Below, in pieces: positions 1-56,450 of a stretch of 56,450 bases of DNA. The notes beneath the pieces were generated by a model. It saw only the letters and a program-made list of their open reading frames with translations. It was not told the origin of the DNA and searched no databases. The stretch is from Thermotogaceae bacterium (GTDB lineage: Bacteria; Thermotogota; Thermotogae; Thermotogales; Thermotogaceae): assembly GCA_015489065.1 (NCBI GenBank), contig WGAO01000083.1, forward strand, positions 1 through 56,450. Direction: 5' to 3'. Position 1 is the stretch's first letter, and every line of letters begins with the position of its first letter. The position numbers were made by a program, and so were the translations under genes.

Positions 1-19
1 AGATGTGTATAAGAGACAG
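1..19 (+). other. Nextera (Tn5 mosaic end) adapter remnant
   Basis: The first 19 bases, AGATGTGTATAAGAGACAG, are exactly the Tn5 mosaic-end sequence used in Nextera transposome libraries. It sits at the very edge of the window, as expected for untrimmed adapter at a contig end. It is a library artefact and not genomic sequence. The bases just after it carry no visible feature. Confidence 0.97.
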
Positions 20-128
20 GATTTCTAAGCTCTGTAAAAGTCTGAAATGAATCTTTATGAATTCGAATTCAAAAAATCGACACTCAACCGAAGAAAGCAA
101 AAGATTTGTGGATGAGAGAAAAAGTAAG

Positions 129-1082
129 TTATTTATTTAAATTTTTCTTTTTCTTGATTCTGTTAATAATGAGTTCTTTAATTTCTTCAAGTTCGAAGAT
201 CTTATCATATTCTTCCATTCTTATTTCTTTACTGTGAAAGTCGTTTCTTACTCTTTTTAAAAATTCTTCGAAATCTGGATTTTCGTTGGCAAGTTTATTT
301 ATAGTTTCCCAATCTAAATCCGTTTTATATCTTGCTGGTAGCAATATTTTTGAAGAATCTGGATCTTCGATGTTTAGCTTGATTATTCCTATACCAAATC
401 CTGAAGATAATCTTTTAAGCTCATACATAAGTTCGTCGTTCCTCTCGTTGATGTCTACAGCTACAAGATATCCTTCGTTAGCCCATGAGGAATTAGAGAC
501 GGCTTGAAAAAATGCTTCTCTGAGATTAGCAAAGTCTAGTTTTAATTTTACTTCAAACGAATAGAATGTTATGGAGGGATAGCCTATCTCTTTTGCTAGA
601 TCAAAAACTGTATCTTTCCACTCACCAAGGGGATCTATTGGAAAATATACCCCAACGACATCAGGATGTAACCATTGCGAGTATCTTTTTCTTTTCGATT
701 TTTCATGATATATTGTTTTTGTGAAGATTTTCAAGTAATTACCAACAAAATATGTTAATATCGGGTAGATATCTCTTTCACTAGATTTTCTTTCTTTTTT
801 TCTCTGTTCAGATTCTTCTAAATCTTTTGGTATATTCAAATTTTTCAAAAAGAATTTCCTGGGTTTAGAATCAATTCTCACAAAAGAAGAGTTAGGATTG
901 TTCTTGGTGTCTACGTAAAGCTGAGCAGCAATAGTCATCCACGGTGTCTTGCCTTTAGTATTGCAAAGCTTATCGTAGCCTTTTTTCTTAGCTATCTCCC
1001 ATATTTCTTTTACTGTTAGTGGACGTTTTTCTTCTTCTAACACTTTTTTAGCTAGTTTCTTAAATGTTAATTTTTTTGGCAT
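129..1082 (-). CDS. HrgA-like protein: HARE-HTH domain plus putative PD-(D/E)XK nuclease domain
   Basis: This 317-residue protein is rich in Lys and Glu. Residues about 3-75 resemble a HARE-HTH winged helix (LTFKKLAKKVLEEE, PLTVKEIWEIA, then a GKTPWMTIAAQLY stretch), a DNA-binding module found at the N-terminus of restriction and chromatin proteins. After a charged linker, the C-terminal part has HPDVVGVYFP followed by SFEVKLKL. That spacing suits the PD...ExK catalytic core of restriction-endonuclease-like folds, so a nuclease is inferred. The overall architecture is that of HrgA-type proteins associated with restriction-modification loci. The ATG is preceded by AAAGGAGG at good spacing. No methyltransferase is visible in the window; one could lie beyond the contig end. 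The gene stands alone beside a decayed tract, which suggests a mobile defence-type gene. Confidence 0.7.
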   Translation of the reverse strand: MPKKLTFKKLAKKVLEEEKRPLTVKEIWEIAKKKGYDKLCNTKGKTPWMTIAAQLYVDTKNNPNSSFVRIDSKPRKFFLKNLNIPKDLEESEQRKKERKSSERDIYPILTYFVGNYLKIFTKTIYHEKSKRKRYSQWLHPDVVGVYFPIDPLGEWKDTVFDLAKEIGYPSITFYSFEVKLKLDFANLREAFFQAVSNSSWANEGYLVAVDINERNDELMYELKRLSSGFGIGIIKLNIEDPDSSKILLPARYKTDLDWETINKLANENPDFEEFLKRVRNDFHSKEIRMEEYDKIFELEEIKELIINRIKKKKNLNK

Positions 1083-1128
1083 AAAATTCCTCCTTTAGAA
1101 TTTCTTAATGCATTTTGTCATGTCCTCT

Positions 1129-1134
1129 ATTATA
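1129..1134 (-). promoter_or_regulatory. Probable -10 element of the HARE-HTH gene
   Basis: On the minus strand a perfect TATAAT lies about 50 bases upstream of the ATG, inside the sequence AAGGTATAATAGAGG. No good -35 hexamer is visible at 16-18 bases. The element overlaps the first copy of a 12-base direct repeat, so a regulator binding the repeat would compete with RNA polymerase. Confidence 0.45.
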
Positions 1135-1156
1135 CCTTATTCGTTATACCTTATTC
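1131..1156. repeat. Two perfect 12-base direct repeats in the promoter region
   Basis: TATACCTTATTC occurs twice, at 1131-1142 and 1145-1156, separated by GT. The period of 14 bases is not a full helical turn. The first copy overlaps the -10 element of the HARE-HTH gene, which makes an operator possible. A simple tandem duplication is the plain alternative. Confidence 0.7.
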
Positions 1157-2961
1157 TTGGTTCTACTTTTAACTGTATACATAAAAGGAAAAGATCTATA
1201 CAAGGAACATAACCAATGATGAGTACAATAGGTTGTTTATGACAAATGCCTTAGATTTGAAAGATACAAAAGTTGTTGAGTGTTTGAAGATGGGAAGCGT
1301 GAAAAAGCTCTCTTCGCTTCAGCACCTTTCTTAAATTTTTATTACCTCAGATGAAAGCATCATGGCCGTAAATGTCTACAACTTCAAAAGTCCCTGAGTT
1401 CCTTCGAATGCGAAACTTGAAAGTTTCTACATAAAGGAAATCGCAGTTATCGGAAATCGATTATATATACATCTCCGAGCGTCAGAAAAAAGAGTTTTCT
1501 TGTTGATATATTGGATCCACCGGATCCCAAGCCTCTTAACAGTGAAAAAAAATGTGAAAGCGTCCTCAGGGTCCATATTTCTGAAAAATATTCGTGTGTT
1601 CCCGATGAAGAAGAACTTTTGATACTTGATCATTCAGCTCCAGAAAACCTGATAGAAGGATCTTTGATCTTAGATAGAGATTCTTCATGCCTTAAAAGAG
1701 CCATAGAAATGGAAAGAATCTGGGGATACATTTTCTTCCATATACTTCTATGAAAAGTACGCATATGTTCAACATTTGGAAGTGCTTGTTCACACTTGTC
1801 ATGACTGATATGTCTGGTCCGAAGGGCCCCAGATCCTAGGATTGTCACAAAAATGAATTTAAAGAAGGTTGTTTTGGAAGCGAAGATATAGACATAGTCT
1901 TATTGAACAAATTTTGGATGAATACACTTACTGTGTAAACATCTCTAACATTCAACTTGCTCGCTGTCTTTAAATTCTTAGGAATGTGCGCGTCTTCGTA
2001 TTCGAAAAAATTGTGTTTGTCTTTAGATGTATAATCCAAGACTTTTTGGATTTCTTTTAAATTTTTTAACATCTCTATCATCCTTGATCTTGTCTGGTCG
2101 AACTCGTCGTGAAACAGATCTTAAGAGATCATATCAAAAGGATTTTCTCAGGAAGGCGCTTCATTATGCAACACATGGAAAATCGTTGAAAGGCTTTGTA
2201 GAGATACATTTGGTATGATGGTGGAAATCATAGGAAGTTCTCATAGGGAGAGACTGAAAGAAAGAGCAATAGAAGTGATGAAAAAATTCTAGACAATTCT
2301 GTGAATATGAAAAGTGATGACAGATATGTAGTAACAGAGTTGAAAGTTGATGGAATACAAAATACCTTATCCATGATTCAAAAAAGTTAAGCTTAAAGCA
2401 AAGCTTCATGAGATAGCAGTGAGGGAATTTTCGAAAGTAGAATAGACGAAATTCTGATAAGGAGAAAAGATTAAAAAATCTTAACTCCATTCTTTTTGTA
2501 TATAGCTTGAAGCTAAGCAATAAGGCGATGTTATTTGTGAAAGTTGCTAAGAGGTTTCCAATGGCATCTGTCATCCCCAAAGATCAAACTCATGTTTAAG
2601 GCAAGATTATGACAGATGCTCTTTAAACGCTGACGACTTGAAAATGTCAGTTCTTTAATTAGCGTTGATGTCTATGAGATGATCATGCAAAGTTTCTAAA
2701 GGTTGTTTGAAATTGGAATCGTTTGCAGAAACGTATGTCAAAATCCCCCTCAATTTCGTTTTGACTTTATCAAAGTTCATTCACGGTTTAAAAGAACTTC
2801 TCTTGAAGTGTTCGTGTTAATCTAATTAGAAGATAAACTCGTTTTACAACTGCCCCTCTTTGCTGCTGACAAAGCAAGGCGAGAATTATCGTGTATTTTT
2901 CAGAAAATAAAGGGCTTTGTTGTATATTATCTTTGCGAGTATCTCTAAGGAGGGGATGTTC
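1157..2961. other. Gene-free, decayed tract of about 1.8 kb
   Basis: No open frame here has a convincing start, ribosome binding site and protein-like composition. Short stretches look like former coding sequence broken by stops and frameshifts. One on the plus strand, about 1185-1331, reads NRLFMTNALDLKDTKVVEC, faintly like the ...TNALDLsdeeIv... segment of IS4-type transposases. Another, about 2190-2291, reads IVERLCRDTFGMMVEIIG before a stop. Neither can be assigned. The tract separates the HARE-HTH gene from a well-packed housekeeping operon. It is most simply read as degraded mobile or accessory DNA. Confidence 0.6.
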
Positions 2962-4638
2962 ATGGAAAAGATCAAGCTGATATTTGAAGATGACGGAAGA
3001 GAATTTGAAGTTGAAAAAGGAGAGAAACTTCTTAGATTTGTAAAGGACTATGAGAAGTTCCATAAAGCTCCAATAGTCGCCGCTAGATTGGACAATCTTA
3101 TAGTGGAGCTGAATAAGCCCTTGGATAGAGGGGGAAGAGTTAGATTCATAGATCTCACTTCTTCTGATGGGATAAGGATATATCAGAGAGGACTTTTATT
3201 TGTTCTAGCCGTAGCTGTTAGAAATGCGTTGCCTAATTATAAACTTAAGGTTCTCCATTCACTTGGAAATTCCCTTTATTGTGAGCTCTTTGACGAAACC
3301 GGGAAAATATACACCCCGACAGAGGAGGATTTGAAGAAGATAAAATTTGAAATGAAGAAAGTTGTCGATTCTGATGAGCCTTTCGAAAAATTGGCGCTTT
3401 ACAAAGGTGATGTGAGAAAGCTTTTTGAAAAATACGGATTTGAGGCTAAAGTGAAACTTCTTCGTTATAGGAAGAAAAAGACCATAAAGGTTTACAAGTG
3501 TTGTGATTACTACAACTATTTCTATGGATATATGCCTCCAAGCACAGGAGTTATGAAGATCTTTGATCTTCGTCAGTACGCACCTGGTTTTAGGCTTCTT
3601 CATCCTACAACATCAAGTCCGAATGAGATACCAGAATACAAAGAGATGAGAAAATTTAACACGGTGTTTCTGGAATATGCCAGGTGGCTCAGAATAATGG
3701 AGATAGAACATGTTGGAGATCTTAACAGGATTATCGCTAAAGGAGAGAGGGCAGTTGCAGATCTCATACTCCTTGCAGAAGCTCTACATGAAAAGAGAGT
3801 TTCCCAGATATCTGATGAATTCAAATCAAAAGAAACCGCCCGTTTAATACTGATAGCGGGTCCTTCCTCTTCTGGAAAGACAACTTTTGCAAAAAGGTTG
3901 TCTGTGCAGCTCAAAGCTAATGGGTATAGGCCAATTGCCATATCTCTTGATGATTATTTTGTAGACAGGGAGAAAACACCGCGTGATGAGAATGGAAACT
4001 ACGATTTCGAAGCGCTTGAGGCAATAGACATAGAGCTTTTTAACAAAAATCTTTTAGACCTGTTCAACGGTAGAGAAACAGAAATCCCGAAGTACGACTT
4101 CAAATCTGGAAAAAGGAGGCCCGGAAGAAGATTAAAAATTGACAGGGATCAGATAATAATAGTTGAAGGGATACATGGTTTGAATCCAAGGCTTACTCCA
4201 CATATACCAGAAGAACTCAAATTCAGGATATATGTTAGCGCACTAACTCAAATAAATTTCGATGACATGAACAGAATGTCCACAACAGATACTCGCCTTA
4301 TAAGAAGGATGGTAAGAGACTACAAGTTTAGAGGCCACAGTGCTCTTGATACTTTGAGAATGTGGCCAAATGTCAGAAGGGGTGAGGAAAGGAACATATT
4401 CCCATATCAAGAAGAAGCGGATGTTATGTTCAACTCGGCTTTGATATACGAGTTGCCCGTCTTGAAGATATTTGCCGAAACGCTTCTTGCACAGGTTCCA
4501 GATGATGTTGATGAATATCCAGAGGCTCTCAGACTCTTAAAAGTGCTCGATTACTTTTTACCTATAACAAATCTTGAGGATATTCCACGCAACTCGATCT
4601 TGAGAGAGTTCATCGGTAGGAGTATATTTAAATATTGA
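2962..4638 (+). CDS. Uridine kinase-like nucleoside kinase fused to a threonyl-tRNA-synthetase-like N-terminal region
   Basis: The 558-residue product has a TGS/ThrRS-editing-like N-terminal half (residues about 1-280, starting MEKIKLIFEDDGREFEVEKG) and a C-terminal P-loop kinase of the uridine kinase/phosphoribulokinase family. Walker A is GPSSSGKTTFAKRL near residue 300, followed by SLDDYFVDR and IIVEGIHGLN. The family is expected to phosphorylate a nucleoside, probably uridine or cytidine, in the cytosol; the exact substrate is inferred. The chosen ATG lies 6-7 bases after AAGGAGGGG. An ATG at 2956 is too close to that site. The gene heads an operon whose next start overlaps its stop codon by one base. 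Such ThrRS-like/kinase fusions are known in Thermotogota and Firmicutes. Confidence 0.85.
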   Translation: MEKIKLIFEDDGREFEVEKGEKLLRFVKDYEKFHKAPIVAARLDNLIVELNKPLDRGGRVRFIDLTSSDGIRIYQRGLLFVLAVAVRNALPNYKLKVLHSLGNSLYCELFDETGKIYTPTEEDLKKIKFEMKKVVDSDEPFEKLALYKGDVRKLFEKYGFEAKVKLLRYRKKKTIKVYKCCDYYNYFYGYMPPSTGVMKIFDLRQYAPGFRLLHPTTSSPNEIPEYKEMRKFNTVFLEYARWLRIMEIEHVGDLNRIIAKGERAVADLILLAEALHEKRVSQISDEFKSKETARLILIAGPSSSGKTTFAKRLSVQLKANGYRPIAISLDDYFVDREKTPRDENGNYDFEALEAIDIELFNKNLLDLFNGRETEIPKYDFKSGKRRPGRRLKIDRDQIIIVEGIHGLNPRLTPHIPEELKFRIYVSALTQINFDDMNRMSTTDTRLIRRMVRDYKFRGHSALDTLRMWPNVRRGEERNIFPYQEEADVMFNSALIYELPVLKIFAETLLAQVPDDVDEYPEALRLLKVLDYFLPITNLEDIPRNSILREFIGRSIFKY

Positions 4639-5600
4639 TGAAGGTTACTTTGTCGATTCTCCTCATAACAACACTTGCTTTCTCTTATTCTCTCTGGCTT
4701 GGAAGGGATCTCCTCTTTGAAGGAGAAAGTATGCGTTTTGAAGACATAGAGAAAACAGTGTATTTTGTAGCGGATGCTCTTGAATATGATGAACCAATAT
4801 TGACGAGAACTTCTACATTCACGCTCCTTCAATTCAACAAAGAAGTAGTGTTGGAATCCGAAGGGAAGATGGCTCTTGGAAATGGAACACCAGACATTTC
4901 CAGTATAAGTGTTGATAAATTTCTGAATTTTTTCGAGATACCTTACATAAGAGACGGATCTTCTCTGATAATACCAGAATGTATACTCAGGGGAGCTAGA
5001 ATTGAGGGGAATAACCTTATCGTAGAGTACTACGGAAATCCAGCTTTTAAATACATCAAAGAGGGAGATTCACTTAAAATCGTATCCATGGGATATGTTA
5101 TGTACGCTGGAAACATGTACATGCCGGAAGATACAATTTTAAGAGTGAAAATCGGTAATTTTTCATTTTCGATAAGTCGCGAATCTGTTGGAAGGGATAT
5201 AATTTCTTTGGAGAAGCCCGGAGAAGAGAGAAAAATACTGATCGTATCTGTTGGAAGCGGTATGATGAAGCCACTACCGCTTGATAGCTTTGGAATAATA
5301 GTTGCAAGAGGAAGCGGAATAGTGATAGTCAGACCGATGTCACCGGACCTTGAGGGATTAGATAAGAAAGCATTCAATACAGCTTTGGACATAGCGAGGA
5401 TTATATCAAGAGATCTGGGATATAGAATAGAGACTTTTCCAATGATCGATATACCACCGGGTACACCAGCTTTAGTAGTTCTTCTTCGAGATAAGGAGGA
5501 TTTTATAAAGATCCTCAACATAGTCAGGAGGATGACTGGAATTGAGAAGATTGTCAATAGTGCTCCTGATTTTGATAAGCTTCCAGATCTTGGCAGTTGA
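4638..5600 (+). CDS. Exported protein, possibly a degenerate N-acetylmuramoyl-L-alanine amidase-like protein
   Basis: The 320-residue protein starts with a clear signal peptide (MKVTLSILLITTLAFSYSLW). The middle part, SVDKFLNFFEIPYIRDGSSL and following beta-rich segments, resembles the copper-amine-oxidase-like/AMIN modules that precede amidase domains. The last 120 residues contain KILIVSVGSG, then an ALDIARIISRDLGYRIET helix and PPGTPALVVLL, an arrangement recalling Amidase_3. The zinc-binding His/Glu residues are not seen, so catalysis is doubtful. ATG overlaps the kinase stop (TGATG), and the next gene, a GerMN protein, also acts outside the membrane. The assignment is an inference; exported protein of unknown function is the safe call. 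Confidence 0.6.
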   Translation: MKVTLSILLITTLAFSYSLWLGRDLLFEGESMRFEDIEKTVYFVADALEYDEPILTRTSTFTLLQFNKEVVLESEGKMALGNGTPDISSISVDKFLNFFEIPYIRDGSSLIIPECILRGARIEGNNLIVEYYGNPAFKYIKEGDSLKIVSMGYVMYAGNMYMPEDTILRVKIGNFSFSISRESVGRDIISLEKPGEERKILIVSVGSGMMKPLPLDSFGIIVARGSGIVIVRPMSPDLEGLDKKAFNTALDIARIISRDLGYRIETFPMIDIPPGTPALVVLLRDKEDFIKILNIVRRMTGIEKIVNSAPDFDKLPDLGS

Positions 5601-5994
5601 GATTCAGGCTGTCTTTGTAGATTACAACAAAGACATAGGTGTAGTAAAACGCTTTGAAGTAGATGAAACTATACCGGTAATTTTCTCGCTTTTTCAACAG
5701 CTTTATTCTCCTCCACCAGGTCTTAGGAGCTTCGTTCCTCCAGAATGTCTAAGAGCGGCATTTGTTCTAGATGATGCGGTGGTTTTGGATTTTTACTCTG
5801 ACAAATTGGAGGGAATGACATTTTACGCCGAAAGAATGGCGATTTATCAGATACTTCTTTCGGTGTTTAGGACTTTTGATGTGAGTAGGGTTTACATAAT
5901 AAAGGATGGAAAAAAAGCAAAGGTGTTTTCGAAATACGCCGACATATCCCTTTCATTTGGAAGAGAGGAGTGGATTGAGTGGCCCGTGCGTTAA
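5542..5994 (+). CDS. Exported GerMN-domain protein
   Basis: This 150-residue protein begins with a signal peptide (MRRLSIVLLILISFQILAVE) read from a TTG start that lies inside the previous gene, 59 bases before its stop. GGAGGA sits about 9 bases upstream of the TTG. The rest matches the GerMN pattern: AVFVDYNKDIGVVKRFE, a conserved SPPPGLRSFVPPECLR turn, VVLDFYSDKLEG, then AIYQILLSVFRTFDVSRVYI ending in a K-D-G-K strand. GerMN domains occur in spore germination proteins and, in non-sporeformers, in exported cell-wall proteins often linked to amidases. The pairing with a possible amidase-like neighbour suggests an envelope role. Confidence 0.75.
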   Translation: MRRLSIVLLILISFQILAVEIQAVFVDYNKDIGVVKRFEVDETIPVIFSLFQQLYSPPPGLRSFVPPECLRAAFVLDDAVVLDFYSDKLEGMTFYAERMAIYQILLSVFRTFDVSRVYIIKDGKKAKVFSKYADISLSFGREEWIEWPVR

Positions 5995-6782
5995 TAGAGG
6001 ATGGAGACAGAATATTTCTGATAGGAGATGATGGCGAGGAATTTGTCGCTGAGGTAAAGGCGGGAAAAAAGTTCGGAACACATCTGGGAGCTTTTCTGTT
6101 TGACGAAATAATAGGGAAACCGTACGGAACATCTGTGAAGACGAGTAAAGGAAAAACTCTATATGTGATAGAACCTGGCTACATAGATAATGTTTTCCAT
6201 ATGAATAGAAGAACACAGGTCGTATATCCGAAAGATTCAAGTTATATACTTATGAAATTGGATGTCTTTGAAGGAAAGAGAGTAATAGATGTCGGTGCGG
6301 GTAGTGGAACGATGAGCTATCTTTTTGCAAAGGCAGTTGGAAGAAGTGGAAGGGTATACACATACGAGAGAAGGGAAGATTTCTACAATCTCGCAAAAGA
6401 GAATCTGACTAGGTGGGGTGTAATCGACAGGGTTGATATGAAGCTCAGAGATATCTCTGATGGTGTAGACGAGATGAATGTTGATGCTTTCTTCTTAGAT
6501 GTTCCATATCCGTGGAATTACATATCTGTGGTGTGGAAATCCCTGAAAGGAGGAGGGCGGTTTTGCACAGTAGTCCCAACGACAAATCAAGTTCAAAATG
6601 TCTTAGAGGAAATGGAAAAGTTTCCATTTGTTATGGTAGAAGTGTGGGAGAGTATGTTCCGACAGTATAAACCCGTTCCAGAGCGTTTGAGACCTTTCGA
6701 TAGAATGGTCGCTCATACGGCATACATGATATTTGCTATAAAAGTTTTGAGGAGGGATGAGAATGAAAATGGAAGAGATTAA
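5979..6782 (+). CDS. trmI: tRNA (adenine-N1-)-methyltransferase TrmI (m1A58)
   Basis: The 267-residue product has the N-terminal small beta domain of TrmI and a Rossmann methyltransferase core with the SAM motif VIDVGAGSGTMSYLF, the acidic YTYERREDFYNLAKEN strand-helix, and the LDVPYPWNYI catalytic loop (DxPxPW). It methylates A58 in the T-loop of tRNAs, a modification important for tRNA stability at high temperature. Translation starts at GTG 5979, overlapping the GerMN gene by 16 bases. The following peptidase start lies inside its 3' end, so the two are translationally linked. Confidence 0.92.
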   Translation: MARALIEDGDRIFLIGDDGEEFVAEVKAGKKFGTHLGAFLFDEIIGKPYGTSVKTSKGKTLYVIEPGYIDNVFHMNRRTQVVYPKDSSYILMKLDVFEGKRVIDVGAGSGTMSYLFAKAVGRSGRVYTYERREDFYNLAKENLTRWGVIDRVDMKLRDISDGVDEMNVDAFFLDVPYPWNYISVVWKSLKGGGRFCTVVPTTNQVQNVLEEMEKFPFVMVEVWESMFRQYKPVPERLRPFDRMVAHTAYMIFAIKVLRRDENENGRD

Positions 6783-7911
6783 AAAGCTTCTTCCAAGGGT
6801 TATAGAGCACAGAAGAGAGCTTCACAAAATTCCAGAGCTTGGTCTTGATCTTCCAAAGACAATTGAATATGTCGAGAGACATTTGAAAGATCTTGGATTA
6901 TCTCCAAAAAGAGTTGGAAAAGGCATCACTTGTGATATAGGTAATCCCCCTTTTGTTGCTATAAGAGCTGATATGGATGCCCTGCCGATGGAAGAGAAAA
7001 ACGATCTTCCTTACAAAAGTACTCACCCTGGGAAAATGCATGCTTGTGGGCATGATGCTCATACAGCGGTTCTTCTTGGCCTTGCTGAGTATTTCTCTAA
7101 GAATTCTCCACAGGTAGGAGTTAGGCTGATATTTCAAGCTGGAGAAGAGGGATATTTCGGTGCGGTTGAGATGATAAAAGCGGGAGCTCTTGAAAATGTT
7201 GAACTTATCTTGGGCCAACATGTTGGAAATCAAGCAGAAGCACCAGAGGGTGGAATAATAACAAAAAAAGGAGTTTTCATGGCGTCGGCGGACGCTTTCG
7301 ATGTCAAGTTTAAGGGGAAGGGAGGTCATGGATCAGCTCCTCATGAGGCTAGAGATCCAATAGCTCCTGCTGCTCAATTTGTCACGTCGGTGTATTCATT
7401 TAGAAGCAGAGAAATAAATCAGACTCATCCATTCGTTACCACAATAACTAAATTGGTCTCTGGAACTACTTTCAATGTTATACCAGACATAGCTGAGATA
7501 GCGGGTACGGTAAGAACGATAAGTGAAGAAGATAGGAAGAAAGCCGCAAGGAGATTGGAAGAAATGGCAAAGGGAGTAGCTGAAGCTAACGATATAGAGT
7601 TTGAATTCGTATATCACTGGATGTACAGGACTCTTGTAAACACTGATTGGGTTGTTGATATGCTGGTGGAGGTTGTCTCAAAGATGGGGATCCCGATTGT
7701 TCAGCTTGATACTCCCATAATGGGAGGAGAGGACTTTTCATATTACCTTGAAAAAGTCCCCGGAGTTTTCTTTTTTACGAATACAGCGAATCTTGAAAAA
7801 GGAATAGTTCAGCCAAACCACAGCCCTTACTTTAACATAGATGAAGAGAAACTCTGGGTTCCGATGGCTGTGTTTGTAAAGATGGTGGAGGAGTACGCTT
7901 CTAAAAAATGA
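6763..7911 (+). CDS. M20-family amidohydrolase/carboxypeptidase
   Basis: The product, about 382 residues, is a zinc-dependent M20D peptidase of the hippurate hydrolase/N-acyl-amino-acid amidohydrolase group. Visible motifs are IRADMDALPMEE, HACGHDAHTAVLLG (metal ligands), QAGEEG with the general base Glu, the lid domain beginning GGHGSAPHEARDP, and IMGGEDFSYYLEKVPG. It should release amino acids from N-acylated or short peptide substrates in the cytosol; the true substrate is unknown. GGAGGG at 6751-6756 is six bases before the ATG chosen here. ATG 6757 is directly adjacent to it and ATG 6769 is another option. The stop overlaps the ispF start (ATGA). Confidence 0.88.
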   Translation: MKMEEIKKLLPRVIEHRRELHKIPELGLDLPKTIEYVERHLKDLGLSPKRVGKGITCDIGNPPFVAIRADMDALPMEEKNDLPYKSTHPGKMHACGHDAHTAVLLGLAEYFSKNSPQVGVRLIFQAGEEGYFGAVEMIKAGALENVELILGQHVGNQAEAPEGGIITKKGVFMASADAFDVKFKGKGGHGSAPHEARDPIAPAAQFVTSVYSFRSREINQTHPFVTTITKLVSGTTFNVIPDIAEIAGTVRTISEEDRKKAARRLEEMAKGVAEANDIEFEFVYHWMYRTLVNTDWVVDMLVEVVSKMGIPIVQLDTPIMGGEDFSYYLEKVPGVFFFTNTANLEKGIVQPNHSPYFNIDEEKLWVPMAVFVKMVEEYASKK

Positions 7912-8387
7912 GAGTTGGAATAGGATGGGATATTCACAAAATAGCTGATGGTTGTTGTCTAATACTTGGTGGTGTTATTGTATCTAACGAAAAGACAACG
8001 ATAGCGCATTCTGATGGAGATGCGCTTTGTCATGCAATAATCGATTCTCTTCTCGGAGCGGCAAATTTAGGTGATATAGGTTCTTTCTATCCGGAAATTG
8101 AGAAAAACAAAGATATGAGCAGTATCGATGCTCTAAATGAGATCTCTAGAGTAGTTAAAAAATTAGGATACTATATAGTAAATGTGGATGCTACAGTGAT
8201 TCTATCTGGAGTCAGACTATCACCATTCAGAGATCAGATAACAGGATCTCTGGAAGCAGTTCTTGGATGCCCGGTATCTGTTAAATTCAAAAGTGGAAAC
8301 AGCGTAGGGGAAGTTGGAAATGGAAAAGCTATTGAAGTTCACGCAGTTGCGTTGTTAAGCGAGCGTGTCGATGAGCGCTCCGATTAA
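7908..8387 (+). CDS. ispF: 2-C-methyl-D-erythritol 2,4-cyclodiphosphate synthase IspF
   Basis: IspF converts CDP-methylerythritol 2-phosphate to the cyclodiphosphate in the MEP isoprenoid pathway. The 159-residue protein shows RVGIGWDIHKI with the metal-binding DxH, the long HSDGDALCHAIIDSLLGAANLGDIGSF block, and NVDATVILSGVRLSP. The C-terminal CMP-binding segment, normally containing a TTTE-like motif, here reads SGNSVGEVGNGKAIEVHAVALL. This is a lineage variant or a diverged site. The ATG overlaps the peptidase stop. The 3' end overlaps the convergent unknown gene by 33 bases. Confidence 0.93.
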   Translation: MRVGIGWDIHKIADGCCLILGGVIVSNEKTTIAHSDGDALCHAIIDSLLGAANLGDIGSFYPEIEKNKDMSSIDALNEISRVVKKLGYYIVNVDATVILSGVRLSPFRDQITGSLEAVLGCPVSVKFKSGNSVGEVGNGKAIEVHAVALLSERVDERSD

Positions 8388-8867
8388 GAACTGCGGCAGC
8401 TCTAGTGAGGCTTTGAATGAATTCAAAGCGAGCTCCAGCAATGTTATCTCACGCTGGAGCCTTTCTCTTTCCACAGGATCTGTGGTATTTTCCATCTTCA
8501 GCTTGAGCTCGTCTATTCTGTTTTTTATCTGAGATTTTGCCTCCTCTTGACGATCAACATTATTATGATCCTCTTCATCTACAGTATCGCGAGATTTTCT
8601 TCCAGGTATGTACATCCAAACCTTTGTTTTTCCAGCTACGGCAGCCAGAAATCCACCTCGTCTCCTCAAGTCGAGGAATATTCCACCGCTGATTATGAAT
8701 CCACCTTTTTTTATAGCTTCTTTTTTGAAGGCCAGATAATTGGATATCTCTTGGTTTAGAACGCGTATAATACTCATACTTGCCGGTGCCGAATGTGCAA
8801 GTCCCGGCTCACCAGGATCTAACTTATACCCTAGTATTGGATTGAAAGAGTTCGGGTTCACTCTCAT
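8355..8867 (-). CDS. Conserved-looking protein of unknown function
   Basis: The predicted 170-residue protein starts MRVNPNSFNPILGYKLDPG, has a compact middle (KKGGFIISGGIFLDLRRRGG then FLAAVAGKTKVWMYIPGRK), and ends in a charged helix likely to form a coiled coil (EEAKSQIKNRIDELKLKM, VERERLQREITLLELAL). There is no signal peptide or membrane segment. AGGTGAT lies six bases before the chosen ATG, better than the start 45 bases upstream. The gene is convergent with ispF and overlaps its 3' end by 33 bases. I do not recognise the family. A structural or flagellum-associated role is possible but unsupported. Confidence 0.65.
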   Translation of the reverse strand: MRVNPNSFNPILGYKLDPGEPGLAHSAPASMSIIRVLNQEISNYLAFKKEAIKKGGFIISGGIFLDLRRRGGFLAAVAGKTKVWMYIPGRKSRDTVDEEDHNNVDRQEEAKSQIKNRIDELKLKMENTTDPVERERLQREITLLELALNSFKASLELPQFLIGALIDTLA

Positions 8868-8930
8868 ATTATCACCTGTATAGATTTTAGGATATTTACT
8901 TCCGATTTTCAAAAAGAAAGGGGAGTCTGG

Positions 8931-9701
8931 ATGCTCAAAGATGTAAAACTCTTTGTTTTAGATATGGACGGAACGGTTCATATAAGTGGAGAACTCTTTC
9001 CGTGGACAATTCCTTTTCTGGAAAGAATAAGAGAACTCGGAAAGAGATATGTCTTTCTAACAAACAACTCATCAAAAGGTCCGAAGGATTATGAAAATGA
9101 ACTGGAGAAAATGGGAATACCAGATCCTGTGGTCTACACATCAGGTGAAGCCACGGCTCTTTACATAAAAGAGAAATTCGGGAGTGTTCGAATCTTTGTC
9201 ATGGGAACTAAGAATCTCATACGAGTCTTTGAGAGCAATGGTTTTTATATAGATGAAGAAAATCCGGAGGTTTTGGTTCTCGGATACGACACGGAAGTTA
9301 CATACGAAAAGATCAGGAAATTTGCAATACTTCTGAGAAAAAATCTCCCGTATATATCAACTCACCCGGATATAAATTGTCCGTCTAAAGATGGTTTGAT
9401 ACCAGATGCTGGAAGCTTCATGGCGCTTTTCAAGGTTTCTACGGGCAGGGAACCGGAAAAGATCATAGGAAAGCCGAATCCACAGATTCTTTACACCCTT
9501 TCAGAGAGGTTTAGAGTTCCTTTAAGTCAGATTGCTGTTGTGGGCGATCGACTTTACACCGATATAAAGCTCGCAAAGAATTCTGGAGCTGTCAGTGTTC
9601 TTGTCTTGAGTGGAGAAACATCGAGGGAGGATCTGGAAAAATCGGATGTATCACCAGATATAGTTGTGGAGAACTTATGGGAGCTCATAGAGATGATTTG
9701 A
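8931..9701 (+). CDS. HAD-superfamily phosphatase, NagD/p-nitrophenylphosphatase type
   Basis: The 256-residue protein has the four HAD motifs: LFVLDMDGTVHISG with the nucleophile Asp, FLTNNSS for motif II, Lys in IIGKPNPQI for motif III, and VVGDRLYTDIKLAKNSG for motif IV. The C2-type cap between residues about 80 and 180 places it in the NagD/AraL/PNPPase subgroup of small phosphate-ester hydrolases. The natural substrate cannot be predicted. GGGGAG precedes the ATG. It is monocistronic: the unknown gene upstream is divergent, and the fluoride riboswitch unit with its own promoter follows. Confidence 0.9.
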   Translation: MLKDVKLFVLDMDGTVHISGELFPWTIPFLERIRELGKRYVFLTNNSSKGPKDYENELEKMGIPDPVVYTSGEATALYIKEKFGSVRIFVMGTKNLIRVFESNGFYIDEENPEVLVLGYDTEVTYEKIRKFAILLRKNLPYISTHPDINCPSKDGLIPDAGSFMALFKVSTGREPEKIIGKPNPQILYTLSERFRVPLSQIAVVGDRLYTDIKLAKNSGAVSVLVLSGETSREDLEKSDVSPDIVVENLWELIEMI

Positions 9702-9712
9702 AAAATGAATTA

Positions 9713-9721
9713 TGATAAAAT
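9713..9721 (+). promoter_or_regulatory. Extended -10 promoter of the fluoride riboswitch unit
   Basis: TGATAAAAT fits an extended -10 element (TGnTAtaAT) about 16 bases before the aptamer. The start would fall at about 9728-9732, just upstream of the riboswitch. No convincing -35 hexamer is present, as expected for extended -10 promoters. Confidence 0.55.
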
Positions 9722-9736
9722 CTAAAACAAGTTTAT

Positions 9737-9786
9737 AGGGCGATGAGGCTCGCCCAAAATGCCCAGGAGGGCTGATGGCCTCTACC
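9737..9786 (+). promoter_or_regulatory. Fluoride riboswitch (crcB RNA motif) aptamer
   Basis: The sequence matches the fluoride aptamer almost base for base with the well-studied Thermotoga petrophila example as I remember it. Stem one is GGGCG/CGCCC (9738-9742 with 9751-9755) enclosing ATGAGGCT. Stem two is GCCC-AGGA-GGGC (9761-9772). The invariant GCTGATGGCCTCTACC follows. GAGGC in loop one (9745-9749) pairs with GCCTC (9778-9782) to make the pseudoknot that encapsulates fluoride with Mg2+. The 3' pseudoknot strand is also the left arm of the terminator hairpin. Ligand binding should therefore prevent termination and turn the downstream MutS-like genes on. The assignment is by conserved sequence and pairing; the switch logic is inferred from the overlap. 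Confidence 0.95.
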
Positions 9787-9811
9787 TAAGTGGTAGGGGC
9801 TTTTGTTTTTT
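9778..9811 (+). terminator. Riboswitch-controlled intrinsic terminator
   Basis: GCCTCTACC (9778-9786), loop TAAGT, GGTAGGGGC (9792-9800) form a nine-base-pair hairpin with one G-U pair, followed by TTTTGTTTTTT. Its left arm contains the pseudoknot bases of the fluoride aptamer, so aptamer and terminator are mutually exclusive. The U-tract ends about 15 bases before the first MutS-like start codon. Confidence 0.9.
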
Positions 9812-9826
9812 CAGGGAGGGATATTT

Positions 9827-11344
9827 ATGGATTGCGCGAGCATACTATGTAAAGAAGAATGCAATTTGAAAAAGGTGAGTTTAGAAGTTCTCAAAGATCT
9901 CAAACTTGATATTGTTATAAGAAGAATCGTCGCTTCCAAAGAGAGATATAACTTAGATCCCTTCTTTTTATCACCTCTAAAAAGTGAAGATGAGATAAGG
10001 TACAGGCAAGAGATATCAAAGGATGTGGAAAAAGAGGATATTTTTATCCACCTAAAAGAGTTTTCCAGAAGTATGGATAGAGTGAGTAGATTGAAGAAAA
10101 TGGCAGGGAAGTTGGAATACGAGTACAACAAAAAAGGTTGGATTTTGGAAACTGCGATAGCTTATTCAAAGGCCGTTCAAAAACTTCTCAGAGATTTAGA
10201 AAATTCGGATATCAGATCTGAAGGTTTGAAGAGGTTCAGGGGGTTTCTCAAGGAGTATGTGAGTTCTGAAGATTTCCAGTCTCTTGTTGAAGATTCGGAG
10301 AAGGTTAAAAGCGCTCTCTCTAGTATCAAGTATTCTCTGATCGTTGAGCCGGGAAAATTCAGCGTTAAGAAATATGAAGGTGAAGAGAATTTCGCACCAA
10401 GCGTTGAAGAAATCTTCTCAAAATTCAGGGACTCGGAATGTAATCAGTATGAATTTGAGATATTTGAAACACATGGTATGAATCACATCGAAGCTGCGAT
10501 ATTAGATTTTGTGGTTAAGTTGTATCCAAAGCCGTTTGAAATGCTCGATGAGTTTTGCAGAAAGCACGAGAATTTCTTGAACAGATGTATTTTAAAATTT
10601 GAAAGAGAAATTCAGTTCTACCTTTCGTATTTAGAATTTGTAAAACCTCTCAAAAATGGAGGTCTTCACTTTTGCTATCCAAGAGTAAGTGAAAACGATG
10701 AAAATTTCTATGCTGTCGATATGTTTGATATGGCATTGGCAACTACGATTGATCCAAAAAAGATTGTTAAGAATAACTTTCAATTGCAAACTCCTGAAAG
10801 GATAATAGTTGTAACAGGACCTAATCAGGGAGGAAAAACAACCTTCGCCAGAACATTCGGCCAGATTCATTATCTTGCAAGCCTGGGCCTACCTATACCT
10901 GCATCAAGTGCGAAACTTCTTATTCCTGACGGGATATTCACACATTTTGAGAGACAGGAAAAACTCCAAAGTTTAAAAAGTAAGCTGGAAGATGATTTGA
11001 TAAGAGCTAAAGAAATTGTGGATAAAGTTACAAACAGAAGTGTTGTAATAATGAACGAAGTTTTTTCATCTGCAGCCCTTTTTGACATGATAAGTCTTAG
11101 CAAGAAGATATTAGACAAGCTTTTGGAAAAAAACTGCATAGGGGTTTGGGTGACATTTGCCGATGAGCTCTCTAAATATAGCGAAAAGATTGTTAGCATG
11201 GTTGCACAGGTAGATCCAAAAGATCCCTCTGTGAGAACTTTCAAAATCGTTAGGAAGCCATCAGATGGATTGGCTTACGCTTTTTCTATAGCTGAGAAAT
11301 ACGGCCTAACTTATGAAAAAATTAAGGAGCGGGTGATACGATGA
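9827..11344 (+). CDS. MutS-related ATPase, first of a tandem pair
   Basis: This 505-residue protein resembles the lever/core and ATPase part of MutS proteins. Walker A is VVTGPNQGGKTTFARTF near residues 328-344, and Walker B is NRSVVIMNEVFSS near 402-414. Helical core segments precede them, including LSPLKSEDEIRYRQEIS, which is typical of MutS domain III. The N-terminal mismatch-recognition domain of true MutS (with Phe-x-Glu) and an Smr nuclease domain are absent. A mismatch-repair role is therefore not implied, and DNA-structure binding or another NTPase role is possible. GGGAGGG lies seven bases before the ATG; an upstream in-frame TTG falls inside the terminator. The second homologue overlaps its stop (ATGA). 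Transcription is gated by the fluoride riboswitch. Confidence 0.88.
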   Translation: MDCASILCKEECNLKKVSLEVLKDLKLDIVIRRIVASKERYNLDPFFLSPLKSEDEIRYRQEISKDVEKEDIFIHLKEFSRSMDRVSRLKKMAGKLEYEYNKKGWILETAIAYSKAVQKLLRDLENSDIRSEGLKRFRGFLKEYVSSEDFQSLVEDSEKVKSALSSIKYSLIVEPGKFSVKKYEGEENFAPSVEEIFSKFRDSECNQYEFEIFETHGMNHIEAAILDFVVKLYPKPFEMLDEFCRKHENFLNRCILKFEREIQFYLSYLEFVKPLKNGGLHFCYPRVSENDENFYAVDMFDMALATTIDPKKIVKNNFQLQTPERIIVVTGPNQGGKTTFARTFGQIHYLASLGLPIPASSAKLLIPDGIFTHFERQEKLQSLKSKLEDDLIRAKEIVDKVTNRSVVIMNEVFSSAALFDMISLSKKILDKLLEKNCIGVWVTFADELSKYSEKIVSMVAQVDPKDPSVRTFKIVRKPSDGLAYAFSIAEKYGLTYEKIKERVIR

Positions 11345-12861
11345 GAGTCCTCTTGATGTACAAAGACAGAGATTTCAAAGAGAGTGAACTCCCGAAAAAC
11401 TCTGAGGATCTCATAAGCGATCTTGGACTTGATGTGATTTTCGATCACATGTCAAAAGGTGATCAGTACATATTCAACATATCAAAAGAGGTTCTTTTGA
11501 ATCCTTTGGTAGACAAGGAAACGATAATCTATCGTCAGGAAATAATGAAAGACGCGCTTGAAAATCCAGAGATCATCAGAAGTCTCTACAGTATGACTAT
11601 AGAAGTCGAGGAGAGTAAAAGAGAAAAATGGTGGGGTATATTTGGCTGGAAGACCCCTTCAAATATCCTGAGTGGAGCAAGAAGAACTTTGGAATCGCTT
11701 TTATATTTTCTGAAAAAGCTCAGAAAAGTTGCAGATGAAAATTCGGATAAATTTCGATCCGAGGGATTTAGAAATTTCTTTGAAATGATAAAGACAGAGC
11801 TGAGCGATGAATATCTTCAGAGAGCAGAAGAGATGGTGGAGAAGCTTAAATTTCAAAGAGGAATTCTCCTGAGAGTTTCTATAGGTGAAGGAAATGAAGG
11901 AAAAGGCTATACATTGATAAAACCTCTGGAAAAGAAATGGTTTCAGAGGATATTAAGAAGACAGAAAGTGTACTCATACAAGTTGAATCCAAGAGACGAA
12001 GCTGGAGCCCAGGCTCTTGATGAAATAAGAAATAAAGGGATAAGCGAAGTAACGAGCGTTGTTGCGTGTGCTGCAGATCACATAGAGGATTTCTTTAAAA
12101 AGCTCAGAAGAGAAATTGCGTTTTATGTGGGAGCGATCAATCTCCAGGAAAGCATGAAAGCTCTTGAGATACCGATCACATTTCCAGTGGTGACCGATGA
12201 AAAGCAGATTTCGTTTAGGAATCTCGTCAGTATAAGCCTGGCTTTAACAAATGGTAAAAAAAAGGTCATTGGCAACGATCTAAAAGAAATTGGAAAAAAT
12301 CTTTTCATAGTGACTGGAGCTAACAGAGGAGGGAAAACAACATTTTTGAGGAGCTTTGGTCAAGCCGTTTTGATGATGCAGTCTGGAATGTTTGTATCAG
12401 CAAAAGATTTCAGTTCTAACCTTTACAGTGGAGTGTTTACTCATTTCAGAAGGGAAGAAGATGAGGACATGAAAATGGGAAAGTTTGAAGAGGAGCTCTC
12501 AAGGATGAGCATAATAGTTGATCAAATAAAGCCGGGGGCTCTTTTGCTTTTGAATGAATTTCTGTCATCAACGAATGAAAGGGAAGGTTCAGAAATAGCA
12601 CACCAGATAGTAAGAGCACTTGTTGAGAGTGGAATTAGTGTGATGTATGTAACTCATATGTACACGCTGGCAAGGAAATTTTTCGGATGTAAAAAAGCTA
12701 TCTTTTTAAGAGCTGAGAGAACTCCAGATGGAAGGAGAACTTTCAAGATAAAAGAAGGAGAGCCTTTACCAACGAGCTTTGGAGGGGATATTTACAAAAA
12801 GCTCTTTGGAGAGGAGATCGATGGATTAGAGAAGGAAAGAGAAGGATGTGCTCCTCTCTGA
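11341..12861 (+). CDS. MutS-related ATPase, second of a tandem pair
   Basis: This 506-residue protein is a paralogue of the preceding one, with the same layout: NPLVDKETIIYRQEIMKDAL in the core, Walker A VTGANRGGKTTFLRSF near residue 325, and Walker B GALLLLNEFLSSTNEREG near 399, followed by the VMYVTHMYTLARKF switch strand. It lacks the mismatch-binding domain. The divergence between the two copies, together with strict co-translation (ATGA overlap), suggests a heterodimer like eukaryotic MSH pairs. That is an inference. The gene ends about 45 bases before the -10 element of the transketolase gene. No strong terminator is visible between them. Confidence 0.88.
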   Translation: MRVLLMYKDRDFKESELPKNSEDLISDLGLDVIFDHMSKGDQYIFNISKEVLLNPLVDKETIIYRQEIMKDALENPEIIRSLYSMTIEVEESKREKWWGIFGWKTPSNILSGARRTLESLLYFLKKLRKVADENSDKFRSEGFRNFFEMIKTELSDEYLQRAEEMVEKLKFQRGILLRVSIGEGNEGKGYTLIKPLEKKWFQRILRRQKVYSYKLNPRDEAGAQALDEIRNKGISEVTSVVACAADHIEDFFKKLRREIAFYVGAINLQESMKALEIPITFPVVTDEKQISFRNLVSISLALTNGKKKVIGNDLKEIGKNLFIVTGANRGGKTTFLRSFGQAVLMMQSGMFVSAKDFSSNLYSGVFTHFRREEDEDMKMGKFEEELSRMSIIVDQIKPGALLLLNEFLSSTNEREGSEIAHQIVRALVESGISVMYVTHMYTLARKFFGCKKAIFLRAERTPDGRRTFKIKEGEPLPTSFGGDIYKKLFGEEIDGLEKEREGCAPL

Positions 12862-12905
12862 TTTTGAATAACAATGATGAGAGCTCAAGTGATCGCATTT
12901 TGAGG

Positions 12906-12911
12906 TATAAT
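12906..12911 (+). promoter_or_regulatory. -10 element of the transketolase gene
   Basis: A perfect TATAAT within TGAGGTATAATGAAC lies about 40 bases before the transketolase ATG. No good -35 hexamer is at standard spacing. It would let tkt be transcribed independently of the fluoride-controlled pair upstream. Confidence 0.5.
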
Positions 12912-12949
12912 GAACATCAACAGAAGACTACGAAAAGGAGGGATTAGAT

Positions 12950-14830
12950 ATGAGATTCGAATACGACGAGCTTCCAAAGGAGTTGGAAAAAGAGCTCAAG
13001 GAAAAGGCAAAGTTTGCCAGAGCAGATATACTTAAAATGACCAACATAGCTAAATCTGGTCATCCTGGAGGTTCAATGTCATCGATTGAGATATTTTTAA
13101 CTGTCTACACATTCGCAAATTTTGACCCGAAGAATCCAGACGATCCAAATAGGGACAAATTCGTTATAAGCCATGGTCATACATCGCCGGGAGTTTACTC
13201 AGCTCTTATACAAGTTGGCGCGATAGACAGAGAAGAAGTTCTCACATCCTTCAGACATGTATCATCCAGATTCGAAGGTCATGTTACAAGAGGCCTTCCG
13301 GGTATAGATTGGACAACTGGAAATTTGGGACAGGGTCTATCAGCCGGCCTTGGAATGGCCCTTGCTACGAGATACAACGGTAGAGATTATCATGTCTTCG
13401 TTATGATGTCAGATGCGGAGCAGAACAAGGGACAAGTTGCAGAGGCAAGAAGGTTGGCAGTTAAGTACAACACGGAAAATCTTACAGTGGTTGTGGATTA
13501 CAACGATGCTCAGATAAGTGGAAAAGCATCAAACATAATGAAAGTGAACATAAAGGAGGAGTATGAGGCTGCAGGATGGAAGGTTTACGAAACTGATGGA
13601 CATGATTTCAGCTTGCTCTACTCTGCAATAAAGAAAGCGGTTGAGGATGGAAGTCCAAGTGTTGTTCTTGCGCGTACAAAGATAGGAAAAGGGATATCGT
13701 TTATGGAAGATCAGGTCAAATATCATGGGAAACCACTTTCTGATGAGGAATTAGAGAAAGCGCTGAAAGAACTCGGAGTTGAGAACGATACGGAAAAATT
13801 CAAAGAAAAGAGAAAAAAACTACCGATCAAAAAACCTTCCAGGGTTAAGAAAGAGTACGAGGTAAATATAGATGCAGGAGAACCTTTTGTCTACGAAAAA
13901 GATATGGATGGTAGGGGAGCAATTGGTAAAGCCATACTCGATCTAGTTAAGAGGAATCCAAACTCCCCAATAGCTGCTGTAGACTGTGATCTTCTCGAAT
14001 CTGTCAGATTCAACTGGCTCGCCGAGGAATTTCTAGAAAGAATAATAGAAGCTGGTGTTGCCGAGCAGAATGCTGCAACAGTTGCAGGGGCTATGTCAGC
14101 TGAAGGGGTAATTACTTTCTTTGGAGATTTTGGAGTTTTCGCAGTGGATGAGACATTCAACAACCAAAGGCTTAACGCGATGAATCATACGAATCTCAAA
14201 GTCATAGCTACCCATTGCGGAACGAATGTTGGTGAAGACGGAAAGACTCATCATGCGCTCTTTTATCTAACTGGAGTGGCAAACTGGTTTGGTTTCGAGG
14301 TAATAGTACCATCGGACGCTAATCAAGCTGATAGAGCTGTTAGATATGCCGCTTCAAGATATGGAAACTTCCTTATATCGGTTGGAAGATCAAAGCTGCC
14401 AATAATAAAGAAAGAAGACGGAAGAGTGTTTTATGATGAAAACTATACGATGGATTGCAAGAGAGCAGATATCATAAGGAAGCCAAAATCTGACAGAGTT
14501 GTTGTAAGCATGGGATCAGTTGTCCCATTTGCGGTAGAAGCGGCTGATGAGGTTGGTGCAGGCACAGTAGCTATTCCTTGCCCTTTGAGCTTTGAAATTG
14601 AGAGCTTGAAAGATTTGCTGAATGGAAAAAAGATATTGGTTGTTGAAGATCACAACTGGTTTGGACTTGGAGCTCTTCTTGCCTACAAAATGGTAAGCGC
14701 TGGAATAGTTCCGAAAAGGTTTGAGCATGTAGCGATAAGGGAGTTCACAGAATCCGGAAATTGGAAAGACATTTATAAACTTCATGGTCTGAGTAAAGGA
14801 AAGATCAAGGAAAAGCTAGAGAGTCTTTGA
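12950..14830 (+). CDS. tkt: Transketolase
   Basis: This full-length 626-residue transketolase transfers two-carbon units in the non-oxidative pentose phosphate pathway, using thiamine diphosphate. The N-terminal domain shows IAKSGHPGGSMSSIEIFL, the substrate His region ISHGHTSPGVYS, the GNLGQGLSAGLGMAL block and the ThDP/Mg motif region MSDAEQNKGQVAEARRLA. The pyrimidine domain has EAGVAEQNAATVAGAMSAEG with the catalytic Glu, and HCGTNVGEDGKTHHAL. The C-terminal domain follows from about residue 500. Both halves are in one chain, unlike split two-gene versions. AAAGGAGGG precedes the ATG. It is monocistronic, with a -10 element upstream and a strong terminator downstream. Confidence 0.95.
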   Translation: MRFEYDELPKELEKELKEKAKFARADILKMTNIAKSGHPGGSMSSIEIFLTVYTFANFDPKNPDDPNRDKFVISHGHTSPGVYSALIQVGAIDREEVLTSFRHVSSRFEGHVTRGLPGIDWTTGNLGQGLSAGLGMALATRYNGRDYHVFVMMSDAEQNKGQVAEARRLAVKYNTENLTVVVDYNDAQISGKASNIMKVNIKEEYEAAGWKVYETDGHDFSLLYSAIKKAVEDGSPSVVLARTKIGKGISFMEDQVKYHGKPLSDEELEKALKELGVENDTEKFKEKRKKLPIKKPSRVKKEYEVNIDAGEPFVYEKDMDGRGAIGKAILDLVKRNPNSPIAAVDCDLLESVRFNWLAEEFLERIIEAGVAEQNAATVAGAMSAEGVITFFGDFGVFAVDETFNNQRLNAMNHTNLKVIATHCGTNVGEDGKTHHALFYLTGVANWFGFEVIVPSDANQADRAVRYAASRYGNFLISVGRSKLPIIKKEDGRVFYDENYTMDCKRADIIRKPKSDRVVVSMGSVVPFAVEAADEVGAGTVAIPCPLSFEIESLKDLLNGKKILVVEDHNWFGLGALLAYKMVSAGIVPKRFEHVAIREFTESGNWKDIYKLHGLSKGKIKEKLESL

Positions 14831-14832
14831 GA

Positions 14833-14862
14833 AAAGCCCCCGATCGGGGGCTTTTTTGTTTT
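14833..14862 (+). terminator. Intrinsic terminator after transketolase
   Basis: A perfect inverted repeat AAGCCCCCGATCGGGGGCTT is followed by TTTTGTTTT, starting a few bases after the tkt stop. It separates tkt from the long downstream operon. Confidence 0.93.
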
Positions 14863-14946
14863 CGATGTAATAGAATTAGTAAGTCCAAATTCAACACTAA
14901 ATGTGATAGTATTCAAGCGAAGTAGAAAGTTATAGGAGGTAATTGT

Positions 14947-15444
14947 ATGAATCTCAGTAAGGGAGAAAGGAAATATTTGATAGGAATTCTTCTGACGGAA
15001 AATGAGTATGGATGGACAAGACTCAAATGGGTGGCGGACTTCTTTGGGGTGAAGATGTCCACTGTTAAGGAATTTCTGAACTCACTTGAGGATAAAAAAC
15101 TGATAACTCATCAAAGAAGAGGAGCGATATTTCTAACTGATATTGGAAGAGAAATTGCGTCTAGAGAAAAGCAAAGATTGGATGTTCTTATCAAATTTAT
15201 GACAGGTTGCCTCGTGCTCGATGATGAAACAGCAAATAAGAATGCCATGAAAATTCTATTTGAATTAGATGATAAAGTTTCGAATCGTCTTTACAAGTTC
15301 ATAGAGTTTATGACTCTATGTCCTACAAAGCCTGTTTTCATAGATAAATTTGAAAGCTATATAAAGGATGGAAAATACGAGATGTGTAGTTACTGCCCCG
15401 TTCTCTTCGACAAGGAGGGATACGATGAAATTAAGCGAGGCTAA
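14947..15444 (+). CDS. DtxR/MntR-like transcriptional regulator, diverged metal site
   Basis: The 165-residue protein has an N-terminal winged helix (GERKYLIGILLTENEYGWTRLKWVADFFGVKMSTVKEFLNSLEDKKLITHQRRGAIFLTDIGREIA) and a dimerisation helix region, laid out as in DtxR/MntR metal-dependent repressors. The usual EHxxS metal ligands are not present: the equivalent stretch reads AMKILFELDDKVSNRL. Instead the C-terminus carries Cys in TLCPTKP and a CSYCP motif, which could bind zinc or an iron-sulfur cluster. TAGGAGGTAATT precedes the ATG. It overlaps the MoxR gene by 20 bases and heads a long operon, so autoregulation is plausible. Confidence 0.65.
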   Translation: MNLSKGERKYLIGILLTENEYGWTRLKWVADFFGVKMSTVKEFLNSLEDKKLITHQRRGAIFLTDIGREIASREKQRLDVLIKFMTGCLVLDDETANKNAMKILFELDDKVSNRLYKFIEFMTLCPTKPVFIDKFESYIKDGKYEMCSYCPVLFDKEGYDEIKRG

Positions 15445-16489
15445 AAAATTGGCGAAGAAGATAATGTCAGTTGGAGAGATCCCACTTCTTGTGGGTCACT
15501 TTGGAGTTGGGAAAACTGATCTCGTGAGGGAGATAGCTGAAGAATCAGGCAGAGAACTGGTAATTCTCATATTGTCTCAAATGGAACCGGGAGATCTGAT
15601 AGGCCTTCCGGCACGTGGGGAAAACAAGACAGTTTTTCTAAAACCTGACTGGTGGCCAGAAAGCGACAACACGATACTGCTTTTGGATGAGATAAACAGG
15701 GCACATAGATCTATAAGGAATGCGATAATGCAGCTCCTTGTAGACAAGAGAATACACAATCATGTTCTTCCCGATGGTGTGTGGATCGCAGCTGCTATGA
15801 ACCCACCAGACGATGAGTACGATCAGGCTGAACTTATAACAGATCCGGCGTTCATTTCCAGATTTTTCGTTTTGGAGATAAATCCAGATCCAGAGGAATG
15901 GGTGAAATGGTCAGAAAGAAATGGTGTACATGAATCCGTGAGAAAATTCATAAATAGCTACCCTGAGTTTCTTTCGTCAAGCAGGTCAGTATCTATAAAA
16001 GCTGATTTGAAACCCAGCCCGAGGAGTTGGTATAAACTTGGGAAAGTCCTATCAGTTCTTTCAGAAGACGAGATCAATGAATATGGTTACACGCTTGCCG
16101 CGGGAATAATAGGTCCTGAGGCTGCAAAAGTGTTTTACGATTCATATCTCAGAAATTCGAATATTCCATCAGCTGAGAAGATCCTCCTTGAAAACTTGGA
16201 TCTGGATTTAAAGAGCGTGGATGAATACAATTCATTAGTTGTGAGAATTATAGACTTTCTTTCCTCGGTGGATGATGAAAAGATAGTGAAGTACATGGAT
16301 GAAGTTTCGAAAATATCAGAGAACATCTTTGGAATGTCAAAGAAACTTCCGAAGGAATCTTTTTACGCTCTCATGAGATACATAGTGGATGAATCAGAGA
16401 AATCTGGAATAAGAGGTAAATTCTTTGATTCACTACTCTCAGAGCTTATGAAACACGACGAGCTTGTTGAAATGGTGAGGAGTATATGA
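15425..16489 (+). CDS. MoxR-type AAA+ ATPase
   Basis: This 354-residue protein has Walker A LVGHFGVGKTDLVREIA near residue 22, the GDLIGLP segment, Walker B NTILLLDEINRAHRSIRNAIMQLL, sensor 1 AAAMNPPD and FISRFFVLEI. This is the MoxR/CoxD branch of AAA+ proteins, which act as chaperones for partners with VWA domains. Its immediate partner is the DUF2201/VWA gene downstream, overlapping by four bases (ATGA). The start at 15425 is preceded by AAGGAGGGATACG; the upstream in-frame ATG lies deep in the regulator gene and lacks a ribosome binding site. Confidence 0.88.
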   Translation: MKLSEAKKLAKKIMSVGEIPLLVGHFGVGKTDLVREIAEESGRELVILILSQMEPGDLIGLPARGENKTVFLKPDWWPESDNTILLLDEINRAHRSIRNAIMQLLVDKRIHNHVLPDGVWIAAAMNPPDDEYDQAELITDPAFISRFFVLEINPDPEEWVKWSERNGVHESVRKFINSYPEFLSSSRSVSIKADLKPSPRSWYKLGKVLSVLSEDEINEYGYTLAAGIIGPEAAKVFYDSYLRNSNIPSAEKILLENLDLDLKSVDEYNSLVVRIIDFLSSVDDEKIVKYMDEVSKISENIFGMSKKLPKESFYALMRYIVDESEKSGIRGKFFDSLLSELMKHDELVEMVRSI

Positions 16490-17646
16490 AGATAGACGAG
16501 GCAATAGTAGCTCTTGGAAAGGAATCGCCATTCTATCTTTATATGCTCATAGGAATGAAAAGAATAGAAACGGATTCCGTCAGAACGGTTTCGCTGGGAT
16601 TTTCAAAAAACGGAGATATTTTGCTTTTTTACAATCCAAAGATCGAAGAGAAAGATCCAAGATTTGTAAAAGCTCTCCTGAAACATGAAGTCATGCATTT
16701 GATAAATCAGCATTTCTTGATAAAACCGAAAGACAGTAGAGATAAAAAAATCTGGGATTTAGCGATGGATGCTGCTATAAATCAGTACATAGAGGAATTG
16801 GATGCTTTCGGTGTTCCCCTTAATCAGTTGATAGAAGAGGGGCATGGAGTGGATAACGAATATATATTCGCAGTTCCACCACCTCAACATCCGTGGGAAA
16901 ACGCGGAGTTTTACCACGATTGGATTCTGAAGAAGTTCGAAGAATTAGGGAGATTCGATATAGAAACCCTTCCACAGTCACCAGATGATCATATGAGTAG
17001 TGATGTTAACTATGACATGGTACTGGAGATAACGAAGAGTAAAACCGGGAAGGCTTTCAATATGTACGGCGGAAATCTTCCCTCAGGTGTTCAAAGAATG
17101 GTGGAGAAGTTCTTATCGAAACCTGTTTTGAACTGGAGAATCTTGGTGAGGAGATTTATAGGAGTCTCTGTTAAGGGTGAAAGATATACAACTCCTCTAA
17201 AACCAAATAGAAGATATGAAGATCAACCCGGTTGGAGGCATGAGTACAGATCGAAATTGGCCGTTGTTGTTGACACATCTGGAAGCATAATAGAGAGCGA
17301 GATAAACGATTTTCTCTCTGAAATAGAATCCCTTGTTAAAAGCACAGAAGGTGAGGTTTATCTCGTACAAGTTGACAACAACGTAACGATTGTTGCAAAG
17401 TACAGAAGAGGTGACTGGAGAGATTTGGAGATTGTAGGTGGTGGGGAAACAGATCTACAACCTGCTGTTAGTTATGTTGAGAGTAATTTAAAAACTGAAG
17501 GCATAATAGTGTTTACAGATGGACACGCTGATGTTCCTTTGAGCAGAAGGAGGATTCTTTTTGTCTTATCGAGATATCATAACCAGGATTTTAAGAACGA
17601 GGTTATGAGAATGTATGGACCGTCTTCGGTGGTGGTGATAGGTTGA
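16486..17646 (+). CDS. DUF2201-type putative metallopeptidase with VWA-like domain
   Basis: The 386-residue protein joins two parts. An N-terminal metallopeptidase-like region has KHEVMHLINQHFL (an HExxH zinc motif), near residue 67. A C-terminal VWA-like domain starts KLAVVVDTSGSI (MIDAS DxSGS) and includes GGGETDLQPAVSYV and VFTDGHADVPL. This is the COG3864/DUF2201 architecture, regularly found next to MoxR ATPases. The pair is assumed to form a remodelling machine, possibly inserting metal cofactors or processing a protein. No target is evident. The next gene starts at a TTG overlapping its TGA stop. Confidence 0.85.
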   Translation: MKIDEAIVALGKESPFYLYMLIGMKRIETDSVRTVSLGFSKNGDILLFYNPKIEEKDPRFVKALLKHEVMHLINQHFLIKPKDSRDKKIWDLAMDAAINQYIEELDAFGVPLNQLIEEGHGVDNEYIFAVPPPQHPWENAEFYHDWILKKFEELGRFDIETLPQSPDDHMSSDVNYDMVLEITKSKTGKAFNMYGGNLPSGVQRMVEKFLSKPVLNWRILVRRFIGVSVKGERYTTPLKPNRRYEDQPGWRHEYRSKLAVVVDTSGSIIESEINDFLSEIESLVKSTEGEVYLVQVDNNVTIVAKYRRGDWRDLEIVGGGETDLQPAVSYVESNLKTEGIIVFTDGHADVPLSRRRILFVLSRYHNQDFKNEVMRMYGPSSVVVIG

Positions 17647-18440
17647 GAGTGGGTCCAAAGTCTGTATGTGAAAAATTGGAGAAACTTTCAAAAAGATTCG
17701 AATTTCTAAAAGATCCCTCTCTTGAATTCCTTATGAATCACAGAGAAAGAGTAGATGATCTCCACAAGGTTGCTCTAGTGCATTCTATAAAATCGGATAT
17801 GCAAATAATCGTTTCTGTATTCAGCGAAGGTCAAATCGCAGCTGGGATAACTCTATCTGATCCATTTTCAAGATCACCTTCTCCTTACAGAATGAATGTG
17901 GATCCACAAATCGTTTCGAAGATAGTCGGTGAAATTTTTGGTTGGGGAGTGTCTGAGATCAAGAGCGGCATATTTGAATTCCCGCCTAGGGTGAGATTCC
18001 TGGCGGTGATCGGACCTGATATCTGGATGAAAAAAGAGTTGTTTCAGGAGAAGATAAAGGGAGACGAGAAGTTATCGTTTGCCGAGAAAATAGATGAAAG
18101 AGTCTTTAATAGAATTCTGAGTCTTAAGAAGAGTTCCCAGTTAGATGGAATGAATGTTTTTGTAGACGATGAAGGGATACACATAGCCTTCTCTGTACCA
18201 GATGATGTGGATGATAAGAGAATACCCCTTTTATCAGAGATGGCGAAATTGATTAAGGAGAAGCTTGGAGTAAAGACATCGTCTTTTTCAAAGTTCGCAA
18301 AGGGAAAAAGAGTCTTTGCCACCGCTACTTTTCCACTTGATAACTTATGGGAAGAAGATCCTTTAAAGGATGCCAGGGATATGCTGAGAAAAGTTCTCAA
18401 AGGATATAGAGCATTCCTCAGGGAGGCTGGTCTAGATTGA
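17643..18440 (+). CDS. Unknown protein co-translated with the MoxR/VWA pair
   Basis: I do not recognise this 265-residue protein. It has no signal peptide or membrane helices. Two segments look like related alpha/beta folds: IIVSVFSEGQIAAGITLSDPF near residue 55 and GMNVFVDDEGIHIAFSVPDD near 170. A helical C-terminus contains LRKVLKGYRAFLREAG. The TTG start overlaps the VWA stop (TTGA) and its own stop overlaps the next TTG the same way. The strict coupling suggests it is a third component of the MoxR/VWA system. Confidence 0.75.
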   Translation: MRVGPKSVCEKLEKLSKRFEFLKDPSLEFLMNHRERVDDLHKVALVHSIKSDMQIIVSVFSEGQIAAGITLSDPFSRSPSPYRMNVDPQIVSKIVGEIFGWGVSEIKSGIFEFPPRVRFLAVIGPDIWMKKELFQEKIKGDEKLSFAEKIDERVFNRILSLKKSSQLDGMNVFVDDEGIHIAFSVPDDVDDKRIPLLSEMAKLIKEKLGVKTSSFSKFAKGKRVFATATFPLDNLWEEDPLKDARDMLRKVLKGYRAFLREAGLD

Positions 18441-19021
18441 AAGTCTCCACCTTGAGATTTCTGCTTTATTTGATAGTAGCTTTCACAGCGATGCCAATGT
18501 CCAATGAAAGCGTGAACATTTATGCGTCTTACGCTTATTACTCCTTGATGCTTGCGATGACGCTTTTCTTTATGAAAAAAGATTCGATATGGTTCAGATT
18601 TTGGATACCGGATGTAAAGTCAGGCGTTTTGAAGGGATTACTATTCTTTCCTGCTTTTTTCTTCCTCAGCTTTTTAATCAATGCAATGTTTCCAGTTAGC
18701 TTGCAAACCCAGAGCAATGTGGATATCCACTCATTCGCGCTGTTTTTTCTCATAGTTGTAGTTGCACCACTTGTGGAGGAAATAATGTTCAGGGGATATA
18801 TTCAAGAGTATTTCAGGGGGAGATTAACTTCAGAGTGGACAGTTCTTATCTCCGCCCTCGTTTTTTCTTTCTTTCATCCATTCAATCTATTTCCACAGGT
18901 GTTTGTATCAGGAGTATTTCTTTCTTACCTTAGGGAAAGTACTGGATCCTTATTGCCCGGAATAATCATCCACTTTTTAAACAATCTCATGGGGTATTTG
19001 AGTGCGCTTTTTGCGGGGTGA
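18437..19021 (+). CDS. CPBP-family intramembrane metalloprotease (CAAX protease/Rce1-like)
   Basis: This 194-residue integral membrane protein has about six hydrophobic segments. The Abi/CPBP motifs are clear: VVAPLVEEIMFRGYIQEYF (EExxxR), VFSFFHPFNLF (FxxxH) and IIIHFLNNLMGYL (HxxxN). These proteins are Rce1-related glutamic/metal proteases that cleave peptides in the membrane; in bacteria some mature peptides or provide self-immunity. The TTG start is coupled to the preceding stop. The next gene carries an isoprenylcysteine-methyltransferase-like domain. In eukaryotes Rce1 and Icmt act in sequence on prenyl proteins, so this neighbour pair is notable, although a shared substrate here is only a guess. 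Confidence 0.88.
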   Translation: MKVSTLRFLLYLIVAFTAMPMSNESVNIYASYAYYSLMLAMTLFFMKKDSIWFRFWIPDVKSGVLKGLLFFPAFFFLSFLINAMFPVSLQTQSNVDIHSFALFFLIVVVAPLVEEIMFRGYIQEYFRGRLTSEWTVLISALVFSFFHPFNLFPQVFVSGVFLSYLRESTGSLLPGIIIHFLNNLMGYLSALFAG

Positions 19022-19025
19022 TGGT

Positions 19026-20507
19026 GTGTACAAAAAGCAGATCGCTATAGGATTTGCCTTGTTCTTGATATACTGGGTGGCTCTTCCAATCGCTTTGATA
19101 ACGATAGGTGGATATCTGAATTCTGATCAGATATCTGAGAGTTTAAAAGCTTTTGGATCTGTGCTTGGATGGATCGGGTTTGTGTTTGGCATGATAAGTG
19201 CGTCCTACGCGTTAATAGATGGTGGAGGAGTCGCGTTTTGCTGCCCACCTAAAAAAGTCTTGCGATGCGGAACTTATTCTATGTGTAGGCATCCTATGTA
19301 TTGTGGTTTCATACTCTTTCTAAATGGATTAGCGCTCAAATATGGAAACTTAGGATCTCTGGAGCTGTCAATAGCGTTTTCGATTTTTCTGATAATTTTC
19401 GCCATCACTTACGAAGAGCGAAAAACTATGAAAAAATTTCCCGATTATTCAGAATACAAAAGAGAAGTCTTTGCTTTTATACCGAAATTTCCAAAAATTG
19501 ATGACAGGTGTCCTCCCCTTCTCTTTCAACTTCTCTTTTATGTTGGACACATAATATCTTGGTTTAGTTGGCACATAAAATTCGAAAAAGATTGCGAAAT
19601 ACCAGAAGGAGGCTACATGATAGTTGCAAATCATGTCACATATCTTGATTTTGCAGTTGTGGTTTATGTTCTATCGAGATTCGTATCTTTCCCGATATCA
19701 TTTTTCCATTATGAGAGAAACAAATGGCTTTACAAACTAGTGGGGAGTTTTCCCATAAAGAGGCACAAGCCAGACACGAGAGCTATAATCAAAATCATAT
19801 CTTACATTAGAAAAGGCGGAAGGATCGGAATCTTTCCGGAAGCTGAGAGGAGCTGGGATGGAAGATATTTGGGGACTAAGGAAGGATTTGACAAATTAGC
19901 TCAGCGCGTTCCAAAACCCATAGTTGCCATGCGCTTGGAAAGAGCACATCTTCTTTATCCAAGGTGGGGAAGAAAGTTCCTTCCTGGGGATGTGTTTGTA
20001 AAGGTTAGATGCTTTGATAACTTTGAAGAAGCCGAGGAGTTTTTAAAAGATCCATCGGTCGATCCAAACGATATCTACCCATCCTACGAAGGTGTTGAGA
20101 GGTATGTCTACAGGTGTCCAGGGTGTGGAAACTATCACAGCGTAGAATCGAACAAGAAAGGTTTTCGTTGCAGAAAATGTGGATACGAGGTAGAGAAACC
20201 TACTGTTGGAGAGCTCTGGAAAATACATGATGATAATTACAAATCTTTAGAATTACCGTTCACAGAAGAGGCAGAGATAATTGATGAGTACGGAAGATCA
20301 ACTGGTGAAAGAGTGGTAGTTACGATGAGCGATGAGGAAATAAGATACAATGGCAAAATTCTCAAAAGATGTGATGTCAAGTCATTCATAACGGAGGGAA
20401 GCAAAGAGGTTTTCTTTTATGATGGCGAAAAGATGATAGGATTCAAATTCAAAAGCGCCCTTTTGTGGAGTGATCTCGTGGCGAAATTCTGGAAGATGGA
20501 AGTATAA
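19026..20507 (+). CDS. Fusion of ICMT/PEMT-like methyltransferase, PlsC acyltransferase and zinc ribbon
   Basis: The 493-residue protein has three modules. Residues about 1-150 form a polytopic membrane domain with RCGTYSMCRHPMYCGFILF (the RHPxY motif of isoprenylcysteine and phospholipid methyltransferases) and a terminal YEERKTMKKFPDYSEYKR. Residues about 175-340 are a 1-acylglycerol-3-phosphate acyltransferase with MIVANHVTYLDFAVV (NHxxxxD), FPIKRHKPDTRA and GIFPEAERSWDG. Then comes a CPGCGNY...CRKCGYE zinc ribbon and a beta-rich tail. It could modify and acylate a lipid, for example in phospholipid synthesis. GTG 19026 follows GGGGTGAT; the upstream GTG at 19002 overlaps the protease gene and lacks a ribosome binding site. 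Confidence 0.82.
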   Translation: MYKKQIAIGFALFLIYWVALPIALITIGGYLNSDQISESLKAFGSVLGWIGFVFGMISASYALIDGGGVAFCCPPKKVLRCGTYSMCRHPMYCGFILFLNGLALKYGNLGSLELSIAFSIFLIIFAITYEERKTMKKFPDYSEYKREVFAFIPKFPKIDDRCPPLLFQLLFYVGHIISWFSWHIKFEKDCEIPEGGYMIVANHVTYLDFAVVVYVLSRFVSFPISFFHYERNKWLYKLVGSFPIKRHKPDTRAIIKIISYIRKGGRIGIFPEAERSWDGRYLGTKEGFDKLAQRVPKPIVAMRLERAHLLYPRWGRKFLPGDVFVKVRCFDNFEEAEEFLKDPSVDPNDIYPSYEGVERYVYRCPGCGNYHSVESNKKGFRCRKCGYEVEKPTVGELWKIHDDNYKSLELPFTEEAEIIDEYGRSTGERVVVTMSDEEIRYNGKILKRCDVKSFITEGSKEVFFYDGEKMIGFKFKSALLWSDLVAKFWKMEV

Positions 20508-20530
20508 TCACACGCCTTGGAGGGATCTTG

Positions 20531-21460
20531 GTGGATTGGTTGAAGTATCATATAAATCCGCAAAATAGCGAGCTTCCAGTAGATTGGAAAGAGATTTTTA
20601 AAAGAGACGCAAAGATCAGAGTTGAGATAGGTTTCGGAAACGGGGAATTTTTAGCGCATATGGCTAAGAAATTCCCAGAGGTAAACTTCATCGGCTTTGA
20701 GCTTTCGATAACTTCTTTTGTAAAAGCTCAGAAAAAATTTTACAGGGAAGGAATAGATAATGTACGGCTTGTCATGGTGGATGGAAGGTTCGGAATAAGA
20801 GAACTGTTCGAGGATGAATCCGTTGAGCATGTATATGTTAATTTTCCATGTCCTTGGAGCAAAAAAGGACAGGAAAAAAAGAGGATAACATATGGAGATT
20901 TTGCAAAAGCTCTTGCAGCAGTTTTGGAAATGGGAGGGACTTTCGAGCTTATGACTGACGACAAAGATTACGCTGAAGAGGTTTTCTCGAAATTCAAAGA
21001 GAGCGATTTCTTCGATATAGAACCTATGAAGATCGATTTCAAAAGAGATGTTCAGACAAGGTATGAGAAAAAATGGATTTCTATGGGGAGGCACACATTT
21101 CTGATAATGGCAAGGAAAGTCAAAAGAGCTGATGTAGAAAGAATTGCGTGGGGAGGGAAATATGTGCACCAGCGAATAGATCATTTCGATGAAGAGAGAT
21201 TGCATCTTCTCAACGGGAAGGTTTTTAAAGATAAAAGGAAAGTATTCGTCGTGAAGGAGATTTACTCTTCGAAAGATGGGAATGTTCATCTTATAAAAGT
21301 CATTTCTAGTGATGATGGCTTCGAGCAGCATTACAATATTTTAGTCGAGAGAAGAAGGAATTTTTGGATAGTGAAACTTGATAGTACCTGCCAGCCTTAT
21401 AGAACGCCTTCCGTAAAGTGGTCAGTTCGAAAAATAGCCCAAGAGATCAGTTTGACTTGA
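20531..21460 (+). CDS. trmB: tRNA (guanine-N7-)-methyltransferase TrmB with C-terminal extension
   Basis: TrmB makes m7G46 in the variable loop of tRNA. The 309-residue protein has IRVEIGFGNGEFLAHMAKKFPE (SAM site), NFIGFELSITSFVKAQKK, VRLVMVDGRFGIRELF and the VNFPCPWSKKGQEKKRI catalytic region. RYEKKWISMGRHTF closes the canonical domain near residue 190. About 115 further residues form an extra basic, beta-rich domain. GGAGGG lies six bases before GTG 20531; the TTG three bases earlier is too close. Ordinary TrmB is 200-240 residues, so the extension is lineage-specific and may help tRNA binding. Confidence 0.9.
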   Translation: MDWLKYHINPQNSELPVDWKEIFKRDAKIRVEIGFGNGEFLAHMAKKFPEVNFIGFELSITSFVKAQKKFYREGIDNVRLVMVDGRFGIRELFEDESVEHVYVNFPCPWSKKGQEKKRITYGDFAKALAAVLEMGGTFELMTDDKDYAEEVFSKFKESDFFDIEPMKIDFKRDVQTRYEKKWISMGRHTFLIMARKVKRADVERIAWGGKYVHQRIDHFDEERLHLLNGKVFKDKRKVFVVKEIYSSKDGNVHLIKVISSDDGFEQHYNILVERRRNFWIVKLDSTCQPYRTPSVKWSVRKIAQEISLT

Positions 21461-21498
21461 AAAGTTTTGTGTTGGATAATCGCAAGAGAGGAGAGAGA

Positions 21499-21939
21499 TT
21501 GTTGATTGTACTGAGATATCCGCTGTCATGGAGCGTTGCTAGAAAGTTGAAATTAGGAGACGAGGTGAGGTACTACGGAAAGATCGTGTATGTATCTCAT
21601 AGAGCTCTTGAGAGGATGGAGAACTACTACAAGGCTGAGGGTAGTTTCCCATATGATCTTATTGGAGAGCTCGTTTTTGTCAGGGACTGTTCTCCGCTCT
21701 TCATAGAGGATGTCTTTAAGATGGGAGCGAGTGCTGTGGTCAAAGAGGAAGGACTCCCGATATCAAAAGAATCCTTGAAATTATCAAAGAAATTCAAAAG
21801 GCCTGTTTTCGAAACAAAGATAATAGATGGTCAGGAAAGCGTTAAACTTTACTCTGACCTAGAAGAGGATGCCGTGAAGGAAATATGGGTTGATTCCTTG
21901 GAGATGAAAGTCATAGCTGATTCAGGGGGAGAAGAATGA
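21499..21939 (+). CDS. Lone fumarase/tartrate dehydratase beta-like domain protein
   Basis: The product, about 146 residues, resembles the swivelling beta subunit of class I fumarase/tartrate dehydratase. It begins LRYPLSWSVARKLKLGDEVRYYGKIVYVSHRALERME, where the family has the kLkvGD-V-lsG-iytaRDaaHkr pattern, then FPYDLIGELVFVRDCSPLF at the usual iyyvGP position. Catalytic residues are altered and no alpha subunit is in the window, so enzyme activity is doubtful. GAGGAG lies close upstream of TTG 21499, which gives an N-terminus like the family's. An open frame extends further upstream from GTG 21418, so the start is uncertain. It overlaps wecB by four bases. Confidence 0.55.
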   Translation: MLIVLRYPLSWSVARKLKLGDEVRYYGKIVYVSHRALERMENYYKAEGSFPYDLIGELVFVRDCSPLFIEDVFKMGASAVVKEEGLPISKESLKLSKKFKRPVFETKIIDGQESVKLYSDLEEDAVKEIWVDSLEMKVIADSGGEE

Positions 21940-23009
21940 GAGTAGCAATAGCCTTTGGAACAAGACCAGAAGTGATAAAGATAGCTCCAGTTTACTTTGA
22001 ATTCAGAAAAAGAGGAATAGATGTATTATTGATAGCTACCGCTCAGCATAGAGAAATGATGGACATGATGCTCGAAGTTTTCAAGATAAAACCAGATGTT
22101 GATATGAACATAATGGTTCACAACCAAACTTTGAATTATATTGCATCCGAAGTTCTTAAGAAGATGGAGGAAGTCTTCAAAGAGAGAAAAGTAGATATTC
22201 TTCTGGTTCAAGGAGACACGACAACAGCTATGGCATCCGCTATGGCAGCTTTTCACATGGGAATAAAAGTCGGGCATATAGAAGCGGGATTGAGAAGTGG
22301 GAGGATAAGAGATCCATTTCCCGAAGAGATGAACAGAAGAGTGATAGATACTTTTGCAGATTACGCGTTTGCTCCGACAAAGAGAGCGAAAGAGAATTTG
22401 GAAAGAGAAGGTATAGAGAGAGATCGAATATTTGTAACTGGGAATACAGTTGTGGATGCACTAAATATGATCTCAAAGGATATCCCAAAAATTGAAGATA
22501 ATGACTACATATTGGTTACGATGCATAGAAGAGAGAATATCGGCGAGAATATGGAAAATGTTCTAAAGGCTTTGAAGGAGTTCTCGAAAGCGGAAGGAAT
22601 CAGAATAATCTTTCCGGTACACAAGAATCCCAGGGTAAGAGAGATAGTATTCAAAATTCTTGGAGATTGCAAGAATGCAATCTTAACAGATCCGGTGAAC
22701 TATATGGAGTTTTTAAAACTTTTGAAAAATTGCAGATTCGTCGTCACGGATTCCGGAGGAATTCAAGAAGAGGCACCTTCTTTCGGGAAATTCGTCGTCG
22801 TTGTAAGAAACACGACAGAAAGACCGGAACTCATAGAGAGCGGCTGGGGAACACTAGCGGGAACTTCAACAGAAGAAGTAAAAAAAGCTTTGAAAATGGC
22901 TTTAAATTTCTCGAAAAGTGATAGGAAGAATCCATTTGGTGATGGGAGAGCTTCTGAGAGAATTGCCGACATACTTATCAAGAAAAGAACAGAAGAGTTC
23001 AAGGGGTGA
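21936..23009 (+). CDS. wecB: UDP-N-acetylglucosamine 2-epimerase (non-hydrolysing)
   Basis: The 357-residue protein interconverts UDP-GlcNAc and UDP-ManNAc for envelope polysaccharide synthesis. It has the GT-B-like epimerase fold with [71 protein letters not shown] and [16 protein letters not shown]. Its length is normal for the family. ATGA overlap couples it to the preceding gene, and its stop overlaps the possible GTG of proS. It could feed the polysaccharide pathway suggested by the O-antigen-ligase-like gene on the other strand. Confidence 0.93.
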
Positions 23010-23014
23010 TTGGA

Positions 23015-24739
23015 TTGAGATTTTCTGAGCTTTTTGCGCCTACGCTGAGGGAAAAGCCTGCGGATGCTGAGATAAAGAGTCACGAGTATCTGGTTAGGGG
23101 AGCTTTTATAAGGAAGGTAACTGCGGGTGTGTTCAATTATCTGCCTCTTGGAAAGAGAGTGCTGGATAAGATTTGGGGGATCGTCGAGGAAGAAATGGAC
23201 GCCATAGGAGCACAGGAAATGCTCATGCCCATAATCCAGCCAGCGGAGCTCTGGAAGATCACTGGAAGGTGGGATGATTACGGGCCAACGATGATGAAGT
23301 TTAAAGATAGACACGGGAGAGATTTTACCCTTGGCCCGACACACGAGGAGGTAGTCACTTTCCTTATGAAAAATGAGATAAATTCTTACAAACAACTTCC
23401 AGTTACCGTATATCAGATAGCCAACAAATACAGAGACGAGCTTCGTCCGAGATTCGGTCTTCTCAGGGCTAGGGAATTTGTGATGAAAGATGCCTATTCT
23501 TTTCACTCTAACTGGGAAAGTTTAGATGAGGTTTATCAAAAAATGCGAAGGGCGTATGAGAACATAATGAAAAGGATTGGCTTGAAATATCTCGTTATAG
23601 AGGCATCATCTGGGGCGATAGGAGGAAATGAATCACACGAATTCGTCTCGCTCGCCCCAATCGGAGAGAGCAATGTCCTTTACTGCGAAAAATGCGGATA
23701 TCAGGCTAGCGATGAGAAAACTCCGTATGCTGGAAAGTACGAGGAGCAAAACGAAAAGGAGCTTCCACTTGAGAAAGTCGATACTCCAAATGTGAAAACA
23801 GTTGAACAAGTTGCGGAATTCTTGAGTGTGCCAAAGGAAAAAATTGTCAAATCGCTCATATATATCGGAAGAGAAGGAACCATAATGGCTCTTATAAGAG
23901 GGGATCTGGATCTCAATGAGGAGAAACTCAAGGAAGCTTTAAACGACCAATCGCTGAGAATGGCTACCCCAGAAGAGGTTGAAAAGGAGATAGGCGTTCC
24001 AATAGGATTTGTCGGGCCTGTTGGAATAAATGAAAATGTAAAGATCATCGCAGATGAAAGCGTGAGGTATGTAAAGAACGCTGTAGTTGGAGGAATGGAG
24101 AAGGATAAACACTATAAAAATGCAAATCTTGGAAGAGATTTCAGAGTAGACGAGTGGGCCGATCTGAGGCTTGTCAGAGAAGGTGATCCATGCCCGATTT
24201 GCGGAGCTCCTCTGAAAGGGACGAAGGGAATAGAGCTCGGGCATATCTTTAAATTGGGAACTAAATACTCAGAAGCTATGAAAGCGATGTACATGGATGA
24301 GAATGGAGAAATGAAGCCGTTCATAATGGGATGCTACGGCTGGGGAGTGTCGAGAACGATGTCGGCAGTCGTTGAGCAGTACCATGACGATAAGGGAATA
24401 ATCTGGCCGCTTTCAATAGCACCATTTGAGGTTATCGTTACGATAGTCAATATGAACAAAAAAGAGCAAAAAGAGTTAGGAGAAAAGATATACAAAGAGA
24501 TGAAAGACAATGGAATAGAGGTCTTGGTGGATGATAGGATGGTAACTCCTGGAATGAAGTTTAATGACGCCGATCTTATAGGTATACCTATAAGGATAAC
24601 GGTTGGAAAGACGGCATCAGATGGAAAAGTAGAGATAAAGAAGAGGTACTCCAAGGAAAAGGAACTAGTAGAAGCTGATAGAATAATGGAGGCTGTGAAA
24701 AGAGCAATGGAGAGCTACAATCCACCGGTGGTTTTATGA
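23015..24739 (+). CDS. proS: Prolyl-tRNA synthetase (bacterial type with editing domain)
   Basis: The enzyme, about 574 residues, charges tRNA-Pro. Class II motifs are visible: [11 protein letters not shown] and [14 protein letters not shown] in motif 1, [25 protein letters not shown] in motif 2 and [17 protein letters not shown] in motif 3. Residues about 235-385 form the inserted YbaK-like Ala-tRNA editing domain, and [21 protein letters not shown] lies in the anticodon domain. Start TTG 23015 gives the N-terminus normal for ProS and has AAGGGGTGAT seven bases upstream. GTG 23006, three codons earlier, lies within that site. The stop overlaps the permease start. Confidence 0.95.
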
Positions 24740-25755
24740 ATATGAAGAGGTTGGATCCAGCGTTCTACTGGTTGGTCTTTTACTTCTTTCTGTACATGAT
24801 CGCACTGAAAATTACCCCGCTCACGGCCGGGGCGTTTTCTGTTGCGATAGTTTTCGCACTCATAATAGAGAATATAGCGTCCTTAGTCCAGAAGTTGAAA
24901 GTCAAGAGATGGTTAGCCGTTCTCATCGCGAGTCTAATATTCTTTGGAATAATAAGCTATTCGATATACAGAGTTGTGCCTATAGTTATGGAGCAGTGGA
25001 AGAGCGTTAGTGCTTTCGTCTCGGAATTCATGAAAAAGAATCCATCCGATGTCTTTCCGTATTTCAAAGGTGATGAGACCATTCAGATGCTTAAAGATGC
25101 CATGGATAATATAGGACAAGTCTTTACATCGTATCTTGGAAAAATGCTCACATTCATCGTTACTAAAATACCGGATATTTTCACAACGACGCTTCTTTTG
25201 GTGATTTCCTCCACATATCTGGTGATAGTTCTTCCAAAGCTGAGAAACGCTATACCATATATGTTTCCAAATTCAAGCTCTGATAAGACTTACAAGTTCA
25301 TATCTAATCTTTACTCTGATATGAAGAAATTCGTCGGTGGTCAGATGTTCAACGCGATAATGGTGGGTCTTATAGTTTGGATCGGTATGGCACTCTTTGG
25401 AATCAAATATGCAGGATTTTTAGGTTTGCTCTCTGGAATAACAGATTTCATACCATTTTTAGGTGTGATCATAACCGCTATTCCAGCGCTCTTCATAGGT
25501 ATATCTCAGTATGGAATATTCGGGATAATAAAAGTTCTCATAGTCTTGACCGTGGCAAATCAGGTGGAAGGTTGGATCCTGGCACCAAAAGTCTTGGGAG
25601 ACAGGGTAAAGCTCAATTGGTTTGTTGTTTTAATAACGATGCTTGCTCTTTCTGAGATATACGGAGTGATAGGAGTGCTAATAGCAGTTCCCTTCTTGGT
25701 GGCGATGAAGGATATCTGGAGAGAATATGTGGTTGAATATCTGAAGAAATCTTAA
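24736..25755 (+). CDS. AI-2E family (UPF0118) membrane transporter
   Basis: The 339-residue protein has about seven to eight membrane helices. It shows the family's long amphipathic central part ([21 protein letters not shown]...), the [24 protein letters not shown] helix, the [21 protein letters not shown] motif and [14 protein letters not shown] close to the C-terminal helices. Family members export small molecules such as autoinducer-2 or move Na+/H+; the substrate here is unknown. ATG overlaps the proS stop (ATGA). Confidence 0.88.
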
Positions 25756-25778
25756 TTTCTTCCGATAAGTATTTCGAT

Positions 25779-26507
25779 ATGATCTCAGGAAGAGTTATAG
25801 ATGTATACGGAAAATATGTGAAGGTCAAAACTCAAAGAGGGGAAAAGATCCTCAAGATGAAAGGGAGAAAAGTCCCAGATAGGGGATGGATTCTGGAGTT
25901 TCAAAAGAGTGGTAACAGCTCCCCCTTTGTTGGTAGCCTTATAATTGAATCTCTAGATCCCCTCCCACCTCTTTCGGATCTCGTTCCATTTCTTGATAGG
26001 GGTATCTCCGATCCTGTGGATGTAACTTTTCTCTCGAGCTTGACAAAAGCTGTTATTTCAAGGCTTGGAAAGCTTCCCATGTGGTACTACGACAGATTGG
26101 CTGAGTATTATTACAAAGGAGAGACCGATTCTAAGGGAATCTACAGTGATTTAGTTTCAAAGTTAGTGAAAAAGAAAAAAATAAAAACTGACAGAATGAA
26201 AGCTTTCGGAGATTGGCTAAACACATTTTCGCATCCGTTTTACTTCAGATCGTATTCAAATGATCCGAAACCTACAAGAGTGTTCTTGAACAAAGCTGGA
26301 TCGGTGATAAGGATAGAGCATTTCTCGAAAAAACACGGAAAAGTAATAGTTGAGGGAATGATAGGAAAGACAGGGGCAAAACTGAAAGTGATTCCCGAAA
26401 GACCACTAGATCATCGAAAATTAGACAACTTGCAAAAGAAACTTTCATCAATTCTTGGAAGTGCTCTCATAGTTCAGGGAGGGAAAAATCTTGGATTCTA
26501 TGTCTAA
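25779..26507 (+). CDS. Unknown protein, possibly YlqG/FliK-C-like
   Basis: The 242-residue protein starts with a small beta domain (MISGRVIDVYGKYVKVKTQRGEKIL) and ends with LKVIPERPLDHRKLDNLQKKL...GSALIVQGGKNLGFYV. Between them is a helical, basic middle. No signal peptide or membrane helix is present. It overlaps the FlhB-C-like gene downstream. In Bacillus the FlhB-C homologue YlqH is preceded by YlqG, a hook-length-control-like protein, and the same pairing is proposed here from context rather than sequence. The gap after the permease gene is only 23 bases, so it stays in the operon. Confidence 0.6.
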   Translation: MISGRVIDVYGKYVKVKTQRGEKILKMKGRKVPDRGWILEFQKSGNSSPFVGSLIIESLDPLPPLSDLVPFLDRGISDPVDVTFLSSLTKAVISRLGKLPMWYYDRLAEYYYKGETDSKGIYSDLVSKLVKKKKIKTDRMKAFGDWLNTFSHPFYFRSYSNDPKPTRVFLNKAGSVIRIEHFSKKHGKVIVEGMIGKTGAKLKVIPERPLDHRKLDNLQKKLSSILGSALIVQGGKNLGFYV

Positions 26508-26742
26508 GTTAGCGGTGGCATTAAAATATGATCCGACATTGAAAGACGCTCCTTTCGTTGTTGCAAAAGGGAAAGGAGAACTTGCTGAAAAGATAATAGA
26601 AGAAGCCAAAAAAGCTGGAGTTCCGGTTGTAAGCTCTCCAGAAATAATACATGACCTTTATGAGCTCGAAATCCTTGAAGAGATCCCGCAAAATCTCTAT
26701 ACTGCCGTTGCAGAGATAATTCTTTTTTTGTCAGATCTTTAG
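26491..26742 (+). CDS. FlhB C-terminal-like protein (FhlX/YlqH type)
   Basis: The 83-residue protein matches the cytoplasmic tail of FlhB/YscU export-switch proteins: KLAVALKYDPTLKDAPFVVAKGKG, then AEKIIEEAKKAGVPVV and PQNLYTAVAEIILFL. The NPTH autocleavage motif of full FlhB is replaced by the free N-terminus, as in stand-alone YlqH/FhlX proteins that can partly substitute for the FlhB tail in flagellar export. TTG 26491 is seven bases after GGGAGGG; ATG 26500 is an alternative. It ends exactly where the convergent ABC operon ends, with no intergenic space. Confidence 0.85.
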   Translation: MDSMSKLAVALKYDPTLKDAPFVVAKGKGELAEKIIEEAKKAGVPVVSSPEIIHDLYELEILEEIPQNLYTAVAEIILFLSDL

Positions 26743-27738
26743 TCACTCAGATTTCTTGTATGGTATACCGTCTGCAGCTGGAGGTCTTGTTTTTCCTATA
26801 AATCCTCCAATGACTATGAGCGTGACTATGAAAGGCACCATATTAAAGAGGGGTTTAACCGAAGACGATACCTCTATGAGTTTGCTGCTCTGGAGCTGAT
26901 TTGCAAAAGCTTCGGAAGCCCCAAAAAGTAGTGATGCAAACATCGCTCCAATTGGATTCCAGTTTCCGAGTATCATAGCTGCAAGGGCAATGAATCCCCT
27001 ACCACCAGTCATTAACTCTTTGAATATTCCGGTATCTCCCACGCTCAAGAAAGCTCCACCTATAGATGCGAAAACTCCGCTCATCAAAACTCCGAAATAC
27101 CTTATTCTGTAAACGTTTACTCCCAAAGTATCTGCAGCTTCTGGGTTTTCACCAACTGATCTCATTCTGAGCCCTAGAGTAGTCTTGTATATTATGAACC
27201 ATCCTATAAAGACCGAAACGAATGCTAATATCACGAGAGGACTTATAGTACCAAACGCCTGACCCAGGAAGGAGTTCTCTGGGAACGGGAGTTTTATCGG
27301 TCTTATTATTGGGTTTATATCCTTGGTGATGTGTTTTATCATTTTAAACTTTTCAAGATCTGTCTGACCAACTTGGCCGAAGACTGGCTTCATCAAAAAC
27401 CCGGTGATTCCCTGCGCGATGAGTATTATTGCCGTACCGGAGACTATTTGATCTCCCCACCATTTTATGGAAGCCCAAGCGTGGAGCCATGCTATTCCAA
27501 CTCCAACAACCATTGCCATGAGGATTCCAATCCACGGATTTCCCGTGTAATAGGCAAAGGCTGTAGAGACAAAAGCTCCCATGAGCATGATTCCCTCAAG
27601 TGCGATATTCACAACTCCGGTTACTTCAGAAAAGACTCCTCCTAAGGACGCGTATATCAAAGGAGTAGAAGCAGTCAGAGTGATGCTATAAAACTGTGGA
27701 TTTCTGAAAACATCCAGTATAGCTTCTATTACTCTCAT
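26743..27738 (-). CDS. BMP-type nucleoside ABC transporter, permease 2
   Basis: This 331-residue polytopic permease of the BPD_transp_2 family has GVFSEVTGVVNIALEGIMLMGAF near the N-terminus (the family's N-I-A-x-E-G motif), KTTLGLRMRSVGENPEAADTLGVNVYRIRY (cytoplasmic coupling loop) and GRGFIALAAMILGNWNPIGAM. It pairs with the permease upstream as the heterodimeric channel of a nucleoside importer. It is last in the operon, overlapping the previous gene by four bases. Its stop abuts the stop of the convergent FlhB-C-like gene, leaving no room for a separate terminator. Confidence 0.9.
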   Translation of the reverse strand: MRVIEAILDVFRNPQFYSITLTASTPLIYASLGGVFSEVTGVVNIALEGIMLMGAFVSTAFAYYTGNPWIGILMAMVVGVGIAWLHAWASIKWWGDQIVSGTAIILIAQGITGFLMKPVFGQVGQTDLEKFKMIKHITKDINPIIRPIKLPFPENSFLGQAFGTISPLVILAFVSVFIGWFIIYKTTLGLRMRSVGENPEAADTLGVNVYRIRYFGVLMSGVFASIGGAFLSVGDTGIFKELMTGGRGFIALAAMILGNWNPIGAMFASLLFGASEAFANQLQSSKLIEVSSSVKPLFNMVPFIVTLIVIGGFIGKTRPPAADGIPYKKSE

Positions 27739-28775
27739 GCTTTCACCTTCTTCCTCTTTCTCCAGAGTATCATCGTTCTAACAATTCTATCTGCAGCGAC
27801 GAGGAATATAACTATACCTTGGATAATCATGACTATGTGCTTAGATATACCGGCAAACTGCATTTCATTTGAACCTGTTCTGAGAGCTCCCATAAGGAGC
27901 GCTGCGAATATTATTCCTATTGGATGATTTTGACCTATCAACGCTATCGAGATACCATCGAACCCTTTACCGCCTGAAAGAGTTCCCAGAAATCTGTGGT
28001 GAACCCCCATGAGCTCAACAACACCAGCGAGCCCTGCTAAAGCTCCAGATATTGCCATGCTCATGGTGACATTCTTTGAAATGCTTATCCCACCATATTC
28101 TGCAGCGTATGGATTGAAACCAGCTGCTTTGACTTCATACCCCGTAGTAGTCTTTTCAAGAAGAACATACATCACTATAGCCGCTATTACGGATATGATT
28201 ATGCCTGCGCTCATCTCCATAGGACCAACTTTCATCAGAATTGGAAGCTTTGCAGAAGGCGCTATTTCAGGACTCTTGGGTGTACCGGATCCTACTGCAA
28301 GCGGAACTTGTACCATATAAGAAGAGAGATAAGTAGCTATCCAGTTGAGCATTATTGTGGTAACGACTTCGTGAGCTCCGGTTTTTGCCTTTAGGTATCC
28401 AGCTATAGCCGCCCAGCCAGCTCCGGCAAGCATCCCAGCTATTATCGTCAGAGACAGTGCAAAATACGGTGGAGCCCAGCCCAAATTTATGCCAACAGCC
28501 GTGGCGGTAAGCGCTCCCATTATCATCTGCCCTTCGGCACCTATGTTAAAAACTCCTGCTCTGAATCCAAAACCAACCGCCAGACCTGTGAGAATCAGCG
28601 GTGTGGTCTTAACTATCGTGTTTACTATGGCTGCAGAACTACCAAAAGCCCCTTTAACCATTATCGCATATGCTTCAATTGGACTTTTTCCAACAGCCAT
28701 TATCACAAAAGCTGCTATGACGAGTGCAACTATGACGGATACTGCCGGAATTATGAATCCCCAGTACTTTTCCAT
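27735..28775 (-). CDS. BMP-type nucleoside ABC transporter, permease 1
   Basis: The 346-residue permease has an N-terminal membrane anchor, PLILTGLAVGFGFRAGVFNIGAEGQMIMGAL (family N-I-G-A-E-G signature), HEVVTTIMLNWIATYLSSYMV, the coupling loop YEVKAAGFNPYAAEYGGISISKN, and GKGFDGISIALIGQNHPIGI. It is translationally coupled to the ATPase gene upstream (TGATG) and to permease 2 downstream (ATGA). Together these import nucleosides or related purines and pyrimidines. Confidence 0.9.
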   Translation of the reverse strand: MEKYWGFIIPAVSVIVALVIAAFVIMAVGKSPIEAYAIMVKGAFGSSAAIVNTIVKTTPLILTGLAVGFGFRAGVFNIGAEGQMIMGALTATAVGINLGWAPPYFALSLTIIAGMLAGAGWAAIAGYLKAKTGAHEVVTTIMLNWIATYLSSYMVQVPLAVGSGTPKSPEIAPSAKLPILMKVGPMEMSAGIIISVIAAIVMYVLLEKTTTGYEVKAAGFNPYAAEYGGISISKNVTMSMAISGALAGLAGVVELMGVHHRFLGTLSGGKGFDGISIALIGQNHPIGIIFAALLMGALRTGSNEMQFAGISKHIVMIIQGIVIFLVAADRIVRTMILWRKRKKVKA

Positions 28776-30307
28776 CAGGACCTCACCTCTTCGAGTCTCT
28801 TCCCAGCCATCATGAGTCCCACCTCTTCGAAGTTCGTTTCCTCCGGTTTGACTTCACCCATTATCTCACCTTCATACATGACGAGTATTCTGTCTGACAA
28901 AGAGAAAACTTCCTCAAGCTCCATAGATACCAAGAGTATTGCAACATCCTGCTCTCTCAATTTAAGAATCGTCTTGTGAATGAACTCTATAGCACCAACA
29001 TCTAGTCCCCTTGTTGGTTGTGCAACAACTATGAATTTTGGCTGACTGCTAACCTCTCTCGCAACAACTATCTTTTGCTGATTTCCTCCTGAAAAATTGC
29101 CGCCGAGCATGTTTATATTCCTGGGCCTCACATCGAACTCTTCGAAGAGTTTTTTAGAATCTTCAAATATAGCAGGATGATTGAGAAATCCTCTAATGGA
29201 GTACGGCTCCCACCAGTGTTTTCCGAGTATCATGTTGTAATAGGCAGGATATTGAAGAACCATACCGTATTTGAGCCTGTCTTCTGGAATATGCGTCATT
29301 CTCATGTTTCTTAAACTTCTTGGATCAAGACCCGTTATATCTCTGTTTAAGAGTGTTACCTTTCCTTTCTCAATCTTTCTCAAACCAGTTATCGCTTCAA
29401 CGAGTTCTGATTGACCGTTTCCCGCAACTCCAGCTATACCGACTATTTCACCTGCTCTGACCTTGAAAGAGACTCCTCTGACGGCATCAAGACCTCTGTT
29501 GTCCTTAACCCAGAGATTTTCTATTTCAAAAACAACATCTTTGGGTTCATGTGGAGGCTTTTCCACTCTGAGAACGACATCTCTTCCAACCATTGCTCTA
29601 GCTATTTCTCTCGGATTGGTCTCCTTTGTAATCAGATTAGCTGTAACCTTACCGAGTCTCATAACTGTTATGTTATCCGATATTTCCATGACTTCGTTGA
29701 GTTTATGGGATATGAATATCATTGTCTTCCCCGCAGCTTTTAGTCTTCTCATAACTTCGAATAGTTCTTCCGTCTCTTGTGGAGTTAGAACAGCCGTTGG
29801 CTCGTCAAATATCAGTATCTCGGCTCCTCTGTAAAGAGTCTTTATTATCTCAACTCTTTGCTGCATACCAACCGGGATATCTTCAATTTTGGCGTCCACA
29901 TCGACATGAAGACCGTATTTTTCGGAAAGCTCTTTAACTCGCTTTCTCGCTTCTCTTAAATCAAAAACAAATCCACCTTTGGTAGTTTCAGATCCCAAAA
30001 CTACATTTTCAGCGACTGTGAGATTGCCAACAAGCATAAAGTGCTGATGAACCATCCCTATTCCATTTCTTATGGCATCTCTAGGACCCTTCATATCAAC
30101 TTTTTTCCCAAATACATAGATTTCCCCCTCATCAGGATGGAGGAGACCGTAGAGCTGATTCATCAGGGTGCTTTTTCCAGCACCATTCTCGCCGACTATG
30201 GCGTGAATCTCCCCCTTCCTGACGAAGAGATCGACATGGTCGTTCGCCAAAACTCCCGGAAATCTCTTGACTATACCTTTCATCACGACTGCATATTCTT
30301 CGTACAT
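28775..30307 (-). CDS. BMP-type nucleoside ABC transporter, tandem ATP-binding protein
   Basis: The protein, about 510 residues, contains two nucleotide-binding domains in tandem. The first has VGENGAGKSTLMNQL, VGMQQRVEIIKTL (signature) and ILIFDEPTAVL. The second has GVAGNGQSELVEAI, FSGGNQQKIVVAREV and VVAQPTRGLDVGAI. The second Walker A lacks the usual GKS/T, as is typical of RbsA/YufO-type proteins in which the two sites are unequal. ATG 30307 is nine bases after AAGGAG; the TTG at 30316 touches that site. It energises import through the two following permeases. Confidence 0.92.
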   Translation of the reverse strand: MYEEYAVVMKGIVKRFPGVLANDHVDLFVRKGEIHAIVGENGAGKSTLMNQLYGLLHPDEGEIYVFGKKVDMKGPRDAIRNGIGMVHQHFMLVGNLTVAENVVLGSETTKGGFVFDLREARKRVKELSEKYGLHVDVDAKIEDIPVGMQQRVEIIKTLYRGAEILIFDEPTAVLTPQETEELFEVMRRLKAAGKTMIFISHKLNEVMEISDNITVMRLGKVTANLITKETNPREIARAMVGRDVVLRVEKPPHEPKDVVFEIENLWVKDNRGLDAVRGVSFKVRAGEIVGIAGVAGNGQSELVEAITGLRKIEKGKVTLLNRDITGLDPRSLRNMRMTHIPEDRLKYGMVLQYPAYYNMILGKHWWEPYSIRGFLNHPAIFEDSKKLFEEFDVRPRNINMLGGNFSGGNQQKIVVAREVSSQPKFIVVAQPTRGLDVGAIEFIHKTILKLREQDVAILLVSMELEEVFSLSDRILVMYEGEIMGEVKPEETNFEEVGLMMAGKRLEEVRS

Positions 30308-30336
30308 CTTGATCAACTCCTTTGAAATATCTCAAA

Positions 30337-30356
30337 GGCGGGGGCAGAGCCCCGCC
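30337..30356 (-). terminator. Intercistronic GC hairpin between the binding-protein and ATPase genes
   Basis: On the minus strand, GGCGGGGC-TCT-GCCCCCGCC, with one bulged base, forms a strong stem just after the binding-protein stop. Only TTTGAG follows, not a U-tract. Partial termination or 3'-end protection is more likely than full termination. This would raise binding-protein expression over the transporter genes, a common pattern in ABC operons. Confidence 0.65.
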
Positions 30357-30363
30357 AAAGCGA

Positions 30364-31464
30364 TTACTTCTTGGTCCATGGGAACTGGAGCCATTTCGGA
30401 ACGGTGAAATTGTTGAGAGCTTCCTGTGTATCGGGAACTTTGAAAGCACCAGTCTTTATGGCGTTCTTTATCAGAGCGAGCTCGGCAATAACCGTGTTCG
30501 GTACCATACCCTTAGTGTACTTCATCGGGCTTATCCCAACTCCGTCCTCAGCAAGACCGAGAACATCGTGTCCACCTTCGAAGGTTCCCTCATAAGCCCA
30601 TTTGACTGCGTAGTAAGCAGCCATATCGACTCTCTTCATAGCGGAAGCGAGTACTGCACCGGGAGCCATGTAATCCTGATCTGCGTCAACACCTATAGCG
30701 AAGTAGGCTTTTCCTTTGCTGTAGTAGTAGTCTATGAAATCTTGCAGAGATGGATTCTCCTTACCTAGGAGTTCAGAGAATTTCTCTTTAGCCGCTTCGA
30801 TAACTCCGTTTCCACAGGCACCAGCGGCGTGGAATATAACATCTGCACCCTCAGCGAATTGGGACATGGCAAGATCTTTTCCTTTCTTAGGATCGGAGAA
30901 TTCGTTGGTGTATCCCCTGAGAACTTTCACTTTGACGCCGTGTATGGCTTCGTATGTCTTCACACCAGCCTCAAATCCATAGCGGTACCTTTCAACTGGT
31001 GGTATTGGGATTCCACCTATGAATCCAACAATACCGGTCTTGGTCATAGCAGCAGCTATGTACCCGACGAGGAAAGCTCCTTCCTGTTCCTTAAAGGTGA
31101 TCGTTAGAACATTTGGAAGGTTCTTTCCCTCAGGAGGAACTATGTCTATACCGACGAACTTCGTATCTGGATACTGAGCCGCGACCTTGAAGAGCGAGTC
31201 AGTCATCATGAAACCAACTGCGAAAACAAGGTCGGCTTCTTGAGCTGCTTTTGAAAGGTTAGGTACATAGTCAGCTTGCTCGTAAGACTGTATGACCTCG
31301 TAATCTGCGCCAAGTTCCTTTGCTGCCCTTACGACACCTGCCCAAGTCCCATCGTTAAATGATCTGTCACCAAGTCCTCCCGTGTCTGTGACCATGATAA
31401 CTTTGAAAGCCATCGCAGAAATCACGAGAGCGGCAACCATGAGAACTGCCAGAAGTTTCTTCAT
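30364..31464 (-). CDS. BMP-family nucleoside-binding protein
   Basis: This 366-residue exported substrate-binding protein is of the BMP/PnrA family. A signal peptide (MKKLLAVLMVAALVISAMA) has no lipobox Cys at the usual place, so it may be periplasmic or anchored by its signal. Family motifs are VTDTGGLGDRSFNDGTWAGV, DLVFAVGFMMTDSLFKVA, AFLVGYIAAAMTKTGIVGFIGG, ADVIFHAAGACGNGVIEAA and AIGVDADQDYMAPG. It delivers nucleosides to the permease complex encoded next. ATG overlaps the stop of the unknown membrane protein gene, which links it to the dnaN-nagA run. Confidence 0.92.
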   Translation of the reverse strand: MKKLLAVLMVAALVISAMAFKVIMVTDTGGLGDRSFNDGTWAGVVRAAKELGADYEVIQSYEQADYVPNLSKAAQEADLVFAVGFMMTDSLFKVAAQYPDTKFVGIDIVPPEGKNLPNVLTITFKEQEGAFLVGYIAAAMTKTGIVGFIGGIPIPPVERYRYGFEAGVKTYEAIHGVKVKVLRGYTNEFSDPKKGKDLAMSQFAEGADVIFHAAGACGNGVIEAAKEKFSELLGKENPSLQDFIDYYYSKGKAYFAIGVDADQDYMAPGAVLASAMKRVDMAAYYAVKWAYEGTFEGGHDVLGLAEDGVGISPMKYTKGMVPNTVIAELALIKNAIKTGAFKVPDTQEALNNFTVPKWLQFPWTKK

Positions 31465-33728
31465 TCTCTCAACCTCCCTTCAGAAGTTTTCTTAAATATA
31501 ATGTACAAAGAGAAGATTACAAGCAATATCTGAGAAGCTGGGAAGAAAGCACCTGAAGCTTTCAGAACTGGTACCCCGTATTCCACGAAAAACACTCTTG
31601 GAGCGAACATAAGCCATATACCCAATGCTAGGGAAAACATTCCGATGAGTTTCGATCTCAATCCAACTGTCCAGAGGAAAAATATAAACGAAAGCACTAC
31701 AAAAGCCTTTAAACCTCTCTCAGTCTGCGAGTTGAGGACACTCGGAGGCTTTGCGGGTTTTCCAATATATTTATTAACTATGTCAATGAAAATCTTTTGA
31801 AGCTTTGGATTTGTTTTCATTCGTTTGTTCAGAAAATCTTTAAAGTCGTTCCTTAGCTCATCATTTGAATATTTCGCTATCTTCTCAGCTAGTTTCACAG
31901 CTTTTCTGTAATTTGACCCTTTGAAGGGATCTTTGCTAGCAAGTAGTTTATCTATTGTTCTTCCAAATTCGGAAACAGACATGAATCCAATTAAGGGGTC
32001 TTTCAGAAATGCTCTGTATTTGTCACCGTCATAAAGGTCGTTCTTTAAAAGACTTGCAAAACTCGATTTCAAAATTCCGGTGTTTTTATCCATAGAGAGA
32101 TTAGATGGGTTTGGAAATTCCGGAGTGAATATGAATATCACAAACAACGCTGCAATGAGCAATTCAATCCATCTTGTTTTGATCTTTCCAAGTATTAGCA
32201 TGAATGCAAATGCGAATGTGAAGAATCCCAGAATTGAGTACAGAAGTCCTTCACCAAGAGATATCGGATCCATAAGTATTCCCATGTAAAGGATCTCTAT
32301 AATCACCGAGACAATCGTCATAGCCATGATTTTTCTCATCTTCCAACCGAAGTATATGAGAAGTGCATAGATAACATATCTAAGCCACCACAGATTAATC
32401 TTTTTCGGGGCTGCTTTTGCGGCGATTTTGGCTAGATCCTGTTTAGTATCCTCTAGATTAAGTGCGTCTATGACGTCATCGGTTACATCGTTTGAAAATC
32501 TTTCAAAGTCTTTAACTCCTGATTTTCTGATCTTGTCGAGTGACTGATTTATTATCGATATGACAGATTTATTCTCAAAGAGTTTTGCCAAATTCTCAGT
32601 TGTGGAGTATCTGAACATCTCGTAAACGCATCGGTCTCCACCACAAGATTTTTGGTATCTTTTCATATCTATTTCTATTGGTGGTTTTACATCTGTTGCT
32701 CCCAAGTAGTACGCTATAGTGTGCGAGAGTATATCGAGCATGTTGTTTTTAAGCGGCCTGTACAGTGGTTTACCGAGAAGATTCTTTTTAAGCATATCGT
32801 CGTATATAAAGAAAGCCACCATTCTGATCTTCCAGTTGAAATCCTCATTGTTTTCAAACTTCATATTCTTTAGGAGATTTACAGAAACTTTAATGACTTC
32901 TTTTAGAGTCAATCCTTTGTAATAGTACTCTCTCTCTATGTAAGGGAGCTTATCCTGACCATCGTATCTAAATCCACCACATCTTTCACATTTTTTGTAC
33001 TTTACCCCGCTGAGTTTGAACGGAAGAGGTTCGTCTATTATTCCGCTGTAGTAAAGAAGAATATGCTTAACGGCATCTTTCATCTCGGATGTGACGTACC
33101 TTGCGTACTTTGAATAAACGAGCGAGAGTGAATCACTTGCCATAGCGGCACTTGGTGTGAGGTTGGTATGTTTTAAATAGGATTCTAGATATGCCAAAAA
33201 TAACGCTTTTGCAAACAAGTCGTTAAAGTCCAAGTTTTCCGCAACTTTTGGAAACTTCCCATACTTGTCCAGGACTTTTTTTAGGCATTCCTTTAATTTT
33301 TTTTCGCCGTTTTCCTCAGAATTCGTCTGGCCGAATCCTCCAAGGAAGCTGTTGAATCCCGAGGGAGCTTCCTCTCCTCCACAAAGGCTCTCTATTTCCC
33401 AAGTTTGTCTTATAGACTCTTCTCCCCAGATATCAGCTGCAGACTGCCCTGAAGGGATATAGGGTTTTAAAAGCTCTGCCAAGAAATTCGAAGAGTTCAG
33501 GGCGGCTTCTCTTCTGTCTATACTACCAACTATCTTTATTTTATAGAATCTGTAGAGCGCCATGTAAGGAAGTTGGGAGTCAACGAAAGATATAAAGGGA
33601 TCACTCTTATCTCCCAAGTAATCATTTATAAAAGTCTTGTATCGGCTCTCTATCTCTTGATAGCTGAGAGCAGAAGAGAAAATAAAAGTAGCCAAGAGAG
33701 CTAAAATTATTGTGAGTCCCTTTTTCAC
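31461..33728 (-). CDS. Large exported/membrane protein of unknown function
   Basis: The 755-residue protein starts at GTG with a signal peptide (MKKGLTIILALLATFIFSSALS). About 420 residues of mainly helical extracytoplasmic sequence follow, including a CERCGGFRYDG knuckle and a second Cys pair (SCGGDRC). Four or five membrane helices lie between residues about 440 and 545, then another soluble helical stretch of 130 residues and a terminal membrane region with about three helices. I recognise no family. It lies between nagA and the nucleoside-binding-protein gene, overlapping the latter by four bases. Cys-rich knuckles outside the cell suggest disulfides or metal sites. Confidence 0.8.
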   Translation of the reverse strand: MKKGLTIILALLATFIFSSALSYQEIESRYKTFINDYLGDKSDPFISFVDSQLPYMALYRFYKIKIVGSIDRREAALNSSNFLAELLKPYIPSGQSAADIWGEESIRQTWEIESLCGGEEAPSGFNSFLGGFGQTNSEENGEKKLKECLKKVLDKYGKFPKVAENLDFNDLFAKALFLAYLESYLKHTNLTPSAAMASDSLSLVYSKYARYVTSEMKDAVKHILLYYSGIIDEPLPFKLSGVKYKKCERCGGFRYDGQDKLPYIEREYYYKGLTLKEVIKVSVNLLKNMKFENNEDFNWKIRMVAFFIYDDMLKKNLLGKPLYRPLKNNMLDILSHTIAYYLGATDVKPPIEIDMKRYQKSCGGDRCVYEMFRYSTTENLAKLFENKSVISIINQSLDKIRKSGVKDFERFSNDVTDDVIDALNLEDTKQDLAKIAAKAAPKKINLWWLRYVIYALLIYFGWKMRKIMAMTIVSVIIEILYMGILMDPISLGEGLLYSILGFFTFAFAFMLILGKIKTRWIELLIAALFVIFIFTPEFPNPSNLSMDKNTGILKSSFASLLKNDLYDGDKYRAFLKDPLIGFMSVSEFGRTIDKLLASKDPFKGSNYRKAVKLAEKIAKYSNDELRNDFKDFLNKRMKTNPKLQKIFIDIVNKYIGKPAKPPSVLNSQTERGLKAFVVLSFIFFLWTVGLRSKLIGMFSLALGIWLMFAPRVFFVEYGVPVLKASGAFFPASQILLVIFSLYIIFKKTSEGRLRE

Positions 33729-33768
33729 ATCCGATTCCCCCTGTTCTGCTTTATGGTATCACAAATCC

Positions 33769-34845
33769 TCAGGAGTTTTGAAAAATTTTTTCTCCATTTT
33801 TGTAAACTTCGATAACGCTTAAACCCTGATCCAGAATTACAAGATCAGCGTCGAATTCCTTTGAAATTCTTCCCTTTCCATGTAGTTTCATGTGAGTGGC
33901 TGCATTGTAAGAAGACACCTTGGAAAGACACTTCAAATTGCAATTAGTGAATTTTTTAAAATTCTTCAGAGCTTTGGAGAATGTTAGTGTGGAGCCGGCT
34001 AATGTACCATTTTCCAACCTGGCTATTCCGTCGTTAACAAAAACTTTCAATCCCCCTAGTTCATACTCTCCATCTTCTAATCCAGTTGCGGATATGGAAT
34101 CGGTTATTAAGATTATCCGATCGCAACCCTTTATCTTGTAAATCAATCTGATCATCTCTTTGGACACATGAACACCATCTGATATGAGTTCCAGATAAAA
34201 ATCTTCAAGGAGACCCGCACCAGTTATTCCAATTTCCCTATGGTGGAGTGACCTTAAGGCGTTTGGAAAATGTGTTATCCTCCTTGATCCTGCTCTGTAA
34301 GCTTCCATTGTTTCAGAATATTTGGCGTTTGAATGTCCAAGACTCACTCTGACTCCTTTTTTTTCAAGTTCTTCTATTATTTTAGGGTCGTTTACTTCTG
34401 GAGCCAATGTAATGGTCTTAAGGGAGTTGTGCTTCAAAAGCTCTTTTACTTCGCTAAGAGTAGCTTCTTTTATGTATTTTGGGTTCTGTGCTCCTTTTTT
34501 ATCAAGTGATATGTAAGGTCCCTCAAGGTGCGCGTACATTCTTTTTTCATCAGCACTTTCGAGAAATCCTTTCATTTCTTCTGGGGAAGTGGAGACAGAT
34601 GTCGGGAAGAAAGTGGTAACACCTTGGGAATAGAAAAAGTTTTCTACCTTCTTCCAATCTTTAGACTTTAGAAAATCCACACCGACGGCTCCATGCGTGT
34701 GAATATCTATAAATCCAGGCATGAGAATGAAGGATGTCTTTTTGTCTGAGAGCTCAACATCAGTTATTTTTCCGTCTTCTATGTAAACATTGCCGATATA
34801 TTCCCCATCTATTGGATCGACTATCAGAACTCCTTCTATTTTCAA
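33769..34845 (-). CDS. nagA: N-acetylglucosamine-6-phosphate deacetylase
   Basis: NagA removes the acetyl group from GlcNAc-6-phosphate, feeding amino-sugar catabolism or wall recycling. The protein, about 358 residues, is an amidohydrolase with LMPGFIDIHTHGAVGVDFL (HxH), AHLEGPYIS (metal Glu), SLGHSNAKYSETMEA, RRITHFPNALRSLHHREIGITG, ELISDGVHVSKEMI and LITDSISATGLEDG. TTG 34845 follows GAGGTGAT at good spacing; GTG 34854 is inside that site. It sits ten bases after dnaN and probably shares its transcript, an unusual partner for the sliding clamp. Confidence 0.9.
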   Translation of the reverse strand: MKIEGVLIVDPIDGEYIGNVYIEDGKITDVELSDKKTSFILMPGFIDIHTHGAVGVDFLKSKDWKKVENFFYSQGVTTFFPTSVSTSPEEMKGFLESADEKRMYAHLEGPYISLDKKGAQNPKYIKEATLSEVKELLKHNSLKTITLAPEVNDPKIIEELEKKGVRVSLGHSNAKYSETMEAYRAGSRRITHFPNALRSLHHREIGITGAGLLEDFYLELISDGVHVSKEMIRLIYKIKGCDRIILITDSISATGLEDGEYELGGLKVFVNDGIARLENGTLAGSTLTFSKALKNFKKFTNCNLKCLSKVSSYNAATHMKLHGKGRISKEFDADLVILDQGLSVIEVYKNGEKIFQNS

Positions 34846-34855
34846 AATTATCACC

Positions 34856-35953
34856 TCATACGATCCTTATGGGCATTATTATATAGAAGTAATCTTCTTT
34901 CTCCAAGGGTTTCACCTTGAGTGGTTTTGACTGCCCATCAAAGAGCATTTCAACTTCCGGTGTGTCTATCTTTCTCAACGATTCCTGAACGAATTTCGGG
35001 TTGAAGGCTATGTAAAGCTCTTCTCCTTCTATATCTGCATCTATTTCTTCGACCACTTCTCCGTAATCTGGGCTTTTACTGCTGAGTGTCAGATTTCCGT
35101 CCTCTATGGAAAATTTGACAGCCTCACTACCCTTTCTCGCTATTATCATTACCCTTTTTAGTGCATCCAAAAGATCATCTCTTGATGAGACGACCTTAGT
35201 CGAGTACTGGTTTGGAAGGACTCTCCTATAATCTGGAAAATCTGCGTCAACTACTCTCATTGTGACTTCGACATCTCCGGCCTCTATTGAGAGTCTTTTC
35301 CCATCAAATCTCAAGTTCAAAGTCGGCTCGCTCGTGTTAGCCAGAACATTTTTAAGCTCTTTCATGCTCGGTAATGATATGAGAAAGCTTATTTCCATGT
35401 CAAAGTCAACAGGTTGATCCATTAGAGCTAACCTGAATCCATCTGATGCGACTAACCTCAGGTTTCCTTTAGACATTTCCCAGAATACTCCATAGAGATT
35501 CCTCATAAACTCATCCGTGGCTGCTGAAAACATCACCTTATCGACCATTTCATCGAGTATTGACGTATCGACCTCTACAAATTTATCCGTTTCCGCGCTT
35601 ACAAATCCGGGGAACTCTGACGGATCCATCGTTGTTAGGATAAATCTTGATTTCCCGGAAGAGATCACGAGATTGTTCTCATTGAGCTCCATGTCAACTA
35701 TATCGGATGATAAGCTCTTTACTATTTCAAGAATTGTACTCGCGTCAACGACAAACTTTCCTTCACCTTCGATCTCGTTCGCCTGTATCTTTGCTCTAAC
35801 TCCTGTCTCCATATCGGTGGCGTACACGGTAACTTCATCGGATACATCGAAGAGAAACCCTGAGAGAGCAGGCTTTATAGTTCTCTTAGACACCGCTTTA
35901 GATGCCACGGAGAGTTTGTCTTCAAGTTCTCCCCTACTGACCGATATTTTCAT
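34856..35953 (-). CDS. dnaN: DNA polymerase III beta sliding clamp
   Basis: This 365-residue protein has the three-domain clamp fold: KISVSRGELEDKLSVASKAV at the start, TKVVSSRDDLLDALKRVMIIAR in domain 3, and the conserved C-terminus FYIIMPIRIV. Other family signatures are PALSGFLFDV and LVASDGFRLALMD. It encircles DNA and tethers PolC, encoded elsewhere in this window. It is not next to dnaA here. AAGGGGGGATTCG precedes the ATG. nagA follows on the same strand. Confidence 0.95.
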   Translation of the reverse strand: MKISVSRGELEDKLSVASKAVSKRTIKPALSGFLFDVSDEVTVYATDMETGVRAKIQANEIEGEGKFVVDASTILEIVKSLSSDIVDMELNENNLVISSGKSRFILTTMDPSEFPGFVSAETDKFVEVDTSILDEMVDKVMFSAATDEFMRNLYGVFWEMSKGNLRLVASDGFRLALMDQPVDFDMEISFLISLPSMKELKNVLANTSEPTLNLRFDGKRLSIEAGDVEVTMRVVDADFPDYRRVLPNQYSTKVVSSRDDLLDALKRVMIIARKGSEAVKFSIEDGNLTLSSKSPDYGEVVEEIDADIEGEELYIAFNPKFVQESLRKIDTPEVEMLFDGQSKPLKVKPLEKEDYFYIIMPIRIV

Positions 35954-35987
35954 CGAATCCCCCCTTATAAGATTCCTCCAGGATCAA

Positions 35988-35996
35988 ATGATACCA
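35988..35996 (-). promoter_or_regulatory. Extended -10 promoter upstream of dnaN
   Basis: On the minus strand TGGTATCAT fits an extended -10 element about 35-40 bases before the dnaN start. No clear -35 is seen. The 77-base divergent gap also serves the plus-strand gene at 36031. Confidence 0.4.
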
Positions 35997-36030
35997 CGAA
36001 TATGATGTATACTTACTATCGGAGGTGATC

Positions 36031-36525
36031 CTGGTAAGGAAGTTTCTCTTCGTTCTCATTGCAATACCTTTTATTGGAGTTGGATGGTTTTTCGATTTAG
36101 AGATGAGTACATCTACTAGTGTATCGACAAATTGGGCCAAGATAGATCTTAAGTATGATTATATGGAAATAGGCAGAGAGAAGAACGGAATCCTCAGTAT
36201 CGAGATAATGAATAAAACAGAGGAATTCTTAAATGTTGAAGGAATCGTTTCAAATGTACCGGTTTTTTTGAATCCTTCTTCTCCGGTCAGATATCCTATT
36301 GAGATTTCACCAATGTCAAAGATATCTTTGACATCTTTCACAGATCCTATTGACATAAAAGTCAAATTTGTCTTTGATAGGGGAAGAATCAACATTAACT
36401 TTCCGGTTATAGTTGATTATAGAAAGAAGAGAAAATCCATTATTGAAGAGCATCTTCTGATGTTCACAAATTTCCTAGCGGCAGTTTTCATTTTTTTCCT
36501 GGTTAAGGGGATGGTAAAGAAGTGA
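36031..36525 (+). CDS. Small membrane protein of unknown function, probable CTG start
   Basis: The protein, about 164 residues, has an N-terminal membrane segment or signal (VRKFLFVLIAIPFIGVGWFF), a beta-rich exported domain (residues about 25-125) and a C-terminal membrane helix (FTNFLAAVFIFFLVKGMVKK). The only strong ribosome binding site, GGAGGTGAT at 36021-36029, is five bases before CTG 36031. GTG 36025 is part of that site and has nothing upstream, so CTG initiation is favoured. If GTG is used, the protein is two residues longer. It overlaps the lnt start by four bases, so an envelope lipoprotein-related role is possible. Confidence 0.65.
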   Translation: MVRKFLFVLIAIPFIGVGWFFDLEMSTSTSVSTNWAKIDLKYDYMEIGREKNGILSIEIMNKTEEFLNVEGIVSNVPVFLNPSSPVRYPIEISPMSKISLTSFTDPIDIKVKFVFDRGRININFPVIVDYRKKRKSIIEEHLLMFTNFLAAVFIFFLVKGMVKK

Positions 36526-37961
36526 TATATTCCCTTCTCTCTGGAACATTGGTTGCACTTTCAATGCCTGGGTTGCCATTTCACATACTTGTGTGGTTCT
36601 CGCTTATTCCACTTTTTGAAGAATTGTCTAGCTCAAAACCTCTTTCAGGTGGCTTGAAAGGTTTTGTCTTTTTCTCAACGGCTTTTCTGATATCTCATTT
36701 CTGGATACTGAGTACAATGACAACGAACTTTCCCAAATTTGCAGGTTTTAGCCCTTCTGCAGGATTTCTGGCTTTTGTTCTTCTGGTAGTCTATCAAGGA
36801 ATTTTCTACTTTCCATTTGGATTTTTCGGATCTCTTCTATCAAAGAAAAGTCCCTATCTTGTGTATCCGGCGCTCTACGCCTTCACAGAATTCTTGAGAG
36901 AGTCTGGTCAGATGGGATTCACCGGTGCGAGATTGTCAGACGCCCTTTTTAACGAGCCTCATCTTGTGATAGTGAGCTCAGTTGTCGGAGATATAGGCCT
37001 GTCGATGATAATCGTAGCGGTGAATGTTTTCATGTGGAAGATTTTAAAAAGGAGGGAGCTTTGCAAAGTCCTGGTGGTTCTTCTTTTAATATATTTGCCT
37101 TGGCAATTTTTCCCGGATGGCTTCAGAAATCCAAGCGAACATAAAATGATGAGCGTCTACATTTATCAAACAAATGAAAAACCTGATGAAAAATATTCAA
37201 GAAATGTAAAAGAAAGACTTGAAAAGCTTCCTAAAACCGATAATCTTCTCATAACACCAGAGGCCTACATAGCGACATTTCTTAAAAAGCCAGTCCATTT
37301 GGATTATCCTGTTCTTCTTGGAGCACTTTACTTTGACGGATACAACAGATACAACTCTGCGCTTCTGATAACAAGTGGAGAAGCTCAGAGATACGATAAA
37401 GTTAAACTCTTTCCATTCGCTGAATTCTTGCCATATCCGAAGATTTTTGGATTTCTAAAATTTCTGAAGGGCTTTGCATATTACACTCCGGGAAGAGGAT
37501 ATCATCTTTTGGATTACAAAGGAAAAAAGATAGGAATTCTTATATGCTTTGAGAGTTATTTCGATGATGGTGCTGTTGAATATTCAAAGGGTTCTGATTT
37601 CATAGTTGTCATGACAAACGATGTTTGGTTCAAATACAAAATGGCTCTTTGGAATCATTTTGCAAAATCTGTTTTTAGAGCAGCGGAAAGCGGAAGATGG
37701 GTTGTACAAGTTGCTAACAAAGGAATTACAGGAGTCGTGGATTCGTTTGGAAGAATTAGATTCACCCTCAAGATCGGAGAAGAAGAACTGAAAAAAACAT
37801 GGGTGGGAAAACCCCACCCAACGATTTATCCCAAGATCCGAAATTTTCTTATTTTGATTCCGATTGCCCTTCTAATTCTTGGAATTTTTTCAGATTATCA
37901 AGAGCCTTATTTATCGAATCGTTCAATTTATTCAAAATTCCGTCAGAGACCTTTCCTTTGA
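36522..37961 (+). CDS. lnt: Apolipoprotein N-acyltransferase
   Basis: The 479-residue protein has six predicted N-terminal membrane helices, a nitrilase domain outside the membrane and a final membrane helix. The Glu-Lys-Cys triad is visible: LLITPEAYIATF, RYDKVKLFPFAEFLPYP and GILICFESYF. NDVWFKYKMALWNHFAKSVFRAAESGRWVVQVANKGITG completes the Lnt pattern. It adds the third acyl chain to lipoproteins. The last 113 bases overlap the 3' end of the convergent O-antigen-ligase-like gene, and the final 30 residues appear to be an unconserved tail. Confidence 0.92.
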   Translation: MIYSLLSGTLVALSMPGLPFHILVWFSLIPLFEELSSSKPLSGGLKGFVFFSTAFLISHFWILSTMTTNFPKFAGFSPSAGFLAFVLLVVYQGIFYFPFGFFGSLLSKKSPYLVYPALYAFTEFLRESGQMGFTGARLSDALFNEPHLVIVSSVVGDIGLSMIIVAVNVFMWKILKRRELCKVLVVLLLIYLPWQFFPDGFRNPSEHKMMSVYIYQTNEKPDEKYSRNVKERLEKLPKTDNLLITPEAYIATFLKKPVHLDYPVLLGALYFDGYNRYNSALLITSGEAQRYDKVKLFPFAEFLPYPKIFGFLKFLKGFAYYTPGRGYHLLDYKGKKIGILICFESYFDDGAVEYSKGSDFIVVMTNDVWFKYKMALWNHFAKSVFRAAESGRWVVQVANKGITGVVDSFGRIRFTLKIGEEELKKTWVGKPHPTIYPKIRNFLILIPIALLILGIFSDYQEPYLSNRSIYSKFRQRPFL

Positions 37962-40900
37962 TGTAATCTTTCATGACTTGAGCTTCCAAAACTATAGACT
38001 TAATCTTTCCATAGTATCTTGCATATCTTTCATACATTTTCAGCTTCGTATCCATCAAGGAAGATGCAAGGGCAGATACGTTAAGATTTGCCCCGATTTT
38101 TTTGAGAACTTTCTTCGCAATTGGTTCTGTTGGATATAAATAATTCTCATTTATTATTCTTCTGTAAATCACCTCTTGGAGTCTTCTTTCCAGAGCCTCT
38201 CTCAAGATCGTTGCGTAGTTGTAGCTCTTCTCAAATCCGAAATCCAGACTTAAAAGGCTGTTTGCGTACTCAACTATTTTTTTATCGCCCATCTCTTCAA
38301 TTGTCTTTTCCAAGCCTTTTGATTTGAGATCATCAACTATCTTTTTCGCTTTGATGATCAGATCTTTTCCGTTTGCTTTTGGATACGCTGCTCTAAGAGC
38401 TTCAGCTGTTCGAAGTATTACAAAGTCCCTCCAAAAAGTCCTCATAAGCCTGTTTTCTTCTGCGGAAGTCCACATTTTCTTCACGGGGAGGGAAAAGTTT
38501 TCCCTCAAGTATTTTTCAATCTCATTTGAAGAATCTTTAATCCTTTTCAAAATTTCTCCAAACTCTGATGCTATCTCTCCCATAACTGATGAGAGTCTTC
38601 CAAGAGCATCAAACCCCATGAAAACCCCTTCTATGGAAGAAATGTTGTTCGATAAATTTAAGATGGGTTTTTCAGCAGACTTGAGGTCAATTTTTCCGCT
38701 TAGATATTCCCTTCCCAAGGTCAAAGATTCATAAGCTGCATTTTTTACAGTATTTTCCAGATTTTTCATGGCGCTTTTCCTGGCTGATACTTTAAGAGAC
38801 TTCAGTGAGTCGAATATTCTCTTTTCTATCCAAGGCTTGAGATTTTTTAAGAATGTCTCTTGAAATCTTCCAACGGCATAATCTACATCAGATTTCTTGA
38901 CAGAGTATTTTGGAAAATCCTTTTCCATCTTCATAAGCTGTGGGGAGTACAAATCTAATGCATAACTCATCCAAAGTGCGGCGTTAGTAGCATCATCAGT
39001 TGTAAGGTAGGCGTACGGAACAGCCCTGACATAGTCAAAAACCATGTCTGGAACTCCCCATACTCCAACATCTCTCATCTTCTCAGTTGCCCAGACTTCT
39101 TTTTCAGCGAGCCATTTGAGAAGATCTTGATACTGAGGATCAATAGGAATTCTCAAAGTAGAGTTTATCTTCGCCATAGTTTTGTATATGTCCTGACCAG
39201 ACATCGCCACCCTTATATCGTAATTCTTCCAATCTGGGAATCTGTTCCACGCACCTGGTATGTTATGAATTATTGTCTTGGCATACCTTGCGAAATCGTT
39301 GTAAAAGTCATTAGCCTTATCGTAAAGGTATTTCACAAGGTCGTTCTTGTTCTCCATCTTCGATGAAGATATGTATCTTATTAAGCTTTTGGAATATCTG
39401 TCTAGTATTGCGTATCTTTGCGCCAAGGCTTTGTAGGTATTTCTTTCGTTGAACACAAGCAATGATGTTTTGTAGAGCGATATTGAATCGAGTATTATCT
39501 GATAGTTCATAAGAGATTCTCTGAGAGACCTTTTATATTTTTCATCTAGGTTATTCCAGACCTTTACAAGATCCGTTCTTCTCATTTCAGGTCTTATGAA
39601 CTTTTGAAATCCATCGAATTCTTGCTCCAAGAATTTTTTGAAATCTTCATCTGTTCTCAGTGAGACCTTAAGGTCTCCGAGTCTGTGATACCAAGCTGAG
39701 AGTGCGGCGAGATAAAAGTAAGCTTTCCCATAGTCGTGATTCATACTCAGAGCTCTCATCAAATATTCTTTGGATTCTTCGTATATCTCTCTCTCCACGA
39801 AGAAGAATTTCTGAGAAGGTTTTAAAGAATAACTTTCTTTCCATATCTCGTCTGTTTTTTTCGATCCTATAAGGCTTTTTGAGACATTCTTAACCTTTCC
39901 GTCTAGTATCTTCAGTAGATCCTTCCTATTTCCTATTTTCCTCTCCTCGTTTAATATCTGAGATCTGAGATCTCTGACTTTCATGAGAGTGAGATATTTA
40001 GTATTTCCAGATTTGAAGTTCACCTCTGATATGAAGTAATTCCATCTGAGATAAGTTGTTGTGAAAACGAGTATTATCAAAACTGCTGACAGTGAGGCAA
40101 AAGCACCTCTTTTTAGAGATATCTCGTAGCTCATCCAGCCATCCTTGTTGAACTGCCTTGAAAGTGCCGAAGATGCGAGGAATATTGCTCCAAGTGTGTT
40201 GGGCAAAAGATGTCCTGGGAAGGAGAAGAATGACTGGATTGCAAAATCGGCGAACCCCATGGCTAGGGCTATCAAAAGAATAGCGTCGTCCCTATCTTCC
40301 AACTTTTTGAGTGTTCTGAGAAGGTAGATAATGAGATAGAAAAGAAGTGCTATTATGAAGAAAAGCCCAACAAGACCCGTCTCTCCCAGAACTTGGAAAT
40401 AGTCATTATGAGTTCTTTTAAAGTTGTTCCATCCCCAAATTAGTCTTGGATGTTTCTGAACGATATCTCCCATGTAACTTATAGTCAACACTTGATAGGT
40501 TCCTATTCCTCTTCCAAAAAGCTTTCTCATGGTAAGAGCTAAGGCATGTGCACCTTTGTCACCTATTGGAATGAATTTCTCAACTCTTTTTATATCATCA
40601 GGGTCGAATTTCGGATCTTTCCACTGGTAGTATGAAGAGAGCCATGCGAGAATCCTCTCATCCCAGCTGCTCGTAGAAAGCATAGCTTGAACTCTTCTTC
40701 CTATGGAGAATCTTCCCTTCCCATTCAAAGGTGATGGGATTGAATAGAGTACAACGAAAGCGAACACCACGATTATCGAAATTATCCCTATCCACTTTTG
40801 AACTTTGAAGACCTTTTTTGCAAGATCAGGGTCAAGCTTCTCAAGCTCCTCTTTTGAACTGTCCTTCTTCTTTTTGAAGACATATATGAAGTAGAGCGAA

Positions 40901-41640
40901 AAGAAGAGGATATTTGTCAGGAACACTCCACCGTATTCTGATCTTGTTTGCGCAACTATAACAGTGACTATCATTAGTGTTAGGGATGCAAGGGTGATCA
41001 GCTTCCAAGTTATAATTCGCCAGAGTGATATCTTCTTTTCTTTTGTTGATTTGAATCCAAAGTCGTAAGACATGAGAAAGTATATTGTCGTTGGAATCGT
41101 CATGCCGAGATAATTTGCAACGAATATAACATTTCCAACCGTTGCCTTTATCGATCCCCTATCAAATGGTCTTCCGACACCACCGAGGAAAAAGTCTTTT
41201 CCAGCATAGAAATTGTAAAGAGCATCTATTGATATAAAACCAGCTGTTGCTATCATAACGAGGAGGAATCTGTTAATCCTCTCTTTATCATTGAAATAGT
41301 TGCTTATGTAAACAGCAGCAAAGGCGTTCAGAAGGGTATAGAGAGCTATATCTATCGAGTAAAAGAAATAGAACGGTCTGTCTATAGCTACGTTTATTGT
41401 CGATATTAAGGAAGTAAGTGCAAAGCCAAATAAGAGTATGTGCCCGAAGTTTATTTCGAACTTCGTGTGATTTTTCTTGAGCATTCTTATTAGAGCTATC
41501 GATAAAAGAATTGCAAACCCCACTGAGAATATGGCGTACTTTGGAACGCTGAACTCGTAAGTAAGCTTTTTGTGAGCAAAAAGTGCTACTACAACATAGA
41601 GTACTTGAAAGAATACTTCCTCGAAGGTACTCATGCTCAT
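37849..41640 (-). CDS. O-antigen ligase/polymerase-like protein with very long helical C-terminal region
   Basis: Of the 1263 residues, the first 540 form about 12 membrane helices of the Wzy_C/WaaL family. The hallmark periplasmic loop is followed by RTHNDYFQVLGETGLVGLFF. The remaining 700 residues are soluble, helical and highly charged. Part is TPR-like (YLMRALSMNHDYGKAYFYLAALSAWY), as in Wzy_C proteins with TPR tails, but the length is far above usual. It probably ligates or polymerises envelope glycans on the outer side of the membrane. ATG follows GTAGGAGGGATAAAG. The 3' end overlaps lnt. The helical tail might be a scaffold for the Thermotogota sheath (toga), an inference only. Confidence 0.85.
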   Translation of the reverse strand: MSMSTFEEVFFQVLYVVVALFAHKKLTYEFSVPKYAIFSVGFAILLSIALIRMLKKNHTKFEINFGHILLFGFALTSLISTINVAIDRPFYFFYSIDIALYTLLNAFAAVYISNYFNDKERINRFLLVMIATAGFISIDALYNFYAGKDFFLGGVGRPFDRGSIKATVGNVIFVANYLGMTIPTTIYFLMSYDFGFKSTKEKKISLWRIITWKLITLASLTLMIVTVIVAQTRSEYGGVFLTNILFFSLYFIYVFKKKKDSSKEELEKLDPDLAKKVFKVQKWIGIISIIVVFAFVVLYSIPSPLNGKGRFSIGRRVQAMLSTSSWDERILAWLSSYYQWKDPKFDPDDIKRVEKFIPIGDKGAHALALTMRKLFGRGIGTYQVLTISYMGDIVQKHPRLIWGWNNFKRTHNDYFQVLGETGLVGLFFIIALLFYLIIYLLRTLKKLEDRDDAILLIALAMGFADFAIQSFFSFPGHLLPNTLGAIFLASSALSRQFNKDGWMSYEISLKRGAFASLSAVLIILVFTTTYLRWNYFISEVNFKSGNTKYLTLMKVRDLRSQILNEERKIGNRKDLLKILDGKVKNVSKSLIGSKKTDEIWKESYSLKPSQKFFFVEREIYEESKEYLMRALSMNHDYGKAYFYLAALSAWYHRLGDLKVSLRTDEDFKKFLEQEFDGFQKFIRPEMRRTDLVKVWNNLDEKYKRSLRESLMNYQIILDSISLYKTSLLVFNERNTYKALAQRYAILDRYSKSLIRYISSSKMENKNDLVKYLYDKANDFYNDFARYAKTIIHNIPGAWNRFPDWKNYDIRVAMSGQDIYKTMAKINSTLRIPIDPQYQDLLKWLAEKEVWATEKMRDVGVWGVPDMVFDYVRAVPYAYLTTDDATNAALWMSYALDLYSPQLMKMEKDFPKYSVKKSDVDYAVGRFQETFLKNLKPWIEKRIFDSLKSLKVSARKSAMKNLENTVKNAAYESLTLGREYLSGKIDLKSAEKPILNLSNNISSIEGVFMGFDALGRLSSVMGEIASEFGEILKRIKDSSNEIEKYLRENFSLPVKKMWTSAEENRLMRTFWRDFVILRTAEALRAAYPKANGKDLIIKAKKIVDDLKSKGLEKTIEEMGDKKIVEYANSLLSLDFGFEKSYNYATILREALERRLQEVIYRRIINENYLYPTEPIAKKVLKKIGANLNVSALASSLMDTKLKMYERYARYYGKIKSIVLEAQVMKDYIKGKVSDGILNKLNDSINKALDNLKKFQELEGQSESK

Positions 41641-41673
41641 CTTTATCCCTCCTACTGCATTCTACAAAGTGGC

Positions 41674-41681
41674 ATTATACT
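41674..41681. promoter_or_regulatory. Overlapping divergent -10 elements
   Basis: ATTATACT contains TATAAT on the minus strand (for the 1263-residue gene) and TATACT on the plus strand (for the GH4 gene). The whole divergent gap is 73 bases, so the two promoters must exclude one another. -35 hexamers are weak on both sides. Confidence 0.5.
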
Positions 41682-41689
41682 ACTAATAA

Positions 41690-43146
<1,457 letters not shown>

Positions 43147-43147
<1 letters not shown>

Positions 43148-43174
43148 AACAGGGACCCGATTGGGTCCCTGTTT
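43147..43174. terminator. Bidirectional terminator shared by the GH4 gene and tRNA-Leu
   Basis: AACAGGGACCC-GATT-GGGTCCCTGTTT makes a perfect hairpin. On the minus strand TTTTATTT follows, which terminates tRNA-Leu transcripts. On the plus strand only TTTGG follows. Its base touches the encoded CCA end of the tRNA. Confidence 0.88.
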
Positions 43175-43260
43175 GGTGCCGAGGGCGGGACTTGAACCCG
43201 CACGGGCCGAAGCCCACATGGCCCTCAACCATGCGTGTCTGCCAATTCCACCACCTCGGC
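43174..43260 (-). tRNA. tRNA-Leu (anticodon GAG)
   Basis: On the minus strand the 87-base sequence begins GCCGAGGTGGTGGAATTGGC and ends CCTCGGC-A-CCA. The acceptor arms GCCGAGG/CCTCGGC pair fully. The anticodon arm is CATGG-TTGAGGG-CCATG, giving GAG, which reads CUC and CUU. A long variable arm (GGGC-TTC-GGCCC region) marks a class II tRNA, and GGTTCAAGTCC is the T-loop. The CCA end is encoded. Confidence 0.97.
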
Positions 43261-43273
43261 ACTCTCAACAATT

Positions 43274-43301
43274 ATTATATCATTTTCAAAAAGACTGTCA
43301 A
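43274..43301 (-). promoter_or_regulatory. Consensus promoter of tRNA-Leu
   Basis: On the minus strand TTGACA (43301-43296) and TATAAT (43279-43274) are separated by 16 bases. Both hexamers are perfect matches to the housekeeping sigma consensus, suiting a stable RNA gene. Transcription should start about seven bases before the mature tRNA 5' end. Confidence 0.92.
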
Positions 43302-43349
43302 CAACCCCCTAAACCAGCTATTAGAATTTTACATCAGCGCAGCAGATCG

Positions 43350-44483
43350 TCAAGATTCTTCATCTAAAAGCTTTAAAAGCATCCTCAAATACCTGCTCCT
43401 TGAAGGATGCCTGAGCTTTCTCAAGGCTTTTACCTCTATCTGTCTTATCCTTTCCCTAGTTACATTGAAGAATTGTCCAACTTCTTCCAAAGTCTTTGCC
43501 TTGCCATCCAGAAGGCCGTATCTCATTTTAAGGACCATCGCTTCCCTTGGGCCGAGCGTGTCGAGTATTCTCTCAACCTCTTCTTTTATCAGAGTTCTCA
43601 TAGCTTCTTTCATAGGAGACTTGACGCTCTCATCAGGAACAGATTCCCCAACTGTGCTTCCGTCGTCATCGCCTATAGGAGCTTCAAGAGATGTTATTTC
43701 TTTAGCAGCTTCCATTATCTCTTCGATTTTTTCGGGCGGTTTATCCATTAGTTTTGAGAGCTCCTCTATGGTTGGTTGTCTACCGTGTTCTCTATAGTAT
43801 TCGTTTATTATCTTGTTGAGTTTGTTAATCGTTTCGACCATGTGAACAGGAATTCTTATTGTTCTTGCCTGGTCTGCTATTGCTCTCGTTATCGCCTGTC
43901 TTATCCACCAAGTAGCGTATGTGGAAAACTTGTATCCTTTTCTCCAGTCAAACTTCTCAACAGCCTTGAGAAGTCCTATGTTTCCCTCCTGTATCAGGTC
44001 TAAGAATGGTAGACCTCTTCCTATGTATCTCTTAGCTATCGATACCACGAGTCTCAGATTTGCAGTTATGAGTTTTTCTCTTGCTCTTTTGTCGCCAAGT
44101 TGTGCACGTCTTGCAAGATCCCTCTCTTGAGAGGGGGTAAGAAGAGGGATCTTTCCTATCTCACGAAGGTACATCTTTATAGGATCTTTCAGCGAAGTGT
44201 TGTCGTACATCTCTGGACCGCCGTCTTTCAAAAGCTCTTCTATGTCCTCGGTATCTTCGCCACTATCTGATGGATCTCTTTCCAAGATTTTTATCTTGTT
44301 CTTCTCTATCTCCTCGTATATTTTCTCTATCAAATCAGAGTTAAAACCATCGAAATCCGGCGGAAATGCCTTGTCTATATCTTCATAAGTTATGTATCCT
44401 TTACGTTTTCCAATCCTTATGAGTTGCTTAACCTTTTTTTCTATTTTTTGATCTAAAACTTTTCCTGTTGTCTCTCCACTCAC
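43350..44483 (-). CDS. sigA: Primary RNA polymerase sigma factor
   Basis: This 377-residue sigma-70 family member has region 1.1-like residues 1-80 ([15 protein letters not shown]), region 1.2 [17 protein letters not shown], region 2 [20 protein letters not shown] and [18 protein letters not shown], region 3 with ITSLEAPIG, and region 4 ending [18 protein letters not shown]. It directs housekeeping transcription; several -10/-35 pairs in this window fit its class. GTG 44483 has GGGGTGA seven bases upstream and lies 56 bases inside dnaG, so the two are translationally coupled. It ends the macromolecular-synthesis operon. No clear terminator is seen downstream. Confidence 0.96.
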
Positions 44484-46167
44484 CGAAGTTCACCCCGCTT
44501 TCGAGGGCTTTTATTTTTCTAACTATTTCCATTCTTGTGTTTAAAAGGACTTTTCTCTCGGACTCATTGGCGCTGTTTATCATCTCATCTATTTCACTTA
44601 ATCTTTTCTTAAGTTTCACAATTTCAAGTTTTTTGACCGCATCATGCAAAACTTTTTTCGGATTTCCAGAATGTGGAAGATCCTTAAGGGTGTCAAAAAC
44701 CCAATCCCCGATTTCGTTAGACACTTTCTCCAGAGCTCGGTTCAAATCTCCTTCTTGCTCATAAAGATTTAGAATTTCCCTGAGTTTGTCGCTGAAAAGC
44801 TCCCTATCTATATTTAGTATTTCGTTCCTTAAATCTTCATTGTTGAAGAATATGAATAGTATTTCATCTTCCGGTCCGAATCTTCTAGTTTCTCCGTGAT
44901 CGAGAGGTTCTCCTCTAACGAACCTCTCCATGTCTCTTGGGGACAGTCCGGAAAACTCTGCTGCTTTTTCTATGAGCGACTTTGCCCTGACCGTGCTACT
45001 GAAACGTTCGATTTTAGAAGCCCATTCTCCAATAGATCTGGCGAATTTTTCGAGTCCAGAAGCTTTGGAAAGATCGAAATTCTTCGCGACACTCTCAACT
45101 ATGAAATCTTCGTAGGGTACGGCATTTTTTATAGCTTGCTCTATTCCTTCTCTTCCAAGCAAATTCAGGGTGTCATCAGCGTCTTTTTGTGGCCACTTTA
45201 CGACGAGAATGTCGAATCCTCTTGGAAGAAGTGTGGAAATTGATCGAAGAGTAGCTCTGGTCCCGGCATCATCGCTGTCAAGGGCTAGAACTACATTCTT
45301 TGTTAGGCCAGAAAGCCTCGATGCATGTTGGGAGGTTAACGCTGTACCCAAGACAGCCACGGAATTTCTTAGATCGCTTCTGTGAAGTGCAAACGCATCC
45401 ATATAGCCTTCAACGATTATCGCCACATCTACGGATTTTATCACCTTTTTTGCTTTGTCTAAAAGAAAGAGTACTCTAGATTTTGAGAAATATTTTGTGT
45501 CCCTTGAGTTGATGTATTTCGGTTCTCCGTTCCCGATTATCCTTCCACCAAACGCTATGACATCACCAGATTCGTTTCTTATCGGGAAAACCACTCTTCC
45601 CTCAAATATGTCTCTTATCTTTTCACCAGTTATAGAGACCACTCCAAATTTAACGATATCGTCAATGCTCAATCCCAATTTATCAGCAACTAATTTCGGT
45701 ATATCAGATCCAACCGGTGAGTATCCTATTCCGAATTCTTTGATCTCCTCTTCCGAAAATCCCCTATCTTTCATGTAATTTTTCGCGTCGTCGTTATTCC
45801 AAAAGTTTCTCACATACTCTTGAGATAGGATTTTTAAAAAAGAGGTATATTTTAGATATTCGCTACTTTCTGATCTGTACTTAGATACATCTATTCCAAC
45901 ACGATTTGCCAATTTTTCCAGAGCCTCGTAGAAAGATATGTTCTCCATGTCTTGGACGAACTTTATTACGTCTCCGCTTGCTCCACATCCAAAGCATTTA
46001 TATCTCTGAAGATCCGGGCTTACATAAAAAGAAGGGCGTGTTTCTGTGTGAAATGGACATAACGCCCTGTAGTATCTCCCAACTCTTTCTAAATTTATGT
46101 ATTCAGAAACCACCTCGACTATGTCGAGGCGGCTCTTTATTTCGTCTATGATTTCTTTGGGTATCAT
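44428..46167 (-). CDS. dnaG: DNA primase
   Basis: DnaG makes RNA primers at the replication fork. The 579-residue protein has the CHC2-type zinc domain ([16 protein letters not shown] and [13 protein letters not shown]), the RNA polymerase domain with [22 protein letters not shown], and the Toprim motif [15 protein letters not shown] with [11 protein letters not shown]-terminal helicase-binding region follows from about residue 430. It lies five bases after rpsI and overlaps sigA by 56 bases. The ribosome binding site is weak (AGAGATGAT), so re-initiation after rpsI is likely. Confidence 0.96.
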
Positions 46168-46171
46168 CAGA

Positions 46172-46588
46172 TCATCTCTTAGAGAACTGTGGTGCCCTCC
46201 TTGCTTTCTTCAAACCGTACTTCTTCCTTTCAACCATCCTTGGATCTCTCGTGAGAAGCTTTTTGGATTTGAGAGCGGGTCTGAGCTCTGCGTCGTATTG
46301 GAGAAGAGCTCTAGCTATGCCAAGCCTGATAGCGCCAGCCTGGCCGGATTTTCCCCCACCTCTAACCCTGATTATAAAGTCGAATTTACCAGCTGTATTT
46401 GTCACATACAGAGGTTCAAGAGCATGCTTAACCCAAGCCATGTTTCCGAGATACTTCAGAAATCTATTTTCCAAATCGATTCCTTCCATTTTCTTTCCAT
46501 TTATGTAAACTTCACCACTTCCAGGTCTGAGATGTACTCTTGCAGACGAAGTTTTCCTCCTACCAGTTCCGTAGAAATCATTCATCAT
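46172..46588 (-). CDS. rpsI: 30S ribosomal protein S9
   Basis: The 138-residue protein has [41 protein letters not shown] and the conserved C-terminal [25 protein letters not shown] tail that reaches the P-site tRNA. AAGGAGGG precedes the first of two adjacent ATG codons. It follows rplM as in most bacteria. Confidence 0.97.
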
Positions 46589-46602
46589 TCATCCCTCCTT
46601 TT

Positions 46603-47046
46603 TCAAAGCTCCAAGGGCTCAGGTTTTTGAGCCTGGTGTGGATGTTCGGGTCCGGCGTAGACTTTGAGCTTTTTGAGCATTTTTCTCCCAAGTTTATTTT
46701 TTGGAAGCATTCTCTTAACAGCCAGGTAGACTACTTTTTCTGGATGTTTTTCAAACATCTGTCTTGCCGTGAGCTCTTTCAATCCTCCAGGGTATCCAGA
46801 ATGTCTGTAGTATTTTTTCTGATCCAGCTTCTTGCCTGTTAAAACAACCTTTTCAGCGTTCACGACTATGACATAATCTCCAGTGTCAACATGTGGTGTG
46901 TAAGTTGGTTTGTGTTTCCCCATGAGGATGACCGCTATCTTGTTTGCAAGTCTTCCAAGAACTTTTCCTGATGCGTCAACGACATACCATTTTTTCTCGA
47001 TATCTTTCGCCATGTAACTTTTCTGTTGTGGCAACAATCTTGCCAT
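46603..47046 (-). CDS. rplM: 50S ribosomal protein L13
   Basis: The 147-residue protein has [46 protein letters not shown] and [18 protein letters not shown], all typical of L13, and [23 protein letters not shown] near the C-terminus. AAAGGAGGAATG precedes the ATG. It lies between ribU and rpsI. Confidence 0.97.
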
Positions 47047-47065
47047 CTTTCATTCCTCCTTTCGG

Positions 47066-47593
47066 TTACTTACTCTTGAACAGGCCTCTTACTCTTTTGT
47101 TTATCAGGACTGTCAAAACATAATCTATTGAAAATTTCAGTATGTTGAAAACAAGTATTCCCCACCAAATTTTTATGAAGAACTTGAATCCATCTGAAGC
47201 AGATCCCCATTTCATAACTATGAAATAAAGTGGTACAGTAGCTGCATTCAAAGCTGTCATTAGAACGCTCGTACCTCCAATTGATACTACGGATGAAAGC
47301 AATTTGTTCTTCCATAACTTTGCGGCTAAGATTGTAAAAATAGCTCCTGCTATGAAGTTCATGATTATGCCTATTACATCTCCAGATTTTGCAAAGTAAA
47401 AGAGTATATCTTTTATTAAAATCACAGTTATTCCCTGGGTGATCCCCGTATTAACCGCCAAGATCAAAGCCGGGATCTCGCTTGGGTCATATTTCAGAAA
47501 ATTTACAAATGGTAAAAGAGGCACTTCCAAAAACATCAGTCCAAATGCCAAAGCGGAAAATATACCTACTATGGCTATATCTCTGGTTCTCAC
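47066..47593 (-). CDS. ribU: ECF transporter substrate-binding (S) component, RibU-like
   Basis: The 175-residue membrane protein has five to six helices and the RibU pattern: [52 protein letters not shown], and a final helix ending in a basic tail. It captures riboflavin for import by an energy-coupling-factor complex whose ATPases are encoded elsewhere. GTG overlaps the rpmA stop (GTGA), with GGAGGATAAAG upstream. Its place between ribosomal protein genes matches what I remember of Thermotoga maritima. Another vitamin is possible, but [11 protein letters not shown] with SGD is characteristic of riboflavin types. Confidence 0.82.
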
Positions 47594-47829
47594 TCTTTAT
47601 CCTCCAAAACAGAAACGAATTTTTTGTTTTTTCTAAGGTGAAACTTCACATATCCGTCTACTAAAGCGAAAAGTGTGAAATCCCTTCCCATACCAACATT
47701 CTTGCCAGGATGTATCTTCGTTCCTCTTTGCCTGACTAGTATATTTCCGGCTTTTACAAACTGCCCGTCTCCAACCTTAACTCCAAGATATTTGGGGTTG
47801 CTATCTCTTTTGTTAACATCAGTCGCCAT
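47590..47829 (-). CDS. rpmA: 50S ribosomal protein L27 with shortened N-terminal tail
   Basis: The 79-residue L27 has the normal body: [56 protein letters not shown]. The N-terminus is [10 protein letters not shown], about six residues shorter than usual and lacking the AHKKGGGS-type tail that reaches the peptidyl transferase centre. It also lacks the cleavable extension handled by Prp. An in-frame stop lies three codons upstream of the ATG, so no longer form exists in this frame. It overlaps prp by 11 bases. Confidence 0.93.
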
Positions 47830-48115
47830 TCTTTTTCACCTCCAGGTAGAGGTTTTCTGGATATTTTTTTTGAATTCCTAAAAGAGCTCCTATAGTTACT
47901 TCAAGCACTCTTTCTGAACACTCGTCATCGGGTATTTCTGAAATCGTCAAATTGCCTTTTTCCACAGAGATGTGAGCTCCTAGATCTTTTAATATGTGCG
48001 ACACGAGCTGAAGGATAGAACTGACCGCTGCGCAAACTATGTCTTTTCCATACTCATCAAAATTCGCGTGTCCAGACGCTTTCAATCCGTGCTTATCAAT
48101 GACCACTTTTATCAT
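47819..48115 (-). CDS. prp: Prp/YsxB-family cysteine protease
   Basis: The 98-residue protein has [22 protein letters not shown], holding the His and Cys of the Prp catalytic dyad, and [20 protein letters not shown] near the C-terminus. In Firmicutes, Prp removes an N-terminal extension from L27. It lies between rplU and rpmA as usual. Start ATG 48115 overlaps the rplU stop (ATGA); a longer frame to 48154 would run into rplU. Its usual substrate site is missing from the adjacent L27, so it must act on something else or be a relic with an intact active site. Confidence 0.88.
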
Positions 48116-48432
48116 TTGACCTCTATCTTCTCGATCATTATCGTTGTGTACCACTGCCGATGATTCTTAACGGTCTTGGAGTTTTTCCTGGGTCTGAACT
48201 TCATTCCTCTGACCTTTCTAGCTTTTTTGTGCTCCACTACTTTTCCCTTAACCACGGCGTTTTGTAGATAAGGCTTCCCAACTAAAACTTCTCCGTTGTC
48301 TTTCTTTACCATGAGTACCTTTTCAAAAACTATCTCATCACCTGGCTGTTTATCTTTCTGTTTCTCGGTGTACAGGTACTTTCCCTCTTCAACTTTGTAC
48401 TGCCTGCCCGAATCGGCAATTAGCGCGTACAC
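48112..48432 (-). CDS. rplU: 50S ribosomal protein L21
   Basis: The 106-residue protein has YALIADSGRQYKVEEGKYLY, DEIVFEKVLMVKK, VLVGKPYLQNAVVKGKVVEH and the C-terminal MKFRPRKNSKTVKNHRQWYTTIMIEKI block (KxRPKKxxxkxxGHRQxyT). GTG start with AAAGGAGGTGG upstream. It is first in the operon that runs to sigA, after a structured leader. Confidence 0.97.
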   Translation of the reverse strand: MYALIADSGRQYKVEEGKYLYTEKQKDKQPGDEIVFEKVLMVKKDNGEVLVGKPYLQNAVVKGKVVEHKKARKVRGMKFRPRKNSKTVKNHRQWYTTIMIEKIEVK

Positions 48433-48512
48433 ACATCCACCTCCTTTCAGAAGTCACATTCGCCGGGCTTCGCGTCTCCACACGCAGGAGAACTTTCGCT
48501 CACCCGAGCGCC
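48433..48512 (-). promoter_or_regulatory. Structured 5' leader of the rplU operon
   Basis: From the predicted start to rplU lie about 80 bases rich in G and C, unlike the surroundings. Hairpin one is CGCTC-GGGT-GAGCG (48510-48497), right at the 5' end. Hairpin two is CTCC-TGCGTGT-GGAG (48490-48476). A third possible pairing, CGCGAAGCCCGGCG, precedes the ribosome binding site. Ribosomal protein leaders often bind their product for feedback, so an L21-binding autoregulatory RNA is proposed. There is no terminator-like U-tract, so control would be translational. Confidence 0.55.
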
Positions 48513-48518
48513 TGGTGT

Positions 48519-48547
48519 ATTTTATACATCAAAACTGGAAATTTCAA
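48519..48547 (-). promoter_or_regulatory. Promoter of the rplU-to-sigA operon
   Basis: On the minus strand TTGAAA (48547-48542) and TAAAAT (48524-48519) are separated by 17 bases, a near-consensus housekeeping promoter. Predicted start is about 48511-48513, at the first base of the leader hairpin. No further strong promoter is evident before sigA. Confidence 0.85.
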
Positions 48548-48602
48548 GGAATCTGATTAGATATCCCTCAAGACGAGTGATGTATGCCTAGCAAATAATG
48601 AT

Positions 48603-49943
48603 TTAGGATATCCTATCAAGGACTTTCTTCACTTCCTCCACGTTCTCGAACTCTCCAAAGAACTCTACAAGCACTACATCCGATCTTTTGACTTCATATC
48701 CGTTCTTTACCATCTGTTTGAGAGCTTCATAGACATTCAAATCCAGCTTTCCATGGTTGACCATGTTCTCAATAACTCCAAGTGCATTCAAGGGTTTCAT
48801 CCCTTCTCGATACGGCCTGTTCTCTGTTAAAGCTTCATAAACATCGGCAACTTGAAGAATCCTTGATCTCATACCCAGATCTTTCGCCTTCAATCCCCAA
48901 GGATATCCAGAACCATCAAGTCTCTCATGGTGAGTGGAAGCTACCGCTGTGAATTCTTCAAATTTTGGATACTTGGAAAACATCTTATAGGTATCTACAA
49001 CATGCATTTTCATTATATAAGCTTCGTGCATATCCAATTTTCCAGGCTTGTGCAGCACTTCAAGGGGAGTTTTTATCTTTCCAAGATCATGCATCAAACC
49101 GGCGACATACATAACAAGAGAATCGAAATCTGTTTTGATCATTTCACTTGCAAGATCCCTTGCCAGAATGGCTACTCCGGATGTGTGACTCAATGTGAAA
49201 GGAGATCGGAGATCAACCAAAAGGACCATAGCTTTTAAAAATTCTATAGCCTCATGAAATCCTATCTGAAATCCGAAATTACAGAATCTTTCAATGTAAG
49301 GATTATCATCCAAGACATATCCAAATTCAACATAGGAGTTAATCAGATCTTTTGCCGCCTTTTTAACTTCATTTACCATCGGATATTTTGCTAGGAGATC
49401 GAAGAGAGCTCTTATGGACTCAGATGCTCCCCATCTTATACTTTTCCTTATCATCTGGGCCATCATATCCGCAACATTTATGAGATTTGAAAGGAGAATT
49501 TCTCTGTCATTTCCGGTGAGTTCCTCAAGTGGCGTGTGGTGGTTCAGCACCGCTTTAAGATAATCGCTGGGAAGTATTTTCATTCTCCTCAGTATTTCGT
49601 AGGAAAATCTAGAGTGTATATAATCTTTGTCGATTTTGTATAGCAAGGGATCTAAATTAAAAGACTCTCCACGTTGAGATATATCGGCTTTTGTAGCTAT
49701 GAAAACCCCTTTTGGCATTTTGAGTTCTGTGAGCGCTAAAAGCCCTATATCGTGAAATAATCCCGATAAATATGCGTAGAGCACGTCGTTTGAATCTCCT
49801 ATTCCTATCCTCTTCATCATGAGTGATGATATTTTTGCAACATCAAAAGAGTGAACTATGAGTGGAGATAAGTTTGAAATTTTCATGTCATCAAAAAGAT
49901 TTATCAGATCGGAGACCGCCACAGATTCTAGTCTGAGATCCAT
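48603..49943 (-). CDS. Tandem HD-domain protein with C-terminal HD-GYP (c-di-GMP phosphodiesterase)
   Basis: The 446-residue cytosolic protein has two HD domains. The first (residues about 15-170) keeps IVHSFDV, LFHDIGLLA, LNHHTPLEEL and NVADMMAQM but lacks a GYP motif. The second (about 235-400) has LSHTSGVAILA, GLMHDLGKIKTPLEVL, STHHERLDGSGYPWG and ILQVADVYEALTENRPYR, a full HD-GYP site. It should hydrolyse cyclic di-GMP; there is no sensor or receiver domain, so the first HD domain may be regulatory or a second active site. GGAGGAGTGAG precedes the ATG. It follows polC by 42 bases. Confidence 0.88.
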   Translation of the reverse strand: MDLRLESVAVSDLINLFDDMKISNLSPLIVHSFDVAKISSLMMKRIGIGDSNDVLYAYLSGLFHDIGLLALTELKMPKGVFIATKADISQRGESFNLDPLLYKIDKDYIHSRFSYEILRRMKILPSDYLKAVLNHHTPLEELTGNDREILLSNLINVADMMAQMIRKSIRWGASESIRALFDLLAKYPMVNEVKKAAKDLINSYVEFGYVLDDNPYIERFCNFGFQIGFHEAIEFLKAMVLLVDLRSPFTLSHTSGVAILARDLASEMIKTDFDSLVMYVAGLMHDLGKIKTPLEVLHKPGKLDMHEAYIMKMHVVDTYKMFSKYPKFEEFTAVASTHHERLDGSGYPWGLKAKDLGMRSRILQVADVYEALTENRPYREGMKPLNALGVIENMVNHGKLDLNVYEALKQMVKNGYEVKRSDVVLVEFFGEFENVEEVKKVLDRIS

Positions 49944-49985
49944 TTCTCACTCCTCCTCTCGCACTGTCATTTTAACACAGTTGGA

Positions 49986-52900
49986 TCAAAAAAGTGTTAT
50001 TTGATCTGTATCTGGTATTCCATCTAAGACTTTGTATCTCTTCATGACCTCGACATGAGTTTTGTTGACTTTTGTTCTTCTGATGAGATCTTCCACGGAG
50101 GAGAAGAATTTCTCAGACCGGGCTTTCACTATTGATTCTGCGACATTTGTTCCCAGACCAGGGAGTTTGTTGAATGGTATCCTCAGCTTGTTCCCTTCTA
50201 TGAGAAATTTTTTGGAGTCTGATTTTTTCAAATCTGGAGGCAGGAATCCATAACCTCTGAGGGTCATTTCAAGAGCAACCTCTAAAACTGTTTCTTCGTT
50301 TTTATCTTGAACATCCTTGTCCGTCATTGAATAAAGTATTGAGAGTCTTCTCTTTATGTTTTCCTCACCGCCTAGTATCGCGTCTACATTGAACTCATCA
50401 CCTTTTATGCTGAAATATGCAGAGTAAAATGCAAGAGGATAGTGGACTTTGAAATAAGCTATTCGAAAAGCCATGCTTACATAGGCGACGGCGTGAGCTT
50501 TTGGAAAGAGATATTTTATCTTTTTACATGATTCTATAAACCACTTCGGGGCACCGACACTCTTCATTGCTTTTTCATCATCTTCTGTTATACCTTTTCC
50601 CTTTCTAACCTTTTCCATTATTTTAAAAGCCGTCGATGGCTCCAAGCCTTTCTGAATCAAAAAGTTCATTATGTCGTCCCTACAAGATATGACGCTAGAG
50701 AGCGTAGCAACTCCAGAGTTTATCCAGTCTCTGGCGTTATTAAGCCAGACATCTGTTCCGTGAGAAAGTCCTGATATTCTGACTAGCTCTGCAAAGCTTT
50801 TTGGCCTTGTTTCCTGAAGCATTCCCCTGACAAACTTCGTCCCGAATTCCGGTATTCCAAGTGTTCCGACATCGGTTCCGAGATCTTTTGGATCGATGCC
50901 AAGAGGTTTGACAGATGAGAATATTTCAAGGGTTTCCGGATCATTCATTGGTATGCTCATCGGATCTATTCCTGTGATTTCGTGCAAGTGTTTTATAAAT
51001 GTCGGATCATCGTGTCCAAGCGCATCCAATTTGACTATGTCATCGTGTATGTGCTCGTAAGCGAAATGTGTGGTAAGAACTTTGGATTTTTTATCGTTTG
51101 CTGGAAACTGAACCGGGGTGAAGTCGTAAACCTCATGATCCTTTGGAATTATCATGAGCCCACCCGGATGTTGACCCGTTGTTCTTTTAACACCAGCTAT
51201 ACCCATCGCTATTCTCTCGAATTCCGCTCTTCTTAGTTGTATTCCGGTTTTCTCCTCGAAACTTCTCACATATCCTCTTGCGCTTCTCTCAGCAACTGTG
51301 CTAATCGTTCCCGCCCTATAAACATGATCTTTTCCAAAGAGCTTCTCTATGTATCTATGAGCTCTTTCTTGGTATTCACCAGAGAAGTTCAAGTCTATAT
51401 CTGGAACTTTGTCTCCCTTGAATCCCATAAAGACTTCAAAAGGTATGTCTTGGCCATTTCTGTTCATATCGGTACCGCAGATCGGGCATTTTTTCTCTGG
51501 CAAGTCGTAACCAGATCCGTATCCTTCAACAAACTCGACATGTTTGCACTTGGGACAAACGTAGTGCGGCGGGAGAGGATTGACTTCCGTTATTCCTAAA
51601 AGATGGGCAACGAGTGAAGATCCAACCGAACCTCTTGAGCCCACAACATATCCATCTTTTTTCGACTTGTCCACAATTTTTTTTGCTATGAGATATAAAA
51701 CTGCGTATCCGTGACCTATTATTGCGTCTAATTCTTTTTCCAACCTCTTATCTATGAGATCTGGAAGTGGTTCACCGTATATCTCTTTTGCCCTCTTCAT
51801 CGATATGTTTCTTACTTCCTCCTCAGCTCCCTCTATTATTGGTGGATGGAGTTTTCCTTCAAGAGGTTGAATTTCTTCTATTGAGTCAGCAATTTTTATT
51901 GTATTGTCTATGACTACTTCTTTTGCTATATCTTCATTATCAAAGATTTTCATTGCTTCATCGAGCATTTCATCCGTAGTTCTCAGATAGAGTTCTGGTT
52001 GATCCAAACGTTCGTTTTTCTGCGGGGAGAGGAGCGCCATCCTGAATTTGTAGTCCTCCGGATCAAGAAAGTGTACATCTCCGGTCATCACAACTGGTAT
52101 TCCTAACTCTTTCGCTTTTTTATAGATAATTTTGTAGACTTCTTTCATTCTTTCTCTATCTTTTTCTGGGAAATTCCCAAGTGGCATGATCTCTATGAAA
52201 TCATAGAATTTCATTATCTCTTCTATCTCTGAATCGCTCGCACCATCTAAAACAGCTTCAACAACTTCGCCGCTCATACAAGCACTTCCTATGAGAAGTC
52301 CCTCTCTCAGTGAATTTAGCAGACTCTTTGGTATCCTCGGAACATTGTGAAAGTATTTGATATGAGATTCAGAAACGATTTTATATAGGTTCTTGAGGCC
52401 TTTTTTGTTTTTCACCAATACAGTCACATGATTAGGTCTTATGGATTTAACATCTATGTCTTTTCTTAGCTTATCTATTTCTGACAATCTCTTTACACCT
52501 ATACTTCTTAACATTTCCATGAACCTTAAGAAAATCTTAGCAGTTATTCTTGCGTCATCCATCGCCCTGTGGTGTTGAAATTTTTCCAGTTTTAGTTTAC
52601 TTGCGACTTTATCAAGGGAATAACTCGACATTGTCAGAAGAGCCCTTGAAAGAGAAAGAGTGTCTATGAAAGGTTTTTCGAAATCCTCACCTGTTATTTT
52701 TTTCACCCAATACCTTATGAATCTGTAATCAAAGGAGGCGTTGTGCGCTATTATCACAGAATCTCCTAGAAATTCTAGAAATTTCGGAAGAACTTCCTCA
52801 ATTGGTGGTTGATCTTTCAACATCTCGTCTGTGATTCCAGTTATTCTCTCACTTATCTCGCTCATTCCCATCTTTGGTTTTACTAGAGATTGAAACTCAT

Positions 52901-54107
52901 CAACAACTTTTCCATTCTCTATTTTTACAGCTCCTATCTCAACTATTTCCGATCTTGCTGGATCTAACCCGCTTGTTTCCAGATCCAAAACTACATAGCT
53001 TGTTTTCAGCAAGTCTCCGTCGAGATTTCCCCTGTATATTGGTTCGACATCGTTCACCATATAACCTTCCATTCCAAATAACGGTTTTATACCAGCAGAT
53101 TTCGCAATGTGGTAAAACTCGATTATTCCTTGAACATTTCCGTGGTCAGTTATCGCTGCTGCCTTGTGTCCCCATTCTTTCAATCTTTTAACATAGTCCT
53201 TCAAATTGAGGACTGAATCCAAATCACTGTATTTCGTGTGGGCGTGAAGCTCCACTCTTTTAATTTTGGACTTGTCGATCCGTCTTTCCATTTCTGATAC
53301 AGCAAGTCCTTTCGCGAAGAGGACGGGATCTCCCGCCATAGATGGATCTGAGCTGAGAATTCCCGTAGCGACGACGACATCGCCTATGCTCAACTTTCCA
53401 GAAACGTTGCCCACAAATTTGTCGGGTATTCTTACAACGATGGAATCTATTTTGTCAGTTATGTAAAGAAGGATGGACCTTCTTTTCCCTGTCCTTTCCT
53501 CAATCTTGAATATCTCTCCGACTATAGAAACTTCATTCCCAAGAGGTGGGAGATTCGAAGGGTAATGCACAGTCTTTTTGGGTTTCTTTCCGAATATAAC
53601 ATCGTTGCTTTCAGCTTTCAGCTCGGCAGGTTTGATATTCTCGAATTTTACAAAAGATTTCTTCTGGGTTTTTTTGGCATTTTCCTCAATACTTTTGAAG
53701 AACTCTTCATCAATCTTGAGTTTTATTTTGTATCCCCTGAGCTTTTCTTTTATCTCTTCTTTCATTGAAAGAAGTTTTCTTTTCACTCTCTCTTTTGCAA
53801 AATCTCCAGGGACTCTTACTATTACCTCAGATCCGGAAAGCTGTACATCTATTCTTATGCCGTTGACGAGTTTTTCTCTTAAATATTCTTCTGGAGAAAA
53901 CACTTTGAAGTTTTCTCCATATAGGACGACACGAGCTTTTAGCTCCTCTTCGAGTTTCTTTCTCAAAGCTGACCCAGATCCATTGACTTCACCATCTAAT
54001 TTCACATATACTGTTTCGTCTGCCGGGGAGAATTCTGCTTCCAATATCTTGATTTTTTCAGGATCGATCCCCAAATCTCTTAGAATATTATCAAAGCTAT
54101 GTTTCAA
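49986..54107 (-). CDS. polC: DNA polymerase III alpha subunit, PolC type
   Basis: This replicative polymerase of about 1373 residues follows the PolC order: N-terminal domain (1-185), OB domain (NEVSIVGEIFKIEERTG), PHP part 1 (VELHAHTKYSDLDSVLNL, ITDHGNVQG), inserted DEDDh proofreading exonuclease (YVVLDLETSGLDPARSEI, VIIAHNASFDYRF, HHRAMDDARI), PHP part 2 (VMTGDVHFLDPED), polymerase core (GSRGSVGSSLVAHLLGI, VPDIDLNFSGEYQ), a four-Cys zinc site between them (CPKC...CPIC), and the thumb/fingers with HxH and duplex-binding region. TTG 54107 follows GAAGGAAGG. The frame runs open further upstream to GTG 54140, within ruvC. It overlaps ruvC by 11 bases. Confidence 0.95.
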   Translation of the reverse strand: MKHSFDNILRDLGIDPEKIKILEAEFSPADETVYVKLDGEVNGSGSALRKKLEEELKARVVLYGENFKVFSPEEYLREKLVNGIRIDVQLSGSEVIVRVPGDFAKERVKRKLLSMKEEIKEKLRGYKIKLKIDEEFFKSIEENAKKTQKKSFVKFENIKPAELKAESNDVIFGKKPKKTVHYPSNLPPLGNEVSIVGEIFKIEERTGKRRSILLYITDKIDSIVVRIPDKFVGNVSGKLSIGDVVVATGILSSDPSMAGDPVLFAKGLAVSEMERRIDKSKIKRVELHAHTKYSDLDSVLNLKDYVKRLKEWGHKAAAITDHGNVQGIIEFYHIAKSAGIKPLFGMEGYMVNDVEPIYRGNLDGDLLKTSYVVLDLETSGLDPARSEIVEIGAVKIENGKVVDEFQSLVKPKMGMSEISERITGITDEMLKDQPPIEEVLPKFLEFLGDSVIIAHNASFDYRFIRYWVKKITGEDFEKPFIDTLSLSRALLTMSSYSLDKVASKLKLEKFQHHRAMDDARITAKIFLRFMEMLRSIGVKRLSEIDKLRKDIDVKSIRPNHVTVLVKNKKGLKNLYKIVSESHIKYFHNVPRIPKSLLNSLREGLLIGSACMSGEVVEAVLDGASDSEIEEIMKFYDFIEIMPLGNFPEKDRERMKEVYKIIYKKAKELGIPVVMTGDVHFLDPEDYKFRMALLSPQKNERLDQPELYLRTTDEMLDEAMKIFDNEDIAKEVVIDNTIKIADSIEEIQPLEGKLHPPIIEGAEEEVRNISMKRAKEIYGEPLPDLIDKRLEKELDAIIGHGYAVLYLIAKKIVDKSKKDGYVVGSRGSVGSSLVAHLLGITEVNPLPPHYVCPKCKHVEFVEGYGSGYDLPEKKCPICGTDMNRNGQDIPFEVFMGFKGDKVPDIDLNFSGEYQERAHRYIEKLFGKDHVYRAGTISTVAERSARGYVRSFEEKTGIQLRRAEFERIAMGIAGVKRTTGQHPGGLMIIPKDHEVYDFTPVQFPANDKKSKVLTTHFAYEHIHDDIVKLDALGHDDPTFIKHLHEITGIDPMSIPMNDPETLEIFSSVKPLGIDPKDLGTDVGTLGIPEFGTKFVRGMLQETRPKSFAELVRISGLSHGTDVWLNNARDWINSGVATLSSVISCRDDIMNFLIQKGLEPSTAFKIMEKVRKGKGITEDDEKAMKSVGAPKWFIESCKKIKYLFPKAHAVAYVSMAFRIAYFKVHYPLAFYSAYFSIKGDEFNVDAILGGEENIKRRLSILYSMTDKDVQDKNEETVLEVALEMTLRGYGFLPPDLKKSDSKKFLIEGNKLRIPFNKLPGLGTNVAESIVKARSEKFFSSVEDLIRRTKVNKTHVEVMKRYKVLDGIPDTDQITLF

Positions 54108-54588
54108 TTTTGCTCGCCTTCCTTCCATAAAGCGCTGCACACCATGCTATTGCTAAGGCATCTGCAGCGTCATCTGGTTTAGGAACTTCTGAAAGATTCA
54201 AAAGCCTTGTAATCATCTCTTGGACTTGCCTCTTTTTAGCCCGCCCATATCCGCTAACCGATATCTTTACCTGCTGTGGTGAACACTCGAAGACCTCCGA
54301 TCCGAATTTTGCCGCTTCCATTAAGACTATTCCCCTAGCATGACCAACCTCAAGAGCTGTTGTAACGCTTTTGACGAAGAATATCTTCTCGACAGCGACT
54401 AAACCCGGTGAAAGATTTTCAAGAATTTTTTCAAGCTCTTTATAGAGAATTAAAAGTCTCTTGGAAAGATCTAAATTCTTAGGAGTCGAAATATGACCAT
54501 GAGTGATGTATTTTATCCTGTTTCCATCGACATCTAAGGCTCCGAATCCTAAAAGTCCGTAACCTGGATCCACTCCAAGTATCCTCAC
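54097..54588 (-). CDS. ruvC: Holliday junction resolvase RuvC
   Basis: The 163-residue endonuclease resolves four-way junctions. The acidic catalytic residues are in RILGVDPGYGLLGFG, LVAVEKIFFVKSVTTALEVGHARG and VPKPDDAADALAIAWCA (two Asp). GTG start follows GGAGGG. It overlaps polC, tying repair and replication genes together. RuvA and RuvB are not in the window. Confidence 0.95.
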   Translation of the reverse strand: MRILGVDPGYGLLGFGALDVDGNRIKYITHGHISTPKNLDLSKRLLILYKELEKILENLSPGLVAVEKIFFVKSVTTALEVGHARGIVLMEAAKFGSEVFECSPQQVKISVSGYGRAKKRQVQEMITRLLNLSEVPKPDDAADALAIAWCAALYGRKASKIET

Positions 54589-54605
54589 AACATATCCCTC
54601 CGAGG

Positions 54606-54611
54606 ATTATA
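54606..54611 (-). promoter_or_regulatory. -10 element upstream of ruvC-polC
   Basis: A perfect TATAAT lies within the palindrome GGATTATAATCC, about 20 bases before the ruvC start codon. The -35 at standard spacing is poor. It could provide a separate transcript for ruvC, polC and the HD-GYP gene. Confidence 0.5.
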
Positions 54612-54652
54612 ATCCCCTTTTTCGTTAACGATTTTTTAAGGATTGGAGAATA

Positions 54653-55309
54653 TCATATCTCGGTGCGGAAGTCCTTCGATAATTCACCAGATATGGATTT
54701 TTCAATAAGAGATTTAACTTTATTTGCTACGTAGATTCCATCTCTTTCGTTGTTGACCCAATCGTATCTGTCAGCATTTATCACCATTAGAGGAGATCTA
54801 TTATATTCCAGGAAATATCTCTCATACTCCGAATTCAGGTTTTCCCAGTATTCTCTTTCCACAATAAGTTCATAGTCCCTTCCTCTGAGTTTTATCCTGT
54901 TGATAGCGAGATCTGTAGAGATCTTTATGTATACCATGAGATAGGGTGGATTAACGGAATCTATAAGTGAGCTGTAAAGTCTCTCATATACGGAGAGCTC
55001 ATGACTTTTCATATCTCCATATCTGTGAAGCATCCTTGCAAAAACGACATCTCCAAATATGGATCTGTCAAGAACAGCTTTCTCTATCTTTGAAGCTTCT
55101 TTTATCTGTTCGAATCTGCTTGTTAGAAAGAGTATTTGCATGGTAAATGCCCATCTTTTTCTATCGTGGTAAAAATGAACGAGCATATCCTCTATCATTT
55201 TATCGGATAGCTCATAGAAGGGTCTACAACCACAAAGGGAAGCAATTCTTTCAATAAGGGAAGTTTTTCCGGAGCCAACGGTTCCTTCTACAGCCAAGTA
55301 GGTTCTCAG
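54653..55309 (-). CDS. Deoxynucleoside kinase, probable CTG start
   Basis: The kinase, about 218 residues, belongs to the dNK/dGK-dCK family of salvage enzymes. It has AVEGTVGSGKTSLIERIA (P-loop), LDRSIFGDVVFARML (the DRS motif), and IKLRGRDYELIVEREYWENLNSEYERYF for the lid and C-terminal helix. The base preference cannot be told. The only good ribosome binding site, GGAGGG, is seven bases before CTG 55309. That start adds RTYL before AVEGTVG and restores the first beta strand of the fold. TTG 55297 lacks both. CTG overlaps the MFS stop (CTGA). It may work with the nucleoside importer in the same window. Confidence 0.88.
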   Translation of the reverse strand: MRTYLAVEGTVGSGKTSLIERIASLCGCRPFYELSDKMIEDMLVHFYHDRKRWAFTMQILFLTSRFEQIKEASKIEKAVLDRSIFGDVVFARMLHRYGDMKSHELSVYERLYSSLIDSVNPPYLMVYIKISTDLAINRIKLRGRDYELIVEREYWENLNSEYERYFLEYNRSPLMVINADRYDWVNNERDGIYVANKVKSLIEKSISGELSKDFRTEI

Positions 55310-56450
55310 CTTATTTCCCTCCCTTTGGTCTCTATGCCGAGCACCGTAACAACGATACCTGCCAAAATGGCGAGTATAGAGAAGAATATAAGAGAGTTCA
55401 CAACGCTTTTAAAAGATACTGTTATGTAAGGTGCCAATATCCCTCCTATTCTCGTTATCGTTCCAGCTGTTCCGTTACCAGTAGTTCTGAAGGGAGTTGG
55501 ATAGAGCTCTGGTGTGTAAGCATAGATCACTCCCCATGCTCCTAGACAGAAAACGCTTGTCAAGAAAGCCATGGTTATATACATACCAGTGGAGTTTATC
55601 AGGGCAAATCCCAGGGCAGCAGCTCCTGTTCCGAAGAGAAAGGTTACAAGTGAAGGAACCCTCCCGATTTTTTCTATAAGATAGGCTGCAAGAAGATATC
55701 CAGGAAGCTGAAAGACCATCATCAAAAATGTCAACCAGATTGCGTGTTCAACGATTCCTCTTGATGCAAATATCCTTGGTAGCCATAAAAAGATTCCATA
55801 GTAGACTATGCTCAATACGAACCAAACGGTCCAGACCATCAGCGTTCTTTTAAGGTATGGGGGTTTTAGTATCTCTATTACCGGTATTTTGGTCTTGCCT
55901 ATACTCTCGATATCTTCCGAGACTTCTTTGTTTAGAACGCGATTTAGAAACTCTTTTCCGCCTTTTAAAAAAGCGAAGCGAGGACTTTCAGGGATTCTCA
56001 GATATTCTAGTAGGAGCAACATCCCTAAACCCATCAGCCAGTAATCCCACCGCCAGCTTTTCTTACCTAGGGTTATATCAACAAATCCAACAAGGATACT
56101 TCCACCTGCCCACATCGATTCGAGAAAAACCAAATATCTTCCTCTGAGTTTTATGCTCACAGTTTCACTGAGGTATGTGTTCACGGAAGGCATAAGTCCT
56201 CCGTATCCGAATCCAGCTAGAAGCCTCATCGTGACAAAGGTTCCAATTGTGTGTGAAAATCCTCCGAGAAATGTGAACAAGGTTGAGAATATGAGATAAA
56301 AGTTCATAGATACCTTTCTGCCTAAATAATCCGATATAACACCAGAGAGGAAAGCTCCGATGAGCATTCCTAAAAATACAGAGCTTTTAAGGAAAGCTTG
56401 AAAGAATATGTTCTCGTTTCCGAGTTCTTTCGCCACTTCGCTCAATGTGA
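55306..56450 (-). CDS. MFS transporter (sugar porter/SV2-like), N-terminus beyond the window
   Basis: About 380 residues are present. The frame runs into the right edge, so the first membrane helix and N-terminus are missing. Motif A, GVISDYLGRKVSMNF, follows the second helix. RLLAGFGYGGLMPSVNTYLSE, RGRYLVFLESMWAGGSI, the long central loop (SPRFAFLKGGKEFLNRVLNKEV) and ELYPTPFRTTGNGTAGTITRIGG in the C-terminal half place it among sugar/organic-acid porters of the SV2/AaeT-like type. Substrate is unknown. It is the first gene seen in the minus-strand run leading to dNK. Confidence 0.87.
   Translation of the reverse strand, partial: TLSEVAKELGNENIFFQAFLKSSVFLGMLIGAFLSGVISDYLGRKVSMNFYLIFSTLFTFLGGFSHTIGTFVTMRLLAGFGYGGLMPSVNTYLSETVSIKLRGRYLVFLESMWAGGSILVGFVDITLGKKSWRWDYWLMGLGMLLLLEYLRIPESPRFAFLKGGKEFLNRVLNKEVSEDIESIGKTKIPVIEILKPPYLKRTLMVWTVWFVLSIVYYGIFLWLPRIFASRGIVEHAIWLTFLMMVFQLPGYLLAAYLIEKIGRVPSLVTFLFGTGAAALGFALINSTGMYITMAFLTSVFCLGAWGVIYAYTPELYPTPFRTTGNGTAGTITRIGGILAPYITVSFKSVVNSLIFFSILAILAGIVVTVLGIETKGREIS

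Follow-up and report, generated by a model that had tools for sequence, protein, structure and literature searches.

A fluoride riboswitch ahead of a MutS4-type ATPase pair: a probable fluoride-tolerance operon found across bacterial phyla

Comparative analysis shows that a predicted fluoride riboswitch and an overlapping terminator precede an operon of two MutS-like ATPase genes, P1 and P2, in a Thermotogaceae bacterium, and that the same pair is linked to fluoride genes across phyla. The operon lies in a stretch of 56,450 nucleotides (contig WGAO01000083.1; hereafter the window). Judged by its sequence, the pair is of the widespread MutS4A/MutS4B type. Its role is very probably fluoride tolerance, for which the riboswitch by itself is not proof. 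The pair is unlikely to act in mismatch repair, as it lacks domain I and the genome has homologues of both MutS1 and MutS2. As the same pair resides in fluoride-controlled clusters of many unrelated bacteria, fluoride tolerance is most likely the role of genes that usually bear the label 'mismatch repair', and many annotations reading 'DNA mismatch repair protein MutS' on plasmids and islands probably denote fluoride genes.

The association of mutS with the crcB motif is known since 2010, when mutS was named among the crcB-motif-associated genes (PMC2864571), and the structure and in vitro antitermination of the Thermotoga petrophila switch are also known. The link has been left unexplained in the literature found, and a separate literature credits MutS4 with recombination; our literature search found no paper joining MutS4 and fluoride. 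New here, on the comparisons described below, is that the association appears to be broad and specific, and to belong to MutS4-type pairs. MutS4 as a widely transferred member of the fluoride regulon would unite the two literatures, and a loose end dating from 2010 becomes directly testable.

Riboswitch and terminator in the window and in Thermotogales

The features of the window are the following:

9688-9716, + strand: promoter-like TAGAGA-17-TATGAT ahead of the leader (consensus scan only)
9730-9791, + strand: fluoride riboswitch aptamer (RF01734; Rfam 44.1 bits, E 5.5e-9; pseudoknot covariation)
9777-9811, + strand: intrinsic terminator and expression platform, overlapping the aptamer 3' strand (10-bp stem)
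9827-11344, + strand: P1, MutS4A-type ATPase, 505 aa (Walker A GPNQGGKT, Walker B N-E, VTF replacing the H-loop His)
11341-12861, + strand: P2, MutS4B-type ATPase, 506 aa (Walker A GANRGGKT, Walker B N-E, VTH kept)

The RF01734 match covers the full Rfam covariance model, the gathering score of which is 34 bits. A second match is absent elsewhere in the 1.84-Mb genome, and 9730-9791 is its sole fluoride riboswitch. The terminator stem (9777-9801) reads GGCCTCTACC-loop-GGTAGGGGCT, is followed by the T-tract TTTGTTTTTT, and is recovered, at 10 bp, by folding of 9725-9830. Since the 5' arm of the terminator is the 3' pseudoknot strand of the aptamer, the layout is that of a classic ON switch. Among 18 Thermotogales homologues the pseudoknot, formed by the P1 loop of the aptamer with the 3' strand, is paired in 100% of the cells, and covaries (GAGGC/GCCUC versus GGAGU/ACUCC); two-sided changes over the whole aptamer structure were observed in 38 cells, versus 14.3 in shuffles. 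The TATGAT near 9713 is a weak -10-like motif, in a region where promoter matches are no commoner than in shuffles; position 9713 is merely the start of the leader region. An earlier note on this DNA, made from the letters alone, had described a crcB-motif aptamer, a textbook ON-switch arrangement, and two co-translated MutS-like ATPases devoid of mismatch-recognition domains. The covariance-model match, the reuse of the aptamer 3' strand by the terminator, the ATGA overlap of P1 stop and P2 start (11341-11344) and the Pfam profile of the pair bear out this description.

Fluoride riboswitches were found in 17 of 45 Thermotogales genomes, contiguous pairs in 9 (G000, G002, G022, G032, G034, G035, G038, G043, G044). 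The riboswitch is directly upstream of 8 of these 9 pairs; the exception, in G032, is a diverged pair (P2 38% identity) in which the riboswitch is absent. In G021 contig ends interrupt the pair, and in G033 just a broken remnant is left. CrcB is encoded in the genome of the window (G000), but not downstream of the riboswitch. Searches failed to detect CrcB in G002, G034, G035 and G044, and CLC in G002, G035 and G044.

The riboswitch of G038 (1794817-1794880) has the exact coordinates of the switch of T. petrophila CP000702.1. According to PMC13273304, the change in antitermination brought about by NaF on this switch in vitro is 43% (sequencing) or 24% (gel). The aptamer is the crystallised fluoride aptamer (PDB 4ENC), as given in PMC11586693. 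The gene behind the switch is not named in the accessible portions of the literature on structure and antitermination. Identical coordinates, and the pair lying downstream, indicate that the MutS pair is the natural target which the crystallised aptamer now gains. The T. petrophila leader (L032) is orthologous to that of the window, featuring the same aptamer, an overlapping terminator and a MutS pair behind; the two switches differ in sequence only, and the P1 and P2 of L032 are each ~53% identical to their counterparts in the window. By analogy, the window switch is expected to bind fluoride and antiterminate, as its ortholog does in vitro.

Domains, phylogeny and structure of P1 and P2

P1 starts at ATG 9827, which follows GGGAGGG and is kept in position in a congener; a TTG within the terminator tail was rejected in favour of this start. 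Pfam detects MutS_V alone in each protein (1e-20 in P1, 6e-17 in P2), and finds neither mismatch-recognition nor connector nor Smr domains; both proteins terminate shortly after MutS_V. Known subfamilies do not accommodate the pair. Domain I of MutS1 is absent (Pfam), with 86.7 bits versus a cut-off of 480; the C-terminal Smr part of MutS2 finds no Pfam match, and the score is under the cut-off of 400; the KamC profile (NF052383) gives 45 and 88 bits (the latter for P2) versus a cut-off of 300. Full-length MutS1 and MutS2 homologues are separately encoded in the genome. An anti-phage defence function was rejected, as PADLOC models gave zero matches. In the family tree P1 and P2 each form one clade (99/98 and 99/95); the two clades are sisters, and are jointly split from MutS1, MutS2, KamC and another 500-aa group (100/98); KamC groups with MutS2, and not with the pair.

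KamC is the best curated profile of P2 (4.7e-25) and, like P1 and P2, measures ~500 aa, carries the MutS ATPase and lacks the mismatch domain, as would suit a dedicated lysine 5,6-aminomutase reactivase (KamBC proper). Unlike the pair, KamC sits on a separate branch and has a mostly D-E Walker B, the pair scores far under its cut-off, and the client is absent: PF09043, the lysine 5,6-aminomutase, is missing from all pair-bearing f1 genomes and G002, and from the genome of the window (93.6% complete), for which the exclusion is limited by the assembly. Score, tree and missing aminomutase led us to reject KamBC proper, the probability of which is close to nil.

The Walker B Asp is changed to Asn in 60/60 P1 and 59/60 P2 proteins, so that N-E is found in 119 of 120 sequences; D-E is the rule in MutS1, MutS2 and most KamC. 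The H-loop position is VTF in 60/60 P1 and VTH in 59/60 P2. A fluoride-induced heterodimer gains in likelihood from the invariant tandem order, the sister-clade origin and the way in which motif loss is complementary between the two (P1 has VTF, P2 VTH), and a shared N-E Walker B with the H-loop His lost in P1 alone fits an asymmetric one. P1 and P2 probably associate as a heterodimer with two unlike ATP sites. Structural matches include the engineered E. coli MutS D693N (3k0s), and the Walker B Asn of P1 and P2 is, by our reading, the residue engineered there. The prevalence of N-E and the existence of the D693N structure would be in keeping with a fluoride-insensitive replacement or sink, that is, an ATPase binding Mg weakly and resisting Mg-fluoride-ADP trapping, which either carries out a housekeeping task in the presence of fluoride or serves as a buffer of Mg-fluoride. 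Such a replacement would call for a fluoride-sensitive counterpart, of which there is no sign, and buffering at the scale of proteins is improbable at millimolar fluoride; this alternative is very unlikely. The D693N mutant is reportedly altered in Mg handling, which makes a link between the Asn Walker B and Mg-fluoride worth testing.

The AlphaFold models of P1 and P2 are confident (pLDDT 88.5 and 89.7), and resemble, in Foldseek, the MutS2 core and DNA-bound MutS or MutSbeta. P1 finds its top structural match in the B. subtilis MutS2 bound to collided disomes, the Thermus MutS2 core being a close second, and P2 is colinear in alignment with the N-terminal half of MutS2. Like P1 and P2, MutS2 has an N-terminal core plus MutS_V; it differs from them by its Smr part, and is made of one kind of subunit, while the pair has two unlike ones. 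These matches recall ribosome or translation rescue, in which an Smr-less MutS2-like clamp would free ribosomes stalled by GTPases trapped by fluoride or metal-fluoride, or by energy depletion. Fold similarity of this degree (TM about 0.5-0.6) is common throughout the family, the C-terminal Smr part is missing from the pair and a separate MutS2 is at hand in the genome, all of which make rescue a poor candidate, with a low probability.

Distant loci, fluoride islands and proposed role

A P2 profile search of genome contigs retrieved at least 574 relatives, and 80 loci were kept. These come from Chloroflexota, Spirochaetota, Bacillota, Syntrophobacteraceae with related taxa, Acidobacteria, Bacteroidota and further groups, an archaeal bin included. 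All 77 loci having sequence for P1 show it ahead of P2 in the same orientation, in most cases with an overlap; in the remaining 3, P1 is not visible beside P2. A riboswitch model (R1) built from the 18 Thermotogales sequences places a riboswitch immediately ahead of P1 in 50 of the 72 distant loci with sequence there. Thirty-five matches score 30 bits or more, and 5 weaker ones either pass the Rfam gathering score or are identical in sequence to a confirmed one; as the other 10 are below 30 bits in R1 and lack confirmation by Rfam, the strict count is 40/72. A terminator overlaps the aptamer in 36 of the 50 upstream riboswitches, versus 5.7 expected from shuffles. R1 gives too low a count, as seen in L202, whose score is 16.8 under R1 and 56.6 under Rfam; all loci seemingly free of a riboswitch, except L193, were therefore rescanned with Rfam. 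Among the other 22 loci, at least 11 (L138, L156, L159, L174, L177, L178, L181, L183, L189, L191, L192) have a fluoride riboswitch of Rfam gathering level elsewhere in the flanks; in several of these it heads a same-strand run or operon ending in the pair. No riboswitch is nearby in about 11 of the 72. As a control, 291 kb of MutS1, MutS2, KamC, CrcB and CLC loci contained no riboswitch, the included window being the only match.

A survey of riboswitch-linked pairs and a MutS family tree had been suggested in the earlier note, the interpretation of which holds in part: layout, gene pair and precedent of mutS among crcB-associated genes stand, while the link to nucleotide damage finds no support in any result obtained here. 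That note lacks the MutS4A/MutS4B identity, the occurrence of the pair across phyla in fluoride-resistance islands that also hold enolase and CrcB, and the T. petrophila ortholog of the switch.

Genes found within 8 kb of the pair in the 80-locus set encode enolase (19 loci), MFS transporters (19), a dynamin-like GTPase (16), DUF190 (12), DUF6062 (11), CrcB (10), UspA (8) and a Na/H antiporter (7). A wastewater plasmid of E. coli carries the order riboswitch-antiporter-uspA-MutS4A-MutS4B; adjoining are a second riboswitch, followed by a DHHA2 (pyrophosphatase-like) gene-uspA-eno-gpmA-crcB-P-type ATPase, and a third, followed by CLC-DUF190. The middle block, from DHHA2 to the P-type ATPase, resembles the FRM operon of E. 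cloacae, the deletion of which abolishes high fluoride resistance (PMC5533749).

MutS4A and MutS4B are the names used for the mycobacterial pair in PMC5742357, with reference to Lin 2007 and Ogata 2011. As in the window, two MutS-like ORFs are adjacent, the stop of A overlapping the start of B; in contrast to the present reading, they are regarded there as mismatch repair or recombination genes, and fluoride is not mentioned. The mycobacterial island contains enolase and NADH-dehydrogenase/hydrogenase genes (PMC5742357). M. branderi, used by inference in place of the M. yongonense MutS4 sequences, has on a plasmid an island of the same type, in which a riboswitch lies 33 nt ahead of a pair scoring 653 and 657 bits with the P1 and P2 profiles.

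With the M. yongonense MutS4 operon placed in M. smegmatis, an incoming rpoB fragment showed increased insertion and length (PMC5742357). P1 and P2 have a MutS fold comprising a lever, a small clamp region and the ATPase, and their Foldseek matches include DNA-bound MutS and MutSbeta. The pair could accordingly be a DNA clamp for recombination, anti-recombination or repair, needed as fluoride disturbs replication or metal-dependent repair enzymes. Against this stand the lack of mismatch-recognition and Smr domains, the MutS1 and MutS2 already encoded in the genome, and the tight linkage of the pair to fluoride genes; the mycobacterial study, moreover, has one readout, and does not consider fluoride. 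A DNA clamp is improbable, though the least so of the alternatives.

The preferred reading is fluoride tolerance by a protein-remodelling clamp. In the absence of fluoride, transcription would halt at the terminator. Upon a rise of cytoplasmic fluoride, Mg-fluoride would close the aptamer pseudoknot and block the terminator, and read-through would yield a single mRNA from which P1 and P2 are co-translated. The two would most likely assemble into a MutS-fold ATPase clamp, an asymmetric heterodimer in which each partner is obligate. The clamp would serve fluoride tolerance and not mismatch repair, and would spend ATP to remodel or reactivate fluoride-locked Mg-dependent enzymes, with enolase or pyrophosphatase as first candidates. 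The chain as a whole, client step included, is tentative, at a compromise level a little below an even chance. Reactivation of Mg-dependent enzymes trapped by fluoride is, taken alone, the favoured mechanism, though a modestly probable one that stays well below an even chance. It has been likened to the action of the MutS-like KamC, named reactivase of lysine 5,6-aminomutase, a likeness which is non-specific, given the P2 score (88 bits versus 300) and the placement of KamC with MutS2. Marginally less probable still is the formulation that MutS4A/B may be a fluoride-induced ATPase machine freeing proteins (e.g. enolase, pyrophosphatase) from fluoride-metal traps and not engaged in repair, the first dedicated MutS-family clamp of this kind, with the Walker B Asp to Asn change tuned to abundant Mg-fluoride.

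The adjacency of enolase to the pair may reflect mere co-membership in a fluoride island. Several loci encode a helical protein of ~155 aa close to the pair, and in L154 this protein forms a fusion with enolase. A Rosetta-stone link between pair and enolase was rejected, because the L154 contig also carries a broken P1, and the fusion could stem from a sequencing error. In the window, the transketolase gene at 12950 was excluded from the fluoride operon: the 88-bp gap contains a TATAAT motif, and the synteny is limited to the genus.

The riboswitch operon of the sister family

A different operon is under control of the fluoride riboswitch in the sister family, as in locus L020, and equivalents are carried by loci L019, L022-L024, L029, L033 and L035.

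Members of the L020-type operon
5188-9404 (oriented): DUF6062 (CPICxL) protein; MoxR-type AAA ATPase; DUF58 protein; ~455-aa protein, the last without Pfam match

The DUF6062/MoxR/DUF58 operon and the MutS pair, made of the tandem MutS4A- and MutS4B-type ATPases P1 and P2, coexist in the Thermotogales genome G002, and a separate riboswitch lies ahead of each.

Irregular and plasmid-borne pairs

At the G002 locus (L026, oriented 5540-7196) the P1 frame is open from 5973 only, and the N-terminal part seems to be either in another frame or lost. P2 is reduced to a broken remnant, adjoining an rRNA operon, in genome G033 (L109, 5335-5619).

P2 relatives are present in 47 plasmid records. The mobilizable E. 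coli plasmid p027_SK3a (L199) hosts a fluoride island with three riboswitches, where the MutS4 genes bear the label "DNA mismatch repair protein MutS".

Neighbouring genes

Among distant pair-bearing loci, fluoride riboswitches are followed directly 3' by a dynamin-like GTPase in L146 (11342), L158 (487), L159 (11382), L181 (5335) and L189 (11346); in L186 (10277-12178) DUF6062 and dynamin domains are fused. A helical-looking protein of ~155 aa, for which no Pfam match was found, resides near the pair in L128 (11437-11913), L146 (2853-3317) and L166 (9577-10173), and is joined to the enolase N-terminus in L154 (4416-6179), a fusion that may be a sequencing artefact, as P1 is also broken on that contig.

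Downstream in the window (14947-18440), genes for a DtxR-like regulator, a MoxR-like AAA ATPase, a VWA/DUF2201 protein and DUF4895 form a cluster, the synteny of which is kept within the genus.
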